A DNA stretch of 64,000 nucleotides from Larkinella terrae (GTDB taxonomy: Bacteria > Bacteroidota > Bacteroidia > Cytophagales > Spirosomataceae), in the NCBI RefSeq assembly GCF_009668025.1, contig NZ_WJXZ01000004.1, forward strand, positions 62,001 to 126,000, read 5' to 3'. Below are positions 1-64,000 of the stretch, in pieces (the stretch's first letter is position 1; the number at the start of each line of letters is the position of its first letter). Below the pieces are notes generated by a model. That model was not told the origin of the DNA and did no database searches. It saw only the letters and a program-made list of their open reading frames with translations. The translations under genes and the position numbers were made by a program.

Positions 1-2
1 TT

Positions 3-806
3 CTGACACTGGCGGAGATGTCCGGCGTTTATACTCTGATCGTTGATCAACTTCGGTTACCCGCTTCGCTGAGCGTTTTCATCATGAAGCCGTGGACGAT
101 GATTACGTACTTCTTCACGCACGAAGACGTCTTTCACATTTTGTTCAACATGCTTTTTCTGTACTGGTTTGGGCGGTTGATCGACGAATACCTGGGAAAC
201 CGGCGACTGGTGGCGCTGTATATGCTGGGCGGTTTGGCGGGTGGTTTGGCTTACATCGCTATCTACAACCTGCTTCCCTACTTTCATGAGCAAGTGAGCG
301 ATTCCCGGATGCTGGGCGCTTCGGCGGCCGCTTTTTCCGTTGCCGTCGGCGCTTCTACCCTATTGCCTAATTACACCTTTCATCTGCTGTTTTTTGGCCC
401 GGTCCGGATCAAATACATTGCTTTCTTTTACATCGTGCTGTCGTTGGCGCGGTCCATCGGCCCCAATGCCGGGGGCGATCTGTCCCATCTGGGCGGGGCG
501 CTGGTCGGTTTTCTGTTTATCAAAATGCTTCAGAATGGCACGGATCTGGGCCAGCCTATTTACTGGGTCATGGACGGATGGCAGAGCCTGTTCCGGAAAA
601 AACCGCCGGTTAAGGTATCCTACCGCCAGCGGAGCAGCGCCAGCATGAGCGCCGGTTCCTACGCGGCCCCCTCGTCGCCGTCGGCGGTTGCCATGCCGGA
701 TCAGGACGAAATTGATGCGATTCTGGATAAAATATCCCGTTCCGGTTACGAAAGCCTCACGCGGGAAGAGAAACAGAAACTATTTCGGGCCAGCCAGCGT
801 GGATAG
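3..806 (+). CDS. Rhomboid family intramembrane serine protease (5' end outside window)
   Basis: Polytopic membrane protease that would cleave transmembrane substrates within the bilayer. Counting from the first visible ATG (18), the catalytic serine is S102 in the G-A-S-A motif and the partner histidine is H157 in the DLSHLGG helix. The HEDVFHILFN segment (residues 34-44) is the usual conserved stretch of the second helix. About six membrane segments are visible, followed by a soluble tail rich in Ser/Ala/Pro and then charged residues (from about 195). The frame stays open upstream of ATG 18 to the window edge, and a first helix is expected before it, so the true start probably lies outside the window. 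A strong hairpin follows at 887-923. The family call is secure; the substrate is unknown. Confidence 0.88.
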   Translation: MTLAEMSGVYTLIVDQLRLPASLSVFIMKPWTMITYFFTHEDVFHILFNMLFLYWFGRLIDEYLGNRRLVALYMLGGLAGGLAYIAIYNLLPYFHEQVSDSRMLGASAAAFSVAVGASTLLPNYTFHLLFFGPVRIKYIAFFYIVLSLARSIGPNAGGDLSHLGGALVGFLFIKMLQNGTDLGQPIYWVMDGWQSLFRKKPPVKVSYRQRSSASMSAGSYAAPSSPSAVAMPDQDEIDAILDKISRSGYESLTREEKQKLFRASQRG

Positions 807-886
807 ATTCTAAATTGTATTTTTCTCGCGGAAATTGTTCAGGTATTTTTGGCGGAAATACAGAACGAACGTTTAGTAAATTTACT

Positions 887-923
887 AAAAAGCACGCAGA
901 AACGTTATTTCGGCGTGCTTTTT
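887..923. terminator. Bidirectional intrinsic terminator
   Basis: A perfect 11-bp stem, AAAAAGCACGC pairing with GCGTGCTTTTT, encloses a 15-nt loop that can itself form GAAA/TTTC pairs. A-run and T-run flanks make it functional in either direction. It sits after the rhomboid gene and before the dxs promoter region. The rest of 807-1090 shows no convincing gene. Confidence 0.8.
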
Positions 924-994
924 AGGCCTATAGCCTTCCACAATGCTGATTTTTGAGAATCAGTTAATTGGATGTGCAAGTTGTGTTTTTTTTG

Positions 995-1002
995 TACTTT
1001 TG
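995..1002 (+). promoter_or_regulatory. Putative -7 box for dxs
   Basis: TACTTTTG matches the Bacteroidota -7 consensus TAnnTTTG exactly, 88 bases before the dxs ATG. The nearest upstream TTG (968-970) is 24 bp away, longer than the usual 19-21 bp, so only the -7 element is well supported. Confidence 0.45.
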
Positions 1003-1090
1003 CCCGGCAAAGATTTCATGAATGAATGTGGTGAAACAGTTTGTTGCCACACGGAGTTTATGAAAAACAATTTACACTACCCTACTCACT

Positions 1091-3025
1091 ATGTTGATCA
1101 CTCCCGGCAAATTACTCGCCAAGATTGACACCCCGGACGACCTCCGTAATCTGGATCAAACCGACCTCCCCCAAGTCTGTGCTGAACTACGACAGTTTAT
1201 TGTCGATAACGTATCAGTGTATGGCGGTCATTTTGGTGCCAGTCTGGGTGTTGTCGAATTGACGGTTGCCCTCCATTATGTTTTCAATACACCGGATGAT
1301 CAGCTGGTTTGGGATGTGGGTCACCAGGCGTATGGCCATAAAATTCTGACCGGACGGCGCGATATTTTTCATACCAACCGGTTTTACAAAGGCTTATCCG
1401 GTTTTCCGAAACGGAAGGAAAGTCCGTATGATTCGTTTGGGGTTGGTCACTCGTCAACCTCCATCTCGGCGGCTCTGGGTATGGCCGTAGCCTCGCAACT
1501 CCAGAACAATCCGAAGCGGCACCACATTGCGGTAATTGGCGACGGTGCCATGACCGCCGGTCTGGCCTTCGAAGGCATGAACCACGCAGGCTCGACCGAA
1601 GCCGATCTGCTGATTATCCTGAACGATAACTGCATGTCCATCGATCCCAACGTGGGGGCCTTGCGGGAATACCTGACGGATATTACAACCTCGCCGACCT
1701 ATAACAAGGTAAAAGACGAAGTCTGGAATCTGTTGGGCAAGATGAGCAATTTCGGCAAAAGCGCGCAGGACATCGTTTCGAAAATCGAAACCGGTTTGAA
1801 AGCGTCGCTGTTGAAGCAAAGCAATCTGTTCGAATCGCTGCATTTGCGGTATTTTGGCCCCATCGACGGCCACGATATCGATCATCTGGTGAGCGTGATG
1901 AACGATCTGAAAGACATTCCGGGTCCCAAACTGCTGCACTGCCTGACGGTGAAAGGCAAAGGCTACGGCCCCGCCGAAAAAGACCAGACCAAATGGCACG
2001 CGCCGGGTTTGTTCGATAAAGTGACGGGGGAAATTAAAAAGAAAATTTACGACAAACCGCAACCGCCTAAATACCAGGATGTTTTCGGGCATACGCTGGT
2101 GGAACTGGCGGAAGTCAACGAGAAAATTGTGGGCGTTACGCCCGCGATGCCGTCGGGTTCGTCGATGAATATTATGATGAAGGCCATTCCGGATCGGGCT
2201 TTCGATGTAGGTATTGCCGAACAACATGCCGTTACGTTCTCGGCGGGGATGGCGACGCAGGGTCAGGTGGTTTTTTGTAATATTTACTCCACCTTCATGC
2301 AGCGCGCCTACGATCAGGTGATCCACGACGTCTGCATTCAGGAATTACCGGTTATTTTTTGTCTTGATCGCGCCGGTTTTGCCGGAGCCGATGGCCCGAC
2401 GCACCACGGCGCGTACGACCTGGCGTTTATGCGTTGCGTTCCGAACATGATCGTGGCCAGCCCGATGAACGAGCAGGAACTCCGAAACCTAATGTTTACG
2501 GCCCAGTCGGATACGATTCAGGACGGCACTCAGGCGTTTACGATCCGGTATCCGCGGGGTGAAGGCGTGATGCCCAACTGGCGGACTCCGCTGGAACAGG
2601 TTGAAATTGGCAAGGGACGCAAAATCCGGGATGGAAAAGACGTAGCCATTCTGACCATTGGACCCATCGGGAACTATGCCGTCACGGCCTGTGAATTTCT
2701 CGAAAAAGAAAGTATTCGGCCCGCGCATTACGACATGCGGTTTGTAAAACCGCTCGACGAAGCGATGCTGCACGAAATATTCCAACGGTACGACAACGTC
2801 ATCACGGTAGAAGACGGTTGCTTAATGGGCGGTTTTGGCAGCGCGGTGGTTGAATTTATGACCGATCACGGCTACGTTGCGCGCGTCAAGCGGCTGGGAA
2901 TTCCGGATGCGGTGATCGAGCACGGGGAGCAAATCGACCTGCACCGCGAATGCGGTTTTGATCCGCAGGGCATTGCCGACGCCGTGCGGGAACTGATCTA
3001 CAGCAAACGGGTAGTAACTGCTTAA
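1091..3025 (+). CDS. dxs: 1-deoxy-D-xylulose-5-phosphate synthase
   Basis: Thiamine-diphosphate enzyme that condenses pyruvate with glyceraldehyde 3-phosphate to make DXP, the first step of the MEP isoprenoid pathway (and a precursor route to thiamine and pyridoxal). It has 644 residues, the normal family length. The ThDP/Mg motif is visible as GDGAM (150-154) followed by NDN (178-180), with the HQAYGHK motif near 78-84. The pyrimidine-binding domain has AEQHAVTF and the DRAG-F-GADGPTH motif (about 424). The transketolase C-terminal domain ends the protein. The ATG at 1091 gives the expected N-terminus. It appears monocistronic, with its own -7 box upstream. Isoprenoid supply links it loosely to the polyprenyl-dependent glycosyltransferases elsewhere in the window. 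Confidence 0.96.
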   Translation: MLITPGKLLAKIDTPDDLRNLDQTDLPQVCAELRQFIVDNVSVYGGHFGASLGVVELTVALHYVFNTPDDQLVWDVGHQAYGHKILTGRRDIFHTNRFYKGLSGFPKRKESPYDSFGVGHSSTSISAALGMAVASQLQNNPKRHHIAVIGDGAMTAGLAFEGMNHAGSTEADLLIILNDNCMSIDPNVGALREYLTDITTSPTYNKVKDEVWNLLGKMSNFGKSAQDIVSKIETGLKASLLKQSNLFESLHLRYFGPIDGHDIDHLVSVMNDLKDIPGPKLLHCLTVKGKGYGPAEKDQTKWHAPGLFDKVTGEIKKKIYDKPQPPKYQDVFGHTLVELAEVNEKIVGVTPAMPSGSSMNIMMKAIPDRAFDVGIAEQHAVTFSAGMATQGQVVFCNIYSTFMQRAYDQVIHDVCIQELPVIFCLDRAGFAGADGPTHHGAYDLAFMRCVPNMIVASPMNEQELRNLMFTAQSDTIQDGTQAFTIRYPRGEGVMPNWRTPLEQVEIGKGRKIRDGKDVAILTIGPIGNYAVTACEFLEKESIRPAHYDMRFVKPLDEAMLHEIFQRYDNVITVEDGCLMGGFGSAVVEFMTDHGYVARVKRLGIPDAVIEHGEQIDLHRECGFDPQGIADAVRELIYSKRVVTA

Positions 3026-3166
3026 AATAACCTTTCAGGAAAACGGTGCCGGGTCGCCGGTGTGATTGAAGGGAAAGGATTCGCACGGATAAAACCGTAT
3101 CAATCCGCTCCCGACATCAATCCCACTGGCGACCTGCCCTTTTCTTAGTCCTTTCAGATTCGTACA

Positions 3167-4444
3167 ATGCAGGTATTTAAATTCGGCGGAGCATCGGTAA
3201 AAAACGCGCAGGGTATTCGCAATGTGGCCAGCATCATTCAACAGCAACCGCCCCGTGAATTAGTCGTAGTGATTTCGGCGATGGGCGAAACGACCAATGC
3301 GCTGGAAAAATTAACCTGGGCTTATCTGCGCCGAGAGCCGGAAAAAGACGCTATCTGGCAGCATATCCGTATTCAGCATGAGCAGACAATCAATGAATTA
3401 GCCAGCGCGGATTCGGAAGCCTTCCAACCGGTTTACGATTTGTTCTCGGCCGTTGAAACCATCCTGGATCAGGATCCCGAAGCTCCAGTCGATCAAGTTT
3501 ACGACCAACTGGTCTCGTTTGGCGAATTGCTCTCAACCCGGATTATCAACGCCTATCTCAACCAATCCGGTTTAGATTCCTATTGGGTGGATGCCCGGCG
3601 GCTGATTCGAACGGATGATAGTTACCGGGAAGCAAAAGTAGACTGGAGCCAAACCGGTGAGCATATTACCGAAACGCTGGCCGATTTGCTGGATACCAGC
3701 GTTGTGATCACGCAGGGCTTTGTTGGAAATACAGGTGAAGGTCACACGACCACGCTGGGTCGCGACGGATCGGATTATACCGCTGCCATTTTCGCTTATT
3801 GCCTGGACGCCGAGCGCGTCACCATCTGGAAAGATGTGCCGGGCGTCCTGAATGCCGATCCCAAGTGGTTTGACGAAACCGTTAAAATTGACCAGTTGAC
3901 CTATCAGGATGCCATCGAACTGGCGTATTACGGCGCCACGGTGATTCATCCGAAAACCATCAAACCGTTACAGAACAAGAACATTCCGCTCTACGTCCGG
4001 TCGTTTTTTCGTCCGGAGGAACCCGGAACTGTGATCGGGCATTTTGAAAAACACCTGCCTATTCCGTCGTTCATTTTCAAAATGAACCAGACGTTGATTT
4101 CGCTTCATCCGAAGGATTTCTCGTTCATTGCGGAAGCGAATCTGAGCAAAATTTTCGGGCATTTTGCGGAATACGGCGTGAAAATCAACCTGATGCAGAA
4201 TACCGCCATCAGTTTTTCGGTCGTGGTCGATCACCGCCCGGAGCGATTGGCCCGGCTGATGCCACAGTTGCAGGAGGAATTTCGGATTAGTTACAACGAA
4301 GGTCTGGAACTCATCACGATCCGGCATTACGATGAGAAAACCATTGACCGGGTTCTGGTCAACAAAAAACTGCTGGTGGAGCAGAAAAGCCGGTATACCG
4401 TTCAACTCGTGGTGAAAGATATCGACCGTGCCCCCGAACTTTAG
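3167..4444 (+). CDS. lysC: Aspartate kinase
   Basis: Phosphorylates L-aspartate, the entry step to lysine, threonine, methionine and diaminopimelate synthesis. The N-terminal nucleotide-binding motif KFGGAS is at residues 5-10, and the kinase core shows GFVGNT and TTLGRDGSDYTA. The last ~130 residues resemble a pair of ACT-type regulatory domains, so feedback by a pathway amino acid is likely. At 425 residues it is a monofunctional kinase with no homoserine dehydrogenase fused. Its stop codon (TAG, 4442-4444) overlaps the stop codon of the convergent PorP/SprF gene (TAA read on the minus strand from 4441-4443). The symbol lysC is used generically; the effector amino acid cannot be read from the sequence. 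Confidence 0.92.
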   Translation: MQVFKFGGASVKNAQGIRNVASIIQQQPPRELVVVISAMGETTNALEKLTWAYLRREPEKDAIWQHIRIQHEQTINELASADSEAFQPVYDLFSAVETILDQDPEAPVDQVYDQLVSFGELLSTRIINAYLNQSGLDSYWVDARRLIRTDDSYREAKVDWSQTGEHITETLADLLDTSVVITQGFVGNTGEGHTTTLGRDGSDYTAAIFAYCLDAERVTIWKDVPGVLNADPKWFDETVKIDQLTYQDAIELAYYGATVIHPKTIKPLQNKNIPLYVRSFFRPEEPGTVIGHFEKHLPIPSFIFKMNQTLISLHPKDFSFIAEANLSKIFGHFAEYGVKINLMQNTAISFSVVVDHRPERLARLMPQLQEEFRISYNEGLELITIRHYDEKTIDRVLVNKKLLVEQKSRYTVQLVVKDIDRAPEL

Positions 4445-5475
4445 AACTTCGGACAGGAAAGCTGTTTGCGGGCGTTGCGGTTTTTGGGTTTGCCCGGAGG
4501 CCAGTTCTCAAAGGTGTACGACAGCGAGATTTCGTGAGCACCCCCGCTGCCCGGCCCCAGTGACGAAATGGTTGCGTCGTAACTGTAGCCAATCGAGAAG
4601 GCATCCTGACGAAAACCGACCAGGGCAATCAGCGACTCGCGGTTGGTGATATTGGGAGCGTATTTTTTCAGTGGCAAACCCCGGTACCAAAGCCCAACCA
4701 CGATGGGTGAGTAGGTCATGTAAACGCCCAGATCCAACTGATCGTATTTGCCCTGATAGCGGTAATTAATCGCCGGAGAGATGGTTTTCTCGCGTTCCCA
4801 TTCATCGCCCAGGCCGGTGAAGCCCGCAAACGGAATCCGCAACCCGGCGTGAATGCTTCCTTTCAGGGGCAGGCGGCTTTCGTCGCTCAGCACAAAAACA
4901 CCCTGATTGGGTCGGCTGAGGTGATGGGCCGCCACGCCAATCCAGTACCAGTCGGAATACAGCAAACCGCCGGTTGAGAAATCCAGGTACTTCAGTTGCG
5001 GAGAGCCATTGGTCACCACCGGGTCCGTGGTCGGATTGCCGGTAAAACCGCCATTGTTATATTGATCGCCGAAGGTAAGGCCGAACCAGTTGATCGAACG
5101 GTTGACGTAAGACCCCTGTACGCCCAGCCGGACGAATGTTTCTTCAGCCACCCGAATCTGGTAAGAATATTGCAATCCAATGTCCGTGGAGCGAATGCGT
5201 CCCTGGCCCTGGTTGTCGCTTTGCAGCATCAAACCGACGCCACTGTTGTAGCGCTCGAAGAAATGGTCGACACTCACCATAGACGTTACGTAGTTGGTGA
5301 CGGCGGGCCATTGATTCCGGTAATTGACGGTTACCCTCGGAGCCAGCGCTGAACCCGCAAAAGCCGGATTCAGGTACAGAGGAGCCGCATAAAACTGGGA
5401 AAATTGCGGGTCCTGCGCCCAAACCGTTCCGCCGATCAGCAAGCCAAGGAGAAGAAAAAAGTAACGTTTTAACAT
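4441..5475 (-). CDS. PorP/SprF family type IX secretion-associated outer membrane protein
   Basis: Outer-membrane beta-barrel of the PorP/SprF family, which in Bacteroidota supports type IX secretion or surface anchoring of specific large adhesins. The start at 5475 (MLKRYFFLLLGLL...VWAQ) gives a clean signal peptide of about 20 residues; a longer frame to 5505 only adds an implausible leader. The mature N-terminus has the family signature DPQFSQFYAAPLYLNPAF. The body is built of alternating beta-strand-like segments, and the C-terminus carries the strand typical of the family (SLSYTFENW). It lies divergently from the type B CTD protein at 5729-9826. Pairing of a PorP/SprF protein with a type B CTD adhesin is known (SprF with SprB in Flavobacterium), so the two probably work together. 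Confidence 0.9.
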   Translation of the reverse strand: MLKRYFFLLLGLLIGGTVWAQDPQFSQFYAAPLYLNPAFAGSALAPRVTVNYRNQWPAVTNYVTSMVSVDHFFERYNSGVGLMLQSDNQGQGRIRSTDIGLQYSYQIRVAEETFVRLGVQGSYVNRSINWFGLTFGDQYNNGGFTGNPTTDPVVTNGSPQLKYLDFSTGGLLYSDWYWIGVAAHHLSRPNQGVFVLSDESRLPLKGSIHAGLRIPFAGFTGLGDEWEREKTISPAINYRYQGKYDQLDLGVYMTYSPIVVGLWYRGLPLKKYAPNITNRESLIALVGFRQDAFSIGYSYDATISSLGPGSGGAHEISLSYTFENWPPGKPKNRNARKQLSCPKF

Positions 5476-5728
5476 AACTGTATTTTTAAGCAAACAACTT
5501 GCCAAACTGGTTCGGATAAAACACTAACAGATAAACGTTTTTTTGCCGTAAAATTGCACTTGACAGATTAGATAAAGATAGTTGCAAATGATGAAACGGA
5601 TGAATGGTAACTTATAAAATTTTTATAGCCGCCGTTTCGTTTACAATAACGTACTGCCCACCTCAACTGTTATGTTTATGAATGCAACCAGAAGCCGGGC
5701 CGGTATTTACTTGACTTTTTAGCAGCGA
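5476..5728. other. Divergent intergenic region between PorP/SprF and the adhesin-like gene
   Basis: About 250 bases with A+T-rich stretches that must hold the promoters for both divergent genes. I found no perfect TAnnTTTG box on either strand and no convincing hairpin. Confidence 0.5.
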
Positions 5729-8700
5729 ATGACAACCTATACAGGAATGGTACGGCGGTTGGGATGGATGCTTCTGTGTTGGGGGCTGTTTGTCGGCGCG
5801 GCCTATGCACAAACTGCCGTGCAGGGAATTAAGGTAAGCGGGAAACTGTGTATTGCCGACCCATCTTGCGATACGGGTGTGATGTTTGAAGATACCGTAC
5901 CCAACGTGCGCTCCCGGGTCTGGAGTTTTGGCGACGGCGCTTCCGGTCAGGATACCTCTTCAGCCGCCAAACCCAAGCATTCTTACAATAATCCCGGTAC
6001 TTATACGGTTACGCTGACCCGAACCATGCAGGATGGGTCGAAGCAAACCGCTTCAAGACCGATTACCATCGGTGTTCCGCCCACCCAATTTCAGAACTGG
6101 CGAACGGATACCATGTTGTGTAACGGGCAGAAAATAACACTCGATCCGTATCCAAACGGTGCACCGGCAGGGGCGAGTTATCTCTGGTATCCCAAAGGCG
6201 ATACGACCCAAACCATTCAGGTCGATAGTGCGGGATGTTACTCGGTGGAAGTCTGGATTGGTTCACAAAAAGACAAGCCGAATGTCTGTTCAACAGAAAA
6301 CCGCATCAACGTGCAGGTGTGCGGGCAGCAGCCGCAACAACAGGGCGCCAAGTGGTATTTCGGAAACAATGCCGGAATCGATTTTTCCGGCGGTAGCCCC
6401 AGCCCGCTGGACGATGGAAAACTGAATACCATCGAAGGGTCATCGTCCATCTCCAACACCAAAGGGCAGCTTCTCTTTTATACCGGCGGGGTTCTCATTT
6501 ACGACAAAAATGGGAACCTGATGAAACCGCTCAATCCGGCCGACACGGCGCAGCTGCAGGGTAGTCAGAATTCGACCCAGTCGGCGTTAATTGTGCCGCA
6601 GCCGACCTGTAAAGGCTGTGAATACCTCTACCGGGTGTATACAACTTCTGAGATTAACGGCAAGAAAAACCTGACCGTGAGCCTGGTTGATATGCGTTAT
6701 AATCAGGGAATTGGCGCTATTGTCGAGAAAAACACCCTGGTGGATTCCCTGACGACGGAGCGTCTGGCTTCAGTCCGGAATGATCGTGATACAACTTATT
6801 GGGTTATTTCGCACGATTACGGTAACAACAAGTTTCAGGTCTATCACGTAACGAAAGCCGGTGCGGAAGGTCCGGTCGAGTATGCCCTCGGCATGCCGCA
6901 CGATACCACAACCAAGGGCGAAGGCTACATGAAAATCGGTCCGGCCGACACGACCGGGAACGGAAACCGCCCCATTGCGGTCGTGGTGCCCGGTCCGCCC
7001 ACCAACTACGTCGAAACGTTTACGTTCAACGATTCGACCGGCGTCATGACTGCTGGTCCTTCCATCAACATCGGCCCGGCGCCACCGAAAGCGTACGGCG
7101 TCGAGTTCTCACCCGACGGCTCGAAACTCTATGTTACCTTACAGGGCGATACGGCGCACGCTTCCCAGATTCTGATTTATGACCTGACAAATCCGGACCC
7201 GGCCGCGATCGAAGCCTCCAAGACGGTTTTGGATAGTACAAAGGCGCGGGAATACGGCGCTTTGCAGATCGGTTCTGATGGTAAGATTTACGTGGCCATC
7301 AAAAACGGAAAAAGCCTGGGGGTGATCGAAAATCCGAACGATGCATTGCTGGCCCCCGCGACGTTCGATCCGAATGGTCTCAATCTGAATGGGCCAACGA
7401 GCCAACTGGGTTTGCCGAACATGGTCGCCAATTTCAACGAACCGTCCAGTTCACCCGGTTTTTCATATGCCGACACCTGCGCCGGTTCGCCCACCCAGTT
7501 TACGGCCACGCCCCGCTGTTCGCCTTTAAAAGATAATTATACCTGGAACTGGGGCGACAGCAGCGCGCCGTTCAGCACAACGGCTACGCAAGCCACGCAT
7601 ACGTTTCAGCAACCGGGCGTTTATCCCGTTAGCCTGCGTATTGTAACCATGCGTTCGGATGGAAGCATTTGTAAGGATACGTTGATCACGCAGAATGTAA
7701 CCATTGTCAAAACCCCCGACCCAATTAATCTGGGGCCGGATATAGACAGTTGTAAGAATACCGTTACGCTGGATGCCAAAGTGGCGGCTGGTGTTTATAT
7801 CTGGCTGCGAAATGGGCGGGTTCTGCGAGGGTATAATGAACGAACATTGACCGTGACGACCCCGGGCAGGCCGGGATACAACGGCATTACACCGGGGCGG
7901 TTTGTGGTTATTGCTGCGAACGGGGGCTGTTTTTCAAGTGATACGATCAACGTTTCCCTGCGTCGTCCGCCTAATTTTACGCTTGGCCCCGATACAACGC
8001 TTTGCCTGAACAGTTCCTTAACCTTAACTGCCCGCGGCAACGGATGGAACAGTTTCAAATGGAGCAATGGTTCGACGGAGCGTGAAACGACGATCAGTAA
8101 AGCGGGTCAGTATTCGGTTATTGTTGGCGATATCAACGGTTGCGAAAACACCGATACGGTGGCGGTGGTTGCCTTGCCAAAACCGGCAGTAACAGCCTTC
8201 ATGACCCCTCCGAGCGGTTGTACGACCACCGACGGCAGCATCCGGCTCAGCGTTGGCTCGGCCACGGTTCGGCGGTTTGAGTGGAGTTTGGCTGGTCAAC
8301 CGATTGGCGATACCACGGCGCTGTTGCAGGGCATCCGGGATGGGGAATACACTGTTCGGATCATCAGTAATAATGCCTGTACGGTCGATACCACGCTGAA
8401 GCTCCAGTCCAACAACAGCATTGAAGTAAAAGCCGATCCGCAGACGGCCCTGTGTACGGTTCCGCAAAGCGGTTCCATTCGACTTACGGTGGTGAAGGGG
8501 CGACCGACGGAGTTTATCTGGCGGGATGCCGCCGGCACGGTGGTCGGGAATGGGTCCGGTTTGACCGGTATTAACGGCGGGGTCTATAGCCTCGAAGCGC
8601 GTGATACCGGCGGCTGTCTCGATACCCTGAATAACATCCGCGTTCCGGTCGATACCACTGGTTTTGTATCCTTAGGCCCTGATCGGGGAAAATGCATCGG

Positions 8701-9826
8701 CGATACGATTCAACTGTCGTCGCTGATCCAAACGCCGGGCGATGTCTATCTGTGGAATAGCGGTCAAAATACACCATCGATCAATGTGACCAAAGCCGGG
8801 CCGTATCGTTTAACAGTTCGGAATTCGATTACGGGTTGCCAGGGTTCCGATGAGGTGGTGGTTACATTCAACGCGAAACCGGTCGTAGAAGCGGGTCCGC
8901 CACTGGAAACCTGCGCCAATGGCCCGGTGATTAACCTCGCCGGAGCGACGCCGATCGGCGGTTTCTGGACGGGCCGGGGCGTGGATAGTACCGGGCGGTT
9001 TACGCCAGCGGATAGTCTGGCAGGCACGCAGCCGATTGTGCTGACCTATTCGGCTTCCCAGGGCGGCTGTGTGGCTTCCGACCGAAAAATTGTGTTTGTT
9101 CAGGTGCCGCCAACCGTCAATCTCGGACCGGATACAACTTTATGCCCATCCCCGACTCTGCAATTGGCAGTAAGGAATGCATCAGCGGGAGCGACGTTCC
9201 GGTGGTCGACGGGCGCAACTACTTCGTCAATTAATCCGACCCAATCGGGGACTTATTCGGTGGTGGCAACGTCCGGCGTCTGTACGGCAACCGACGACGT
9301 GAAACTGACCTTTTTGCCTTTGCCGACCTTCGACCTGACCCGGGAAGTTCCCCTGTGCGTGGGTGATAACGGCAAAGCGACGTTACAGGTAACGGGAAAC
9401 AGCTCGCTCACGTATTTCTGGCCGCATTCCGGCGACAGCACTCCGCGCATAACGGTTTTGGAAGTGGGGCGGTATGCCGTTCGGGTGACGGGTACCAACG
9501 GCTGCGCTGTGGTCGATACGGCGGTGGTTGTTGATAAATGCGAACCCCGCGTCGTCATTCCGGATGCCTTCACCCCGAACGGCGATGGCAACAACGATCT
9601 GCTCGACGTTTTCACGGCCTACGTAACGGATTTTGAACTTCGGGTATTCAACCGCTGGGGCGAAGTGATCTTTGTATCGAACGATCCGGAGAAGAAATGG
9701 GACGGCAATTACCGTGGACAGGCCTATCCGTCAATGGTTTATGCCTACACGGTGAACTTCAAAAGTCTGTATTATCCGGATCGGCCAAAAGTGCTGAAAC
9801 GGGGCTCGATTCTGTTGGTTCGGTAG
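5729..9826 (+). CDS. Giant secreted PKD/Ig-like protein with gliding-motility (T9SS type B) C-terminal domain
   Basis: A 1365-residue surface or secreted protein. Domains in order: signal peptide 1-28 (ends AYAQ); PKD domain about 33-115 (VWSFGDG, HSYNNPGTYTVTL); a short Ig-like segment with paired cysteines; a region of about 205-570 beginning KWYFGNNAGIDFSGG that looks like a beta-propeller; a second PKD domain about 595-675 (WNWGDS, HTFQQPGVYPVSL); then a series of Ig-like modules in which LGPD followed by a Cys-containing strand recurs four times. The C-terminal ~93 residues (IPDAFTPNGDGNNDLL, FNRWGEVIF, KWDG) are the type B sorting domain. The T9SS would export it and the neighbouring PorP/SprF protein is its likely partner. 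Adhesion or matrix binding is inferred; no catalytic domain is evident. Confidence 0.9.
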   Translation: MTTYTGMVRRLGWMLLCWGLFVGAAYAQTAVQGIKVSGKLCIADPSCDTGVMFEDTVPNVRSRVWSFGDGASGQDTSSAAKPKHSYNNPGTYTVTLTRTMQDGSKQTASRPITIGVPPTQFQNWRTDTMLCNGQKITLDPYPNGAPAGASYLWYPKGDTTQTIQVDSAGCYSVEVWIGSQKDKPNVCSTENRINVQVCGQQPQQQGAKWYFGNNAGIDFSGGSPSPLDDGKLNTIEGSSSISNTKGQLLFYTGGVLIYDKNGNLMKPLNPADTAQLQGSQNSTQSALIVPQPTCKGCEYLYRVYTTSEINGKKNLTVSLVDMRYNQGIGAIVEKNTLVDSLTTERLASVRNDRDTTYWVISHDYGNNKFQVYHVTKAGAEGPVEYALGMPHDTTTKGEGYMKIGPADTTGNGNRPIAVVVPGPPTNYVETFTFNDSTGVMTAGPSINIGPAPPKAYGVEFSPDGSKLYVTLQGDTAHASQILIYDLTNPDPAAIEASKTVLDSTKAREYGALQIGSDGKIYVAIKNGKSLGVIENPNDALLAPATFDPNGLNLNGPTSQLGLPNMVANFNEPSSSPGFSYADTCAGSPTQFTATPRCSPLKDNYTWNWGDSSAPFSTTATQATHTFQQPGVYPVSLRIVTMRSDGSICKDTLITQNVTIVKTPDPINLGPDIDSCKNTVTLDAKVAAGVYIWLRNGRVLRGYNERTLTVTTPGRPGYNGITPGRFVVIAANGGCFSSDTINVSLRRPPNFTLGPDTTLCLNSSLTLTARGNGWNSFKWSNGSTERETTISKAGQYSVIVGDINGCENTDTVAVVALPKPAVTAFMTPPSGCTTTDGSIRLSVGSATVRRFEWSLAGQPIGDTTALLQGIRDGEYTVRIISNNACTVDTTLKLQSNNSIEVKADPQTALCTVPQSGSIRLTVVKGRPTEFIWRDAAGTVVGNGSGLTGINGGVYSLEARDTGGCLDTLNNIRVPVDTTGFVSLGPDRGKCIGDTIQLSSLIQTPGDVYLWNSGQNTPSINVTKAGPYRLTVRNSITGCQGSDEVVVTFNAKPVVEAGPPLETCANGPVINLAGATPIGGFWTGRGVDSTGRFTPADSLAGTQPIVLTYSASQGGCVASDRKIVFVQVPPTVNLGPDTTLCPSPTLQLAVRNASAGATFRWSTGATTSSINPTQSGTYSVVATSGVCTATDDVKLTFLPLPTFDLTREVPLCVGDNGKATLQVTGNSSLTYFWPHSGDSTPRITVLEVGRYAVRVTGTNGCAVVDTAVVVDKCEPRVVIPDAFTPNGDGNNDLLDVFTAYVTDFELRVFNRWGEVIFVSNDPEKKWDGNYRGQAYPSMVYAYTVNFKSLYYPDRPKVLKRGSILLVR

Positions 9827-9848
9827 CGGAAATATGCCCGGAATTTCG

Positions 9849-9856
9849 TATATTTG
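9849..9856 (+). promoter_or_regulatory. Putative -7 box for ruvB
   Basis: TATATTTG is an exact match to TAnnTTTG, about 82 bases before the ruvB ATG. No TTG lies at the expected spacing upstream, so this rests on the -7 element alone. Confidence 0.4.
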
Positions 9857-9937
9857 AATGAAATCAGTGCCTGTGTAAACGGCTGAAAATCAGATTCGTT
9901 TAAGGCGTAAACAACAAATACGTTCATTCAGATACCG

Positions 9938-10966
9938 ATGCGGAAAGACATTTTGAAAGGTACTAACGACGGTATGAGCGCGACCGAAAAGGAAATCGAA
10001 CGCGCCTTACGTCCGCTGTCGTTTGAAGATTTTACGGGGCAGGCCAAAATCCTCGAAAACCTGCGGATTTTCGTCCAGGCCGCCCTGCAGCGCGGGGAAG
10101 CGCTCGACCATGTGCTGCTTCATGGCCCTCCGGGTTTGGGCAAAACCACCCTCTCGCACATCGTTGCGAATGAGTTGAATGCCAATATCAAGATGACGTC
10201 GGGACCGGTGCTCGACAAGCCCAGCGATCTCGCCGGTTTGCTCACGAACCTGCAGGAAAACGACGTACTTTTTATCGACGAGATTCACCGGCTGAATCCG
10301 GTGGTGGAAGAATACCTCTACTCGGCGATGGAAGATTATAAAATCGATATCATGCTCGATTCCGGCCCGAATGCGCGTACCGTTCAGATCAAACTGAATC
10401 CGTTTACGCTGATTGGCGCCACCACCCGCGCCGGTTTGCTGACCTCGCCCCTGCGCGCCCGGTTTGGGATTAACGCCCGGCTGGAATATTACGACGCGGC
10501 TTTGCTGACTAGCATCGTAAACCGCTCGGCGGCCATTCTGGGGACACCGATCGAAGATGCGGGCGCTTACGAGATTGCCCGCCGGAGCCGTGGGACGCCA
10601 CGGATTGCCAATAACCTGCTCCGCCGGACGCGCGACTTTGCCCAGGTCAAAGGCAAGGGAATCATTACGGTTGAGATTGCTGAAATCGCCCTGCGCGCGC
10701 TCGATGTTGACCAGAATGGGCTGGACGAAATGGATAACCGGATTCTGTCGACGATCATCGACAAGTTTAAAGGTGGGCCGGTTGGTCTGTCAACCATTGC
10801 GACGGCCTGTGGCGATGAGGCCGAGACGATTGAAGAAGTTTATGAGCCGTTTTTAATTCAGGAAGGTTATCTGAAGCGAACGTCGCGCGGGAGGGAAGCT
10901 ACTGAGAAGGCGTATAAACACCTGGGAATCGTACCCGTGTACCGGGATGGCGAGTTATTCTCCTGA
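9938..10966 (+). CDS. ruvB: Holliday junction branch migration DNA helicase RuvB
   Basis: AAA+ motor that, with RuvA, drives branch migration of Holliday junctions during recombinational repair. Walker A is GPPGLGKTT (63-71) and Walker B is LFIDEIH (111-117). Sensor 1 is in GATTRAG and the arginine-finger region in [10 protein letters not shown]. The C-terminal winged helix includes the usual GPVGLSTIA and [10 protein letters not shown] segments. Length 342 is standard. The ATG at 9938 is in the expected place. ruvA and ruvC are not adjacent. It appears monocistronic, ending at the strong bidirectional terminator at 10973-11002. Confidence 0.97.
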
Positions 10967-10972
10967 AGAAAC

Positions 10973-11002
10973 AAAAAGGGAAGCCGAGCTGCTTCCCTTT
11001 TT
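10973..11002. terminator. Bidirectional intrinsic terminator between ruvB and the ArsR gene
   Basis: A perfect 12-bp stem (AAAAAGGGAAGC with GCTTCCCTTTTT) with the six-base loop CGAGCT lies between the convergent stop codons of ruvB (10966) and the ArsR-type gene (11005). The A/T runs make it usable from both sides. Confidence 0.88.
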
Positions 11003-11004
11003 CA

Positions 11005-11313
11005 TTAAATCATGATTTTGCTACGGTAGATACAATCAATAATCTCGGCAATTGAATCATCTACCAGGAAGTAGTAGATGTTTTTGCCACTCCGGCGGAT
11101 TTCAAGGATTCCTTTGTCGCGCATGTTGATCAGGTGGTGCGAGATCAGCGATTGTTCCGCGTTCAGGTTCTTGTAAATGGTAGAGACGTTCAGTTCCTTG
11201 TGTTCATTCAGCATCTGAATGATTTTGATACGCAAGGGATGAGCGACGGCCTTTAAGACGTAAGCGGCTCGCTCAATCTTCTTTTCATCGTTAAGTACGG
11301 TTTCCTTTGTCAT
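11005..11313 (-). CDS. ArsR-family winged-helix transcriptional regulator
   Basis: A 102-residue DNA-binding protein. The N-terminal helix (ERAAYVLKAVAHPLRIKIIQML) and the helix-turn-helix with recognition segment AEQSLISHHLINMRDKGIL are typical of ArsR/SmtB; the wing is RRSGKNIYYFLV. No metal-binding cysteine motif is present, so it is probably not a classical arsenic or metal sensor and may read another signal. Its promoter (11348-11377) fits the Bacteroidota consensus. The downstream genes on this strand belong to ruvB's convergent side, so the target cannot be guessed from position; the DMT transporter at 11483-12406 is upstream on the same strand, separated by 169 bp. Confidence 0.88.
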   Translation of the reverse strand: MTKETVLNDEKKIERAAYVLKAVAHPLRIKIIQMLNEHKELNVSTIYKNLNAEQSLISHHLINMRDKGILEIRRSGKNIYYFLVDDSIAEIIDCIYRSKIMI

Positions 11314-11347
11314 GATTCTCTGTGCATTTTAGGTGCGTAAAGCGACT

Positions 11348-11377
11348 GAAATTTAGTTATTTATACATCAATAGCAA
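11348..11377 (-). promoter_or_regulatory. Promoter of the ArsR-type gene
   Basis: Read on the minus strand: TTG (forward CAA, 11375-11377), then exactly 19 bp, then TAAATTTC (11348-11355), seven of eight bases of TAnnTTTG. The predicted transcript would begin near 11341, about 28 bases before the ATG. Confidence 0.6.
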
Positions 11378-11482
11378 AAAAATATGCACAGTAGGGTAGA
11401 TATGTTAATCTATTTAAAAAGAGTGCAAATAAGTAGGTAAGTATTGGCTATTTTGAATCCATAACAGGAGGTATTCCGGTCG

Positions 11483-12406
11483 TCACTTACGTCCTTTCCA
11501 GCCAATCAGAAACACGCCGAATAAGACCAGCAACGTGCCCAGAAACTGATACGACGTGATGGTTTCATTCAGGAATGTTGTGGCCAGAATAATGGTGAAA
11601 ATGGGGCCGATGCTGGCAACGATCGACGCATTGCCAGAACCAATGCGTTTGATTCCTTCCGCAATCAGGAAAGTAGGAATGACGGTAACCAAAACCGCCA
11701 TCAGGAGCGCCAGCTGGTAGACGGGAGCAGGGAAGTTGAACAGGTTTAATCCGTTGGCAATCAGGCAATGAATGACAATAACAAGCGTTGCCACAATCAT
11801 CGCGTAACAGGTATACCGCTGGGAGCCAACCCGGGCAATCATCGTATCACTGCCGACTAGATAAACCGCGTAGACCAAACCGCTCAGAATAACCCAGAAC
11901 GCCCCCAGAAAAACGTCTTTCTGTTGTCCGGAGCTGATGTTCGGGACAAAGGCAACGATGATTCCGGCGTAGGTCAGTAAAACCGCCAGCAGTTGCAGCC
12001 GGTTGACCTTGCGGCCGTAAACCACCACACCGAGCAGGAGCACAAACGTAGGGTAAATGAACAGTAAGATGCGTTCCAGACTGGCCGTTATGTAGACGAG
12101 CCCGAGGAAATTCATGTAGCTGGCAATGTAATACCCCATAATGCCCAGCAATGCCAGCGTTAGCCAGCCCCGGGCCGATAACTGAACCGGCGGCCGCCGT
12201 TTGGCGAGTTTCAGGGCAATAAAAACGTAAAAAGGCAGTGCAAAAACCATCCTCATTGTCAACAGCGAAATGGTGTCGATCTGATACTGGTAAGCCAGCT
12301 TGATTAAAACACCCTTTAACGCAAAACAAAACGCTGCCAGAAAAACCAGCAGCGCTCCGATCCAATACCGTGTCCGTGAGGACGACGTTGGCTGTAAACC
12401 CATCAT
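11483..12406 (-). CDS. DMT superfamily (EamA) transporter
   Basis: A 307-residue inner-membrane protein with ten predicted helices arranged as two EamA repeats, as in drug/metabolite exporters. The first helix carries FLAAFCFALKGVLIKLAYQ, and the second repeat ends FLGTLLVLFGVFLIGW. Such proteins export amino acids or other small metabolites; the substrate is not visible. Its ATG overlaps the der stop codon in an ATGA arrangement (12403-12406), so it is probably translationally coupled to and co-transcribed with der, although the functions look unrelated. A second EamA protein occurs at 53369-54295. Confidence 0.88.
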   Translation of the reverse strand: MMGLQPTSSSRTRYWIGALLVFLAAFCFALKGVLIKLAYQYQIDTISLLTMRMVFALPFYVFIALKLAKRRPPVQLSARGWLTLALLGIMGYYIASYMNFLGLVYITASLERILLFIYPTFVLLLGVVVYGRKVNRLQLLAVLLTYAGIIVAFVPNISSGQQKDVFLGAFWVILSGLVYAVYLVGSDTMIARVGSQRYTCYAMIVATLVIVIHCLIANGLNLFNFPAPVYQLALLMAVLVTVIPTFLIAEGIKRIGSGNASIVASIGPIFTIILATTFLNETITSYQFLGTLLVLFGVFLIGWKGRK

Positions 12407-13710
12407 TTTTGTCGGAAAAATATCGTTATGGGCGCTCCGTCGAATCCGAAATGCTCACGAAGTTTATTTTCCAGAAACCGCTCATACGGTTCTTTGATGT
12501 ATTGCGGGAGATTGCAAAAGAACACAAACGTTGGCGAGGGCGTTGGCAACTGAATCATGTACTTGATTTTGATCAGTTTACCCTTCGTAGCCGGGGGCGG
12601 ATAATTCAGGATTTCCGGCTGCATGGCGTCGTTCAGCTTCGAGGTCGGAATTTTCTTGGTTTTGTTTTCGTAAACCTCCATTGCTTTTTCCATCACCTGA
12701 AAAATGCGCTGCTTTTCCACCACTGAAGCGAAAATAACCGGCAGATAATCGATCGGTGCCAGACGCTGCACAATTTCTTTCTTCCAGTTATCAGCGGTTT
12801 TGCTATCTTTTTCGACGGCGTCCCATTTGTTCACCATCAGCAAAACCCCTTTCTTGGCCCGAACTGCCTGCCCAATAATGTTCATATCCTGCGCTTCCAG
12901 ACCCCGCGTGGCGTCGAGCATGACAATGACCACATCCGATTCTTCCAGCGCCTTCAGCGAGCGCATCACCGAGTAAAACTCAATATTATCTTTCACCTTC
13001 GCCTTGCGCCGGATACCGGCTGTATCGGTCAGGATAAAATCCTTGCCAAAAGCCCGGTAGCGCGTATCGATGGCGTCGCGGGTGGTTCCGGCAATGTCCG
13101 TTACGATGCTGCGTTCCTCACCCGTCAATACGTTCAAAAACGATGATTTACCCACGTTCGGGCGACCCAGAATGGCGATGCGCGGAATACCGGCGTTCGG
13201 ATTTTCGACGCCATCATTGGGAAAATGTTTCACCACTTCGTCCAGCAAATCGCCCGTTCCGGTCCCCGTGATCGACGAAATCGGGAACGGATCGCCCAGG
13301 CCCAGCGAGTAAAATTCACCCACCGAATTCTGGCGCAGTACGGTTTCGGATTTGTTGGCCACCACGATGACCGGTTTTTTCGACCGGCGCAGCACGTCGG
13401 CAAAATCCTTGTCCAGATCGGTCAAACCGGCCATTGTATCAACCATAAACAGCAGCACGGAGGCCTCGTCGATGGCAATCTGTACCTGTTCCCGAATCGA
13501 TTCTTCAAAAACGTCATCCGACCCGACGACATAACCGCCGGTATCGATCACGGTAAAATACTTCTCCGTCCAGTCGGCATAGCCGTAATGCCGGTCGCGC
13601 GTAACGCCCGGCTGATTATCCATAATGGCCTGGCGCTGTTCTACCAATTTATTAAACAGCGTCGATTTCCCGACATTCGGGCGGCCCACAATTGCTACAA
13701 TATTTGCCAT
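12403..13710 (-). CDS. der: Ribosome biogenesis GTPase Der (EngA)
   Basis: Double-GTPase needed for 50S subunit assembly. Both G domains are complete: G1 motifs GRPNVGKSTLFNKL near residue 8 and GRPNVGKSSFLNVL near 185, G3 motifs DTGG and DTAG, and G4 motifs NKSE and NKWD. The C-terminal KH-like domain ends in the usual APITIFFRQK. Length 435 is typical. It lies downstream of era on the same strand with a 117-base gap and upstream of the DMT gene, which it overlaps by four bases. A long open frame on the opposite strand (13225-14490) is only the antisense shadow of der and era. Confidence 0.97.
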   Translation of the reverse strand: MANIVAIVGRPNVGKSTLFNKLVEQRQAIMDNQPGVTRDRHYGYADWTEKYFTVIDTGGYVVGSDDVFEESIREQVQIAIDEASVLLFMVDTMAGLTDLDKDFADVLRRSKKPVIVVANKSETVLRQNSVGEFYSLGLGDPFPISSITGTGTGDLLDEVVKHFPNDGVENPNAGIPRIAILGRPNVGKSSFLNVLTGEERSIVTDIAGTTRDAIDTRYRAFGKDFILTDTAGIRRKAKVKDNIEFYSVMRSLKALEESDVVIVMLDATRGLEAQDMNIIGQAVRAKKGVLLMVNKWDAVEKDSKTADNWKKEIVQRLAPIDYLPVIFASVVEKQRIFQVMEKAMEVYENKTKKIPTSKLNDAMQPEILNYPPPATKGKLIKIKYMIQLPTPSPTFVFFCNLPQYIKEPYERFLENKLREHFGFDGAPITIFFRQK

Positions 13711-13827
13711 AACTTCGTTAAAAATGAGGAAAGAAGGAGCACAATCAGAGCGAAGCAGAATAAAAAGGAAGGGTTTGCAACCATTGCCGCCCTCTCTTTT
13801 CCGTTTCGCCCTGTGGCTGACCTTCGG

Positions 13828-14745
13828 TTAATCTTCGTACCCAAACCGTTTCAGCGCCCGTTCTTTCGTGCGCCAATCGGGTTCTACTTTTACGTATTGT
13901 TCAAGGAACACCTTCTTGCCAAAGAAGCGCTCCAGTTCCTCCCGGGCCATAATACCCGTTTTTTTAATCATTTTACCCCCTTCACCCAGCAAAATCGCCC
14001 GTTGAGTAGCCCGCTCAACCAGAATTTCGGACTGGATAACGATGATGTCGTCTTTTTCTTTAAAACCGATAATGACCACTTCGCAACTGTAAGGGACCTC
14101 TTTTTTGTAGTTCAGAAAAATCTTCTCGCGAATAATTTCGGAAGCAAAAAAGCGCTCAGGCCGGTCAGTGAGTTCGTCTTTCGGGAAATAAGGCGGATGC
14201 ACCGGCAGGCGCGTCACAATGGCTTTAAATACGTGCTTAACGTTGACCGAGTTGAGTGCCGAAATGGGAATGATGGCTTCGGATTTGAAGTTCTCATTCC
14301 AGTACTTAATCTTCTCGTCAATCTGCTCGGGCGTCGCCAGATCGATTTTATTGATGAGCAACAAAACCGGTGTCTGCGTCTTTTGAAGCCGCTCGATCAC
14401 GTCATCTTCGTCGTATTTCTCGAAAATGTCGGTCACGAACAGAATCACATCGGCATCTTCCAGCGAACCGCGCACAAAACTCATCATTGATTCGTGAAGG
14501 CGATATTGGGGTTTGATAATCCCCGGCGTGTCTGAATAGACCAACTGAAACTCCTGGCCGTCGTGCACTCCGTTGAGAATGCCCATGATGCGGTGGCGGG
14601 TGGTTTGGGCTTTTGAGGTAATAATTGAAAGCCGTTCGCCCACCAACTGATTCATCAGCGTCGACTTGCCGACATTCGGCTTTCCGATGATGCTGACATA
14701 CCCGGCTTTATGGTCCGGCCCGTACGTTTCATTTGAACTATCCAT
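13828..14745 (-). CDS. era: GTPase Era
   Basis: Essential GTPase that binds 16S rRNA and the 30S subunit during maturation. G1 is GKPNVGKSTLMNQL, the switch region SKAQTTRHRI, G3 DTPG and G4 NKID; the C-terminal KH domain has GEGGKMIKKTGIMAREELE. I chose the ATG at 14745 (MDSSNETYG); an in-frame TTG at 14760 would add five residues and is less likely. The 5' leader contains a terminator-like hairpin (14778-14810) behind a minus-strand -7 box (14823-14830), so transcript elongation into era may be attenuated. der follows on the same strand. Confidence 0.96.
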   Translation of the reverse strand: MDSSNETYGPDHKAGYVSIIGKPNVGKSTLMNQLVGERLSIITSKAQTTRHRIMGILNGVHDGQEFQLVYSDTPGIIKPQYRLHESMMSFVRGSLEDADVILFVTDIFEKYDEDDVIERLQKTQTPVLLLINKIDLATPEQIDEKIKYWNENFKSEAIIPISALNSVNVKHVFKAIVTRLPVHPPYFPKDELTDRPERFFASEIIREKIFLNYKKEVPYSCEVVIIGFKEKDDIIVIQSEILVERATQRAILLGEGGKMIKKTGIMAREELERFFGKKVFLEQYVKVEPDWRTKERALKRFGYED

Positions 14746-14777
14746 GTAATTGACAACCAATGACTACAGAAAAAAAT

Positions 14778-14810
14778 CCCCTCCGAGCTAAATTAATTTA
14801 GCGGGAGGGG
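14778..14810 (-). terminator. Terminator-like hairpin in the era leader
   Basis: The outer stem is CCCCTCC/GGAGGGG (7 bp) and the inner stem is the perfect palindrome GCTAAATTAATTTAGC (14787-14802), joined by a small GA/G internal loop. Read on the minus strand it is followed by a run of T (complement of 14771-14776), the form of an intrinsic terminator. No gene on that strand lies upstream, so it may act as a leader attenuator or a 5'-stabilising structure for era. Confidence 0.6.
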
Positions 14811-14822
14811 TGAAATTTTTCA

Positions 14823-14830
14823 CAAAGGTA
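14823..14830 (-). promoter_or_regulatory. Putative -7 box for era (minus strand)
   Basis: Read on the minus strand this is TACCTTTG, an exact TAnnTTTG match. It is almost back-to-back with the plus-strand tRNA promoter, whose TTG is at 14832-14834. No TTG is found at 19-21 bp upstream. Confidence 0.4.
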
Positions 14831-14831
14831 A

Positions 14832-14861
14832 TTGTTTTTTATGGAAATCTCCTTACCTTTG
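14832..14861 (+). promoter_or_regulatory. Promoter of the initiator tRNA gene
   Basis: TTG (14832-14834), exactly 19 bp of spacer, then TACCTTTG (14854-14861), an exact match to the Bacteroidota consensus TTG-N19-TAnnTTTG. The predicted start of transcription (about 14867) is a few bases before the tRNA 5' end. Confidence 0.75.
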
Positions 14862-14873
14862 CAGTCCCAAGAT

Positions 14874-14946
<73 letters not shown>

Positions 14947-14953
14947 CAAAGAC

Positions 14954-14980
14954 AAGGTCACACACTGTGTGGCCTTTTTT
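14954..14980 (+). terminator. Intrinsic terminator after tRNA-Met
   Basis: A 10-bp stem AAGGTCACAC/GTGTGGCCTT (one G-T pair) with a three-base loop, followed by TTTTTTGTTTT. It starts eight bases after the tRNA. Confidence 0.88.
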
Positions 14981-15036
14981 GTTTTATAATCGCACGTCCC
15001 TACCACTAAATACCCTTCAGCCCTTTCGCAAACTAC

Positions 15037-15058
15037 TTAGAATAATAAGTTATTCTAA
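15037..15058. repeat. Perfect hairpin upstream of the signalling operon
   Basis: TTAGAATAA / TTATTCTAA, nine-base perfect arms around TAAG. A second small palindrome (TTTCCTTT..AAAGGAAA) lies at 15177-15194. Both are in the 264-base gap before the first signalling gene and could be operators or mRNA-leader structures. No gene is seen in this gap. Confidence 0.45.
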
Positions 15059-15244
15059 ATGGAAGAAAACCGTCAGAAAACCAGCACATATGCCAAACTA
15101 TCCGTCTGTAGGGATTTATTTATTCACTGGACCTCTATGAATTTGGATGCACCTGTCCGGTGGCCCTATCTTCACATTTCCTTTCAAAAGGAAAGCGGAA
15201 ACACCCAAACGGCCTTTTCATAGCCCTAAACACCTGCATTGCGT

Positions 15245-16837
15245 ATGATTTTAATTGTTGATGACAGGCCGGAAAATATTCTTCCTCTAAGAAAAATACT
15301 TGAATTGCACAGCTTCTCGGTCGACACTGCCGAGTCGGGCGAAGAAGCGTTGAAAAAAGTACTGAATACCAATTATGCCGTCATTATTCTGGATGTGCAA
15401 ATGCCCGGAATGGACGGTTTTGAAGTCGCCAACGCCATTGCGGGGTTCAGCAAAGCCAAAGACACGTCAATCATCTTTCTGTCGGCAGTAAATACGGAGA
15501 AAAAATTCATTACCAAAGGTTACACGTCGGGCGGTGTGGATTACTTAACCAAACCGGTCGATCCGGATATTCTGGTTCTGAAAGTAAAAACCCTGCAACG
15601 GCTTTACCGGCAGCAACAGGAGTTAAGAGAAACCCAGAAGTCGCTCCAGAAAGAGATTGAGGTGCGAAAACAGGCGCAGGAGGAAATTGCCGGTCGCATG
15701 CAGGAATTGCGGTCGGTACTGGCCTCACTTCCGCAAATGGCGTTTACCATTGGCCCGGATGGCAATCTGGAATACGTCAATGAACACTGGTTTCGCTATT
15801 CCACCGATCAGCATGCTTTTCCACCAGCCCACCCCGATGACAAAAAAATGTGGGATGATTGGGATTTTTATCTGAAAAATGGAATTGAGTTTACGCGGGA
15901 AGTGCGCCTGAAAGAGCTCACAACGGGCGATTACCGATACCATTTATTACGGATATTGCCCATCCTGCAGCAGGGAAAACCGATTCGGTGGGTCGGAACG
16001 TTTACCGACATTCACCCGCAAAAACTAGCCGCTGAATTACTGGAGCAAAAAGTAGAATTACGGACAAAAGAACTCCTGAATAAAAACCTGGAACTTGAAC
16101 GAAGTAATCACGAACTTCAGCAATTTACCTGGGTTGTTTCGCACGATTTAAAAGAACCGCTCCGGAAAATACAGATTTTGAATGACCTGATTAAGGAAAA
16201 ATACTTATCAGAAAACTCAGAAGCAATTAGTTACCTGGATCGATCAATTAATTCGTCGGCGCGCATGTCCGGATTGATCAATGATTTACTTGCTTACGCC
16301 CAGTTATCGACACCCGCTTTATTTCAGCCAACGGATTTGACCAGTTTATTAAATGAGATCCTGGTTGATTTCGATGAAATTATTACCACCAAAAAGGCGG
16401 TTGTTAAGGTCGACCAGTTACCGGTTATTGATACCGTTCCAGGCCGGATCCGGCAGGTTTTTCAAAATCTGATCAGCAACGCACTGAAATTTTCCAAAAA
16501 GGAAATACCACCGGTTATTACCATCACGGCAGAACGTATTGCCGAAAAGTCCGTGGGTAGCGAACCGGCTCCGGAAGGCGGTTTTTATCGTATTGTAGTA
16601 AGCGATAACGGCATTGGGTTCGATGAAAAATTTATGGATCGTATTTTTGTCATTTTCCAGCGATTGACGGATCGGGCAAGTTACGAGGGTACCGGTATTG
16701 GTCTGGCAATTGCCAAAAAAAATATGGACAAACACAACGGAATTATTGCCGCCAGAAGTAAGGTAGATGAAGGAAGTCAATTTATTCTTATTCTCCCGTT
16801 ACACCAGATTAACGAACCCGAAATCCAGGAAAGATAA
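15245..16837 (+). CDS. Response regulator receiver - PAS - histidine kinase protein
   Basis: A soluble 530-residue signalling protein. An N-terminal REC domain (about 1-120; phospho-acceptor D50 in ILDVQMPGMDG, conserved lysine K103 in LTKP) is followed by a coiled coil, a PAS domain (about 155-260), and a HisKA/HATPase kinase core with phospho-accepting H300 in VVSHDLKEPLR, N box NLISNALKFSK, G1 box DNGIGFDEKF and G2 box GTGIGLAIAKK. Start: ATG 15245 places MILIVDD exactly where a REC domain begins; an in-frame TTG at 15239 is less likely. No membrane segment is present, so it acts in the cytoplasm and is probably switched on by phosphoryl transfer from a partner such as the next gene product. 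First gene of a five-gene operon; the next gene begins 21 bases downstream. Confidence 0.9.
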   Translation: MILIVDDRPENILPLRKILELHSFSVDTAESGEEALKKVLNTNYAVIILDVQMPGMDGFEVANAIAGFSKAKDTSIIFLSAVNTEKKFITKGYTSGGVDYLTKPVDPDILVLKVKTLQRLYRQQQELRETQKSLQKEIEVRKQAQEEIAGRMQELRSVLASLPQMAFTIGPDGNLEYVNEHWFRYSTDQHAFPPAHPDDKKMWDDWDFYLKNGIEFTREVRLKELTTGDYRYHLLRILPILQQGKPIRWVGTFTDIHPQKLAAELLEQKVELRTKELLNKNLELERSNHELQQFTWVVSHDLKEPLRKIQILNDLIKEKYLSENSEAISYLDRSINSSARMSGLINDLLAYAQLSTPALFQPTDLTSLLNEILVDFDEIITTKKAVVKVDQLPVIDTVPGRIRQVFQNLISNALKFSKKEIPPVITITAERIAEKSVGSEPAPEGGFYRIVVSDNGIGFDEKFMDRIFVIFQRLTDRASYEGTGIGLAIAKKNMDKHNGIIAARSKVDEGSQFILILPLHQINEPEIQER

Positions 16838-16858
16838 GCGATTCTCAAGTGTATAGTT

Positions 16859-19800
16859 ATGCCGCAAACGACCAACTCCGTAATCCGACAATTACAGATT
16901 GTCTTTTCCGTTTCAATCCTGCTACTGGTACTCAGTCTGGTAGCTTCATTTTATAGCACCCAGAAGTTGATCAGTAATTCGAAGTTGGTGAATCATACCA
17001 ATCAGATTCTGATCGAAGCCGAAAACATCATTTCCTACGTAAAAGATGCCGAAACCGGTCAGCGCGGGTACTTGATTTCGCTCGATCCGCTCTTTTTACA
17101 GCCCTACTACGGAAGTCACGAGAAAGTAGATGCCAGCTATAAACTGGTCCGGGAATTAACCATTGATAATCCAATCCAGCAAAAAAACTTGGCAGATGTG
17201 AAGGCATTATATGAGGCAAAGTTTGTCCAGATGCAGCGGATTATTGACATGACTAAACGGAATAAATCGTTCACCCGAGATACCATTGCGCGTCATACTG
17301 AAATGATAAGAGGTAAGAAAATAATGGACGACCTCCGAATCATCATCAGTCAAATAAAAAAGGATGAAAATACGTTGCTGGAAGCCCGACTGGAACAGCA
17401 GCAAATTTATATCACCTATACGCCTTACCTGCTTTTAATTGCAGCCCTGATTTCAATAATTATCAGCGGGAGCACGTATATGCGGATCAAAAAAGATCTG
17501 GATGATCGGCTGGCCAAGCAGAAAGCCGATGAGGCAAGATATAGGGAAACCGCCGAGCGAATCACCATAATGGAAGATATTACATCGGAAATTGCCGATG
17601 GAAATTATGCCGCCCGAAGCCAGGATACGGCCGACGATGAATTGGGGCGAATTGCCAAAGCGCTGAACACGATGGCAGAATCGCTTGAAACAACTTTTAC
17701 GGATTTGAATAATCGAAACTGGCTGCAAACCGGTTCAGCGAATATAAACGACGCCATTCGGGGCGAACGCGATCTGGAAAAACTAGCTGATAACCTCATT
17801 GCAACGCTTGCTAACTATATAAATGCACCGATCGGTACGGTTTATATTATTGACAATGACTCGGATTTTAAACTGGCCGGAAGCTATGCAGCAACCGATG
17901 CGCCAACAACGGTTAAAATTGGGCATGGTCTCATTGGTGAGGTTGTTAAGAACAGAAAACCGCTTATTATTCACGACCTTCCGCCCAATTATATCCGCGT
18001 TAATTCGTCCTTGGGTAACACACCTCCTTCGGCTTTAATCATTGTGCCTTTGATCTATTCAAAGGTGTGTATAGGGGTGATCGAAATCGGGCTTTTGAAA
18101 GCGCCGGAAGCTCTGGAAATCGAATTCTTAACTGCGAATCTGGAGACCATTGCGATTGGCGTCAATGCCGCGCTGGATTACGTAAAACTTCAGAATTTTC
18201 TGGAAGAAACGCAGGCGCAATCGGAAGAATTGCAGGCCCAGCATAATGAACTGGAAAATGTAAATGCCGAGCTGGAAGCACAGTCTTTAAAGCTGCAGGC
18301 GTCTGAAGAAGAACTACGGGTGCAGCAGGAAGAACTGCAGCAGACCAATTCCGAACTTGAAGAACGCAGCGTTTTGCTGGAGGAAAAAAATGAGGAAATT
18401 CAACGGAAAGCGGAGGAACTGGAACTAACGACCCGCTACAAGTCCGAGTTTCTGGCCAATATGTCCCACGAACTTCGGACGCCCCTCAATTCAATTCTGT
18501 TGCTGAGCCGGTTGTTGGCCGAAAACAACGAAGAAAATCTGTCGGAAGAACAAATCGATTATGCCAAAGTGATTCAGTCGTCCGGGAACGGGTTGCTCGG
18601 GTTGATTGATGAGATTCTGGATCTTTCCAAGATTGAAGCCGGTCAGATGAAGCTGGAGTATCTGGATGTTTCCGTTTCCGAAATAACCGATGAACTTCAT
18701 GCCCTGTTTGCGCCACTGGCAAAAGAGAAGGGGTTGGATTTTAAAATTATTGCCGATAAAAATGTTCCGGCGGTTATTGAAACTGATAAGATGCGGCTCG
18801 GGCAAATCCTGAAGAATTTAATCTCTAATGCATTGAAATTCACTTCTAATGGCGGAGTAGTACTGACTATAAAGCGTTCAAAAAACTCGGATTCGATACT
18901 GAGTTTTGTGGTGAAAGATACGGGCATTGGCATACCTCCGGAAAAACAGCAGCTTATTTTTGAAGCATTTCAACAGGCCGACGGCTCGACCAAACGGAAA
19001 TATGGCGGCACCGGTTTAGGCTTGTCCATCAGCCGCGAACTGACAAAGTTGCTAGGAGGAGAAATTGTATTATTCAGTAAAGTGAACGAAGGCAGCGAGT
19101 TTACGGTGAACATTCCCGTTAGCCATCTGCCTGAGAACAGTTTGCCGGAGAAAACGACGCAATTCGTAACCCGAAAACCGGAGCCGACGCCCGCCAAAGA
19201 AGCTGAAGTTTCGGATAAATACCTTAGCACGACCATTCCGGAAAACATCCCGGACGACCGGAATTCGATCACGGAACGCGACAGAGTTATTCTGATTATC
19301 GAAGACGATACGAATTTTGCCAGGTCGTTGCTGGATTATTCCCGGCAGAAAGGCTACAAAGGTATCGTCGCGGTTCGGGGTGACGAAGGATTGAAACTGG
19401 CTGGAATTTACAAACCGCTCGGTATTTTACTGGACATTCAGCTGCCGATTATGAGTGGCTGGCAGGTGATGGATGCGCTAAAAGCCGATTCGCAGACCCG
19501 CCATATTCCGGTGCATATCATGTCGTCGCACAAGTTAAAAAACGAAAGTTTACTGAAAGGGGCGGTTGATTTCGTGGATAAACCGATGGCTTTTGAGCAA
19601 ATGCAGGAAGTCTTTAAAAAGATCGAATACGTCTTGAATCGGACAAGCAAGAAAGTACTGATTATTGAGGATAACCCTAAACACGCCAAAGCGCTGGCTT
19701 ATTTTCTGGAGACATTCAACATCCATTCTGAGTTAAAAAGTAATGTGTCGGAAGGAGTAAATTCACTCCGGAAAGATGAGATCGACTGCGTTATTCTGGA

Positions 19801-20461
19801 TATGGGCATTCCGGATTCGAAAGCGTACGAAACCCTGGAAGAAGCCAAGAAAAATCCGGGACTGGAAAATCTGCCGATCATTATTTTTACCGGGAAGAGC
19901 CTTTCACTGGCTGAAGAATTAAAAATTAAGAAATACGCCGATTCAATTATTATAAAAACCGCTCATTCGTACCAGCGCATGCTCGATGAAGTGTCGCTCT
20001 TTCTTCACCTAGTCGATGAAGCAAAAAAGACGGGCAGTACCAGCGGTAATTTTAAAAAGTTGGGCGCTTTGAGTCAGGTATTGGCGAATAAAACCGTATT
20101 GATTGCCGATGATGATGTACGGAATATTTTTTCACTTTCGAAAGCGCTGGAAACGTATAAAATGAACGTTATTACGGCACTGGATGGCAAGGAAGCCTAC
20201 CAGAAACTTCAGGAAAACCCAAACATTGATGTAGTTTTGCTGGATATGATGATGCCGCAGATGGATGGCTATGAAACCGCTAAAAAAATCCGGGAAAATC
20301 ACCAGTGGAAGAATTTACCGGTTATTGCCGTTACGGCGAAAGCCATGACGGGTGATCGGGAAAAATGCATTCAGGCGGGCGCATCCGATTACATTACCAA
20401 ACCGGTTGATATTGATCAACTTATGTCGCTGTTGCGGGTCTGGCTCTATGAACGCTCGTAA
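16859..20461 (+). CDS. Hybrid histidine kinase CHASE3-HAMP-GAF-HisKA-HATPase-REC-REC-REC
   Basis: A 1200-residue membrane sensor kinase. Two helices (about 10-32 and 182-202) flank a periplasmic CHASE3-like domain with the family's DAETGQRGYL motif. A HAMP segment, a GAF domain (about 295-445) and a long glutamate/glutamine-rich coiled coil (about 450-525) lead to the kinase core with H537 in MSHELRTPLNS, N box NLISNALKFTS, and G boxes DTGIGIPPEK and GGTGLGLSIS. Three receiver domains follow, with phospho-acceptors D859, D981 and D1129. REC2 (ILDMGIPDSKAYE) is the most divergent. This layout implies an internal phosphorelay branching to several outputs. Flanked in the same operon by another kinase and a free REC protein. 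Confidence 0.93.
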   Translation: MPQTTNSVIRQLQIVFSVSILLLVLSLVASFYSTQKLISNSKLVNHTNQILIEAENIISYVKDAETGQRGYLISLDPLFLQPYYGSHEKVDASYKLVRELTIDNPIQQKNLADVKALYEAKFVQMQRIIDMTKRNKSFTRDTIARHTEMIRGKKIMDDLRIIISQIKKDENTLLEARLEQQQIYITYTPYLLLIAALISIIISGSTYMRIKKDLDDRLAKQKADEARYRETAERITIMEDITSEIADGNYAARSQDTADDELGRIAKALNTMAESLETTFTDLNNRNWLQTGSANINDAIRGERDLEKLADNLIATLANYINAPIGTVYIIDNDSDFKLAGSYAATDAPTTVKIGHGLIGEVVKNRKPLIIHDLPPNYIRVNSSLGNTPPSALIIVPLIYSKVCIGVIEIGLLKAPEALEIEFLTANLETIAIGVNAALDYVKLQNFLEETQAQSEELQAQHNELENVNAELEAQSLKLQASEEELRVQQEELQQTNSELEERSVLLEEKNEEIQRKAEELELTTRYKSEFLANMSHELRTPLNSILLLSRLLAENNEENLSEEQIDYAKVIQSSGNGLLGLIDEILDLSKIEAGQMKLEYLDVSVSEITDELHALFAPLAKEKGLDFKIIADKNVPAVIETDKMRLGQILKNLISNALKFTSNGGVVLTIKRSKNSDSILSFVVKDTGIGIPPEKQQLIFEAFQQADGSTKRKYGGTGLGLSISRELTKLLGGEIVLFSKVNEGSEFTVNIPVSHLPENSLPEKTTQFVTRKPEPTPAKEAEVSDKYLSTTIPENIPDDRNSITERDRVILIIEDDTNFARSLLDYSRQKGYKGIVAVRGDEGLKLAGIYKPLGILLDIQLPIMSGWQVMDALKADSQTRHIPVHIMSSHKLKNESLLKGAVDFVDKPMAFEQMQEVFKKIEYVLNRTSKKVLIIEDNPKHAKALAYFLETFNIHSELKSNVSEGVNSLRKDEIDCVILDMGIPDSKAYETLEEAKKNPGLENLPIIIFTGKSLSLAEELKIKKYADSIIIKTAHSYQRMLDEVSLFLHLVDEAKKTGSTSGNFKKLGALSQVLANKTVLIADDDVRNIFSLSKALETYKMNVITALDGKEAYQKLQENPNIDVVLLDMMMPQMDGYETAKKIRENHQWKNLPVIAVTAKAMTGDREKCIQAGASDYITKPVDIDQLMSLLRVWLYERS

Positions 20462-20517
20462 GAATTATTTTAGCCGTACTTTTAATTCAATCGATTTTCG
20501 TAATTAAACTGGCAAAA

Positions 20518-20883
20518 ATGGGTAAGAAGCGAATATTAATAATTGATGACGATGCCCGCAATATTTTTGCCCTGAGTGCAACTTTACGGGCCCGCGCTTT
20601 TGATTGCGTATCGTGCACAAGCGCGCGGGAAGCGTTGGATTTACTGAAAACGGAGGTCGTAATAGACGCTATTTTGATTGACATGATGATGCCCGAAATG
20701 GATGGCTATGAAGCTATCCCGCACATCAAAAATATCGCAAATAGGGTGCATACGCCTATTTTCGCCGTAACTGCGCAGGCAATGGTTGGCGATCGGGAAA
20801 AATGTTTGCAGGCCGGTGCAACGGATTATATCTCAAAACCGGTCGATGTGGATAGACTGTTGCAGTTATTATCGCACATTTAA
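20518..20883 (+). CDS. Single-domain response regulator
   Basis: A 121-residue stand-alone receiver domain: acidic pocket DDD near residue 10, phospho-acceptor D55 in LIDMMMPEMDGYE, switch T in FAVTAQA, and lysine in ISKPVD. It has no output domain, so it likely shuttles phosphate or binds a target. It is strikingly like the third receiver of the preceding kinase (shared blocks DMMMP-MDGYE, GDREKC-QAGA-DYI-KPVD), which suggests duplication. It begins 56 bases after that gene and ends 10 bases before cheR. Confidence 0.92.
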   Translation: MGKKRILIIDDDARNIFALSATLRARAFDCVSCTSAREALDLLKTEVVIDAILIDMMMPEMDGYEAIPHIKNIANRVHTPIFAVTAQAMVGDREKCLQAGATDYISKPVDVDRLLQLLSHI

Positions 20884-20893
20884 TGAGTTTACA

Positions 20894-21703
20894 ATGATAG
20901 AGGAGGATGAGGTAGATCTGGTGTTAAATGATCTCTTTGAGTTATATGGTTATGACTTTACGAATTACGCGCGGGCGTCGTTGAAGCGACGAATCAACCG
21001 GTTATTTCTTCTCGATAAATTTCCCAGTTTTGCCGAATTTCGGTACCGGCTTAAATCGGATGCCGACTACATAAAACGAGTGATCGAAGGACTTACGGTA
21101 ACGGTTACCGAGATGTTTCGCGATCCCTTATTTTATAAAATATTGCGGGCAGAAGTAATTCCATCGCTGGCGTCCAAGCCTTTTATTCGAATCTGGCACG
21201 CCGGATGTTCGACCGGTGAAGAAGTGTTTTCGATGGCTATTTTATTGAAAGAAGCCGGACTTCTGCATAAATCACTGCTTTATGCGACGGATTTAAATCC
21301 GGAAGTTCTTGAAAAGGCGCGGAAGGGAATTTTTCCGATCGTCCAGATGAAACAATATTCTGAAAACTACATTGAATCGGGCGGAAAAAACGATTTCTCA
21401 GCGTATTATACCGCGCAATACAGCCAGGCAAAATTTGTCGAAACACTGGCAGAACGAATGATTTTTTCGACTCATAATTTAGTTTCGGACCGTTCTTTCA
21501 ATGAATTTGATCTCATTTTATGCCGAAACGTGCTGATTTATTTTGATAAATATTTGCAGGAACGCGTCCTGAATTTATTTAACGAAAGCATCGGAACACT
21601 CGGCTATTTGGCTTTGGGTTCCAAAGAAACCCTCAATTTTTCAGCCATCAAGCCGAATTATAAACAGATAAATAAAGAAAAAATATGGCGGAGAATAAGC
21701 TAA
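20894..21703 (+). CDS. CheR-type protein-glutamate O-methyltransferase
   Basis: A 269-residue SAM-dependent methyltransferase of the CheR family. The N-terminal helical domain (DFTNYARASLKRRINR) precedes the SAM-binding core HAGCSTGEEVFSMAI (about 100-115), with YATDLNPEVLEKAR and LCRNVLIYF further on, all CheR signatures. The ATG at 20894 starts the CheR domain cleanly; a frame running back to 20786 overlaps the preceding gene and is rejected. It overlaps the cheB-like gene by 19 bases, so translation is coupled. CheR normally methylates chemoreceptors, but no receptor, CheA or CheW gene is present here, so the target may be one of the operon's coiled-coil kinases. Confidence 0.92.
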   Translation: MIEEDEVDLVLNDLFELYGYDFTNYARASLKRRINRLFLLDKFPSFAEFRYRLKSDADYIKRVIEGLTVTVTEMFRDPLFYKILRAEVIPSLASKPFIRIWHAGCSTGEEVFSMAILLKEAGLLHKSLLYATDLNPEVLEKARKGIFPIVQMKQYSENYIESGGKNDFSAYYTAQYSQAKFVETLAERMIFSTHNLVSDRSFNEFDLILCRNVLIYFDKYLQERVLNLFNESIGTLGYLALGSKETLNFSAIKPNYKQINKEKIWRRIS

Positions 21704-22275
21704 AAACCGCCTGTAAAGCTGTCGTTATCGGGGGCTCTGCGGGCAGTATTGAAGTATTGTTAAAACTGCTTCCTGCTTTATCTCCACCTTTGTCATTTGC
21801 GCTGATTATCGTTCTGCACCGCAAAAATTCGACCGATTCATCGCTGGTTAATCTGCTGGCGCTTAAAACAAACCTTCCGATTCGGGAGGTGGAAGACAAA
21901 GACGCGGCTGCTCCGGGCGAAATCTACCTGGCTCCCGCTGATTACCATCTGTTAATCGAAAAAGAAGAGATGTTTTCGCTCGATGATTCCGAAAAAGTGA
22001 ATTACAGCCGCCCGTCGCTGGATGTTACGTTCGAGTCGGCGGCCGATGTTTACGGTTCTTCCCTGGTTGGCATTCTGTTGTCGGGTGCCAATGCCGACGG
22101 AACGGCGGGTTTAAATACGATCAAAAAAAAGGGCGGAATCATTGTCGCCCAAAAACCGGAAACCGCTCAGTCCAGTTTTATGCCCCAGCAGGCAATCCTT
22201 TATACGCCAATCGATTACGTATTTGATGTGGAAGAACTGACGGTTTTTGTCAATTCGCTTAATGCCAACGCTTGA
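21685..22275 (+). CDS. CheB-type methylesterase (stand-alone catalytic domain)
   Basis: A 196-residue protein-glutamate methylesterase/amidase domain. The catalytic triad is visible as S18 (GGSAGS), H45 (VLHRKNS) and D138 (GANADGTAG), with spacing close to enteric CheB. The regulatory receiver domain that normally precedes it is absent; phosphorylated partners in the operon could replace it in trans. It starts inside the end of the cheR-like gene (19-base overlap) and is the last gene of the operon, ending three bases before the stop codon of the convergent lipoprotein gene. Confidence 0.92.
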   Translation: MAENKLKTACKAVVIGGSAGSIEVLLKLLPALSPPLSFALIIVLHRKNSTDSSLVNLLALKTNLPIREVEDKDAAAPGEIYLAPADYHLLIEKEEMFSLDDSEKVNYSRPSLDVTFESAADVYGSSLVGILLSGANADGTAGLNTIKKKGGIIVAQKPETAQSSFMPQQAILYTPIDYVFDVEELTVFVNSLNANA

Positions 22276-22278
22276 ACG

Positions 22279-23055
22279 TTACTGTTCTTCCACATTCCCC
22301 GCGCCCAGTTCCTGAAACAGCGTCTGCCAGTACTGCGTCACCGCCGGGTTGTTTTCTTTGACCGACGCATTCGGCGCAAACGGTAAAATCATCGAAATGT
22401 CGGGGCTGCCAATGGTGTACTGCTTCAACTGACCGGCGTCGGCTTTAGCCCACTCCTCCGCCTGTGCGTTGTCTTTCGGGGGCGTTTTGTGGAAATCCCG
22501 GCGCCCGGCGCGGTAAACACTTTCGACCATGTCGCTGAGGTAATATACTTTCACCGTCGCACCGGTTTCGTTGGCTTTGGCAATCACCGGCAAACTGGCC
22601 CAGATATCGGTTTCCTTACCCGACGACGACGGGTTGGGGGCCGCCAGTTGCTGCAACACGCGCTGACGAATAGCGGTTTTTTCCCGACCCAGCGACAAAT
22701 CAAAACTGGTTTGGGCGGCTTCGCGGTCGGTGGCGTTGGCGCTGCTGATGTCATCCATCTCCGAGCGCGTCGTCACCGAGAGGGCGCGGGCCTTTGAGGT
22801 GTTTTCATGGATGAAATAAACGTCCAGTTTATCGCCTTTGTTCCTGATATTCTGTTCGATAATCTCATTGACTGCTCCCTGGTATTTCTGCGCGACAAAT
22901 GCCTTGTTGGCGTTGACACTGACGGATTTATCCAAAAAGATCAGGGTATGGATGGGCTCGGTTTTGGCCGTTTTCGGATCGTTTTCTTTTCCCGAATCGG
23001 AAGAACAGGCCGCGAGAGTCAGAAGCAGGACGCAGCTAAAAACTATTTTTCTCAT
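22279..23055 (-). CDS. Lipoprotein with VWA-like fold signature, unknown function
   Basis: A 258-residue exported lipoprotein. The signal peptide ends in a lipobox LAAC with C17 as the lipidated cysteine. After a short acidic linker, HTLIFLDKSVSVN (about 36-48) contains a D-x-S-x-S arrangement (D42, S44, S46) like a von Willebrand A metal-ion-dependent adhesion site, and YYLSDMVES (about 170-180) fits a later VWA strand. I do not recognise a named family. Convergent with the cheB-like gene (three-base gap). A VWA fold would suggest metal-dependent protein binding at the envelope. Confidence 0.6.
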   Translation of the reverse strand: MRKIVFSCVLLLTLAACSSDSGKENDPKTAKTEPIHTLIFLDKSVSVNANKAFVAQKYQGAVNEIIEQNIRNKGDKLDVYFIHENTSKARALSVTTRSEMDDISSANATDREAAQTSFDLSLGREKTAIRQRVLQQLAAPNPSSSGKETDIWASLPVIAKANETGATVKVYYLSDMVESVYRAGRRDFHKTPPKDNAQAEEWAKADAGQLKQYTIGSPDISMILPFAPNASVKENNPAVTQYWQTLFQELGAGNVEEQ

Positions 23056-23071
23056 AGTTGCTTAACAATCA

Positions 23072-23182
23072 TCAGATTTCCGGTTGTCGAATCGGTGGCA
23101 ACGGTTTTTGTAAAACTTCCCCCACGGTGAGTTGTTTGGCGTTGGGACACTGATCCAGAATAATTTGTATTTTCTCTTTCAA
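23072..23182 (-). CDS. Possible 36-residue small ORF upstream of the lipoprotein gene
   Basis: Read from a TTG at 23182 to TGA at 23072, this frame gives a peptide of ordinary protein-like composition (LKEKIQIILDQCPNAKQL at its start) that ends 17 bases before the lipoprotein ATG. There is no ATG start and no recognised family, so it may be chance or the remnant of a longer gene. Confidence 0.2.
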   Translation of the reverse strand: MKEKIQIILDQCPNAKQLTVGEVLQKPLPPIRQPEI

Positions 23183-23302
23183 TAATTATCTGAATTACAG
23201 CTTTTACCGGACGCGGATGAAAACCGTATTCCGGAAAATCAAATGTACCAACAAACTCCGTATCTTGCTTACTCTGCTGATCAACAAACTATCCCATCTG
23301 GT

Positions 23303-24928
23303 ATGAACCTCGTTTTTACCCGTTTTAGTCTGCTCTTCCTGGTCATTATTTCACTGGCTCATCGGCTACCGGCTCAGATCACGAACGCTCCCGCGCGCAC
23401 CGAAGGCGACGGCCCGCACAAACGACTCATTATCCGGGGTGTTACCCTGATCAACAGCACCGGAGCGCCCCCGATCGGGCCGGTGGATATTGTGGTCGAG
23501 AAAAACCGCATTGCGCAGATCCGGCAGGTCGGTCATCCCGGCGTTCCAATTGATCCAAAAGCTCGTCCGCAACTGACGGCGGGCGACAAAGAACTGAATT
23601 GCGAAGGCATGTACCTGATGCCGGGCTTTGTTGATATGCACGGCCACATTGGCGGCAAAGCGCAGGGAACGCCGTCTGAATACGTTTTTAAGCTCTGGCT
23701 GGGCCACGGTATTACCACCATTCGCGATCCGTCGGCGGGCAACGGCCTGGATTGGGTGTTGGAACATCGCGGCAAAAGCGAGCGCAACGAGATTACGGCA
23801 CCGCGCATTAAGGCGTACACGTCGTTTGGGCAGGGCGCGAAAGAACCCATCACAACGCCGGAGCAGGCCCGCGCCTGGGTGCGCGAAAATGCGAAGAAGG
23901 GCGCCGACGGGATTAAGTTTTTCGGGGCCGAACCGGCGGTTTTTCGGGCAGCTCTGGACGAAAATAAAAAACTGGGACTGCGCTCGGCCTGTCACCACGC
24001 CCAGCTGGAAGTGGCCCGGATGAACGCGCTGGCGACGGCCAAAGCCGGGCTGACCTCGATGGAACACTGGTACGGTTTGCCCGAAGCCCTGTTTGAAGAC
24101 AAAACGATCCAGTCGTACCCGGCCGATTATAACTACAACAACGAGCAAAACCGCTTCGAGGAAGCCGGAAAACTCTGGCTGCAGGCGGCCAAACCGGGCA
24201 CGGAAAAGTGGAATAAGGTGATGGACGAGCTGATTTCGCTGGACTTCACGCTTGATCCAACCTTCAATATTTACGAAGCCAACCGCGAGCTGATGCTGGC
24301 CCGCCGGTCGGAGTGGCACGACGAATATACGCTCCCGGCGCTCTGGCGGTTTTACGGACCGAGCCGGATTTCGCACGGTTCGTACTGGCACAATTGGGGC
24401 ACGGAGCAGGAAGTGACCTGGAAGCGCAATTACCAGCTCTGGATGGCGTTTGTCAATGAATACAAAAACCGGGGAGGCCGCGTGACGACGGGTTCGGACT
24501 CGGGCTTTATTTACCAGTTATACGGTTTTGCCTACATCCGCGAGCTGGAACTCCTGCGCGAAGCCGGTTTTCATCCGCTCGAAGTGATTCGGGCGGCCAC
24601 TTTGAAAGGGGCCGAAGCGCTCGGCATGGCCGATCAGATTGGCTCGGTGGAAGTCGGGAAGTTCGCTGATTTTGTGATTACGGAAGAAAACCCGCTGGCA
24701 AATCTGAAAGTGCTGTATGGCACCGGCGCGATTCATTTGAACGAGAAAAACGAAGTGACGCGGGTAGGAGGGGTGAAGTACACTGTAAAAGATGGCATTG
24801 TCTACGATGCCAAACAACTCCTGGCCGACGTCCGGAAGATTGTCGTGGAAGCCAAACAGAAAGAAAACTTCGAAATCGTCCAACCGGGCCTGCCGCCCAA
24901 ACCCGCCAAGCTCTCGGGCGGGAATTAA
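23303..24928 (+). CDS. Secreted amidohydrolase family protein
   Basis: Metal-dependent hydrolase of the amidohydrolase superfamily (imidazolonepropionase/dihydroorotase-like group), exported by a signal peptide (MNLVFTRFSLLFLVII...LPAQ). The ATG at 23303 starts that signal peptide; an in-frame upstream start at 23243 adds 20 residues and is rejected. The HxH metal motif is H113 and H115 in DMHGHIGG. Later candidates for ligands are the HHAQ segment and the aspartate in TGSDSG. The N- and C-terminal beta-sandwich strands (RLIIRGVTLINSTG and GKFADFVITEENPL) are typical. The substrate is unknown. It is followed, convergently, by an M28 peptidase gene across a perfect inverted repeat. Confidence 0.88.
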   Translation: MNLVFTRFSLLFLVIISLAHRLPAQITNAPARTEGDGPHKRLIIRGVTLINSTGAPPIGPVDIVVEKNRIAQIRQVGHPGVPIDPKARPQLTAGDKELNCEGMYLMPGFVDMHGHIGGKAQGTPSEYVFKLWLGHGITTIRDPSAGNGLDWVLEHRGKSERNEITAPRIKAYTSFGQGAKEPITTPEQARAWVRENAKKGADGIKFFGAEPAVFRAALDENKKLGLRSACHHAQLEVARMNALATAKAGLTSMEHWYGLPEALFEDKTIQSYPADYNYNNEQNRFEEAGKLWLQAAKPGTEKWNKVMDELISLDFTLDPTFNIYEANRELMLARRSEWHDEYTLPALWRFYGPSRISHGSYWHNWGTEQEVTWKRNYQLWMAFVNEYKNRGGRVTTGSDSGFIYQLYGFAYIRELELLREAGFHPLEVIRAATLKGAEALGMADQIGSVEVGKFADFVITEENPLANLKVLYGTGAIHLNEKNEVTRVGGVKYTVKDGIVYDAKQLLADVRKIVVEAKQKENFEIVQPGLPPKPAKLSGGN

Positions 24929-24944
24929 AACCGTCTTGAACTTA

Positions 24945-25022
24945 GATTACGCAGATTAAAGGATTAACCAGGATGACTGGCGCGTTCAATAAATCGTAGT
25001 TAATCCTTTAATCTGCGTAATC
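24945..25022. repeat. 24-bp perfect inverted repeat between convergent genes
   Basis: Arms 24945-24968 (starting GATTACGCAGATTAAAGG) and 24999-25022 are exact reverse complements around a 30-base loop. There is no T-run typical of a terminator and the arms are long. Similar GATTACGCAGATT sequences are, to my recollection, found scattered in related genomes, so this may be a dispersed palindromic repeat that also ends both transcripts. Confidence 0.75.
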
Positions 25023-25035
25023 CCGGTTCAGATGA

Positions 25036-26631
25036 TTACGGTTTGTTACTATCCACAACCAGTTTATTATCCCGGTTCGCAATTTCCCAGGCGGTGTAAA
25101 ACACCAGCCGGGCGGATTTTTCGGCCAGCTTGAAATTGATCTTCTCAACGTCGTCGCCGGGGCGGTGGTAGTCGGCGTGGAGGCCGTTGAAGTAAAAAAT
25201 AATGGGGATTTTGTGCTTCGCGAAGTTGTAGTGGTCGGAGCGGTAATAAATCCGCTGCGGATCGCTGGGCTCGTTGTATTTGTAATCCAGTTCCAGCGCC
25301 GTGTATTTCCGATTGGCGTCTTCGCTGATCTGGTGCAGTTCCGACGATAATTTATCGGAACCAATGACGTAAATGTAGTTGTCGGATTTCCCTTCGTGCA
25401 GGTCGTCGACGCGGCCCACCATGTCGATGTTCAGGTCGCAGACGGTTTTGTCGAGCGGTAACACCGGGCTCATGTCGGTGTAATACTGCGATCCCAGCAG
25501 CCCTTTTTCTTCGCCCGAAACCGTCAGGAACAGCAGGCTCCGGCGCGGGCCGTGGCCTTCGGCTTTGGCTTTGGCAAACGCCTGCGCAATCTCAATAACC
25601 GACACCGTTCCCGAGCCGTCGTCGTTGGCGCCGTTGTTGACCTGACCATCCGGGTTGACGCCGATGTGATCATAATGCGCCGAAACCACGATCACTTCAT
25701 CCTTTTTGTCTGTACCTTCCAGAAAACCGACTACGTTGCTGCTTTCGAGCAACACGTCTTTGCGCTCGGCTTTCACACTGATTTTCCCTTTCAGCGCGCC
25801 GGAATTTGTCTTACCGGTTTTGCTGATTTTGGCAGCCGCAGCCTGCAATTTGGCAGGAGTCGTATTGAGCAGTTCCGCGCCCATTTCCTGCGGAATCAGA
25901 AACGTGCCAACCGCGCCGATCTTCTCCATCGATGGTTTGAGGCTCAGGCGGTTAAACCGCCCCATCAGGGCTGTGCGCTCGGCTACCAACCGGCGGTAGG
26001 CTTCCGGCGATTCGGCCGAAACGATGAACACCTGCTCGGCGCCCTTGTCTTTGGCAATCGTTACTTTTTTCCGCAGATTTTCCTCGCTGCTCCATTCTGA
26101 AGGCTTATCGGAGTTGGTAATCAGATACGTACCGTTGGCTTTTTTAGGCTCGCCCTCCAGAATGACCACCGCTTTTCCCTGCACATTCACCTTCGCGTAG
26201 TCATTGTAGGTATCGGTCATAATTCCGTAGCCCACAAAAATGGTTTCGAACGCGGCTTCCTGCATCACGCCAAACAAACCGTTGACGATAAAATCCTTCG
26301 GATACGTGTACGTTTTGTCCCCGGCTTTGACGTAAAAATCGCCCCAGGTTTTCTGGTAAAGCGTAAATGGTTGAAAATAACCGGTTTTTCCGTCTTCGGT
26401 TTTGACGATGGGTTGCAGTTTTTCGGCGGCAAACTGCTTGGCAATGTAATCGGCGGCTTTCCGCTGGCCGGCCTTACCGGTTTCGCGGCCTTCCATATCG
26501 TCGGCTGCCAGCACGCGCAGGTGTTTTTCGAGGTCGGCGGCCTGAATGGTGTTGGCATAATCGGTGGCGGTTTGGGCCGTGGCCAGCTGCGCGAGCAACA
26601 GAAAACCGGCACTAAAAATCGAATATTTCAT
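25036..26631 (-). CDS. Secreted M28 family metallopeptidase with PA domain
   Basis: A 531-residue exported zinc aminopeptidase. Signal peptide MKYSIFSAGFLLLAQLATAQ. A helical N-terminal segment (HLRVLAADDMEGRETGKAG) precedes an inserted protease-associated (PA) domain (about 120-290), then the M28 catalytic core with the paired-zinc ligands: H and D in SAHYDHIG and GANDDGSG, E-E in SGEEKGLLG, D in LNIDMVGR and H in YRSDHYNFAK. All ligands are present, so it should be active in the periplasm or outside the cell, releasing N-terminal amino acids from peptides. Convergent with the amidohydrolase gene. Confidence 0.92.
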   Translation of the reverse strand: MKYSIFSAGFLLLAQLATAQTATDYANTIQAADLEKHLRVLAADDMEGRETGKAGQRKAADYIAKQFAAEKLQPIVKTEDGKTGYFQPFTLYQKTWGDFYVKAGDKTYTYPKDFIVNGLFGVMQEAAFETIFVGYGIMTDTYNDYAKVNVQGKAVVILEGEPKKANGTYLITNSDKPSEWSSEENLRKKVTIAKDKGAEQVFIVSAESPEAYRRLVAERTALMGRFNRLSLKPSMEKIGAVGTFLIPQEMGAELLNTTPAKLQAAAAKISKTGKTNSGALKGKISVKAERKDVLLESSNVVGFLEGTDKKDEVIVVSAHYDHIGVNPDGQVNNGANDDGSGTVSVIEIAQAFAKAKAEGHGPRRSLLFLTVSGEEKGLLGSQYYTDMSPVLPLDKTVCDLNIDMVGRVDDLHEGKSDNYIYVIGSDKLSSELHQISEDANRKYTALELDYKYNEPSDPQRIYYRSDHYNFAKHKIPIIFYFNGLHADYHRPGDDVEKINFKLAEKSARLVFYTAWEIANRDNKLVVDSNKP

Positions 26632-26955
26632 TGAGTTGTTGTGAAGAAAATGACAAAGTAAAAAGCAGGAACAGAGCTATTTCCATTCCTGCCTGCGCAA
26701 ATATAAAACGAAAATGTGGGTTAATTCAGTGCCCCGTCCCCTGTTGTTACACAATCGCCACCGGCTGGATTTACGGCAATAGTTGCCAAACCGCTTGCTG
26801 CACTTTGTCGTTCCGAGCCCGGATTTAGGATTCTCTGCGCACCGCTCAGCGTTACACATCAAAAGTATCGTAAAATGCAACATGCGTCTCAGCGGTCCCG
26901 GGCGCGCAAACCCATCTTTGCTGAGATTTAACATGCTGTTCTAACAACATCTACG
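26632..26955. other. 324-base intergenic gap between divergent genes
   Basis: This region separates the M28 peptidase gene from the alpha/beta hydrolase gene. It holds one modest hairpin (GCAGGAA 26665-26671 / TTCCTGC 26686-26692). I see no perfect TAnnTTTG box and no convincing gene; a minus-strand open frame here (26677-26934) has no family signature. Confidence 0.5.
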
Positions 26956-27804
26956 ATGGAAAAAATAGTCATTACCGCTTCAGACGGGTATCAGCTGAGC
27001 GCTCTTTATGCCGCTCCTGTCACTAAAAACGTGGGCACTGTCGTCATCAGCTCGGCTACCGGGGTCCGGAAAGAATTTTACCTGCATTTTGCGCTTTTTC
27101 TCGTTGGCCAGGGATATACGGTTTTGCTGTATGATTACCGGGGAATCGGCGGATCGGCGCCGAACGATCTGCGTAAAATGGATGCGTTCATGCACGAGTG
27201 GGGAACCAAAGACATGAATGCGGTTCTCGATTACCTGGTCCGGGAAAAAGGCATGACGGATATTATCTGGCTGGGGCACAGCGTTGGTGCTCAGCTGATT
27301 GGCTTTCTGGAAAAACCACATTACATCCGCAAAGTGATTTCGATCAATTCGGCGCTGGGGTATTGGCGGTATTTCCCGTTTCCCATGAACTGGCTGATCT
27401 GGGGGCTCTGGTATTTTATTGGTCCGCTGATGGTTAAACTGTACGGGTATGGGGTGATGACCAAGATCGGCTGGGGTGAAAATCTGCCGCGCAACATGAT
27501 GAAGGAATGGCGATCGTGGTGCCTCAACAAAACCTACTTTCGGGAGTCGCTGAGACAGGCGCTGCAATCCGATCAGTTTTCGCAGTTTACTATACCGATT
27601 ACCTCCGTGTACATGAGCGACGATTTTATTGCCAATGACAAAACCGTACCGTTGATGTTGAAATTTTTTCCGAATTCTCCCCAACGAATCCGGAAGCTGT
27701 CTGTTCGGGAATTTACTCAGGAAAAGGTAGGGCATACGGGCATATTCCGGAAGAAATTCCGGCATAACCTCTGGCCGGTTCTGGTGGAAGAGATCCGAAA
27801 GTAA
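26956..27804 (+). CDS. Alpha/beta hydrolase (serine aminopeptidase S33-like)
   Basis: A 282-residue alpha/beta-fold hydrolase without a signal peptide. The early strand carries the oxyanion region SSATGVRKEFY, the segment YDYRGIGGS follows, and the nucleophile elbow is GHSVGAQ (about residue 115). The catalytic acid is likely one of the aspartates in YMSDDFI and the histidine is in GHTGIF near the C-terminus. The order and spacing suit a carboxylesterase/lipase-like enzyme; the substrate is unknown. A Trp-rich hydrophobic stretch near 140-175 may form a lipid-facing lid. It stands alone, convergent with the flippase-like gene downstream. Confidence 0.87.
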   Translation: MEKIVITASDGYQLSALYAAPVTKNVGTVVISSATGVRKEFYLHFALFLVGQGYTVLLYDYRGIGGSAPNDLRKMDAFMHEWGTKDMNAVLDYLVREKGMTDIIWLGHSVGAQLIGFLEKPHYIRKVISINSALGYWRYFPFPMNWLIWGLWYFIGPLMVKLYGYGVMTKIGWGENLPRNMMKEWRSWCLNKTYFRESLRQALQSDQFSQFTIPITSVYMSDDFIANDKTVPLMLKFFPNSPQRIRKLSVREFTQEKVGHTGIFRKKFRHNLWPVLVEEIRK

Positions 27805-27827
27805 AAACCGGTAGCGACTTTCCACGT

Positions 27828-28817
27828 CTATTGACGCACCCGGTTTTTGGCCAGAATAGACGGCACGATTAAGAAGCTCAAACTACCCAGAAGTAAGTTG
27901 ATTCCGAACCCGACGGCGTGCAGAAATGTCGCGACGGCTGCTCCTTCGGTGGGCGAAAAACCGTATAGCACCAGGACCCGGCTCACCAAAAAATGGTACG
28001 TACCGATGCCGCCCTGTGTCGGTACGGCCAGCCCGCCGAGGGAGCTGACGGCCAGAATAGCCAGGGCGGCCGTGGGAGGCAGGGAACGTGTACTGTCCAA
28101 AGCCATCAGTAGCCAGTAGGTACTAAGCCACGCGAAAAATTGACTTAACACTGTTAGAAGTACAAACAATAATGAATTGGGTAACTGACTTATGGCACTA
28201 AAACCCATCCAGAGCCCCTTAACACTGTTAGCTATTTTTTGCGTAAAAGTATGTTTCTGAATGGTCGAATTCCGTAACATGTACCAGAAAGCCCATCCCA
28301 GCACGGCTAAAATGATCAGTCCGCCGAAAAGAAGGGTCCAGCCGGTTTGGTCGGGAACCCGGAATGACAAACCGGACAGATACGATTGCATCCGGCTTAG
28401 TTCGAGCAGAATCGTAAGCAGCAGAACAACGCCCAGCATGAGCAAATCGATGATCCGCTCGGCCACTACCGAACCCACCCCCTGCGCGAACGGAACCTGA
28501 TCGGTGCGCTGTAAGGTTGCGCAGCGGGTCAATTCGCCCGAACCCGGTACGATCAGGCTGGCAATCACGCCCGCGAGGGTGGCAACCGTCGCCCGAAAAG
28601 CCGTTGGAAAATACCCGAGTGCGAGCAACGGCTGCTGCCAGCGTTTGCCGCGCACCAGGTAATACAAAACCGTTGCGAAACCCACCAGCGCGATCCAGCC
28701 GTAGTGGGCCTGCCGGAATTGCCGTCCGATATCGACGAACGAAATATCCTTCAGGGCATACGTTAACAGGGCCAGCGCCAGGCCAAGCGGAAGGAGATTT
28801 CGGAGTTGTTTCTTCAT
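27828..28817 (-). CDS. Lysylphosphatidylglycerol synthase TM-region (UPF0104/AglD-like) membrane protein
   Basis: A 329-residue integral membrane protein with about eight helices, matching the flippase-like transmembrane family found alone or fused to MprF. Recognisable features are VRGKRWQQPL after the second helix, a conserved polar loop with PGSGELTRC, VVAERIIDL, and PTQGGIGTYH near the end. Stand-alone members are often next to glycosyltransferases and are thought to move or help export lipid-linked material, which fits the glycan genes immediately beyond. It is divergent from the operon beginning at 28967. Confidence 0.85.
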   Translation of the reverse strand: MKKQLRNLLPLGLALALLTYALKDISFVDIGRQFRQAHYGWIALVGFATVLYYLVRGKRWQQPLLALGYFPTAFRATVATLAGVIASLIVPGSGELTRCATLQRTDQVPFAQGVGSVVAERIIDLLMLGVVLLLTILLELSRMQSYLSGLSFRVPDQTGWTLLFGGLIILAVLGWAFWYMLRNSTIQKHTFTQKIANSVKGLWMGFSAISQLPNSLLFVLLTVLSQFFAWLSTYWLLMALDSTRSLPPTAALAILAVSSLGGLAVPTQGGIGTYHFLVSRVLVLYGFSPTEGAAVATFLHAVGFGINLLLGSLSFLIVPSILAKNRVRQ

Positions 28818-28876
28818 TCAGTTTTTTTCGAATCGCCTGTAAGTTAGACAAACATCGATAATTTATGGCACATAAT

Positions 28877-28907
28877 TTGACCCGAATCCTGCGTCCTACT
28901 ACCTTTG
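28877..28907 (+). promoter_or_regulatory. Promoter of the glycan operon
   Basis: TTG (28877-28879, within TTTG), 20 bp spacer, then TACCTTTG (28900-28907), an exact -7 match. Transcription would start about 50 bases before the ATG at 28967. Confidence 0.65.
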
Positions 28908-28966
28908 AAAAGTACCTTGCCGGATATATTCCTGACTCTGCCCAATGCCAACTTGGTTAACCAAAC

Positions 28967-31054
28967 ATGTCAAAATCCAATAAAAGAAAGCCCGCGCCCA
29001 TTCCGTTAAAACCCAAAACGGGCGATAGCCCAATCAGTGAAACCAGCAGGCCGGTTCAGTCGGCCGGAAAAAAAACGGATGCCTCAGTGGGAGACATCAA
29101 ACCGGTGGTCGGCGGCTTCGAATTGATTCGGGTCGATTCCCGTCTGAAATGGTTTCTGGGCATTTGCATTGGCTTGTTTGTGCTTTTTACCCTTGCTAAA
29201 ATCCACCCGATTTCCCTTTCCGTCTGGAACCAGATGTTGCCCGACGGCAGCGATGCCAAACGCGGCCTCATTTCCGGAACGCCCCGCACCATCCGGATGG
29301 ACGATTACGCCGTCGGAACGCCCTGGATCCTATCCCAGGTGAACCGGGATTTTCCGGTTGAAAACGAGACGATTGGTGGCGAAAAGGCCCCAATTTTAAC
29401 CGTTCCCACTCGCCATTTCAGCACCCTGTTCCGTCCGGAATTCTGGGGTTTTTTTCTGGTGAATACGGAATCGGCTTACGCCTGGGTCTGGAATATCCGG
29501 ATCTGTCTGGCGGTCATTGGCGTTACGCTTATGTTACTGCTCCTGACCCGCAATAATTTCTGGTTATCCGTTTTTGGCAGTTTCTGGCTGCTGCTTTCGT
29601 CCGGTACGCAATCCTGGACGTATATACCTGCCAGTATGATTGCGGGTGCCAGTCTGATTTTTGTGGCAGCGGTCTATCTGTTATTCAGCCAAAACCGCCT
29701 GAGAATCATCGTGGCTGCCATTGCGCTGGCGTGGTTGCTGATGTATTACGCGCTGATCTTGTACCCACCCTACGAGGTTCCGATGGGTTACGTGCTGGTG
29801 GCTTTGCTTTTGGGGTATATCCTCAATCACTATGACCAGAAAAGGCTGCTGAATCAATGGCCCGTTAAGCTGGGTGGTGGAGTATTGGCACTTGCGGTTT
29901 TAGGAAGTTCGTTTTACCTCTATTACCAGGATGTAAAGCCAACGCTTGATGCCATCATGAACACCGTTTATCCGGGAAAACGGAGTGAACTGGGCGGAAC
30001 CGGTTTTATCGCCAACTGGTTTTCGGAGTATTTTTCCTGGTCGGTTCAGGATACCAAATTTCCAAAAAACTGGCTGAATCACTGCGAATTGTCGCATTAC
30101 ATCACCTTCGCTCCGATCATCATTCCCGGTTTGATCGCGGCTTTTGTCATTACCCGCAAAATCGACTGGGCGCTGTTGTTTCTAGGTCTGTTTGTGATTG
30201 TCGGATATCTGTGGATTGAAGTCGGTTTTCCGCAATGGCTCGCCAAGATCACGTTATTCAGCATGAGCCCCACCCGGCGGACTCAGATTCCGTTCGGCAT
30301 TGCCAACGTTTTGCTGACGGTTCTTTACCTGCACTACCTCGGAACGCACACGGTTCGGACGCGCTCGCTGTATACGGCCCTGAGCGTGGTGGGCGTGCTG
30401 GCTTTCATGATTTTTGCCGCCCAATTGAACATTAACGACTCGGACGGTTTTTTCAAATGGCATCAACTCTTTCTGCCGGTGTTGTTCTTCGCCGGGCTGG
30501 GAACGTTGCTGCTCGTAACCTGGCAGCCGCCGTATCGCAATCTGATTTTCTGCGGAGCGATGGTGGTTTTTCTGCTGCCGAATTTCAAACTGAATCCGGT
30601 ATCGAAAGGGCTGGCGCCCCTTACGCAACACGCGCTGTACCGGGCCGTGCAGGATATTCACCAGCGCGAACCGCAGGCGAAATGGGTGGTTTATGGCAGC
30701 CAGTATGTGTCGTATCTGGTGACGGCCACTGGCGTCGATCTGTTAAGTGGCGTCAAGTACATTCCGCCCCGGAAGATTCTGAACGTACTCGATCCGCAGA
30801 TGAAACGCGATTCGGCATATAACCGTTATGCCCATACCGTTTACAATAGCTACATCGATGGCCGGGATACCGTCATCATCCAGAATACGTTCGAGGACGG
30901 TTATCAGGTTTTGATGGACCCCTGTTCTCCTAAATTCAAGCAACTCAACGTCAAGTACATCGTTTTCGACCGGCAGCCACAGGCCGCCGAAATCCGGTGT
31001 ATGAAACCGGTAACGACTTTAGGTTCCCTCCAGATTTACCGAATCAACGATTGA
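28967..31054 (+). CDS. Large polytopic membrane protein of the envelope-glycan operon, function unassigned
   Basis: A 695-residue protein. A cytosolic N-terminal tail (1-55) rich in Lys, Pro and Ser is followed by a first helix near 63-82, a large extracytoplasmic loop (DDYAVGTPW region), about nine or ten further helices to about 520, and a soluble C-terminal domain of about 170 residues ending in GSLQIYRIND. The overall plan resembles GT-C glycosyltransferases and other polyprenyl-linked sugar enzymes, but I cannot place it in a named family or point to a catalytic DxD or ExD with confidence. It is the first gene of an operon with two GT2 enzymes and a DUF2304 protein, so a role in building or transferring a surface glycan is inferred from context. 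Confidence 0.75.
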   Translation: MSKSNKRKPAPIPLKPKTGDSPISETSRPVQSAGKKTDASVGDIKPVVGGFELIRVDSRLKWFLGICIGLFVLFTLAKIHPISLSVWNQMLPDGSDAKRGLISGTPRTIRMDDYAVGTPWILSQVNRDFPVENETIGGEKAPILTVPTRHFSTLFRPEFWGFFLVNTESAYAWVWNIRICLAVIGVTLMLLLLTRNNFWLSVFGSFWLLLSSGTQSWTYIPASMIAGASLIFVAAVYLLFSQNRLRIIVAAIALAWLLMYYALILYPPYEVPMGYVLVALLLGYILNHYDQKRLLNQWPVKLGGGVLALAVLGSSFYLYYQDVKPTLDAIMNTVYPGKRSELGGTGFIANWFSEYFSWSVQDTKFPKNWLNHCELSHYITFAPIIIPGLIAAFVITRKIDWALLFLGLFVIVGYLWIEVGFPQWLAKITLFSMSPTRRTQIPFGIANVLLTVLYLHYLGTHTVRTRSLYTALSVVGVLAFMIFAAQLNINDSDGFFKWHQLFLPVLFFAGLGTLLLVTWQPPYRNLIFCGAMVVFLLPNFKLNPVSKGLAPLTQHALYRAVQDIHQREPQAKWVVYGSQYVSYLVTATGVDLLSGVKYIPPRKILNVLDPQMKRDSAYNRYAHTVYNSYIDGRDTVIIQNTFEDGYQVLMDPCSPKFKQLNVKYIVFDRQPQAAEIRCMKPVTTLGSLQIYRIND

Positions 31055-31057
31055 GCC

Positions 31058-31804
31058 ATGCCCACTGAACGAATTCTGGTCATCGTCCCGTGTTACAATG
31101 AACAATCGGCCATTGCGTCGGTCGTCAATGAAATCAATCGGATCAGGCAATTGGTTGATTTACAGATCGATGTGCTGGTTGTCAATGACTGTTCGACGGA
31201 TAATTCGCTGCAAGTCATCCGAGAGCTGGCGTGTATTCACCTGAATTTACCGGTTAATCTCGGGATCGGAGGGGCCATGCACGCCGGGTATAAATATGCG
31301 TTCCGGAATCAATATGACATTGCCGTTCAGATCGACGGCGACGGCCAGCATCCGGCCGACGAACTGGTGAAAATTCTGGAACCCATTCGGGCGGGCCGGG
31401 CCGACGTCGTGATCGGGTCCCGGTTTCTGAACAATACCGGTTTTCAATCGACCGCCTTACGGCGGATGGGCATTAATTACTTTCGCTGGCTAAATCAACT
31501 GTTGGTCGGACAAACAATTTTTGATAGTACGTCGGGCTTCCGGGCGTTCAACCGGCGAACCATCGCGATTGTCAATGATTATTATCCCGACGAATATCCT
31601 GAACCTGAGTCGATTGTTCAATTCGGTTTGCATAAACTCCGGATTCAGGAAGTACCCGTTATGATGCGCGATCGCCAGGGGGGCGTGTCGTCCATTACGT
31701 TTACCAAATCCATCTATTACATGTGGAAAGTGACACTCAGTACGCTTTTTGCTTATATTCGTTTGCGCAATAATCCGTACCGACATGGAAACCCTGCCTA
31801 TTAG
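31058..31804 (+). CDS. Glycosyltransferase family 2 (polyprenyl-phosphate sugar synthase type)
   Basis: A 248-residue GT-A glycosyltransferase similar to dolichyl/undecaprenyl-phosphate mannose or glucose synthases. The N-terminal nucleotide-sugar fold shows IVPCYNEQ and VVNDCSTDNS, the metal-binding DxD lies in QIDGDGQHP, and GSRF and the acceptor loop with TSGFRAFNRR follow. It lacks C-terminal membrane helices and probably works at the cytoplasmic face, supplying a lipid-linked sugar to GT39/GT-C-like membrane transferases. It begins three bases after the preceding stop and its end overlaps the DUF2304 gene by 20 bases. Confidence 0.9.
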   Translation: MPTERILVIVPCYNEQSAIASVVNEINRIRQLVDLQIDVLVVNDCSTDNSLQVIRELACIHLNLPVNLGIGGAMHAGYKYAFRNQYDIAVQIDGDGQHPADELVKILEPIRAGRADVVIGSRFLNNTGFQSTALRRMGINYFRWLNQLLVGQTIFDSTSGFRAFNRRTIAIVNDYYPDEYPEPESIVQFGLHKLRIQEVPVMMRDRQGGVSSITFTKSIYYMWKVTLSTLFAYIRLRNNPYRHGNPAY

Positions 31805-32189
31805 GATTCAGATACTGAGCATCGCCGGTGCGCTGGTATTCATGTTTGTGATCGCCCGGCTGATTATCAAAGGCCGGTTGCGCGAAGAATATTCCATCCT
31901 CTGGATTATCTGTACCATCATTCTGATTGTTTTTTCGATCTGGCGCCGGGGGCTGGAACAAATTGCGCTGCTGCTGGGCGTCTATTACCCGCCATCGCTG
32001 ATTTTCCTGGCGGCCATTTTCGCCATTACGCTGTTTCTCGTTCACCTTTCCATCGTCAATTCCCGGATGCAGGAATCGATCAAGGATTTGACGCACGAAC
32101 TGGCTTTTCTGAGGAAAGAAGTGGAAAAACTCCGGCAGAAAGAAACCGTGTCGGCCACCGGAATTGAAACGCCGGTCAACGAAAAATGA
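31785..32189 (+). CDS. DUF2304 domain-containing small membrane protein
   Basis: A 134-residue protein with about three membrane helices (near 6-25, 35-52 and 68-90) and a C-terminal coiled coil (DLTHELAFLRKEVEKLRQK). The segment LREEYSILWI between the first two helices is typical of DUF2304, a family usually found beside polyprenyl-phosphate sugar synthases. The ATG at 31785 (METLPIRIQ) is preferred over an earlier in-frame start at 31749 deep in the previous gene. It overlaps the upstream GT2 gene by 20 bases and the downstream one by an ATGA of four bases, so all are translationally coupled. It may anchor the soluble GT2 enzyme to the membrane (inference). Confidence 0.85.
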   Translation: METLPIRIQILSIAGALVFMFVIARLIIKGRLREEYSILWIICTIILIVFSIWRRGLEQIALLLGVYYPPSLIFLAAIFAITLFLVHLSIVNSRMQESIKDLTHELAFLRKEVEKLRQKETVSATGIETPVNEK

Positions 32190-33295
32190 CGGTTTCTGCC
32201 CTTTCCGATGCGCAGCCTGCCTGGGTGCCGGAGCTTAGTATCATCCTTGTTTCGTACAACAGCCTGTCTGATCTCCAGCGGTTTCTGCCCACTTTACGCG
32301 CCCAGAAAACCGGTTTTTCGTACGAAATTATCGTGGTCGATAACCACGGCAATGATGGTGTCCGGGATTGGATCAAAACCGCAAAGTCCCCGATTCGTTA
32401 TTACCAGAATACAACGAATTCCGGGTATGCCGGAGGAAATAATCTCGGGTTGAAATACGCATCCGGGCGTTGGACGCTCTTTCTGAACCCCGATACAGCA
32501 TTGTTGCCCGATTGCCTGGAGCGTTTGCGAAAAACCGCCCATGAATTTCCGGACGCGTTCATTACCCCGAAACTGCTCAATCCGGACGGTACGATCAACG
32601 CCTGTGGCAACGTCATGCATTACACCGGCATCACGACCTGCCGTGGGCTCAACGAACCGTCGGGCACCTACACGAATCTGGAAATCGTTCCATTGCTTTC
32701 GGGCGCGGCTTTTCTGGCGCCCACGCTGGCCCTCAGACGATTAGGTGGATTTGACGAAACGTACTTCATGTATTTTGAAGATACGGATCTTTCGCTTCGG
32801 GCGCGGCTGGCGGGTTATTCGCTGCTGTGTGACGCCCGCGCCGGTATCGTTCATCATTATAAACTAGGGATGAATCCGCGCAAGTTTTATCACCTGGAAC
32901 GAAACCGGTTGCTGACGTTTCTCAAAATTTTTTCCCGCAAAACGCTGCTCCAGCTTCTTCCGGCCCTGCTGATTACCGAGGCCATGACCTGGGCTTACTC
33001 GCTGCGGGGCTGGGCCTATTTTCGGGCGCGTTTTCAAGGGTATTACTGGCTCTGGAAAAACCGCCCGGCCTGGCTCCAAAACCGCCGGACCATTCAGCAA
33101 AACCGGCAGATTCCGGACCAGGCGATCCTGAACGATTCGCTGCTCTCGCTACCGTTCGAACAGTTGGCAGGACCGGCGCTGGGGCGGTTTTTGAATGCGT
33201 TTACCCGGCCGCTCTTCCGGCTGCTGCGACCGTCTGCCAAACCGGAATTGACTCCGGAGCCAAAAACGCCTTTAGACGTCGAACGTGAGATTTAG
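32186..33295 (+). CDS. Glycosyltransferase family 2 (rhamnosyltransferase-like)
   Basis: A 369-residue GT-A enzyme. Motifs: ILVSYNS at the start, VVDNHGNDG, NSGYAGGNNLG, the metal-binding NPDTALL, a sugar-acceptor region with GGFDETYF and FMYFEDTDLSLR, then HHYKLGMNPRKFYHLERNR and a hydrophobic C-terminal segment. This arrangement is common in enzymes that add rhamnose or other deoxysugars to O-antigen or capsule-like chains. It is the last gene of the operon. Its 3' end overlaps the convergent 607-residue membrane-protein gene by 24 bases. Confidence 0.9.
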   Translation: MTVSALSDAQPAWVPELSIILVSYNSLSDLQRFLPTLRAQKTGFSYEIIVVDNHGNDGVRDWIKTAKSPIRYYQNTTNSGYAGGNNLGLKYASGRWTLFLNPDTALLPDCLERLRKTAHEFPDAFITPKLLNPDGTINACGNVMHYTGITTCRGLNEPSGTYTNLEIVPLLSGAAFLAPTLALRRLGGFDETYFMYFEDTDLSLRARLAGYSLLCDARAGIVHHYKLGMNPRKFYHLERNRLLTFLKIFSRKTLLQLLPALLITEAMTWAYSLRGWAYFRARFQGYYWLWKNRPAWLQNRRTIQQNRQIPDQAILNDSLLSLPFEQLAGPALGRFLNAFTRPLFRLLRPSAKPELTPEPKTPLDVEREI

Positions 33296-35095
33296 CGGTT
33301 GATACGATTGCGTTCGGCCGTTGGTCAGGTGCAGCCACAGCGTGTAATGCCCCGGTTTGAGATCCGTTTTTTTGATGACGCAGGAAAAACCGGCACCCAG
33401 AAATTGCAGCGACTGGAGCTGATTGACCACATCATACCGAACGTGTTTAGCGGTTTCAAACGCGTAACTTTGCGCGCCGGATTGTGCAATCACCTGCGTC
33501 GTTACCCCTTCGGATGGCGTGCCGTTCAAAACCGCCCAGGACTGGAAGAAAACAAGGTAATCGTGCGTGGGGTAAGGCTTGGCGTCGCTCACGATATCGT
33601 TCGTAGCCGCCAGGTTTTTGGCATCGGTCGGTTGGGGTAAACTACGGATCTGATCGAACGTGATGTTCGGAAGCTGGTAAATTTTTTTCTTTAGAGCATC
33701 CTCAAAAATCACTTTTGCCTGTTTGGCGTCAGACCAGTACAGGATCAGGTTGTCTGTATTATCGTTGTAAAAAGCGCTGCTCAATTGCAGCAGCCGGGTG
33801 CGGTCTTCTACTTTTAAAAGGCCCTGCTGCTGCGAATTTCGGAACAGATACACCGAGATTAACAGAAATACCACGCCAACAACGGGCCGGGCGTACCGAT
33901 GGGTTATGGTTTCCAGACTCATCACATACAAACCAATAAAGAGCACGACCGACAGAATGCCGTAACGTGGGCTAAATGCCTGCACGACCCCGAAGCCCGA
34001 GCGCGTGGCCATCAGCGAGAGGCAGGTGATGTAAGTAAACAGCAACAGGGCCGGAATGGCGGTGTTGCGGATAACGGTTTTTCGGAAAAGCTGCCAGCCA
34101 AATAAACCCAGGAACAAAAACAGGAAGAATTTTCCGGCGCGGGCCGGGTGTTCAGGTTTGGCCGAAAAAACAGAACCGCTGAGCGTAAAAAAGTAGTCGA
34201 AAGCGCGTGACGTATTGTTCACCAGCGAATCGTAAATGTCGGGATGGTGGGCGGGTTTAGCGTAGCGCCAGAAATAGAACGCAAAGGTCACAACGGTCAG
34301 ACTCGTCCAGATGGCGAGTTTTTTATATTGTTTTAGCACGATTAAAACCGGAATACCGACCAGAAACGTGAACATGCCGTTGCCGCTCGTGAATGCGGCC
34401 GCCACGCCCGCCAGACAGGCCACGAAAAACCAGTTTGCTTTTTTAGGCGTCTGACTCAGGGCGTAAAAACTAAGAAGCGCAAAGACGACGACGTACAAAT
34501 TTTGAAGCGAAGCCATCCCCCAGACGGTCAGTTCCCAGAAATGGAGCTGAAAAAGGCCGAAAGCCACCGGTACAAAATACAGCAGTTTATCGGCCAGCCG
34601 CAGTCCGGAAAAGGACGAACGGAACAGCAGATACGCTACGAAAACGAGCGACAGGTTGCCGACCAGAATCAGATGCCGGAAATTCAGCGAACCGTTCAGG
34701 TAATAATCCAGCAGGAAAACCAGCCGATCAAAAACGATCCGGTGTTCGTTGTGCTGCGAGAAAATAAGCCTGATCTGTTCGGCTGCCGAATGGGTGTTGA
34801 ATAAATAGGTAGATAAAAATTTTAAGGCGCTGTCAAAATCGTCTTCAAAAGGTAAATTGACCGCGTTGTTGTAAACCGTTTGGTAATAAATAAAAACCGG
34901 TATGAGCAGCAAGCCAATTCCTAAAACCGCTTTGCCGATGACAAACACGGTTTTTTCGGGCTTCGGATCGGACGGTGTAGTGGGAGCTTTTTCGGCTTTT
35001 GGCGAAACCGCCGGTGATGTGGCTGCAGACCGGTTTTTAACGGCATCGGTTTTAGTTGACGTTGCCTGAGCGGCTTTGGGTTTTTGCTTCGCCAT
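33272..35095 (-). CDS. Large polytopic membrane protein with cationic N-tail, function unassigned
   Basis: A 607-residue protein. The cytosolic N-terminus (1-50) is rich in Lys, Ala, Thr and Pro; about ten helices run from 52 to about 410; the remaining 190 residues are soluble and beta-rich, ending YQPLNLTFDV. The first extracytoplasmic loop has LPFEDDFDS and FSQHNEHRIVFDR, where the acidic residues sit as they do in GT-C transferases, but I cannot assign a named family. Its build mirrors the 695-residue protein on the other strand. Last gene of a three-gene operon (GT9, FkbM methyltransferase, this protein), so a glycan-related role is likely. Confidence 0.72.
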   Translation of the reverse strand: MAKQKPKAAQATSTKTDAVKNRSAATSPAVSPKAEKAPTTPSDPKPEKTVFVIGKAVLGIGLLLIPVFIYYQTVYNNAVNLPFEDDFDSALKFLSTYLFNTHSAAEQIRLIFSQHNEHRIVFDRLVFLLDYYLNGSLNFRHLILVGNLSLVFVAYLLFRSSFSGLRLADKLLYFVPVAFGLFQLHFWELTVWGMASLQNLYVVVFALLSFYALSQTPKKANWFFVACLAGVAAAFTSGNGMFTFLVGIPVLIVLKQYKKLAIWTSLTVVTFAFYFWRYAKPAHHPDIYDSLVNNTSRAFDYFFTLSGSVFSAKPEHPARAGKFFLFLFLGLFGWQLFRKTVIRNTAIPALLLFTYITCLSLMATRSGFGVVQAFSPRYGILSVVLFIGLYVMSLETITHRYARPVVGVVFLLISVYLFRNSQQQGLLKVEDRTRLLQLSSAFYNDNTDNLILYWSDAKQAKVIFEDALKKKIYQLPNITFDQIRSLPQPTDAKNLAATNDIVSDAKPYPTHDYLVFFQSWAVLNGTPSEGVTTQVIAQSGAQSYAFETAKHVRYDVVNQLQSLQFLGAGFSCVIKKTDLKPGHYTLWLHLTNGRTQSYQPLNLTFDV

Positions 35096-35119
35096 TGGAT
35101 CAGTATCGTGCGGTAAAAA

Positions 35120-35983
35120 TTAGGCTTTTTCGGGGTGGATAAAAAGCAGATTGATATACTTGTTGACCGGTTTTGATCCAAACTGATAGAGATGGTTGTA
35201 ATCGGTTTCAACTACTTTTTTCTGTTCTTCATCCACGCGCCGGGGCTGGTATCCGTTGTCTTTCAACAGATCGAGATACGCTTTAGGCGTAATTCCGCTG
35301 TTGGTGAGTCCTCGCGGCCAAAACTCCGTCAAAATCAATGGTTTGTGTTGTTTCAGAATTTGCTCCCCGCCCTTCAGTGCAAAGTATTCAAATCCCTGAA
35401 CATCAATTTTAATCATGTCCACTGGCTCGGTGATTACATCATCGAGCCGCAACGTCGGAACATCCACAAATTCTTTGAAATCACCGTCGTTATAAAGCCG
35501 GTAATCACCGGTGTTGAAAGGGTGCTTATACAGCCGCATCTGCCCGGCCCGATCGGAAATAGCAGCATTGTGAAGTACAGCATTGCTGACCTGATTCAGG
35601 GCGACGTTCTTTTGGAGAAGCGCAAAATTGGCGGGATCCGGTTCAAACGAAATGACTTTGCCGAATGTTGCTTTGCGGGCTACTTCGACCGTGTAATAAC
35701 CGATGTTGGCGCCAATGTCCAGAAGTGTCGTGTGGTTTCCGACGTGCGAGAGTAATACTTCCGTTTCCAGTTCCTCGAATTTTGCGCGTCGGGCAATTTG
35801 CAGCGTATCGTTTTCATCCAGATAAAGTTGAATGTCGTTGACCGGATACGGTTTTTGGGTGTCAATTTTGCCCTTCAACCCTAATTTATAAGCGTAAATG
35901 GCGGCTTTAAAGCTAATCCGGTCGCCATCGAGTCCGGCCGCATCCAGCAGTTTCGTCGCGGTATTGATCAGGAAATCTTTCAT
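35120..35983 (-). CDS. FkbM family methyltransferase
   Basis: A 287-residue SAM-dependent methyltransferase. The SAM-binding glycine motif is LLDIGANIGYYTVEVA (about 95-110), then VISFEPDPANFALLQKN, and the FkbM signature VDMIKIDVQGFEYFALKGG and LTEFWP. FkbM-type enzymes often O-methylate sugars of surface polysaccharides or glycolipids, which suits the neighbouring glycosyltransferases. The start is the ATG at 35983; an in-frame TTG at 35989 adds two residues and is unlikely. It starts 11 bases after the GT9 stop codon and 24 bases before the 607-residue gene. Confidence 0.9.
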   Translation of the reverse strand: MKDFLINTATKLLDAAGLDGDRISFKAAIYAYKLGLKGKIDTQKPYPVNDIQLYLDENDTLQIARRAKFEELETEVLLSHVGNHTTLLDIGANIGYYTVEVARKATFGKVISFEPDPANFALLQKNVALNQVSNAVLHNAAISDRAGQMRLYKHPFNTGDYRLYNDGDFKEFVDVPTLRLDDVITEPVDMIKIDVQGFEYFALKGGEQILKQHKPLILTEFWPRGLTNSGITPKAYLDLLKDNGYQPRRVDEEQKKVVETDYNHLYQFGSKPVNKYINLLFIHPEKA

Positions 35984-35994
35984 GCGCAAACAAG

Positions 35995-37203
35995 TTATAG
36001 AGACAGAGACAGGCTATTGAGCTGGTGAATTTTTTGGGAAATAAGCCGTTGCGTCGATTTCTGATCAAGCTCATCCACAAAAATCGATTCAAAACCGGGT
36101 CGTGGCAAGGTCGCCCCCCGGCTGTTAACGTGGTCGTGAATGATGATAACAGGCTGGTTGCCAATCGGGAAAAACTCAAAACCGGTGCCGTTTTTCTTGT
36201 AAAAAGAAAGTACTGGGCACCAAATACCGGAAAAATGAGCGGGAAATGAATCCAGCGAGATCGCCAGACGCGCTCGTTTTGCCAGGGTCGCAATATCTTC
36301 GATGGTTAATTTTCCCACGGCATCAATCAGGCGATTTCGAAACGGTTTTAGCTCGTCATTTTCAAAAATACGCGACGACTGGTTGTTTTGTCCGCATAAG
36401 ATGACCGCCAATTTGGTTTCATTTAACAGATTTTCCAACAGACGCTGCCAGAAAGCCACCGGCATGTTTTTCTCCTCCATGCCCGTTTCCGGAAAAAGTA
36501 ACACAAAGGGCTGGTCAGCCACCGGAAATCCCAGCTTTGGGGTCAGGGCCTCCAGACCGGTTTCCTGAAAATAGAAAATGGGTTTGAGGCTTTCCAGACG
36601 GATATCCAGACCTAACTCATGGAAAAGCGGCATGCTGACGGCCAGATGATGAAAGGTACTTCCGCGCTCGGGAACAAAATATTCGGCATCCAGTAGTCCG
36701 CCAAACCGGCGGGTTCCCATTCCGATGCTTTTCTGAACGCTCAGAAACGGCAACAGAAAATGCGAAGTTGGGTCGGCGTACCGAATGTCGAGCGACAGGT
36801 CATAAACTTCCTGCCGCAATTGTCGAATAGCCTTCAGGCTGGTTTGCCAATGGATCAAAACTTTTTTCCAGAACGGAATCGGCCGGCGGTTACAGATTAA
36901 ATGGTCCACATGAATCACCTGCCGGATATGCGGATTTCGTTTCCAGATCGGATCACACCAACTGCTGGCGACGACATCGATGATCGAGTTGGGATATTTC
37001 GTACGAATGAGGGGCAGAATATAGGAGAAGACGAGCGTATCGCCCAAATGCCCAAAAGTCAGCAGTAAAATTTTAGAGGGTTCCGTAAACGAAGAAGTTC
37101 GCTTTTTACTGAACAGCCAAACCAGCCCATCCGTGACAAAATCGACGGATCGGAGAAAAAGACGAATAAGCGGTTTTCGTTCGTAATAGCGTCGGACAGG
37201 CAT
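35995..37203 (-). CDS. Glycosyltransferase family 9 (heptosyltransferase-like)
   Basis: A 402-residue GT-B enzyme of the ADP-heptose:LPS heptosyltransferase family. The N-terminal Rossmann half has KILLLTFGHLGDTLVFSYILP, with the family G-D motif that contacts the acceptor phosphate, and DVVASSWCDPIWKRNP. The C-terminal half has FVLLFPETGMEEK and ILCGQNNQSS, and the donor-binding region around AISLDSFPAHF. It likely adds a core sugar to lipopolysaccharide or a related surface glycan at the cytoplasmic membrane. First gene of the minus-strand operon; the region upstream to gcvP (37204-37347) must contain divergent promoters. Confidence 0.88.
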   Translation of the reverse strand: MPVRRYYERKPLIRLFLRSVDFVTDGLVWLFSKKRTSSFTEPSKILLLTFGHLGDTLVFSYILPLIRTKYPNSIIDVVASSWCDPIWKRNPHIRQVIHVDHLICNRRPIPFWKKVLIHWQTSLKAIRQLRQEVYDLSLDIRYADPTSHFLLPFLSVQKSIGMGTRRFGGLLDAEYFVPERGSTFHHLAVSMPLFHELGLDIRLESLKPIFYFQETGLEALTPKLGFPVADQPFVLLFPETGMEEKNMPVAFWQRLLENLLNETKLAVILCGQNNQSSRIFENDELKPFRNRLIDAVGKLTIEDIATLAKRARLAISLDSFPAHFSGIWCPVLSFYKKNGTGFEFFPIGNQPVIIIHDHVNSRGATLPRPGFESIFVDELDQKSTQRLISQKIHQLNSLSLSL

Positions 37204-37347
37204 GTCTACGATCGGATCTTAAGTAAAACGGGTTGAACTAAGCAGAGGTATACCCGATTCTGAGAAAATTAGATAACGCGTAAAACTTATAATTTTCGTA
37301 ATTTCGTACATCCATCGAATTACTGTCTTTCGGTTACAACTCCATCA

Positions 37348-40230
37348 ATGAAGCTTAATCCCAGCTATCAGGAACGTTTCGAAGACCGGCACAACGGTTC
37401 TGACGTTTCTCAAACGAATGCTATCCTGAAAACCATCGGCGTCGGCTCGGTGGACGAACTCATCGAACAAACGGTTCCCGCCCTCATCCGGCTCGAAAAA
37501 CCGCTCGATTTGCCCGCAGCCAAATCCGAACATCAGTTTCTGGCTGATTTCAAGAAACTTGCTCAGCAAAATAAGATTTATAAATCGTACATCGGCACCG
37601 GTTATTACGATACCATCACGCCGAACGTCATCCTGCGCAATATACTGGAAAATCCGGCCTGGTATACGGCTTACACGCCTTATCAGGCCGAAATAGCTCA
37701 GGGGCGCCTGGAAGCACTGCTGAATTTCCAGACCGTGGTGATCGACCTCACCGGGATGGAAATCGCCAATGCCTCCCTGCTCGATGAGGCCACGGCCGCG
37801 GCCGAAGCGATGCACGTCCTGTTTGCCCAACGCTCGGCGGCCCGGAAATCGGCCATGACCTTTTTTGTGTCGGATCGTTGCCATCCGCAAACGATTGACG
37901 TCATCAAAACCCGTGCCACGCCCCTGGGCATCCAGGTGGAGGTGGGCGACCACCAGCAGGTCGACGTTACGCACGACGATCTGTTCGGGATGTTGCTGCA
38001 ATACCCGGCTTCCGACGGGGAAGTATTCGACTACACCGACCTGATTGCGGCCGCCCACGAACACAACGTTTTTGTGGCCGTGGCCGCCGACCTGCTCAGC
38101 CTGACATTGCTGACTCCGCCGGGCGAAATGGGGGCCGATGTGGTCGTGGGTTCATCGCAGCGGTTTGGGGTTCCGATGGGCTACGGTGGTCCGCACGCAG
38201 CTTTTTTTGCCACCAAAGAGGCTTTCAAGCGCCAGATTCCAGGCCGTATTATCGGCGTTTCGGTCGATGCGGAAGGAAACCACGCGCTACGGATGGCCCT
38301 GCAAACCCGCGAGCAGCACATTCGCCGGGAAAAAGCAACTTCCAATATCTGTACAGCGCAGGTTCTGCTGGCCGTCATGGCGGGCAGTTACGCGGTTTAT
38401 CACGGACCGCAACGACTCCGGGCCATTGCCGAGCGCGTACACGGTTTAACCAAATTGTTTGCGACGGTTTTACGCTGGAACGGCTATAAAATTCAGACGC
38501 ATAATTACTTCGATACGGTTACCGTAGAAGTCGATGATGTGGAATCCCTGCGCAAATCGGCACGGACGGCGGGTGTTAACCTCCGGTATCTGGACGATGA
38601 GCGGGTCAGCGTTGCCTTTGACGAGGTGAAAAACGTTGATGACGTGGTTCAACTGCTGGACGTTTTTGGCGTCAACAGTTCCATTGACGCGGCTCTTGAC
38701 ACGCTGACGATTAACTGGCCGGAACGCCTGGTTCGCCAATCGGATTATTTGACGCACCCGGTTTTCAATACGCACCATACCGAGCACCAGATGTTGCGGT
38801 ATTTAAAATCCCTGGAGGAAAAAGACCTTTCGCTGGTGCATTCGATGATTTCACTCGGTAGCTGTACCATGAAACTGAATGCGACCGCCGAAATGATTCC
38901 GGTCACCTGGCCGGAATTTGGAGCTTTACACCCGTTTGCGCCGAAAGATCAGGTGGCCGGTTACCAGAAACTGGTCGATGACTTGAGCCATTGGTTGTGC
39001 GAAATTACCGGTTTTTCCGCCGTATCGCTGCAACCCAACTCCGGTGCGCAGGGCGAATACGCCGGTTTGATGGTGATTCGGGCGTACCACGAAAGCCGGA
39101 ACGACGGGCACCGCAACGTCTCCCTGATTCCGTCGTCGGCGCACGGTACCAACCCCGCCAGCGCCGTGATGGCCGGGATGAAAGTCGTGATTGTGAAGTG
39201 CGACGAACGCGGAAACATTGACGTGGCCGACCTGAAAGCGAAAGCCGAACAATACAGCAACGATCTGTCGTGCCTGATGGTGACGTATCCTTCGACACAC
39301 GGCGTTTTTGAAGAAACGATCAAAGAAATTTGTGACATCATTCACGAGCACGGCGGTCAGGTGTACATGGATGGAGCCAACATGAACGCGCAGGTGGGAC
39401 TCACCAGTCCGGCCACGATTGGCGCCGATGTTTGCCACCTGAACCTGCACAAGACCTTCTGCATTCCGCATGGCGGGGGCGGACCGGGCATGGGGCCGAT
39501 CGGCGTTGTGCAACACCTGGCGCCCTTTCTGCCGGGCAATCCGATGGTGGAAACGGGCGGTAAACAGGCTATCCACGCCGTTTCGGCGGCTCCGTACGGT
39601 TCAGCCAGCATCCTGACCATTTCGTACGCGTACATTGCGATGATGGGGGGCGACGGTTTGACCAATGCCACCAAAACCGCTATTCTGAATGCCAATTACC
39701 TGAAAGCGCGGCTGGAAGAACATTACCCGATTTTGTATACCGGTAAAAACGGTCGTTGCGCGCACGAAATGATCGTCGATTGCCGGCCGTTCAAAGCTGC
39801 GGGAGTGGAAGTGGAAGACATCGCCAAGCGCCTGATGGACTACGGTTTTCACGCTCCGACGGTTTCGTTTCCGGTTCCGGGAACGATGATGATCGAGCCG
39901 ACGGAATCGGAATCCAAAGACGAACTCGACCGGTTTTGCGAAGCGCTGATCAGCATCCGCGCCGAGATTCGCGAGCTGGAAGAAGGCAAAGCCGACAAGG
40001 CCAATAACGTTCTCAAAAACGCCCCGCATACGGTCAGTGTATTTATTGCCGACGAGTGGAATCGTCCTTACAGCCGCGAGAAAGCCGCTTTCCCGTTGCC
40101 GTACGTAAAAGCCCGCAAATTCTGGCCGAGTGTCAGCCGGATCGACAACGCATATGGCGACCGGAATCTGGTCTGCGCCTGTCTGCCGGTGGAAGAATAC
40201 GCGTCGGAGGCTGTGGGAACGGCGTTGTAA
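37348..40230 (+). CDS. gcvP: Glycine dehydrogenase (decarboxylating), P protein
   Basis: PLP-dependent P protein of the glycine cleavage system; it decarboxylates glycine and passes the aminomethyl group to the lipoyl H protein. At 960 residues it is the fused single-chain form. The N-terminal half shows YIGTGYYDT and [15 protein letters not shown]; the C-terminal half has [18 protein letters not shown] and the PLP lysine K702 in [16 protein letters not shown]. The T and H protein genes are not in the window. No glycine riboswitch structure is evident in the 144-base upstream gap. Transcription ends at a very strong bidirectional hairpin (40243-40288). Confidence 0.97.
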
Positions 40231-40242
40231 ATTCCTGGAAAG

Positions 40243-40288
40243 AAATAGAAAAGCCCTCGCTTCATTTTAGGCGAGGGCTTTTCTATTT
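40243..40288. terminator. Strong bidirectional intrinsic terminator after gcvP
   Basis: A perfect 18-bp stem (arms 40243-40260 and 40271-40288, core GCCCTCGC/GCGAGGGC) around the 10-base loop TTCATTTTAG, with A and T runs on either side. It separates gcvP from the convergent DUF5618-like gene. Confidence 0.9.
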
Positions 40289-40360
40289 AAAATCAAATCC
40301 CTGGATGATCTCGATGGGTTAATCTGTAGCGGTTTTATAATCCGCAGTAGGTTGGGATTG

Positions 40361-40744
40361 TTAAGCGTTAGCCGTCCCAATCCGGTTTTCAATCCAGTTT
40401 ATGATCTTTTCCGCTTCGGTTAAACCGGCAGTTGCAACGCTTGCCGAGGGATTGCCATCGTAAGACATGGACAAGTGCAAGGTGTCGTAAGCGCTGATGA
40501 AAGCGTTCAGCAACTTCTTATCCAAAGGAGAAAGTTGTTGTTTATACCAGTCAACGTCTTTCCGGCCTTTTCCTTTTTTACCCAGAAAACCGTCTAAAGC
40601 GACCAGTACGCCAGCGTAAGCGGTGTGGCCCGCCATTTTAACGTATTTCGTGTCCAGGTAATACCCATCTTCTTTCCGGGCTTTTTCGCGCAGAATTTCT
40701 CGGGCATTATCAAGGTAGCGTCGGGCTTCCAATACGGTTTTCAT
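40361..40744 (-). CDS. Small helical protein, DUF5618-like
   Basis: A 127-residue all-helical cytoplasmic protein. Features are a repeated-looking Lys/Arg/Glu-rich first helix (LEARRYLDNAREILREKARK), the block VKMAGHTAYAGVLVALDGFL, a basic loop GKKGKGRKDVDWYK, and a C-terminal helix ending in WIENRIG. From memory this matches DUF5618, a Bacteroidota family related in shape to HEPN helical bundles. No catalytic RxxxxH motif of active HEPN nucleases is visible. The function is unknown, and no toxin or nucleotidyltransferase partner is adjacent. psd lies upstream on the same strand. Confidence 0.65.
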   Translation of the reverse strand: MKTVLEARRYLDNAREILREKARKEDGYYLDTKYVKMAGHTAYAGVLVALDGFLGKKGKGRKDVDWYKQQLSPLDKKLLNAFISAYDTLHLSMSYDGNPSASVATAGLTEAEKIINWIENRIGTANA

Positions 40745-40773
40745 ACTCAGTTAACGTTTAGCAGCAGTTTTGA

Positions 40774-40797
40774 TTCAAATCCTGAACAGGATTTTGA
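40774..40797. repeat. Small hairpin between psd and the DUF5618-like gene
   Basis: AAATCCTG (40777-40784) and CAGGATTT (40787-40794) pair around AA. There is no T-run of note, so it is a weak terminator at most. Confidence 0.35.
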
Positions 40798-40830
40798 CGA
40801 ATAAAACCATGATTTGTCACTGGCAACTAC

Positions 40831-41490
40831 CTACAAATCTGCGATTACCGTAATTCCGCCCTGCGTTTTCTCGCCAATTTTTACTTTGACCTCCGCATCC
40901 AGCGGCAGAAACAGATCGACGCGCGAACCGAATTTGATAAAGCCCAATTCGTGGCCCTGCTGCACCTGCTGCCCTTCTTTGGCGTACCAGACAATCCGGC
41001 GGGCGAGCGCACCGGCAATCTGGCGTAGGAGGATTTCGGCCCCGGTTTTGGCCTTCACCACCACGGAAGTTCGCTCGTTTTCGGTACTTGATTTCGGGTG
41101 CCAGGCCACCAGGTATTTTCCGGGATAATATTTAACGTAGTTGACGGTGCCGGTTACGGGATAAAAATTAATGTGGACGTTCAACGGCGACATGAAGATG
41201 GACACCTGCCGACGCGGAGCTTTGAAATATTCCGGTTCGTTCACTTCTTCAATCACCACGACGGTGCCGTCGCAGGGCGAAATGACGTGATTATCATTTA
41301 ACGGAGTGGTTCGGCGGGGTTTACGGAAAAACTGCAGCACCAGAAAGAACAGGACCAGACTGACAACGAGGATAAGGGTGCTGGCTGTTTGGTTGCCGGT
41401 GAACAGGTAGAAGATGGATAAAAGATTGACTGCTAACAGGATAAAGGCTGTCCAGAACAAAATTTGATATCCTTCCTTGTGGATAGTCAT
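40831..41490 (-). CDS. psd: Phosphatidylserine decarboxylase (short form) proenzyme
   Basis: Converts phosphatidylserine to phosphatidylethanolamine at the inner membrane. The 219-residue length matches the short Psd type common in Bacteroidota. Two N-terminal helices (about 11-30 and 36-53) anchor it, and the core shows VISPCDGTVV, FMSPLNVHINFYPV and the self-cleavage site G188-S189 in KFGSRVDLFLP, where the serine becomes the pyruvoyl cofactor. Phosphatidylserine synthase is not in the window. Confidence 0.94.
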   Translation of the reverse strand: MTIHKEGYQILFWTAFILLAVNLLSIFYLFTGNQTASTLILVVSLVLFFLVLQFFRKPRRTTPLNDNHVISPCDGTVVVIEEVNEPEYFKAPRRQVSIFMSPLNVHINFYPVTGTVNYVKYYPGKYLVAWHPKSSTENERTSVVVKAKTGAEILLRQIAGALARRIVWYAKEGQQVQQGHELGFIKFGSRVDLFLPLDAEVKVKIGEKTQGGITVIADL

Positions 41491-41600
41491 ACGAATGGGA
41501 AATCAGTTGCTTCTTATAAAGATGGGTAGAGCGGTGAAGGTACGAAACAAAGTACATTGGCTCCAATTCGCGGGTGACATTCAATCTCTACAAAAACAAA

Positions 41601-41658
41601 GATTTCAGTCCACAATGGAAGAAAACCGCATGAGTTGCTTCCTTTGTAGACTGAAATC
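41601..41658 (-). terminator. Terminator hairpin after the glutamate dehydrogenase gene
   Basis: GATTTCAGTC-c-ACAA-t-GGAAG pairs with CTTCC-t-TTGT-a-GACTGAAATC, about 19 paired bases with two mismatches around a 16-base loop. On the minus strand it is followed by TTTGTTTTTG. It begins 14 bases past the stop codon at 41672. Confidence 0.65.
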
Positions 41659-41671
41659 CGTACTTAATTAC

Positions 41672-42946
41672 TCAATAACCGCCCCGGTATTTATAGGTGC
41701 TGGCTACTTTGTCGATCGCAACGATGTAGGCGGCCAGCCGCATCGAGACCTTGTATTTCTGGGAGGTTTCGAACACGCGGTCGAACGCGTCTTTCATGTT
41801 GCGGTCGGCCCGGCGGTTGATCCGGTCGAGTGTCCATTTGTATCCGATGCGGTTTTGAACCCACTCAAAATACGAAACCGTTACGCCCCCGGCATTGGCC
41901 AGAATGTCCGGCACCACCATGATTCCTTTTTCGTTGATGATGTCGTCGGCGCTCGCCGAGGTGGGGCCGTTGGCGCCTTCCACGATCATTTTTGCCTGAA
42001 TGGAATCGGCGTTTTCGGCGGTAATAACGTCTTCTTTTGCCGCCGGAACCAACACGTCGACCGGTAGAGCCAGCAGTTCTTCGTTCGTGATGCGTTCAGC
42101 ACCGTTGAACCCTTCCAGGGTTCCTTTGTTGGCGTTCCGGTAGGCCAGAGCCGCGCCGATGTCGATGCCGCGATCGTTGTAATAACCGCCCGTTACATCG
42201 CTGACGGCCATAACCGTTACACCCCGTTCGTGCAGCAGTTCGGCCGCAAACGAACCCACGTTTCCAAAGCCCTGTACTGCCGCCGACGAGCGGTACGGAT
42301 TCATGCGGAGTTTATCCATCGCCGACAAAGCCGCGACGGTAACACCCCGGCCCGTGGCTTCGGTGCGGCCCAGCGAACCGCCCAGAACAAGCGGTTTTCC
42401 GGTCACGACGCCGTTGATGGTCATGCCCCGCGATTTGGAATATTCGTCCATGAGCCACGCCATCTCGCGCGGGCCTGTACCCATATCCGGGGCCGGAATG
42501 TCGCGATCGGGGCCGAACACGTCGAGCATGGCCACGGTGTACGCCCGGATCAGTCGCTCAATTTCGCCGGCCGACATCTCGCGCGGGTTGCAGGCAATAC
42601 CGCCTTTGGCCCCGCCATAGGGAATATCGACAACGGCGCATTTCCAGGTCATCCAGGCGGCCAGGGCCCGCACTTCGTCGAGCGTGACGGCCGGGTCGAG
42701 CCGGATGCCGCCTTTCGACGGACCCAGAATGGTGGAGTGAATAACGCGGTGACCTTCGAAAACTTTGATCGATCCGTTGTCCATTGTAATGGGTAAACCA
42801 ACCATCACCTGCCGCGCGGGGACCTTCAAAATGTAGTACATTTCTTCGGTTACTCCCAGAAGCTGGGCTGCGGCATCGAACCGCGACATCATGGATTCAA
42901 GCGGATTCTCTTTATCTTTTATGGGGGCTGGTTCTATATAAGCCAT
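41672..42946 (-). CDS. Glu/Leu/Phe/Val dehydrogenase, probably glutamate dehydrogenase
   Basis: Interconverts glutamate and 2-oxoglutarate plus ammonia with NAD(P). The N-terminal substrate domain carries GPSKGGIRLDP and the catalytic-lysine motif PYGGAKGGIACNP, with the catalytic Asp in IPAPDMGTGPREMAWL. The Rossmann domain has VQGFGNVGSFAAELL, and the C-terminus NAGGVTVSYFEW. At 424 residues it is the hexameric small-subunit type. The cofactor preference is not certain from sequence. It has a -7 box at 42988-42995 and its own terminator, so it is monocistronic. Confidence 0.93.
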   Translation of the reverse strand: MAYIEPAPIKDKENPLESMMSRFDAAAQLLGVTEEMYYILKVPARQVMVGLPITMDNGSIKVFEGHRVIHSTILGPSKGGIRLDPAVTLDEVRALAAWMTWKCAVVDIPYGGAKGGIACNPREMSAGEIERLIRAYTVAMLDVFGPDRDIPAPDMGTGPREMAWLMDEYSKSRGMTINGVVTGKPLVLGGSLGRTEATGRGVTVAALSAMDKLRMNPYRSSAAVQGFGNVGSFAAELLHERGVTVMAVSDVTGGYYNDRGIDIGAALAYRNANKGTLEGFNGAERITNEELLALPVDVLVPAAKEDVITAENADSIQAKMIVEGANGPTSASADDIINEKGIMVVPDILANAGGVTVSYFEWVQNRIGYKWTLDRINRRADRNMKDAFDRVFETSQKYKVSMRLAAYIVAIDKVASTYKYRGGY

Positions 42947-42987
42947 AGTACTATTTTTTTAGTTGGCAGTCTGATGAAGCGCCACGG

Positions 42988-42995
42988 CAAAATTA
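42988..42995 (-). promoter_or_regulatory. Putative -7 box for glutamate dehydrogenase
   Basis: Read on the minus strand it is TAATTTTG, an exact TAnnTTTG match about 42 bases before the ATG. No TTG is found at the canonical spacing. Confidence 0.45.
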
Positions 42996-43222
42996 CCAAA
43001 AAAGATAACGATACTACTTATGAACTATTTTTTCGGGGATTAGTATAATTTTTGTTCCCAAAATCATGTATCCTATCCGGTTTTTTACGCAATACAACGT
43101 CACAACCAAGGAGTTATACCGCCAAATATTGATTGGTTTTTTCGAGTATTTGCCAATGACTATTTTTTGAACTTTTTTTTAAACGGTAGGCCTTATTGAT
43201 TGAAAAAGAATCAATAGAGTTG

Positions 43223-43230
43223 TAATTTTG
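43223..43230 (+). promoter_or_regulatory. Putative -7 box for the DksA-like gene
   Basis: TAATTTTG is an exact TAnnTTTG match 53 bases before the ATG. The nearest TTG (43196-43198) is 24 bp upstream, longer than usual. Confidence 0.45.
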
Positions 43231-43282
43231 TTGTTTCATCGACGGAAAGAATATTCACCCACTTAACTAGCTGATCAGTGCT

Positions 43283-43666
43283 ATGGTTCAGGAAGACAAG
43301 AAAAGGTACTCGGAGGAGGAGCTAAAAGAGTTCGAGGTGCTGATTAGCCAGAAGTTAGAAGCATCCCGGAGCGAGTTAAATTACATCAAGGAAACGCTCA
43401 GCAAGCGTAATGACAGTGGCACCGATAACACATCGGGTACGTCGAAATTACTGGAAGATGGTGCCGATACCAGTGAGCGCGAAAACTTCAGTCAGCTGGC
43501 GGCTCGTCAGCAGAAGTTTATTCAGCAATTGGAAGCCGCTCTGGTGCGGATCAAAAACGGAACGTACGGTATTTGTATCGATACCGGCAAACTGATTCCG
43601 AAAGAACGTCTCCGCGCCGTGCCACACACCCAGCAGACAATCGAAGCCAAACTGAAACGGTCGTAA
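43283..43666 (+). CDS. TraR/DksA family regulator lacking the zinc-finger cysteines
   Basis: A 127-residue RNA-polymerase-binding regulator of the DksA type: a long coiled coil (about 10-92, with the DGADTSERENFSQLAARQ stretch at its tip region) followed by the globular end IKNGTYGICIDTGKLIPKERLRA. Normal DksA has four zinc-binding cysteines in this end; here only one cysteine (C98) remains in the whole protein, so no zinc finger can form. Related Bacteroidota proteins share this loss as far as I recall. It probably modulates transcription during growth-rate or stress changes. Own -7 box upstream and a good terminator downstream; monocistronic. Confidence 0.88.
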   Translation: MVQEDKKRYSEEELKEFEVLISQKLEASRSELNYIKETLSKRNDSGTDNTSGTSKLLEDGADTSERENFSQLAARQQKFIQQLEAALVRIKNGTYGICIDTGKLIPKERLRAVPHTQQTIEAKLKRS

Positions 43667-43705
43667 TTCAACGCGACTGTTTCCAGAAAATAGCTCTTTT
43701 TACTC

Positions 43706-43737
43706 TCCCGCTTCATCCACGAAGCGGGATTTTTTTT
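43706..43737 (+). terminator. Intrinsic terminator after the DksA-like gene
   Basis: TCCCGCTTC / GAAGCGGGA, a 9-bp stem with loop ATCCAC, followed directly by eight T residues. Confidence 0.9.
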
Positions 43738-43873
43738 AGTATTGCGATGACTATTTGGTATTTTCCCGTCCAATAGAAAGATAGAAGCTGGAAAATCGTT
43801 TCGCGAACAAACATTTTCCAAACAAAATAGCTACTTATTGGTACTACTACAGCATCCCTAATGATAAATCGCC

Positions 43874-44299
43874 ATGTTAGAGAAATTAGAAGAGATCAGG
43901 GAAAATATCTTTAAATACCTCGAAGCGCGCATTGAGCTTTTTAAGCTGGAGACGCGCAACCAGGTTGAACACATCGCCCTGAATGCCGTTCACGGAATTG
44001 TGCTCGGATTTCTGGCAACAATCACCACTATCTTTTTATTCTCATTATTAGCCGCTTATTTAAACGAAGTGCTCGATAGCCGTTATCTGGGATTTCTGAT
44101 TGTGGCCGGTTTTTTCCTCCTGCTGACCCTGATCTGGGCCTTCGCAAAAGGGCCGGTGGAAGGCATGCTTCAAAGGATGACCTACCGGATTATTAAAAAT
44201 GCGCAGGAGAAAAAAGCGGAAGAGCGGGCCGAAACTATTCAGGATTTGATGGCCCAAACCCGGGAGTCGCTCAATGAAAGCGGATCAATTAAGGAATAA
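43874..44299 (+). CDS. Holin-superfamily (YqjE-like) small membrane protein
   Basis: A 141-residue protein with an amphipathic N-terminal helix (MLEKLEEIRENIFKYLEARIELFKLE), two membrane helices (about 40-65 and 73-93) and a charged coiled C-terminal tail. The layout matches the phage-holin-like/YqjE family found in many non-phage genomes. There is no endolysin or phage gene nearby, so a phage role is unlikely; these proteins usually sit in small stress or envelope clusters. The next gene encodes another small membrane protein and probably shares the transcript (89-base gap). Confidence 0.75.
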   Translation: MLEKLEEIRENIFKYLEARIELFKLETRNQVEHIALNAVHGIVLGFLATITTIFLFSLLAAYLNEVLDSRYLGFLIVAGFFLLLTLIWAFAKGPVEGMLQRMTYRIIKNAQEKKAEERAETIQDLMAQTRESLNESGSIKE

Positions 44300-44388
44300 A
44301 TACTATAAATTTCCCTCGAATACTAACTAAGTAGCAAGCATTATCGTCAGTCAATCCATTTTTTTACTAATTTTAGAACGCTCATTTT

Positions 44389-44835
44389 ATGGATACGAAT
44401 GTGCCCTTTTCAGATACATCGGCCCGACGGGCTGAGTTGATGGAAGCCACCGAGCATTATAAAAGTTCGATTGAGTCCAACGTCAAGGAATTAAAAGAGG
44501 ATGCCGTCGAAGCCGGCAAAACCGTGGCGTTGGTGGCTGGAGTCTGTTTAGCCGTCTTTGTTGTGGCCAGTATTGTGTTGCCTAAGTCTGATAAATCGGA
44601 CAGCGACTACGATGAAGATGACTACGAAGAGGTAGGTAACAGTACCCGGGCGCATGTGCGACGGGCTGCTAAAGCCGCAGAAGAAGCTCCGGCCAAATCG
44701 GCAATCGGTGGTGCAATTACCGGAATCGTGACGTCAATTCTGACGAATCTGGCCCGGCAGCAGGTAACTGATTTCATTTCGCGTTTACGTCAGGATAATG
44801 CAACCACACACACACAGCCAGGACAATACCCGTAA
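44389..44835 (+). CDS. Small single-span membrane protein with acidic tract, unknown function
   Basis: A 148-residue protein. The N-terminal helix (ELMEATEHYKSSIESNVKELKEDAVEAGK) leads into a single membrane span (about 46-65, TVALVAGVCLAVFVVASIVLP), then a strikingly acidic run (DKSDSDYDEDDYEE), an alanine-rich helix and a second hydrophobic stretch (IGGAITGIVTSILTNLA). It resembles YtxH/DUF883-like stress membrane proteins in shape, not in a motif I can name. Its last 38 bases overlap the start of the GGGP synthase gene in another frame. Confidence 0.65.
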   Translation: MDTNVPFSDTSARRAELMEATEHYKSSIESNVKELKEDAVEAGKTVALVAGVCLAVFVVASIVLPKSDKSDSDYDEDDYEEVGNSTRAHVRRAAKAAEEAPAKSAIGGAITGIVTSILTNLARQQVTDFISRLRQDNATTHTQPGQYP

Positions 44836-45586
44836 CCTGTTACTGAATACCCTGTATAGCCGCAAGGAAACAGGGCGAAAATCATTTGCCGTCTTGCTCG
44901 ATCCTGATAAAATCGAGCAAGAATCGTTTAAGGACCTTTTGATTCGGAGTGTTGAAAACCGGGTTGATTTCTTTTTCGTGGGTGGCAGTCTGATTACCAA
45001 CTTCATCCTGCGGGAAGTGATTGAAACCATTCGGACGTACACGAATATCCCGACCATTCTTTTTCCCGGAAATAGCCTTCACATCGAGCCCAGCGCCGAT
45101 GCGATTCTGCTGCTTTCGCTCATTTCGGGCCGAAACCCGGAGTTTTTGATTGGCCAGCACGTCATTGCCGCCCCGCTTTTAAAGAAAAGTGGGTTGGAAA
45201 TTCTGCCGACGGGTTACATGCTCGTCGATAGCGGTGTACAAACAACGGTTTCGTACATCAGCAATACAACCCCGCTTCCGTACGATAAACCGGGTGTGGC
45301 GGCCTGTACGGCAATGGCGGGCGAGATGCTCGGACTGAAATTGATCTACATGGATGCGGGCAGCGGAGCCCGCCGACCGGTTTCGCCGGAAATGATTGCC
45401 GCCGTTCGTTCGTGTGTTGATACGCCCATTGTGGTCGGCGGAGGCATCAATTCCGTGGAGCGGGCCCAGGCGGCTTTGCAGGCCGGAGCCGACGTCATTG
45501 TGGTGGGGAACGGTATCGAGAAAAATCCGGAATTGTTACCCGAAATTGCCGCCGTTGTTCAGGAGGTGAATCGACAACTAGCCTAA
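44798..45586 (+). CDS. Geranylgeranylglyceryl/heptaprenylglyceryl phosphate synthase family protein
   Basis: TIM-barrel prenyltransferase that joins a polyprenyl diphosphate to sn-glycerol-1-phosphate, making an ether lipid precursor. The signatures are FAVLLDPDK near the N-terminus, FFVGGSL, FPGNSLHI, SGRNPEFLIGQHV, YMLVDSG, IYMDAGSGA, VVGGGI and the phosphate-binding ADVIVVGNGIE. Length 262. Archaea use it for membrane lipids; Bacteroidota homologues are known, but the lipid they make is less clear. The ATG at 44798 lies inside the preceding gene (38-base overlap); it is the only ATG before the conserved core, though a downstream non-ATG start is possible. sn-glycerol-1-phosphate dehydrogenase is not in the window. 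Confidence 0.9.
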   Translation: MQPHTHSQDNTRNLLLNTLYSRKETGRKSFAVLLDPDKIEQESFKDLLIRSVENRVDFFFVGGSLITNFILREVIETIRTYTNIPTILFPGNSLHIEPSADAILLLSLISGRNPEFLIGQHVIAAPLLKKSGLEILPTGYMLVDSGVQTTVSYISNTTPLPYDKPGVAACTAMAGEMLGLKLIYMDAGSGARRPVSPEMIAAVRSCVDTPIVVGGGINSVERAQAALQAGADVIVVGNGIEKNPELLPEIAAVVQEVNRQLA

Positions 45587-45607
45587 TTATAAGAAGATTA
45601 TAACGAA

Positions 45608-45652
45608 AAAAGGCCGGACGAAAAGGTTGTCAATCCTTTCGCCCGGCCTTTT
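45608..45652. terminator. Bidirectional terminator between GGGP synthase and AraC genes
   Basis: AAAAGGCCGG-a-CG-a-AAAGG pairs with CCTTT-CG-c-CCGGCCTTTT (one bulge, one mismatch) around an 8-base loop, with A and T runs outside. It serves both convergent genes. Confidence 0.88.
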
Positions 45653-45667
45653 GCATGGTACGGTTTT

Positions 45668-46594
45668 TTATACGTTCATCAGCGACTCCCGACGGCGCAT
45701 TTTACCGGCCGGAATTCCAAACATCATCTTAAACCGGCGGCAGAAATACGCCGTGTCTTTGTAACCGACTTCGGCACCGATCGCCCGGATGCTTTTCTTC
45801 GACGTCCGGAGCAGCCCGACGGCGGCTTCCATGCGCTGGTATTCAATGTAATCCTGCGGGTTGATACCGGTCAGCATTTTGAAATACTGTCCGACGTAAT
45901 CTTCAGAAACGTTGGCGACGTTCGCCAGCACCTTGTTCGACAAATCGCCACCCAGGTTGTCTTTGATGTAAGCAAAGATGTCGATCAGACGCGGATCTTT
46001 GAAGTACGTACTGTTGGTCACCAGTTGCTCAACGAACAGGCGGTTTTTCAGGATGTACCGAATGACTTCGATAACGATTTCCTCGGTTTTGATCTTGATG
46101 ATCCGACCTTTACCGGCGGTATCCAGCATTTCTTCCGCCAGAATCTGGTTGATCGTCTGCACCAGCGAATCTTCCCGCTTGATGATAAACGGCGGTACGT
46201 CCAGTGAGTTGAAGAAGTTCACCGAGTCGAACACCTTCGCTTCAAACGACACATACCCAAACGAGTTCGGCATGTTGGCGATTTTCTGCGGGTCGCGATT
46301 GGCTTCAAAATACAGCTCCCGGTGAATCATAAACTCTTCGTTCGACACGGTTTTCGGTTGCGAAGCGTCGCCGTACGTGACGGTAATATGTTTACCGCCC
46401 GGAATAAACAACATATCACCGGTTTCCACCTTTACTTTTTCTTCGCCGAACGATACTTCGCCATTGTAGAGAACGGTCAAAGTATTTTCAACATCATAAT
46501 AGTTTTTGATGGTTATGGGCTGTAAAATGCGGATGTTTCGGGCCTTGATGAACTTCACACCCAGCGATTCGATAATCTTATTATAGTCTTCCAT
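45668..46594 (-). CDS. AraC family transcriptional regulator
   Basis: A 308-residue regulator. A cupin-like sensing domain occupies roughly residues 20-110 (YNGEVSFGEEKVKVETGDMLFIPGGKHI), a linker follows, and the two helix-turn-helix motifs of AraC/XylS lie in the last 105 residues (SNKVLANVANVSEDYVGQYF and RAIGAEVGYKDTAYFCRRFK). The ligand is unknown. It has its own consensus promoter (46640-46671) with TTGYACAA repeats that could be autoregulatory sites. Neighbouring genes do not point to a regulon. Confidence 0.92.
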   Translation of the reverse strand: MEDYNKIIESLGVKFIKARNIRILQPITIKNYYDVENTLTVLYNGEVSFGEEKVKVETGDMLFIPGGKHITVTYGDASQPKTVSNEEFMIHRELYFEANRDPQKIANMPNSFGYVSFEAKVFDSVNFFNSLDVPPFIIKREDSLVQTINQILAEEMLDTAGKGRIIKIKTEEIVIEVIRYILKNRLFVEQLVTNSTYFKDPRLIDIFAYIKDNLGGDLSNKVLANVANVSEDYVGQYFKMLTGINPQDYIEYQRMEAAVGLLRTSKKSIRAIGAEVGYKDTAYFCRRFKMMFGIPAGKMRRRESLMNV

Positions 46595-46639
46595 AGGGGG
46601 AAAGTGATGTATCTACATTCAGTATATTGCAAAGTTGCA

Positions 46640-46671
46640 CAAAACTAATAAATTGTACAAATCTAATACAA
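46640..46671 (-). promoter_or_regulatory. Promoter of the AraC gene with TTGYACAA repeats
   Basis: On the minus strand: TTG (forward CAA, 46669-46671), 21 bp, then TAGTTTTG (46640-46647), an exact -7 match. Two near-palindromes, TTGCACAA (46635-46642) and TTGTACAA (46653-46660), lie 18 bases apart on or next to the -7 box and could bind a regulator. Confidence 0.55.
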
Positions 46672-46765
46672 CATTCGTTCTTGCGAAAAGATAAAAAAAA
46701 TAGCGCGATACCAATAAAGTAGCGCGCATGTTTTTTAAAAAAATTGTGCTAACGGTAAAATAGTT

Positions 46766-47935
46766 CTATTTAAGTAGCTCCCGGGCGATCACTAATTTTT
46801 GGATTTCGGACGTACCTTCATAAATCTGTGTAATCTTGGCGTCGCGCATGAGCCGCTCCACGTGATACTCTTTTACGTAGCCGTAACCCCCGTGAATCTG
46901 AACGGCTTCCGTTGTGGCCCACATCGCAACGTCCGACGCAAATAATTTAGCCATCGCAGCCGCCTGCACGTAGTCCTGATGCTCGTCTTTCAGCCGGGCG
47001 GCTTTGTACACCAGCAAGCGGGCGGCTTCAATTTTGGTCGCCATTTCGGCCAGTTTAAACTGAATGGCCTGGTGATCAAAAATCTTTTTTCCGAACGACT
47101 GACGCTCCTGGGCGTATTTCAAGGCCAGTTCGTAGGCCCCGGCCGCAATGCCCAACGCCTGAGCCGCAATTCCGATGCGGCCGCCGTTCAGGGTTGACAT
47201 GGCAAATTTGAAGCCAAAACCGTCGTCGCCGATGCGGTTTTCTTTCGGCACCTTCACGTCGGAAAACATCAGCGAATGCGTATCCGACGCCCGAATGCCC
47301 ATTTTATCTTCTTTTTTCCCGACCACAAAACCGGGCTGGCCTTTTTCAACAATCAGGCAGTTGATGCCCCGGTGTTTCTTTTCCGCATCGGTTTGTGCCA
47401 TCACCAGGTAGGTGCTGGCCGATCCGCCGTTCGTAATCCAGTTTTTGGTGCCATTCAGCAAATAATAATCGCCCTGGTCGATGGCGGTGGTGTGTTGGGA
47501 GGTTGCATCCGAGCCCGCTTCCGGTTCCGACAGGCAAAACGCGCCGATCACCTCGCCAGCCGCCAGCTTCGTCAGGTATTTCTGTTTCTGCTCTTCGGAG
47601 CCAAATGCCTCCAAACCCCAGCAAACCAGCGAGTTATTGACCGACATCACGACGGAGCACGACGCATCGACTTTGGAAATCTCTTCCATCGCAATCACGT
47701 ACGAAACCGTATCCATGCCGCCCCCGCCGTAATCAGGTGACACCATCATGCCCAGAAAACCGAGCTCGCCCATGCGCCGAACCTGTTCCGCCGGAAATTT
47801 GGCCGCGTTGTCGCGCTCGATGACGCCGGGCAGGAGTTCCGTTTGCGCAAAATCCCGCGCGGCATCCCGCACGGCCAGTTGTTCTTCGGTCAGGTTAAAA
47901 CTCAGACCAGACCGTTCAAGTGTGGAAGAAGACAT
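46766..47935 (-). CDS. Acyl-CoA dehydrogenase (short/medium-chain type)
   Basis: FAD-dependent enzyme of fatty-acid beta-oxidation that makes the alpha,beta-double bond. The ATG at 47935 (MSSSTLERSGLSFNLTEEQ) gives a normal 389-residue protein; a longer frame to 48079 runs through an intergenic repeat and is rejected. Signatures: FCLSEPEAGSDA, WITNGG, the catalytic glutamate region in QIYEGTSEIQ near the end, and GGYGYVKEYHVERLMRDAKI. It accepts short-chain acyl-CoA most likely, with electrons passed to ETF. Downstream of the quinone oxidoreductase gene on the same strand, separated by the palindromic element at 47985-48063. Confidence 0.94.
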   Translation of the reverse strand: MSSSTLERSGLSFNLTEEQLAVRDAARDFAQTELLPGVIERDNAAKFPAEQVRRMGELGFLGMMVSPDYGGGGMDTVSYVIAMEEISKVDASCSVVMSVNNSLVCWGLEAFGSEEQKQKYLTKLAAGEVIGAFCLSEPEAGSDATSQHTTAIDQGDYYLLNGTKNWITNGGSASTYLVMAQTDAEKKHRGINCLIVEKGQPGFVVGKKEDKMGIRASDTHSLMFSDVKVPKENRIGDDGFGFKFAMSTLNGGRIGIAAQALGIAAGAYELALKYAQERQSFGKKIFDHQAIQFKLAEMATKIEAARLLVYKAARLKDEHQDYVQAAAMAKLFASDVAMWATTEAVQIHGGYGYVKEYHVERLMRDAKITQIYEGTSEIQKLVIARELLK

Positions 47936-47984
47936 CCGTTGTGAAGTATGTTGAAGTATATATATTCTGTTTATCTGATCAAAT

Positions 47985-48063
47985 TTACCCCTAAATCCCC
48001 TGAGGGGGACTTTTGAATCTATAAATTCTAAGTCCAAGTCCCCTTCAGGGGATTTAGGGGTAA
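47985..48063. repeat. 28-bp inverted repeat (palindromic intergenic element)
   Basis: The left arm 47985-48012 (begins TTACCCCTAAATCCCC) and right arm 48036-48063 (ends GATTTAGGGGTAA) are reverse complements with one difference that would be a G-U pair in RNA; the loop is 23 bases. Each arm contains its own small palindrome (CCCCTGAGGGG and CCCCTTCAGGGG). I recall this CCCCTAAATCCCC...GGGGA pattern as a common dispersed repeat in Bacteroidota. Confidence 0.75.
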
Positions 48064-48068
48064 GAATT

Positions 48069-49043
48069 TCAGGGCGCAATCACCAGCTTTCCCATGACCT
48101 GCCGGTTCATCATTTCGGTCAGGGCCTGCGGAACTTTTTCGAGCGGATATTCCGCCTGAATGTGCGGTTTCATCTCACCTTTCTGGTAAAACCGCAGCAA
48201 TTCCTGCACATTTTTGAAATTGTCTTTCGGCTGTTTTTCCGCGAACGCTCCCCAGAAAACGCCAACCACCGAACAGCCCTTCAGCAACGGCAGATTCAGC
48301 GGAATGGCCGGAATCTGACCGGCCGCAAAACCGACCACCAGATACCGCCCCCGCCAACTGACCGAGCGCAAAGCCGCTTCGCTCAGGTTGCCCCCAACCG
48401 GGTCATAAACGACATCGACGCCGGAGCCGCCGGTGAGTTCTTTGATCCGTTCGCGGAGGTCTTCGCGGTTGTAATTGATTGTTTCACTGGCACCGGTTTG
48501 GCGGCAAAGTGCCAGCTTTTCGTCGCTCGAAGCGGCTGCAATCACCTTTGCGCCCATGATCCGGCCCAGTTCGACAGCCGCCAGCCCAACACCCCCGGCG
48601 GCTCCCAGCACCAGCAAGGTTTCGCCCGGTTGCAGATTCGCACGATCTTTCAGGGCGTGGTACGAGGTGCCGTAGGTGTACATGAGGGAGGCCGCCGTCA
48701 CGTAATCCATTCCCTGCGGAATCGGGAAAGTTTTAAAACCGTCGGCCAGCACTTCCTCGGCAAAACCGCCCCAGCCCGTCAGTGCAAAAACCGCATCACC
48801 GGTTTTCAAATGCGTGACGCCCTCGCCGACTTCCTTCACTGCCCCGGCTACTTCGCCACCGGGCGAAAACGGAAACGGCGGTTTGAACTGGTATTTGCCC
48901 TGAATCATCAGCGTGTCGGGGAAGTTGACCCCGCAGGCTTTCACCTGAATCACCAGCTTGCCTTTGGTGGCTTTTGGTGACTCGGTTTCTTCCAAGGTCA
49001 GGGTTTCGGGCGGGCCATACTGGCGGCAAAGAACGGCTTTCAT
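48069..49043 (-). CDS. NADPH:quinone oxidoreductase family protein (MDR superfamily)
   Basis: A 324-residue zinc-independent medium-chain reductase. The ATG at 49043 (MKAVLCRQYGPPE) is the standard family start; a frame to 49073 adds ten odd residues. The N-terminal GroES-like domain has VKACGVNFPDTLMI and FPFSPGGEVAG; the NADPH-binding motif is LGAAGGVGLAAVEL, and GGSGVDVVYDPVGG follows. No catalytic zinc cysteines are present. It likely reduces quinones or enoyl compounds. It precedes the acyl-CoA dehydrogenase gene on the same strand. Confidence 0.92.
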   Translation of the reverse strand: MKAVLCRQYGPPETLTLEETESPKATKGKLVIQVKACGVNFPDTLMIQGKYQFKPPFPFSPGGEVAGAVKEVGEGVTHLKTGDAVFALTGWGGFAEEVLADGFKTFPIPQGMDYVTAASLMYTYGTSYHALKDRANLQPGETLLVLGAAGGVGLAAVELGRIMGAKVIAAASSDEKLALCRQTGASETINYNREDLRERIKELTGGSGVDVVYDPVGGNLSEAALRSVSWRGRYLVVGFAAGQIPAIPLNLPLLKGCSVVGVFWGAFAEKQPKDNFKNVQELLRFYQKGEMKPHIQAEYPLEKVPQALTEMMNRQVMGKLVIAP

Positions 49044-49127
49044 CAGTAAGCAAGGAAATAGCACATATAGCACCGGTTAACTACCGAGAGAGACATCGCG
49101 CATCGCAAAAAGTAGAACTACTAAATT

Positions 49128-49664
49128 TTACTTGGGAGCAGAGTAGCCCCTGCCGTTGTTTAGATCTCGCAAAGTTGTAAATAAATCAAAGGCCGTTCCT
49201 TTATTTACCACCCAAGAAATCACAACTCCTAGTACTATTTCAGCATCTTCAACGTACCCCATACGACTATCTGCTCCACGTATTCCATCGTCGCCTATTC
49301 TATGACCACGAGTTAAAAAACAGTTTTTCTCCTCGTAAATTAAGTCTCTCGCTGGTTTAAAGTCGCTTCCGGTTGGCAGGTTCTGTTTAAGTAATTTACT
49401 AATACCTTTGTAATAGGTCTCGTACATTTTCTCTGGATCTTGAACACTGCTCAGAACCAATTTCTTTAATTCGTCTTCAGTATAAAACTCGCCAGCTGCA
49501 TCAATAGTCAATTGTTGACCTTTTACTTGATCTGCTTTCATTAAAATTTCCAATCTTTCCTGATCTGCATCGCCTTTATCTGTTTCTTTATCAGGAATGG
49601 TTTTATCAGATTGGGATTCTTCTTCCGATGAGTTTTTCAATTCATCTTCGTTATCATCGATCAT
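49128..49664 (-). CDS. Acidic protein of unknown function, partner of the ImmA/IrrE-type gene
   Basis: A 178-residue soluble protein that I do not recognise. Residues 1-40 are a disordered-looking acidic tail rich in Asp, Glu, Ser and Lys. A helical middle follows (FYTEDELKKLVLSSVQDPEKMYETYYKGISKLL), then a segment with LTRGHRIGDDGIRGADSRMGYVEDAE and a hydrophobic stretch (IVLGVVISWVV) before a short C-terminus. It has no signal peptide. It starts 11 bases after the stop codon of the HTH/metallopeptidase gene, so the two form one operon. Both are A+T-richer than the flanking core genes, which suggests recent transfer. It could be the effector or the substrate of the peptidase; neither is shown by sequence. 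Confidence 0.7.
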   Translation of the reverse strand: MIDDNEDELKNSSEEESQSDKTIPDKETDKGDADQERLEILMKADQVKGQQLTIDAAGEFYTEDELKKLVLSSVQDPEKMYETYYKGISKLLKQNLPTGSDFKPARDLIYEEKNCFLTRGHRIGDDGIRGADSRMGYVEDAEIVLGVVISWVVNKGTAFDLFTTLRDLNNGRGYSAPK

Positions 49665-49675
49665 AATGAAGTAAT

Positions 49676-50896
49676 TTAGAAATTAAAGATTGTTTGCAGC
49701 AAAGCATCCACACTGCCCTGAATAGTTTCTTTAGAAAAAACTTGTGTATTAAGAGTCTTTAAAGCAGATTCTGACTTAGGGATTTTATTTGCCAATTTAC
49801 TTCCCCACGCGTGTTCATAGCCTTTTTCTCTTAAATCGAACAAATGATAAGCATAAACAAAAGACGAATGAACCTGTGCTGATTCTGCAAACTTTTTAAC
49901 GATTATATCATCATTTATAAACGGCTCTACCTGACGTGACCTCTCTTTGCTAAAAAGAAATTTTCGTGCAAATGAATCAGCTTGATCATCATTCATTAGA
50001 AATAAATCAGGTTGCCCAGTTAGGTGGTAACCCCATTTCTCTAATTCTTCAAGATCGAATAAAGCATGGTGAAGCTCGTGAATAAGTACGTGCCAAAGTG
50101 TAGTATATCTTTTTTGGTAATCGGTGAGGACAATGCAAGGTTTACCTTTGATACAAAATGTAGCCCCCCGGACATTTACATTTGGCAAAGCAGGTTGATA
50201 AATTACAGTCACACCTAACCTATAAAGAGCTCTAACTACACTTACCAAACCATTTTCAACGTCAATAGTATAAGGACGAATTTTGGGAAGTATGTCTAAT
50301 AAATCCTTTCTCGAATACGGATAAGGATTGTTTATTTTTATAAAATGGGTATGTGCAGACTTCACCCAAAAGTCGCGCATCAATGCGATAGGATCTTTCT
50401 TAACTCTACTAAAGGCTGCACCTGCATCTATTTGATTATATTCTGTTACATCAGAGAAGCCGAAATACTTATTTATCCTTTGTTCCATATCTATAATTGT
50501 AGATTTGGAACTAAAAAAACCGCTTGATTTGAGCTGTTGTATGTCAAAATTGCTAGAGAGAAAACTTGCCTTTCGTGCTTTGTCTATTTCACCAATTTGC
50601 TCAGCGTCCATCTGTTCAGCGTATATAGCTATAAAATCGTCTATCCTTATCCCTAGAAAATGAGATAATTTAATGGCTGTCACTAAGTCAACTCTTTTCG
50701 CAGTACCATTGATAATTGAGTTAAGCGATCGATAATCAATAGCAAATAGCTCAATAACCTTGTTCTCTGAGAGGTTCAACTCTGTTAAACGTTTGTCAAC
50801 AGCTTGCTTTATAGAAGTAACGTTGAGGGTAGAAGATGTTACTTCGGGTTCAAAAAGCCGCCTGAACTCACCTAAGAAGAAATCATCCTTTGTCAT
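49676..50896 (-). CDS. XRE helix-turn-helix protein fused to ImmA/IrrE-type (M78) metallopeptidase domain
   Basis: A 406-residue protein. Residues about 25-95 hold an XRE-like helix-turn-helix (LTELNLSENKVIEL, LNSIINGTAKRVDL). A helical middle leads to a C-terminal metallopeptidase domain with the zinc motif HELHH (273-277) and a following DDQADSFARKFLF (303-315), where the usual third ligand is glutamate but here aspartates occupy the site. This build matches repressor/protease proteins such as ImmA and IrrE, which cleave a repressor in response to stress. The promoter (50914-50943) is overlapped by a perfect 19-bp palindrome, the likely site of autoregulation. The cassette is insulated by a 44-bp palindrome upstream and is low in G+C. 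Confidence 0.85.
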   Translation of the reverse strand: MTKDDFFLGEFRRLFEPEVTSSTLNVTSIKQAVDKRLTELNLSENKVIELFAIDYRSLNSIINGTAKRVDLVTAIKLSHFLGIRIDDFIAIYAEQMDAEQIGEIDKARKASFLSSNFDIQQLKSSGFFSSKSTIIDMEQRINKYFGFSDVTEYNQIDAGAAFSRVKKDPIALMRDFWVKSAHTHFIKINNPYPYSRKDLLDILPKIRPYTIDVENGLVSVVRALYRLGVTVIYQPALPNVNVRGATFCIKGKPCIVLTDYQKRYTTLWHVLIHELHHALFDLEELEKWGYHLTGQPDLFLMNDDQADSFARKFLFSKERSRQVEPFINDDIIVKKFAESAQVHSSFVYAYHLFDLREKGYEHAWGSKLANKIPKSESALKTLNTQVFSKETIQGSVDALLQTIFNF

Positions 50897-50902
50897 TTCC
50901 TG

Positions 50903-50921
50903 TATATTTACAGTAAATATA
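50903..50921 (-). promoter_or_regulatory. Perfect 19-bp palindrome: candidate operator of the HTH/M78 gene
   Basis: TATATTTAC-A-GTAAATATA on the forward strand, nine-base arms around a single central base, ending 7 bases before the start codon at 50896. It covers the whole -7 box and the predicted transcription start, an ideal site for repression by the encoded helix-turn-helix protein. Confidence 0.65.
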
Positions 50922-50943
50922 GTTCTTATGGTTAATTCCGCAA
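50914..50943 (-). promoter_or_regulatory. Promoter of the HTH/M78 cassette
   Basis: On the minus strand: TTG (forward CAA, 50941-50943), exactly 19 bp, then TATATTTA (50914-50921), seven of eight bases of TAnnTTTG. The TTG lies inside the edge of the 44-bp palindrome. The leader would be only about 10-12 bases. Confidence 0.65.
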
Positions 50944-50981
50944 AAAAAAGTCCTGCAAATTTGCAGGACTTTTTTTTGCGG
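50938..50981. terminator. Perfect 44-bp palindrome, bidirectional terminator-like
   Basis: Exact reverse-complement symmetry with no spacer: CCGC, eight A, GTCCTGCAAA, then the mirror half ending in eight T and GCGG. In RNA it would fold into a hairpin of about 20 bp with AAUU at the tip. It lies between the stop of the APH-like gene (51078) and the HTH/M78 promoter, so it probably ends the upstream transcript. Confidence 0.8.
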
Positions 50982-51077
50982 TTATCAATTATTGGATTGG
51001 AACCATTCTAGAAATTTCAAGCTATAACATCAATTCTAAGTAAGTTTGTAGATCCCATTCAGCCTTCATAGAATATA

Positions 51078-52151
51078 TTACATTTTGTTGTGTTCAATGG
51101 ACTTCGTGCCTTTGCGGGCCAACGCCCGAACGCCCGACAGCAATTCGGCAAACCGGGGGTCCTGCGTCAGCCCTTTTTGGTAGCGGGTGTAAATTTGCTG
51201 AATCACGACCGAATTCTTGAACAAACCAAATATATAGTAGTATAAAATGCCTGACAAATCGCGGCCGCTGCGCTCGGCGTAACGATCGGCCACTTCCTGC
51301 CGCGTCAGATTTCCGGGTAGCCACGTCAGATTGAACGACTTTTCGAACGGTCCGTCGGCGGCTTCGGCCCAATAGGAAAGCGCCGTTCCGACGTCCATCA
51401 GCGGGTTGCCCACGGTACACATTTCCCAATCCAAAACCGCCCGAATGTCAGTCAGGTCGGCCGGATTCAGTACCACGTTGTCGTATTTGTAGTCATTGTG
51501 GAGCAAAGTCGGCGGATTTTCGGGCGGCAAATGATCCGTCAGCCAGCGGGCCAGCGCGTCCATGTCGGGCAATTCGTCGGTTTGGGCGTTCAGATAACGC
51601 CGGTGCCAGCCTTCCACCTGCCGACGAACGTAACCCTCCGGTTTTCCCAATTGAATCAGACCGGTTTTCTGAATGTCAAGTGCGTGCAACTGCACGAGAT
51701 TATCGACCAGTGATTCCGACATCCGACGCATCGTTTCCGCCGAAATGCCCATTTGGGGAGCGGTATGCGCCCGCAGAATGACGCCCGCGACCCGCTTCAT
51801 GACGTAAAACGGGCAGCCAAGCACGGTTTCATCTTCGCAGAAAACCACCGGCTCCGGAATTTTTGGGTAATTCGCCGACTGGAGCAGCGACAAAACCCGA
51901 AATTCCCGACCCATGTCGTGGCCGCCTTTGATCTGTTTTGCGCCAAAAGGTGGTCGGCGAAGGACGAACTCAACTCCCGCGTCAGTTTTAAGTAAATACG
52001 TCAGATTGGAATAACCGCCGGGAAACTGGCCGCATTCCGTGATGCTTCCAAAACCGGGAACCGTATCGTTCAAATAGGCATTCAAAACCGCCAGATCCAG
52101 CTCTTCGCCGGAGCGGACAGCGGTGGCGGAATCGGGTTTTAGTTCAGCCAT
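51078..52151 (-). CDS. Aminoglycoside phosphotransferase-fold kinase, ACAD10/11-associated type
   Basis: A 357-residue small-molecule kinase with the APH fold. Motifs: glycine-rich FPGGYSNLTYLL with lysine-site region FVLRRPP, the catalytic loop LLHNDYKYDNVVL and the metal motif VLDWEMCTVG. It resembles the kinase half of animal ACAD10/ACAD11 and LvaA-type bacterial enzymes that phosphorylate 4-hydroxyacyl-CoA, rather than antibiotic-resistance kinases. Its start overlaps the stop of the next gene upstream, an acyl-CoA dehydrogenase, by eight bases, so they are co-translated. The pair is therefore read as one pathway step: phosphorylation, then elimination. Confidence 0.88.
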   Translation of the reverse strand: MAELKPDSATAVRSGEELDLAVLNAYLNDTVPGFGSITECGQFPGGYSNLTYLLKTDAGVEFVLRRPPFGAKQIKGGHDMGREFRVLSLLQSANYPKIPEPVVFCEDETVLGCPFYVMKRVAGVILRAHTAPQMGISAETMRRMSESLVDNLVQLHALDIQKTGLIQLGKPEGYVRRQVEGWHRRYLNAQTDELPDMDALARWLTDHLPPENPPTLLHNDYKYDNVVLNPADLTDIRAVLDWEMCTVGNPLMDVGTALSYWAEAADGPFEKSFNLTWLPGNLTRQEVADRYAERSGRDLSGILYYYIFGLFKNSVVIQQIYTRYQKGLTQDPRFAELLSGVRALARKGTKSIEHNKM

Positions 52152-53364
52152 TTTTCTTTTTTACGTCCAAACCGTAGTGTTTCAAAATGCTCCGCGCCAG
52201 CGCCGATTTATGCACTTCGTCGGCGCCATCGTAAATCCGCGCGCCCCGTTCGTGCCGGTAATACCAGGCTAGCAAAAGGTCGTCGGTAATGCCCATCGCG
52301 CCAAACGTCTGAATGGCGCGGTCCACCACTTTCAGCATGATGTTGGCGACAAAAAACTTGATGGCCGAGATTTCGTTGCGCACGCTGGCGGCTCCAAACC
52401 GGTCGATGTTGTGGGCCGTTCGCAAGACCATCAGCCGGGCTGCATCGATTTCGGCGCGGCTTTCGGCAATAAATCCCTGAATAAACTGCTTTTCGCCCAA
52501 CGCGATGCCTGGTTCGATTTCGCGCGTGGCTGCCCGGCGACACATCAGGTCAAAACTCCGCTCGCTGATGCCGACCCAGCGCATGCAATGGTGAATCCGG
52601 CCCGGTCCCAGCCGCTCCTGCGCCAGCGTAAAACCCAGGCCTTCGCCCCCAATGAGGTTCGTAACCGGAACCCGCACGTTGTCGTAAAACACTTCCGAAT
52701 GACTACCCCAGTGATCGCCGGAATCGCCCATGATGGAAATGTTACGGACCAGCCGAAAACCGGGCGTGTCGGTCGGCACCAGGATCATGCTGGCCCGGCG
52801 GTGGGGGGCGGCATCGGGATTGGTTACGGCCATGACAATGGCAAAAGCCGCTCCATCGGCGGAGGACGTAAACCACTTGTGACCGTTGATGACGTATTCG
52901 TTTCCTTCGCGAACGGCTGTTGTCCCGAGTTGCGTGGGATTCGAACCGGCAAATTCGGGCTCGGTCATCGAAAAACAGGAGCGAATCTGACCGGTTTTGA
53001 GGGGTTCCAGAAACTGCTCTTTGAGGTCGTCCGACGCGTGTTTGTGTAGCAACTCCATGTTACCGATGTCGGGTGCCTGGCAATTAAAGGTATAATGGCC
53101 AAACGGGCTGGTCGCCAGTACTTCGCTGATCTGCCCGAATTCGCACAAGCTCAGGCCCAAACCGCCTTCGTCGGAGCCGAATTGCAAGCCCCACAAACCG
53201 CTCTTTTTAACCAATTTGCGCTTCTGATCCAGCATGTTGGCAACTCTGGAAAATGGGCCGGTGAGGGATTCGGCGGTTTCGAGCGGAATGAGTTCGGTTT
53301 CGATAAAATCCCGGATGCGGGGAATCAGGGTGCGGGTTCGGTCGGTGGCGAAAAGGTCTTCCAT
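52144..53364 (-). CDS. Acyl-CoA dehydrogenase, ACAD10/11-like
   Basis: A 406-residue FAD enzyme. It has the dehydrogenase fold (CFSMTEPEFAGSNPTQ, GHKWFTSSADGAAF, QTFGAMGITDD) but the C-terminal motif reads RIYDGADEVHK, with Asp-Gly instead of the Glu-Gly-Thr of ordinary acyl-CoA dehydrogenases such as the one at 46766-47935. That substitution is what I recall for the ACAD10/11 type, which acts on phosphorylated 4-hydroxyacyl-CoA. Overlaps the kinase gene by eight bases and follows the DMT gene by four. Confidence 0.9.
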   Translation of the reverse strand: MEDLFATDRTRTLIPRIRDFIETELIPLETAESLTGPFSRVANMLDQKRKLVKKSGLWGLQFGSDEGGLGLSLCEFGQISEVLATSPFGHYTFNCQAPDIGNMELLHKHASDDLKEQFLEPLKTGQIRSCFSMTEPEFAGSNPTQLGTTAVREGNEYVINGHKWFTSSADGAAFAIVMAVTNPDAAPHRRASMILVPTDTPGFRLVRNISIMGDSGDHWGSHSEVFYDNVRVPVTNLIGGEGLGFTLAQERLGPGRIHHCMRWVGISERSFDLMCRRAATREIEPGIALGEKQFIQGFIAESRAEIDAARLMVLRTAHNIDRFGAASVRNEISAIKFFVANIMLKVVDRAIQTFGAMGITDDLLLAWYYRHERGARIYDGADEVHKSALARSILKHYGLDVKKKNG

Positions 53365-53368
53365 TATC

Positions 53369-54295
53369 TTATTTAAAAACCACGATCAAAACCGCACCAG
53401 TTACCATAATGGCCGCCCCGATGAGTTTCTGAACGATATTTTTTTCCTTAAAAAACTGATAACCAAACAGAACGTTCAGCAGTGCCGAGGTCTGAAATAG
53501 CGCTAAAACATAGCCCACCTGCATACCGCCAAAGGCTGTATTGGTAGAAAACTGCATTAATCCTGCCGATACAAATAAGGCTGCGTACGTTCCTTTTTCG
53601 GTAGAGAAAACCGCTATCTGTTCCTTCCAGCGACGGCGGAGCGTCAGGATCACCCAACTGAAGGAGAACACAAAACCGAGTACGCACCAGAGAATAAACG
53701 TGGTCATGGGCGAAGAAAGCACCATGGCGCGTTTGATAAAAACCGCTTCGATGGCCGAGCAAACCAGGGCGATCAACCGAAACTGGATTTCCGGCTGTTT
53801 GAGAATATCGAACGAAAAACCGCGTCCGCGCTGCCCGGAATCTAGCACCACGTAACTACCAGCCACGATCAGCGCAACGCCCATGACCCCCATCCAGCTT
53901 GGAATTTCGTTGAGCAGCAAAATTCCGAATACAATGCTGACCACGGATTTGTAGGCATTGATTGGACCGAGAACGGACAATTCGCCGGTTCGGATGGCTT
54001 TGACTAAGAGCACGTTACCCAATACCCCAATTAAGTTAAAAATCAGTACCGACAACCAGAAATCGGCGGGGAGGTTACTCAAATTCAATTCCGGCCAGAA
54101 CGAGATTGTTAATACGCTCAAAAAGCCATAGGTTGCAGAACTGACAAATAAAGGCTCGGCGGCTCGTTGGGTGAGTTGTTTCTGAAAAACGTTCGATAAG
54201 GGACTCGATACAATGCGGACGACGATGGCGACGGTGGTGAGGGTAAGGATAATGACTAACATAAGCACGTAAACCGGGAAAACGTCCGGTGCCAT
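53369..54295 (-). CDS. DMT superfamily (EamA) transporter
   Basis: A 308-residue inner-membrane protein with about ten helices. The conserved EamA features are LGPINAYKSVVSIVFGILLLNEIPSW in the first repeat and FQTSALLNVLFGYQFFKEKN in the second. The start at 54295 (MAPDVFPVY) is used; an internal Met at 54262 is possible. It is the first gene of a three-gene operon with the ACAD10/11-like dehydrogenase and kinase, four bases upstream of the former, so it may move a related acid or metabolite; the substrate is not known. Confidence 0.85.
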   Translation of the reverse strand: MAPDVFPVYVLMLVIILTLTTVAIVVRIVSSPLSNVFQKQLTQRAAEPLFVSSATYGFLSVLTISFWPELNLSNLPADFWLSVLIFNLIGVLGNVLLVKAIRTGELSVLGPINAYKSVVSIVFGILLLNEIPSWMGVMGVALIVAGSYVVLDSGQRGRGFSFDILKQPEIQFRLIALVCSAIEAVFIKRAMVLSSPMTTFILWCVLGFVFSFSWVILTLRRRWKEQIAVFSTEKGTYAALFVSAGLMQFSTNTAFGGMQVGYVLALFQTSALLNVLFGYQFFKEKNIVQKLIGAAIMVTGAVLIVVFK

Positions 54296-54382
54296 TCATG
54301 AAATAAGTCAAAGTTTAGTAAAAATTTTGTAGATAAACGTTTTTCGTTGTTCATAATCTTGTTGAATTAGCTGATTTCGGGT

Positions 54383-55315
54383 ATGCGCTTCCGGCTGTTT
54401 CTGCTCTGTCTTGTTTTCTCCCACCAACTCTGGGCCCAGAAAAAAATCGTTATCACGGTCGATGATCTGCCGGGTGTTACCGACTATTACCGGACGCCCG
54501 ACGGACGGCTGATCATGAATCAGAAACTCATCCGGCATTTTCAGGCCCACCGCGTTCCGGCCATCGGTTTTGTCATTTCGCGCTGGTTGTACCACGAAGT
54601 CACGCCCGATCCGAATCAGGTCAACGTCCTGAAAGCCTGGCTCGACGCCGGTCTGGAACTGGGCAATCACACGTTTTCGCACAAAGACTTTACGGTTATT
54701 TCCATTCAGGAGTATTTCGATGAAGTGACTGGCGGAGAGAAGATTACGAAGAAACTGGTGGAACAGCGCGGGAAACCGTTCCAGTATTTCCGGCACCCGT
54801 ATCTCCGCAAGGGCGAAACACCCGCCAAAAAAGATTCGCTGGAGCGGTTTTTAGTTCAACACAACTACCGCGAAGCGCCCGTAACGGTCGATAATTACGA
54901 TTTTCTGTTTTCCCACGCCTACGACAATGCGCTGCTGAAAGGCGACACCGCGTCGGCGGCTGAGATCGGTCGGCAGTACCTGGATTACATGACGGCGTAT
55001 GTCCGTTACTACGAAGCACAATCGGATTCGCTGTTTAAGCGACAGATTCCGCAGTCGCTCCTGACGCACGCCAACACGATCAATGCAGTGTATATGGGCG
55101 ATTTACTGAAACGGCTGGCCCAAAGCGGTTATACATTTATTTCCCTGGAAGAGGCCCTGAAAGATCCGGCATACCGGTCGAAAGATGGCTATATTGGCAA
55201 AGGCGGGATTTCGTGGATGCACCGCTGGGCGCTGACGCAGGGCAAGAAAGGCGTTTTTTTCAAAGGCGAACCAGAGGTTCCGGCGATGGTTACCAAATGG
55301 GCCGAAAATCCGTAG
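54383..55315 (+). CDS. Exported polysaccharide deacetylase family protein
   Basis: A 310-residue secreted NodB-fold enzyme with signal peptide MRFRLFLLCLVFSHQLWAQ. Motif 1 is ITVDDLPG (the Asp-Asp pair), motif 2 GNHTFSH with the two metal-binding histidines, and motif 3 RHPYL. All are intact, so it should be an active metal-dependent deacetylase of N-acetylated sugars (peptidoglycan or other polymer) in the periplasm or outside the cell. The C-terminal part, with LLTHANTINAVY and TFISLEEAL, is normal for the family. Ends opposite the SDR gene with a palindrome between them. Confidence 0.9.
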   Translation: MRFRLFLLCLVFSHQLWAQKKIVITVDDLPGVTDYYRTPDGRLIMNQKLIRHFQAHRVPAIGFVISRWLYHEVTPDPNQVNVLKAWLDAGLELGNHTFSHKDFTVISIQEYFDEVTGGEKITKKLVEQRGKPFQYFRHPYLRKGETPAKKDSLERFLVQHNYREAPVTVDNYDFLFSHAYDNALLKGDTASAAEIGRQYLDYMTAYVRYYEAQSDSLFKRQIPQSLLTHANTINAVYMGDLLKRLAQSGYTFISLEEALKDPAYRSKDGYIGKGGISWMHRWALTQGKKGVFFKGEPEVPAMVTKWAENP

Positions 55316-55335
55316 AGACGCGATTAATCGCGTCT
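55316..55335. repeat. Perfect 20-bp palindrome between convergent genes
   Basis: AGACGCGATTAATCGCGTCT directly after the deacetylase stop codon. I recall GTAGAGACGCGATTAATCGCGTCT-like sequences as dispersed repeats in cyanobacteria and Bacteroidota; here it could also serve as a terminator for both genes, though no T-run follows. Confidence 0.7.
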
Positions 55336-55342
55336 GCACCCG

Positions 55343-56101
55343 TCAACCCGCCGTTAACCCGCCATCCATCTGGATCGCCTGACCCGTACAAAACGCGTTT
55401 TCATCCGAACACAACCACAAAATGGCCTGGGCAATTTCTTCCGGCTGGCCAAACCGCCCAATCGGAATCGCCCGGCGCAGGCGGTTTTCCATATCGGGCG
55501 AACTATTGATCAATTCGTCGACCATCGCCGAATGCGTATAAACCGGGCAAACCGCATTGACGCGAATGTTGTGTTTGACGTATTCCAGCGCTGCGGTTTT
55601 GGTCAGGCCCAGAACGCCGTGTTTGGCCGCCGTATAAGGCGCGGCTTTCACCAGTCCCCGAACGCCCGCAATCGACGAAAGATTGACGATTTTCCCCCCA
55701 CCCTGCAATAACATCTGCCTGATTTCGAATTGCATGCAGTAAAAAACACCGCTCAGGTTGACGGCCAGCATCCGGTTCCAGTCTTCGAACGTCTGATCGA
55801 CCAGCCGGGCGTAGGCACCCCCGATGCCCGCGTTGTTGATGCCAATATCCAACCGCCCGAACTGCCCGACGGTGTATTGCACGGCTTTTTCAACGTCATC
55901 AGGACACGCTACATCGCAGCTAATAAACCGGGCTTCCCGGCCGGTTTGCGTGATTTCGGCAACGGTTTGCTGCCCGTTCGTTTCGTTGAGGTCGGCCACC
56001 ACTACCCGCGCTCCGGCCTGCGCGAAAGCCAGGGCCGTTGCCCGCCCGATGCCGGAACCGGCTCCGGTGATGAAGGCTACTTGATTGGAAAAGTCGGCCA
56101 T
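55343..56101 (-). CDS. SDR family oxidoreductase
   Basis: A 252-residue classical short-chain dehydrogenase. The cofactor motif is TGAGSGIG (about 12-19), then NNAG near 90, the catalytic Tyr and Lys in YTAAKHG, and the C-terminal GQAIQMDGGLTAG. Preferred cofactor is likely NAD: the residue after the second strand is Asp in VVVADLNE. Glucose-1-dehydrogenase-like in overall sequence, but the substrate is not determinable. Convergent with the deacetylase gene. Confidence 0.93.
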   Translation of the reverse strand: MADFSNQVAFITGAGSGIGRATALAFAQAGARVVVADLNETNGQQTVAEITQTGREARFISCDVACPDDVEKAVQYTVGQFGRLDIGINNAGIGGAYARLVDQTFEDWNRMLAVNLSGVFYCMQFEIRQMLLQGGGKIVNLSSIAGVRGLVKAAPYTAAKHGVLGLTKTAALEYVKHNIRVNAVCPVYTHSAMVDELINSSPDMENRLRRAIPIGRFGQPEEIAQAILWLCSDENAFCTGQAIQMDGGLTAG

Positions 56102-56452
56102 GATCAGTCGGTTTTAAAAGATAAAAACCCATTTGTTTTGACAATCTCCGGTTAGCCTATCCTTCGCCGGTTCTTCGGAATCTAGTCCGAAGGACTTACC
56201 TATAGATAACGCCGGATGCAATCCGGGGATGACAGCTATAGACGTGATCCCCGAATTAACATTCGGGGTTATCCACGGTGAAGCCCTTCGGGCTTAGTGG
56301 GCTAAAAGACTTTGGAACTCAGGTACACCCATGAATACGATCGTAAAATGGAACAATTCAGTATCTATAAGTTCCATTTCACCCTAACTTACTGCCTTTG
56401 CGACCCGAACGGCTTTGGTTTGCTGGCGGCTTTCCACCAACTTTGGTCCACC
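56102..56452. other. 351-base intergenic gap with composite repeat
   Basis: Contains the paired palindromic element at 56184-56295 (listed separately). An open frame could extend the CPBP protein upstream to 56312, but it enters non-conserved sequence. No promoter match was found. Confidence 0.5.
56184..56295. repeat. Composite palindromic element: two inverted copies of a two-hairpin unit
   Basis: Unit 1: hairpin AGTCC-GAA-GGACT (56184-56196), spacer TACCTATAGATAAC, hairpin CCGGAT-GCA-ATCCGG (56212-56226). Unit 2 is the same design in the opposite orientation: hairpin CCCCGAAT-TAAC-ATTCGGGG (56249-56268), spacer TTATCCACGGTG, hairpin AAGCCC-TTC-GGGCTT (56281-56295). Aligning unit 2 with the reverse complement of unit 1 matches about 30 of 43 positions, so they look like diverged copies, as in REP/BIME or MITE-type repeats. 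Confidence 0.7.
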
Positions 56453-57391
56453 ATGCGTAACCTGATCCGCTACCTCCGCGAACACCTGAAAGCCGACTTC
56501 CGCGCCGATTTATACGGTTTTGCCGCCCTGTTTCTGGCGGTTTGCCTCAGCATTAATTATTACCTGGATTTCGAAGATAGTTACATCGATGCCTATCGCG
56601 GCCAAAACATCCGGATTCTTTTCTACTTTTTGCTGTACGCTTTTGCCTATTACTCCGGGGTGTTGCTGTGGACGCGGTTTCACCAGCGGATGGACATCTG
56701 GCACCGGCGCGATTTCTGGATTTACAGTTTGTCGGGACTGGCAATTTTCAGTTGGTATGCCGGTTTTTACGGGTTTAATGAATGGAGTTACGCGGTTTTT
56801 GGCGGCCAGGTTTACCAGTTTGCGTTCTATTGCCTCCGGAATTTGCAGTCGCTGCTGACGGTTATTCTGCCCTTGCTGCTGTTTTACCGGTTTATCGAAA
56901 AAGAACCGAACGGTTTTTACGGCATGCGCCCGAAGTGGAAAGGGCTGCAAATCTATTTCATTCTGCTGCTGTGCATGCTTCCGTTGATTACGTATGCTTC
57001 CTTCCAGCCATCGTTTCTCGAGTCGTACCCGACCTACAAAGACACCAACGCCAACGAGTTTTTCAACGTCCCGGAATGGGTAACGGCGCTGATTTATGAA
57101 TTGTCGTACGGCTGGGATTTCGTCCCGACGGAGTTGATGTTCCGCGGTTTTCTGGTCATCGGCATGGCGCGGATTCTGGGCCGGGGAGCGGTTTTTCCGA
57201 TGGTCATTACGTATGCCTTCATTCACTTCGGAAAACCGGCGGGCGAAGCGATCAGCTCCATTTTCGGCGGCTATATTCTGGGCGTCATCGCACTCCAGAC
57301 CCGGAGCATCTGGGGTGGGGTCATCATTCACCTCGGCGTTGCCTGGCTGATGGAACTGACGGCGTTTTTGCAATTGGGGCTGGGGAAATAA
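56453..57391 (+). CDS. CPBP (Abi/CAAX protease-like) intramembrane family protein with altered motif 1
   Basis: A 312-residue integral membrane protein with about eight helices, matching the CPBP glutamic intramembrane protease family. ATG 56453 (MRNLIRYLREHL) is the natural start; the upstream in-frame ATG at 56312 adds 47 residues of implausible sequence. The usual EExxxR motif is replaced by TELMFR (T226, E227, R231), so one of the two catalytic glutamates is missing; the later histidine motif is present (AFIHF, H258). The protein may be a variant protease or a non-catalytic scaffold. Shares an operon with the HAD phosphatase gene 31 bases downstream. Confidence 0.8.
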   Translation: MRNLIRYLREHLKADFRADLYGFAALFLAVCLSINYYLDFEDSYIDAYRGQNIRILFYFLLYAFAYYSGVLLWTRFHQRMDIWHRRDFWIYSLSGLAIFSWYAGFYGFNEWSYAVFGGQVYQFAFYCLRNLQSLLTVILPLLLFYRFIEKEPNGFYGMRPKWKGLQIYFILLLCMLPLITYASFQPSFLESYPTYKDTNANEFFNVPEWVTALIYELSYGWDFVPTELMFRGFLVIGMARILGRGAVFPMVITYAFIHFGKPAGEAISSIFGGYILGVIALQTRSIWGGVIIHLGVAWLMELTAFLQLGLGK

Positions 57392-57422
57392 CTCTCCCGA
57401 AAACGGATTACTCCTTGTCACC

Positions 57423-58070
57423 ATGAACTATAAACTGGTTATATTCGATTTCGATGGTACACTTGCGGACTCCTTTCCGTACTTTCTCCGCACGATTAAC
57501 AAGCTGGCTGCGACGTACAATTTTACCCCCATCAATCCCGAAGACGTTGATCAACTGCGCGGTCTTGATGCCCGGGAAATGATGAAAAGAGCGAAGCTGC
57601 CAGCCTGGAAAATTCCGCTCATTGCCCGATCATTCATCCAGTTGATGACGCGTGATATTGATCAGATCCGCCTGTTTGATGGTATTCCGGAGTTACTGAA
57701 GCAATTAGTCCGGCAGGGCGTCCGGTTGGCGGTAGTCAGTTCAAATAGTGAGGCCAATATCCGCCGGGTGCTCGGCCCGGAATGTGCCTCATTGATTACT
57801 TATTACGGATGCGGTACCTCGCTTTTTGGGAAGCAGCACAAATTCAGAAAGGCGATGGCGGTCAATGGCGTTGGACCTGCCGAAACCCTTTCAGTGGGCG
57901 ACGAAATTCGGGATATCGAAGCTGCGCGGGAAGTTAGCACTGCTTTTGGAGCCGTAGCCTGGGGCTATACTCGTCCGGATGTATTGAAAATGTACACCGA
58001 TATTGCGGTTTTCTACACCTCCGCCGACGTCATACGAGCCGTACTTGGACCCAACGCGGGTCATCTTTGA
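57423..58070 (+). CDS. HAD-superfamily phosphatase (phosphoglycolate phosphatase-like)
   Basis: A 215-residue HAD hydrolase with a helical cap of subfamily I. Motif I is FDFDGTLADS (the nucleophile Asp and general acid two residues on), motif II VVSSNS, motif III lysine near GKQHKFRK, and motif IV VGDEIRDIEAA. Such enzymes hydrolyse small phosphomonoesters such as 2-phosphoglycolate or sugar phosphates; the exact substrate cannot be read. Ends two bases before the stop codon of the convergent GT39 gene. Confidence 0.9.
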   Translation: MNYKLVIFDFDGTLADSFPYFLRTINKLAATYNFTPINPEDVDQLRGLDAREMMKRAKLPAWKIPLIARSFIQLMTRDIDQIRLFDGIPELLKQLVRQGVRLAVVSSNSEANIRRVLGPECASLITYYGCGTSLFGKQHKFRKAMAVNGVGPAETLSVGDEIRDIEAAREVSTAFGAVAWGYTRPDVLKMYTDIAVFYTSADVIRAVLGPNAGHL

Positions 58071-58072
58071 AA

Positions 58073-59722
58073 TCACTTAAACGCCGGTTTTCTTCTTAGA
58101 AAAACAAAACCGGCTTCTTCGCGGATGATCTCCAGATTCGGGTTGTAGCGGTATTGGTCGAGGTTGAAATTCCGGGTCACGAAAAAAACCGGTTTGTCGA
58201 CCGGGCCGTTGATCAGCCAATCTTCATTATAACTTTTTGGATTGGTTGGCGGTGGTTTCCGGAAATAAAACAGGTGGGCGTAGCTCTTGTATCCGATCGG
58301 TTCGATGTAAACATCCTGACCCTGTTTCGCTTCGTAAAAATCGATGACCGCACCCTGCGTGTAGCGTTCAATTTTGGGAATAATGGCCGGTAACACCAAC
58401 CACAACAAAACCGGTGTCGCCAGAAATAAGGTCACGACGCTCCCAACAGGGCGGTTTTTCCGTACTATCAGCAGCGCCAGAATCACCAGCCCGTAAGCCG
58501 TTCCGATCATCCATTCCCAGCCCTGCCACTCGACGGGCGCGCTCAGGTTGGCGACGGCGAACGGGTCTTTGATGTACGGCGTCAGCTCGGCGGCATGCAT
58601 GCCAATCAGCGGCAACGCGGTGATGAGCAACCCCAACACACCCCCAATCACGGCAATGCCGACGGTCAGCCAGCGGTTCCATTTCAACTGACCGTTCAGA
58701 TACTCGTACAAAACCGTTGCGGCCAGGTACGAAACCGGAAACCACGCCATCGACGAATAGTGAACAATTTTAGTTTTGACGATGGAAAACAGAATCATCA
58801 CGACCCAGAACAGAATGACCATCCAGCGCCGGAACGAAAGCAACTGATCTGATTTAGAATTCGTTACGCCTGCGAAAAAACCGCGAATCGCCAGCAGCGA
58901 CATGGGAAAACAGCCCAGCAAAACCACCACAAAATGGTAGTAAAACGGCTGCTGATGGCCCGCGTCTGGCGTTGAAAACAGGCGAACCTGGTAGCGGAAA
59001 AATTCTTCGAAAAACCAGAACCCGTTCTTGATCAACTCCAGACCAAACCAGACCGACGCCACGGCGAACGCACAACCAAAAAACAGCAAACCGTTCCGGA
59101 AACTCAAAATCGGGCGAAACCGCTGAAGGCCCCAATATACAAGAAATGTCAGGCCGAGCAGTAAACCGCCGACCGGGCCTTTGGTCAAAACCGCCAGACC
59201 GACGAACAGCCCCGAAAAAACCGCCAGCCGGATTGCGCCGGAGGTGCCGTAAGCCGAAACCGCCTGCGCCATGAACCAGACACTCAGGAAGATAAAAAGA
59301 TTGAACGTCGGGTCGATGATGCCGGATTTGAAATATAAATGGGGCGTTAAAGAGCCGAAATAGGCCAGCGCCCACAAAAGCCCGAATCGCTCGTTAACGG
59401 CTTTTTTACCCACCGCATACAGAACCAGCAACGTGGCAATTCCGACGAGGGCGTTGGGAAATCGGGCCGCAAATTCGCCAATGCCGAACACTTTCATCGA
59501 CAACACCTGAAGCCAGAAAAACAGGGGCGGTTTTTCCCAGAACGGTTGAAAGTTGATCTGAACCCGCGTGTAGTTGCCCGTCACGATCATCTCCCGCGCC
59601 GACTCGGCAAAGTTGATTTCGTCCCAATCGAAGAGGTGAACGCGGCCCAGAAACGGAAAATAAAACAACGCTCCGGCCAGAACAATCAACAGGGGAATAA
59701 AGCGCGACGGAATTCGGGGCAT
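58073..59722 (-). CDS. Glycosyltransferase family 39 (ArnT/PMT-like) membrane protein
   Basis: A 549-residue GT-C polytopic transferase. The catalytic Asp-Glu motif is in the first extracytoplasmic loop (LFDWDEINFAESAREM), and the later WEKPPLFFWLQ and HLYFKSGIIDPTFNL are typical of ArnT/GT39. About twelve helices run to about 430, with a soluble C-terminal domain after that. It uses a polyprenyl-phosphate sugar as donor to modify lipid A, proteins or other envelope acceptors. Divergent from the MogA/MoaB gene. Confidence 0.9.
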   Translation of the reverse strand: MPRIPSRFIPLLIVLAGALFYFPFLGRVHLFDWDEINFAESAREMIVTGNYTRVQINFQPFWEKPPLFFWLQVLSMKVFGIGEFAARFPNALVGIATLLVLYAVGKKAVNERFGLLWALAYFGSLTPHLYFKSGIIDPTFNLFIFLSVWFMAQAVSAYGTSGAIRLAVFSGLFVGLAVLTKGPVGGLLLGLTFLVYWGLQRFRPILSFRNGLLFFGCAFAVASVWFGLELIKNGFWFFEEFFRYQVRLFSTPDAGHQQPFYYHFVVVLLGCFPMSLLAIRGFFAGVTNSKSDQLLSFRRWMVILFWVVMILFSIVKTKIVHYSSMAWFPVSYLAATVLYEYLNGQLKWNRWLTVGIAVIGGVLGLLITALPLIGMHAAELTPYIKDPFAVANLSAPVEWQGWEWMIGTAYGLVILALLIVRKNRPVGSVVTLFLATPVLLWLVLPAIIPKIERYTQGAVIDFYEAKQGQDVYIEPIGYKSYAHLFYFRKPPPTNPKSYNEDWLINGPVDKPVFFVTRNFNLDQYRYNPNLEIIREEAGFVFLRRKPAFK

Positions 59723-59782
59723 GGCGTTGGGGTTGATGGCACAAAAGTACGGAAACTACCCAATCCATAGTACGGCAAACCG

Positions 59783-59790
59783 TATCTTTG
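59783..59790 (+). promoter_or_regulatory. Putative -7 box for the MogA/MoaB gene
   Basis: TATCTTTG, an exact TAnnTTTG match 24 bases before the ATG at 59814. No TTG at the expected spacing upstream. Confidence 0.45.
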
Positions 59791-59813
59791 CCGCATCATC
59801 TAAAACTCTGTCG

Positions 59814-60350
59814 ATGGCAACACCCATTCGCATTGGCGTCATTAATGTTTCGGACCGGGCCAGCGCGGGCATTTACGAAGATATTCCCGGCAAAGCCGTA
59901 GTGAATTTATTGACCAGTTACCTGAGCTGCGACTGGGAACCGGTTTACCGCGTCATTCCCGACGAACAACCGCAACTGGAAGCGACGCTGATCGAACTGG
60001 CCGACGCGGAAGGCTGCTGTCTGGTGGTAACAACGGGCGGAACCGGCCCGGCCCTACGCGACGTGACGCCCGAAGCTACGGAAGCGGTTTGCCAGAAAAT
60101 GCTGCTCGGTTTTGGCGAACTGATGCGGCAGGAAAGTCTGAAATACGTGCCAACGGCCATTTTATCGCGCCAAACCGCCGGAATTCGCAACCAGACGCTG
60201 ATCGTGAACCTGCCCGGAAAACCGACCGCGATTGGACAATGCCTGTCGGTGGTTTTTCCGGCCATTCCCTATTGCATCGATCTGATTGGCGGGCCGTATC
60301 TGACGACGCACGAAGACGTCATGAAGGTTTTCCGGCCTAAATCCGCCTGA
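59814..60350 (+). CDS. MogA/MoaB family molybdenum cofactor biosynthesis protein
   Basis: A 178-residue protein that adenylates molybdopterin before molybdenum insertion. It shows the family's IGVINVSDRASAG at the start, the phosphate-binding TTGGTGPALRDVTPEAT, and LPGKPTAIGQCL near the end. ATG 59814 (MATPIRIGV) is preferred; an in-frame upstream start at 59721 lies in the divergent neighbour's start region. MogA and MoaB cannot be told apart with confidence here. No other Moco genes are adjacent. Convergent with the TrpD2-like gene with one base between stop codons. Confidence 0.88.
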   Translation: MATPIRIGVINVSDRASAGIYEDIPGKAVVNLLTSYLSCDWEPVYRVIPDEQPQLEATLIELADAEGCCLVVTTGGTGPALRDVTPEATEAVCQKMLLGFGELMRQESLKYVPTAILSRQTAGIRNQTLIVNLPGKPTAIGQCLSVVFPAIPYCIDLIGGPYLTTHEDVMKVFRPKSA

Positions 60351-60351
60351 T

Positions 60352-61638
60352 TTACAATTTGTTACCCCGCCCGTCGAGTTGCCCTTCGATCCAGTCCATG
60401 CCCCGGCCGAGCAAAGCCTGCGTGAAACGGACGCGGTTGTCGAAGTCGTCGTTGGCGGTTTCGCCGTGCTTCATGAAGTCGCGGATAAGCCGAACGTTTT
60501 CGTTAACCTGCAAATTCATCACGATTTCGTCGCTGTCGGTTCGGTATTCGGCAAAAGCTGGCAGGTCGATATCGAAGTGCTGGTAGAACAAATGCCCTCG
60601 GGCCGTCCGAACGGCGCACAGGATTCCGCTGCTCCGGCTGGTCGAGGGCGACAGGCTTCCTTCCAGACCGCGTTTCATGACAATAACCGCGTCAAAACCG
60701 GCCATGAGCGCCAATTCCGCCATTTTCATCTGGAAAGGAACCTGAAAAACCGGGGTCACCAGAACGCGGGCGCTGCAGGGATTCATGATTTTTTCGAGCG
60801 TCGCCAGAAAAGGCCGGTTAATGATGACGCGCCGACGGTCGACCCAGCGGTTCAGCGCGGGCGAGAGCGCTTTCTGGTCGAGCACCCAGCCGAAAGGCTC
60901 CGGGGGCGTATTGATTTCGTGGTTGCTCTGTAACATCTGGCAACCCAGATACAGGTACAGATCATGGGCGTTGAGGGTATATTTCGGCCCTGGCGTCCGG
61001 CCCACCACCGACAGCGAACCGTAGCCGCGTTGCTCGAAAAAATGGGCCAGCAAGGGCGTAATCAGGTACGTATGCTCCACGCCGTCGAACGGTTCGGCGA
61101 GCTGAACCAGCGGCCGGTCAACGCAGCTCAGTTGCCGAAAACCGGGCGTGATGGTTTCCATCGCGGCATTGTAGAAGCCTTTGTATTCGTCGTTGGATTC
61201 AACCCGGATTCGTAAAATGCTGGTGGCCAGCCCTTTGAATGTCTCGCAGTCATCCTCCAGAAACAGGAAACTGCCCAGCTGGTGCGCTTCGCTGGCGCGC
61301 AGACTATGGCCTTTGAGCAGCTTTGTAGCAATGGGAAAAAGGTTCGTCGGTAAATCAGGACATACTTTATTGATAAAAAACGCCGGGTTCACAAAAGCGT
61401 CTCTTCCAAAAACAACTTCCAGCGATCGCTCCTCCGGAATGGAACCTTTGGCCAGCAAGGCCCCCAAAAACGCCCCTTTCTGCAGCGGGTCCGCCGTACC
61501 CGACAATAACACCTGTTTGCACTCTTCCAACAAAGCGGGCGAAAGGGGCCGACGGCCTTGCTTGCCAAAACCGATGTGTTGAATACCCCGGCCTAAGGCC
61601 GTTGTGGCAGGATCAGCAATGGATTGGGGTTGCGACAT
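60352..61638 (-). CDS. TrpD2/YbiB-like protein (anthranilate phosphoribosyltransferase superfamily)
   Basis: A 428-residue protein related to anthranilate phosphoribosyltransferase. The N-terminal helical domain contains LLSGTADPLQKGAFLGALLAKG, as in family 3 glycosyltransferases, and the central domain has FDGVEHTYLITPLLAHFF, aligned with the TrpD2/YbiB region that replaces the PRPP-binding loop of true TrpD. The canonical GTGGD motif is absent, so it is unlikely to be a tryptophan enzyme. YbiB-type proteins bind nucleic acid. The function here is unknown; the adjacency to MogA/MoaB is only an end-to-end contact. Confidence 0.72.
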   Translation of the reverse strand: MSQPQSIADPATTALGRGIQHIGFGKQGRRPLSPALLEECKQVLLSGTADPLQKGAFLGALLAKGSIPEERSLEVVFGRDAFVNPAFFINKVCPDLPTNLFPIATKLLKGHSLRASEAHQLGSFLFLEDDCETFKGLATSILRIRVESNDEYKGFYNAAMETITPGFRQLSCVDRPLVQLAEPFDGVEHTYLITPLLAHFFEQRGYGSLSVVGRTPGPKYTLNAHDLYLYLGCQMLQSNHEINTPPEPFGWVLDQKALSPALNRWVDRRRVIINRPFLATLEKIMNPCSARVLVTPVFQVPFQMKMAELALMAGFDAVIVMKRGLEGSLSPSTSRSSGILCAVRTARGHLFYQHFDIDLPAFAEYRTDSDEIVMNLQVNENVRLIRDFMKHGETANDDFDNRVRFTQALLGRGMDWIEGQLDGRGNKL

Positions 61639-61934
61639 AATTGATGGGAACCTTGGTATTTACCCTGAAATTACAAAAAGGGATAATTTTTGCTGATAAA
61701 TATGATTCGTTTTAAGCTGTATTTTCAATAAATACCCAATTTTTTTTGATATAAGGCTAATTTTTCGACCTATTTTTTGGATACTGACCACTTTTGCCAA
61801 ATTGGCTGGGTAACTTGTCGGTATGTCCAGAAAAACCGCCGGGGTGGTTATACGAGCAAAAGACAAGTCATCGAATGATTTACCGATTTGATATAATTAT
61901 TTTAAGAATATTTTGGATGCGTGTTTCAAAAGGG
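61639..61934. other. 296-base A+T-rich intergenic gap
   Basis: Separates the TrpD2-like gene and the PAP2 gene. Rich in A and T, with no convincing gene, hairpin or consensus promoter. Confidence 0.5.
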
Positions 61935-62582
61935 TTAAAACCGCAGACGCCGGTTGTGCCAGTTTTTCGGATTCTGGCCCCAATAACGGCTCAGTAATAC
62001 AAAAACCACAACGGACGAAACCGTCCCGATGACGGAGCCAACGTAGACATCTTCCACAAAATGCTGGAAAAGATATACCCGCGAATACGCCGTGATGACG
62101 GCTAGCAATGCCCAGAACCAACCCCGGTTTTTGCGATCGTCGAGCAAAGCCAGCAAAGAAAAAACCGCAAAGGCCGTGGTAGAGTGGCCGGACGGAAAAC
62201 TGTTGTAACTGTGAATATCCAGCCCGTCGATAATCCGGTATTGCCACTCGGAATGCTCAAAGTATTTCAGCGGCCGCAGCGATCCCGCAAAAACCACTTC
62301 TTTTAGCACGCGGACAATCAGGGTCGATAACAGAAATGAAGCCGCGCCCATCAACGCAGCCCGGAACGATCGGAACAGCAGCACAACGATGACAATAACC
62401 GCAAAGGCGCCATCGCCCAAATTGGTAACGTACTGAAAAAACAGGTCGCCGGTCGGCCAGTTGTGCGCATTCACCCACTGCATCAGCTCGGCCTTGCTGT
62501 AGAGCAGCATGAAGACGCCGACCAGTATGAAGAAAAAAAGATATACTATGAAAAAGGACCGATTCTTAATGAAAACTTCCAT
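61935..62582 (-). CDS. PAP2-family membrane phosphatase
   Basis: A 215-residue lipid phosphatase. The ATG at 62582 (MEVFIKNRSFFIVYLFFFI) gives a first membrane helix; an open frame extends to 62891 but overlaps the divergent GT39 gene and is rejected. The three PAP2 motifs are complete: K-x6-RP in KEVVFAGSLRP, PSGHST, and SRVYLFQHFVEDV (the SR-x5-H-x3-D motif). About six helices are visible. It likely removes phosphate from polyprenyl diphosphate or other lipid phosphates at the outer face of the inner membrane, recycling carriers for the nearby glycosyltransferases. Divergent from the GT39 gene at 62677. Confidence 0.92.
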   Translation of the reverse strand: MEVFIKNRSFFIVYLFFFILVGVFMLLYSKAELMQWVNAHNWPTGDLFFQYVTNLGDGAFAVIVIVVLLFRSFRAALMGAASFLLSTLIVRVLKEVVFAGSLRPLKYFEHSEWQYRIIDGLDIHSYNSFPSGHSTTAFAVFSLLALLDDRKNRGWFWALLAVITAYSRVYLFQHFVEDVYVGSVIGTVSSVVVFVLLSRYWGQNPKNWHNRRLRF

Positions 62583-62676
62583 AAATGGCGGAATTAAGGT
62601 ACAGAAATCAAGGTTATTGCGCAAAAAAAAGAATAAGCCGGTATATTGATACGGTTTTAATGAATCAGCACACTCT

Positions 62677-64000
62677 ATGAGGTCAATTCCATCGCCCGGT
62701 TTTTCGCCGGTGCTTGCAACGGCTGTGGCATACAGGCGCATTGGCTGGCTATTTACCATTGCCTGGGGCGCCTTCGTCATTTTTCGACGGTTGCTGCGCG
62801 ATGGCATGTGGGCCGATGGATTGACGTATGCTGCCATATCCCGTAATATGGCCATCGGTAAAGGCTCGTTATGGGCACCGGTTTTTGCCAATTCGTTCTG
62901 GCTGCCCTACAACCAAACGGAAATCTTCTACGAACATCCCCCGCTGCTGTTTTACATTCAATCCTGGTTTTTCAGACTTTTGGGTGACACCTATGCCACC
63001 GAACGGATTTATTGTTTTGTCGTCCTGATCCTGATCATTGTCCTGATCATTCAGTTGTGGTGGCAGATGGTTCCGGCGGCTCATCTCCTGCACCGCTATG
63101 AATGGTTGCCGGTTTTGATCCTGTTTACCTGTTCGCTGACGGAGTGGACGTATGCCCAGAATTACCTGGACGCCACGATGAGCCTGTTCTGTCTGCTGGC
63201 CGTCAAATATACGATTGTAGGCTGGCAAAATCCCGGAAACTCATTTCTCGGCGCTTCGATCGCCGTTCTGGCGCTGGTAGCGGCTTTTCTGACGAAAGGG
63301 CCGGTGAGCCTGCACGTTCTGGCGGTTCCGGGACTGCTCGGGCTGTTTTACTACCGGCCCGTACAAATTGCCCCGGCCATTCGGTGGACGCTCGTCCTGA
63401 CCGGCGGTTTTTTATTGTTATTTTCGCTATTGCTGCTGTATGAGCCCGCCCGAATGTTTCTGCAAAGCTATTTTAATCAGCAGGTGTGGGCTGCGTTGAA
63501 CAATAAGCGCGAAGTATTACCAACGACGGCGGGTTTTCTCGGGCGAGCCTTCATCCTGAAGATTGTCCTGATCAATGCGGCCCCGGGCCTGCTCGTGATG
63601 GGGATTCTGTGGATAGTAAACCGGATTTGGTTCAAATCTTCAGCTTCGGTTAGCCCGCTTTCGGGGGTGGCCCGGTTTTTTGCCGCGCTCTGTTTGGCCG
63701 CGACAGCACCCATCATGGCCACCACCAAGCAATTTGATTACTACGTGGTACCGGCGCTACCCTACATTGCACTAGCACTAGCTGCCTGGATGGGTCCGCT
63801 ACTTCTGAAGGTGATTCAGGGGATCTCGCTGGAGCAACGCAGCCTGCGGATCGTGATGGCACTTGGCGGCATTGCCTGTCTGGCGACTGGTTTGTACAGC
63901 ATCACCATTGCCGGGACGCCTTACCACAGTTACCGCAATATTCTGGCCGATGTTCGCAAGATCGGCTCGATTGTGCCGTCCGATTCCAAGCTCGGCGTTT
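62677..64000 (+). CDS. Glycosyltransferase family 39-like membrane protein (3' end outside window)
   Basis: An open frame from ATG 62677 (MRSIPSPGFSPVLATAV) with no stop codon up to the window end, 441 codons so far. It has the GT-C layout: first helix at about 23-40, then LRDGMWADGLTYAAIS with the acidic residue of the first extracytoplasmic loop, YNQTEIFYEHPPLLFYIQS as in PMT/ArnT (E-x-H-P-P), and about eight further helices (for example RIYCFVVLILIIVLIIQLWW, ending near 400). A sister of the GT39 enzyme at 58073-59722. It probably transfers a sugar from a polyprenyl carrier to an envelope acceptor; the acceptor is unknown. Confidence 0.88.
   Translation, partial: MRSIPSPGFSPVLATAVAYRRIGWLFTIAWGAFVIFRRLLRDGMWADGLTYAAISRNMAIGKGSLWAPVFANSFWLPYNQTEIFYEHPPLLFYIQSWFFRLLGDTYATERIYCFVVLILIIVLIIQLWWQMVPAAHLLHRYEWLPVLILFTCSLTEWTYAQNYLDATMSLFCLLAVKYTIVGWQNPGNSFLGASIAVLALVAAFLTKGPVSLHVLAVPGLLGLFYYRPVQIAPAIRWTLVLTGGFLLLFSLLLLYEPARMFLQSYFNQQVWAALNNKREVLPTTAGFLGRAFILKIVLINAAPGLLVMGILWIVNRIWFKSSASVSPLSGVARFFAALCLAATAPIMATTKQFDYYVVPALPYIALALAAWMGPLLLKVIQGISLEQRSLRIVMALGGIACLATGLYSITIAGTPYHSYRNILADVRKIGSIVPSDSKLGV

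Follow-up and report, generated by a model that had tools for sequence, protein, structure and literature searches.

A conserved, mobile two-gene cassette of the HTH-ImmA kind with an uncharacterised partner gene in Larkinella terrae

The cassette and its control region

Two genes, here called B and C, lie on the minus strand of the window, the 64,000-nucleotide stretch of Larkinella terrae DNA that we analysed. Gene B (49676..50896) encodes a protein of 406 residues in which an N-terminal XRE/lambda-type helix-turn-helix (about residues 27-94) is fused to an M78-type metallopeptidase domain, and gene C (49128..49664) encodes a protein of 178 residues without a trusted library family. A preliminary description of this DNA had reported an A+T-rich two-gene cassette with 11 bases between the genes and a 178-residue partner. 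The open reading frame coordinates of the window bear this out, and the G+C content is 0.362 for B and 0.385 for C, whereas the flanking genes have 0.579 and 0.55 and the window as a whole has 0.506. The two 1-kb bins at the cassette (0.381 and 0.363) are the lowest among the 64 in the window. The low-G+C segment (49044..51080; about 2.03 kb, 36% G+C) is bounded downstream by a quinone oxidoreductase/zinc-type alcohol dehydrogenase gene (48069..49043, minus strand), the start of which was set by comparison with relatives, and upstream by an APH-like (PF01636) gene (51078..52151, minus strand), whose stop is 181 bases from B. The sole other open reading frame of at least 80 residues that lies mainly inside the segment is an 83-residue, TTG-start frame at 50760-51011, antisense to the start of B, which we take to be chance. 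A search of 48900-51300 against Rfam at gathering scores found no known RNA. Elsewhere in the window, a second block of lower G+C (15239-22275; 0.42-0.46) follows a tRNA-Met at 14874 and, by eye, contains hybrid histidine kinases and a CheR-like plus CheB-like gene.

As described earlier, the helix-turn-helix of B is joined to a HELHH zinc-peptidase domain. The motif is at residues 273-277, and all 61 B proteins compared keep its His, Glu and His, so B is probably an active metalloprotease. Residue 303, which we take to be the third-ligand position on the basis of the M78 motif ExxA(N/D)xFA, is Asp in window B and Glu in 60 of the 61 proteins; in a separate alignment, two close metagenomic relatives (P0110 and P0112) also have Asp. 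The Asp was previously singled out as unusual, and the difference exists, but it matters less than was thought: because Asp can bind zinc, Asp303 reads as a private, conservative substitution (1 of 61) with no sign of a new enzyme. In library searches, window B matched Pfam HTH_26 at E 0.0021, under that model's cut-off. Pfam M78 matched 18 of 33 aligned B proteins at E <= 0.01 and did not match window B at E <= 1. The best Foldseek match of B was CapP, with a weak E of 0.11.

The predicted structure of C has low confidence over residues 1-28 and is helical from residue 29 onward, and the family shares a conserved stretch, IYEEKNxFLTRGxR...GADSRM. Profile searches against Pfam, PADLOC, NCBIfam and PHROGs gave no trusted match, which agrees with the earlier placement of the partner in no recognised family. 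PADLOC toxin models did not match window C and gave just scattered weak matches among 44 C homologues, and PF10546 (P63C) matched neither window C nor the 44 aligned family members. A literature search by title found no paper on the XRE-M78/C pair, C having no name to search by, and none about the P63C domain. The partner had also been credited with an acidic tail. Window C does carry an acidic stretch (charge -10; pI 4.6), but it is N-terminal, and its charge is no family trait, with a median of -1 and a negative value in 23 of 44 members.

A perfect 19-bp palindrome, TATATTTACTGTAAATATA (50903..50921), is located six bases from the start codon of B and was seen in 0 of 200 shuffles, making it a candidate operator. 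It contains GTAAATATAC, one base off the common core of the family, GTAAATTTAC. A palindromic core of type GTAAATTTAC or GAAAATTTTC recurs across families upstream of B, in 39 of 63 distinct regions, whereas 100 dinucleotide shuffles gave 1.7 on average and at most 5 (for a stricter pattern, 34 of 63, with 0.8 on average and at most 4 in shuffles). These figures are optimistic, because the regions had been inspected before either pattern was drawn up. Some of the sites are long (for example, GTTTGGTAAATTTACCAAAC), and an exact core copy is absent in 24 of the 63 regions, including that of the window. In a motif-free test, the palindrome was longer than in 95% of shuffles in 19 of 74 upstream regions. 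Autorepression by B at the upstream palindrome is the natural inference from this pattern.

The palindrome overlaps a candidate promoter read by eye, TTTG-N19-TATATTTA (50914..50944, minus strand), which is presumably of the Bacteroidota type; a consensus scan gave six sigma-70 matches, not above shuffles (mean 6.3). Between the APH-like gene and the cassette is a perfect 22+22 bp inverted repeat with A8/T8 runs (50938..50981), a candidate bidirectional intrinsic terminator with an RNA fold of -33.5 kcal/mol (z -9.7). It parts the two, as expected if the cassette is insulated. The consensus terminator scan, which missed this hairpin, listed none in the interval from C to the oxidoreductase gene. 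On the minus strand after C, at about 49107-49122, a short 5-bp hairpin leading into a T run can be seen by eye and is a possible weak terminator.

Insertion, pairing and partner families

In G002, G004, G006 and G008, that is, in four of the four other same-genus genomes that have both flanking genes in one locus, the APH-like gene lies next to the quinone oxidoreductase gene, with a few bases between them. The junction alignment places the segment between the same codons that are close in these relatives, which have no counterpart of it at the matching site. The cassette is therefore most simply an insertion between the two genes, as had been suggested, and the simplest history is that the window's lineage gained it; the formal alternative is loss of the cassette in the four relatives. 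Six of the nine genomes of the genus, the window's own counted, have the APH-like gene at E <= 1e-100. At its locus in G007 the oxidoreductase gene was not found, and the APH-like gene is followed by an acyl-CoA dehydrogenase gene, which in the window lies past the oxidoreductase. C was not found in the other eight genomes of the genus.

We recognised no recombinase, integrase, excision or phage gene within the insertion, and the sole tRNA in the window is the one at 14874, away from the cassette. We rejected a target-site duplication or terminal inverted repeats of at least 10 bases, since no such repeat pair spans the two ends and none is evident in the junction alignment; shorter ones are still possible. 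Just within the insertion, the bases at 51055-51080 (TATGAAGGCTG) look like the beginning of the oxidoreductase gene that was displaced, either by chance or as a trace of the insertion event. Homologues are present on plasmids of Pontibacter, Hymenobacter and Persicobacter and are patchy elsewhere. C had no match at E <= 0.1 among INPHARED phage records, and IMG/VR viral contigs contain three loci with C.

The preliminary description raised the question of whether the two genes co-occur in unrelated lineages, and the neighbourhood survey indicates that they do. Among 39 loci with C (36 from genome contigs and 3 from viral contigs), a B gene or its visible end precedes C on the same strand in 37, with gaps of -11 to +46 bases. 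One exception, L037, is cut at a contig end, and the other, L036, has a lone C-terminal fragment of C (5953-6264) with no B in 11.8 kb, probably a decayed copy. An additional 33-residue C fragment, with no B visible, is present in G327. The pair is found in Spirosomataceae, Flavobacteriaceae, Sphingobacteriaceae, Bacteroidaceae, Chitinophagaceae and Chlorobiaceae, as well as on metagenome-assembled contigs labelled Bacillota and Alphaproteobacteria that are possibly misbinned. In a sample of 395 genomes of the phylum, C was detected in 12 (E <= 1e-3) and B in 12 (E <= 1e-30), with both in 10; the two C-only genomes (G256 and G378) are cut by contig ends, and the two B-only genomes (G116 and G379) have a P63C partner. 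None of three outcomes that the earlier description had set against itself, namely that the genes are unpaired, that all relatives have the cassette at this site with normal composition or that C belongs to a known housekeeping family, was observed.

The P63C partners occupy the same slot. In a sample of the order, 25 of 390 genomes have B, at 26 places in all, and the gene after it is C-like at 15 (two of these, L096 and L109, being weak cases and L111 duplicating L091), encodes P63C at 10, and is unreadable at L110, where B is cut by a contig end. P63C is a domain of phage antirepressor-like proteins. All 13 such partners that were scanned, drawn from the order, phylum and plasmid loci, match Pfam P63C; the scan left out L099, whose partner sequence equals that of the scanned L075. 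These pairs of Bacteroidota share the B family and gene order of the window cassette, but their P63C partners are not detectably related to C: a profile comparison gave no significant similarity (hhalign probability 6%). The partner type switches once, with full support, on a tree of 61 B proteins, although the positions of the long branches L067 and L109 are uncertain, and we rejected repeated partner swapping within the clade on the basis of this single change. B and C have also diverged together, their distances correlating with r = 0.83 over 48 pairs. Given the single change on the tree and the correlated distances, each partner goes with its own B and does not lie there by chance.

Relation to known systems

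Fusions of XRE with COG2856 beside toxin genes were predicted to be three-component systems by Makarova et al. in 2009, in the part of that study available to us (PMC2701414). The cassette resembles them in having a fused XRE-M78 gene beside a further gene, an arrangement often found on mobile DNA, but the partners described there are mostly PIN or RelE toxins, and in our library searches C matched neither family. Since this broader kind has been described for so long, the novelty lies in the partner and in the two-gene architecture; the earlier impression that the partner looks new stands for C itself, which has no library family, and does not extend to the kind of system.

The closest model for B is PD-Lambda-2_B (PDLC03982), which matches residues 32-347 at E 2.9e-13, is the only PADLOC model that window B matches at E <= 1, and is matched by 33 of 33 aligned B proteins at that threshold. 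PD-Lambda-2, a phage-defence system found by selection in E. coli, combines a HigB-like A and an XRE-peptidase B with a third protein that is related to an antitoxin of phage P4; according to the available portion of the report, B was toxic alone, A neutralised B, and defence depended on C (PMC9519451). The similarity of B to a part of this tested system speaks for the earlier interpretation. Both systems have a related B with a further gene after it. However, PD-Lambda-2 has its HigB-like A upstream of B, a gene that the cassette lacks, and its third-component model (PDLC03983; 374 positions) matches neither window C nor its 43 aligned homologues. This model found no match in the window's genome and none in control genomes either. 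From the model size, the paper's wording and an XRE-M78/Beta pair in Sulfitobacter, we infer that PD-Lambda-2_C is a PF14350 Beta protein, a family that window C does not match. We considered and rejected a HigB-like gene upstream of B, given the short distance to the APH-like stop and the lack of a recurrent upstream open reading frame in related loci. In L006 (Aquimarina), a 96-residue frame that by eye is ParE/RelE-like lies 353 bases upstream of B, and the only HigB-like (PF05015) match in the window's genome is on another contig, unlinked to B (G000:C20:198148-198414). Because A and the third component of PD-Lambda-2 are absent here, we do not claim membership.

RosmerTA offers a second comparison. 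Its HTH-ImmA antitoxin RmrA occurs with diverse toxins (RmrT), such diversity of partners being typical, and the RosmerTA of Gordonia phage Kita blocks some coliphages, as far as the accessible text of the study describes (PMC10440598). Like the cassette, it has two genes, encoding an HTH-M78 protein and an unrelated small partner. One RmrA model matches 23 of 33 aligned B proteins at E <= 1 (best 8.2e-07), but window B matches none at this threshold, so we do not claim membership here either; the PADLOC toxin models are likewise unmatched by window C. CapH-CapP and DdrO-PprI/IrrE also combine XRE DNA binding with an M78 protease, but as separate repressor and protease chains, whereas B is one chain with a further partner. 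The PprI and CapP proteases are activated by single-stranded DNA and cut a repressor, in the portion of the source available (PMC10904395).

Proposed function and alternatives

The cassette is a real, mobile and conserved two-gene module of the HTH-ImmA toxin-antitoxin/defence kind. We propose, at close to an even chance, that it was acquired horizontally and works as an autoregulated switch of the toxin-antitoxin type, most probably as a module that acts against phages by abortive infection. The precedents of PD-Lambda-2, RosmerTA, the XRE-COG2856 fusions and PprI/CapP make a self-repressing sensor-antitoxin B with an effector C the best reading. The XRE domain would bind the operator palindrome at its own promoter and repress the operon, and B would also bind C and keep it inactive, acting as sensor, repressor and antitoxin at once. 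The M78 domain would become active on a trigger, for example single-stranded DNA produced by phage replication or by damage, and might then cleave B (between the helix-turn-helix and the protease domain, or in trans) or trim C. The operon would then be derepressed, and the freed C would arrest the cell. Our choice of C over B as the effector is a judgement: the B-first gene order, the RosmerTA precedent and the exchange of partner families speak for it, and the toxicity result for PD-Lambda-2 speaks against it.

That result underlies an unlikely alternative, in which the roles are reversed as in PD-Lambda-2, with B toxic when free, through its protease or its DNA binding, and C an antitoxin or defence co-factor. 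The exclusive PADLOC match of B to PD-Lambda-2_B is consistent with it, as is the resemblance of C, small and acidic with a low-confidence N-terminal tail, to many antitoxins. However, the acidity is not shared by the family, and in PD-Lambda-2 neutralisation came from the HigB-like A, for which the 181 bases upstream of B leave no space, rather than from the third component, whose model is unmatched in this genome.

Less likely again is a regulatory module without toxicity, in which B would be a repressor-antirepressor of the mobile-element or phage type, similar to ImmR/ImmA or DdrO/IrrE, and C would modulate B or relay to another gene, for example the downstream quinone oxidoreductase. The P63C domain of the sister pairs suits this reading, and of 130 flanking open reading frames scanned among the 154 listed around homologues, two match the KilAC antirepressor domain and two match S24 peptidases. 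The XRE-M78 architecture is itself the theme of ImmR-ImmA and DdrO-PprI, as treated in the available parts of two studies (PMC2701414; PMC10904395). Against it, the inserted segment has no recognised integrase, excision or phage gene, the unit common to the loci is two genes, and the partner has been retained with B over long divergence and across families. A selfish addiction module alone, kept by post-segregational killing without phage defence, is improbable, since, for all the plasmid-borne and patchy homologues, the window copy is a single-copy insertion on a seemingly chromosomal contig (the longest contig of the protein cluster is 2,307,771 bases) and the nearest tested relatives protect against phage, according to the accessible sections of the reports (PMC10440598; PMC9519451).

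More tentatively than the toxin-antitoxin-type switch, we suggest that the XRE-M78/C pairs and the sister XRE-M78/P63C pairs may form an undescribed, self-contained immune switch of Bacteroidota and their neighbours. A conserved sensor-repressor-protease would drive either of two unrelated effector families from one slot, C would be a new effector fold, and the system would travel as just the two genes, with no recombinase of its own. HTH-ImmA proteins occupy a central place in toxin-antitoxin and phage-defence systems, as the available text of one study presents them (PMC10440598). In the minimal version found here, the toxin and antitoxin roles and the protease target are directly testable with two genes, helped by clean empty sites in relatives, the recurring upstream palindrome, a partner type that switches once on the tree and a partner family that is uncharacterised so far.

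The surroundings of the homologues are varied. At E <= 1e-10, the scanned flanking open reading frames matched 268 PADLOC families, with type I methyltransferase, MADS, AriA, LmuB and Gabija among the matches listed; because this comparison has no control, we do not use it as proof. Among plasmid XRE-M78 genes (L064-L075), annotated RelE/ParE toxins lie directly upstream in Paraburkholderia, Thauera and Microscilla. On the Sulfitobacter plasmid, a Beta protein is encoded downstream of the XRE-M78 gene, with no annotated toxin directly before it, and the Pontibacter plasmid copy has a RES-Xre pair beside it.
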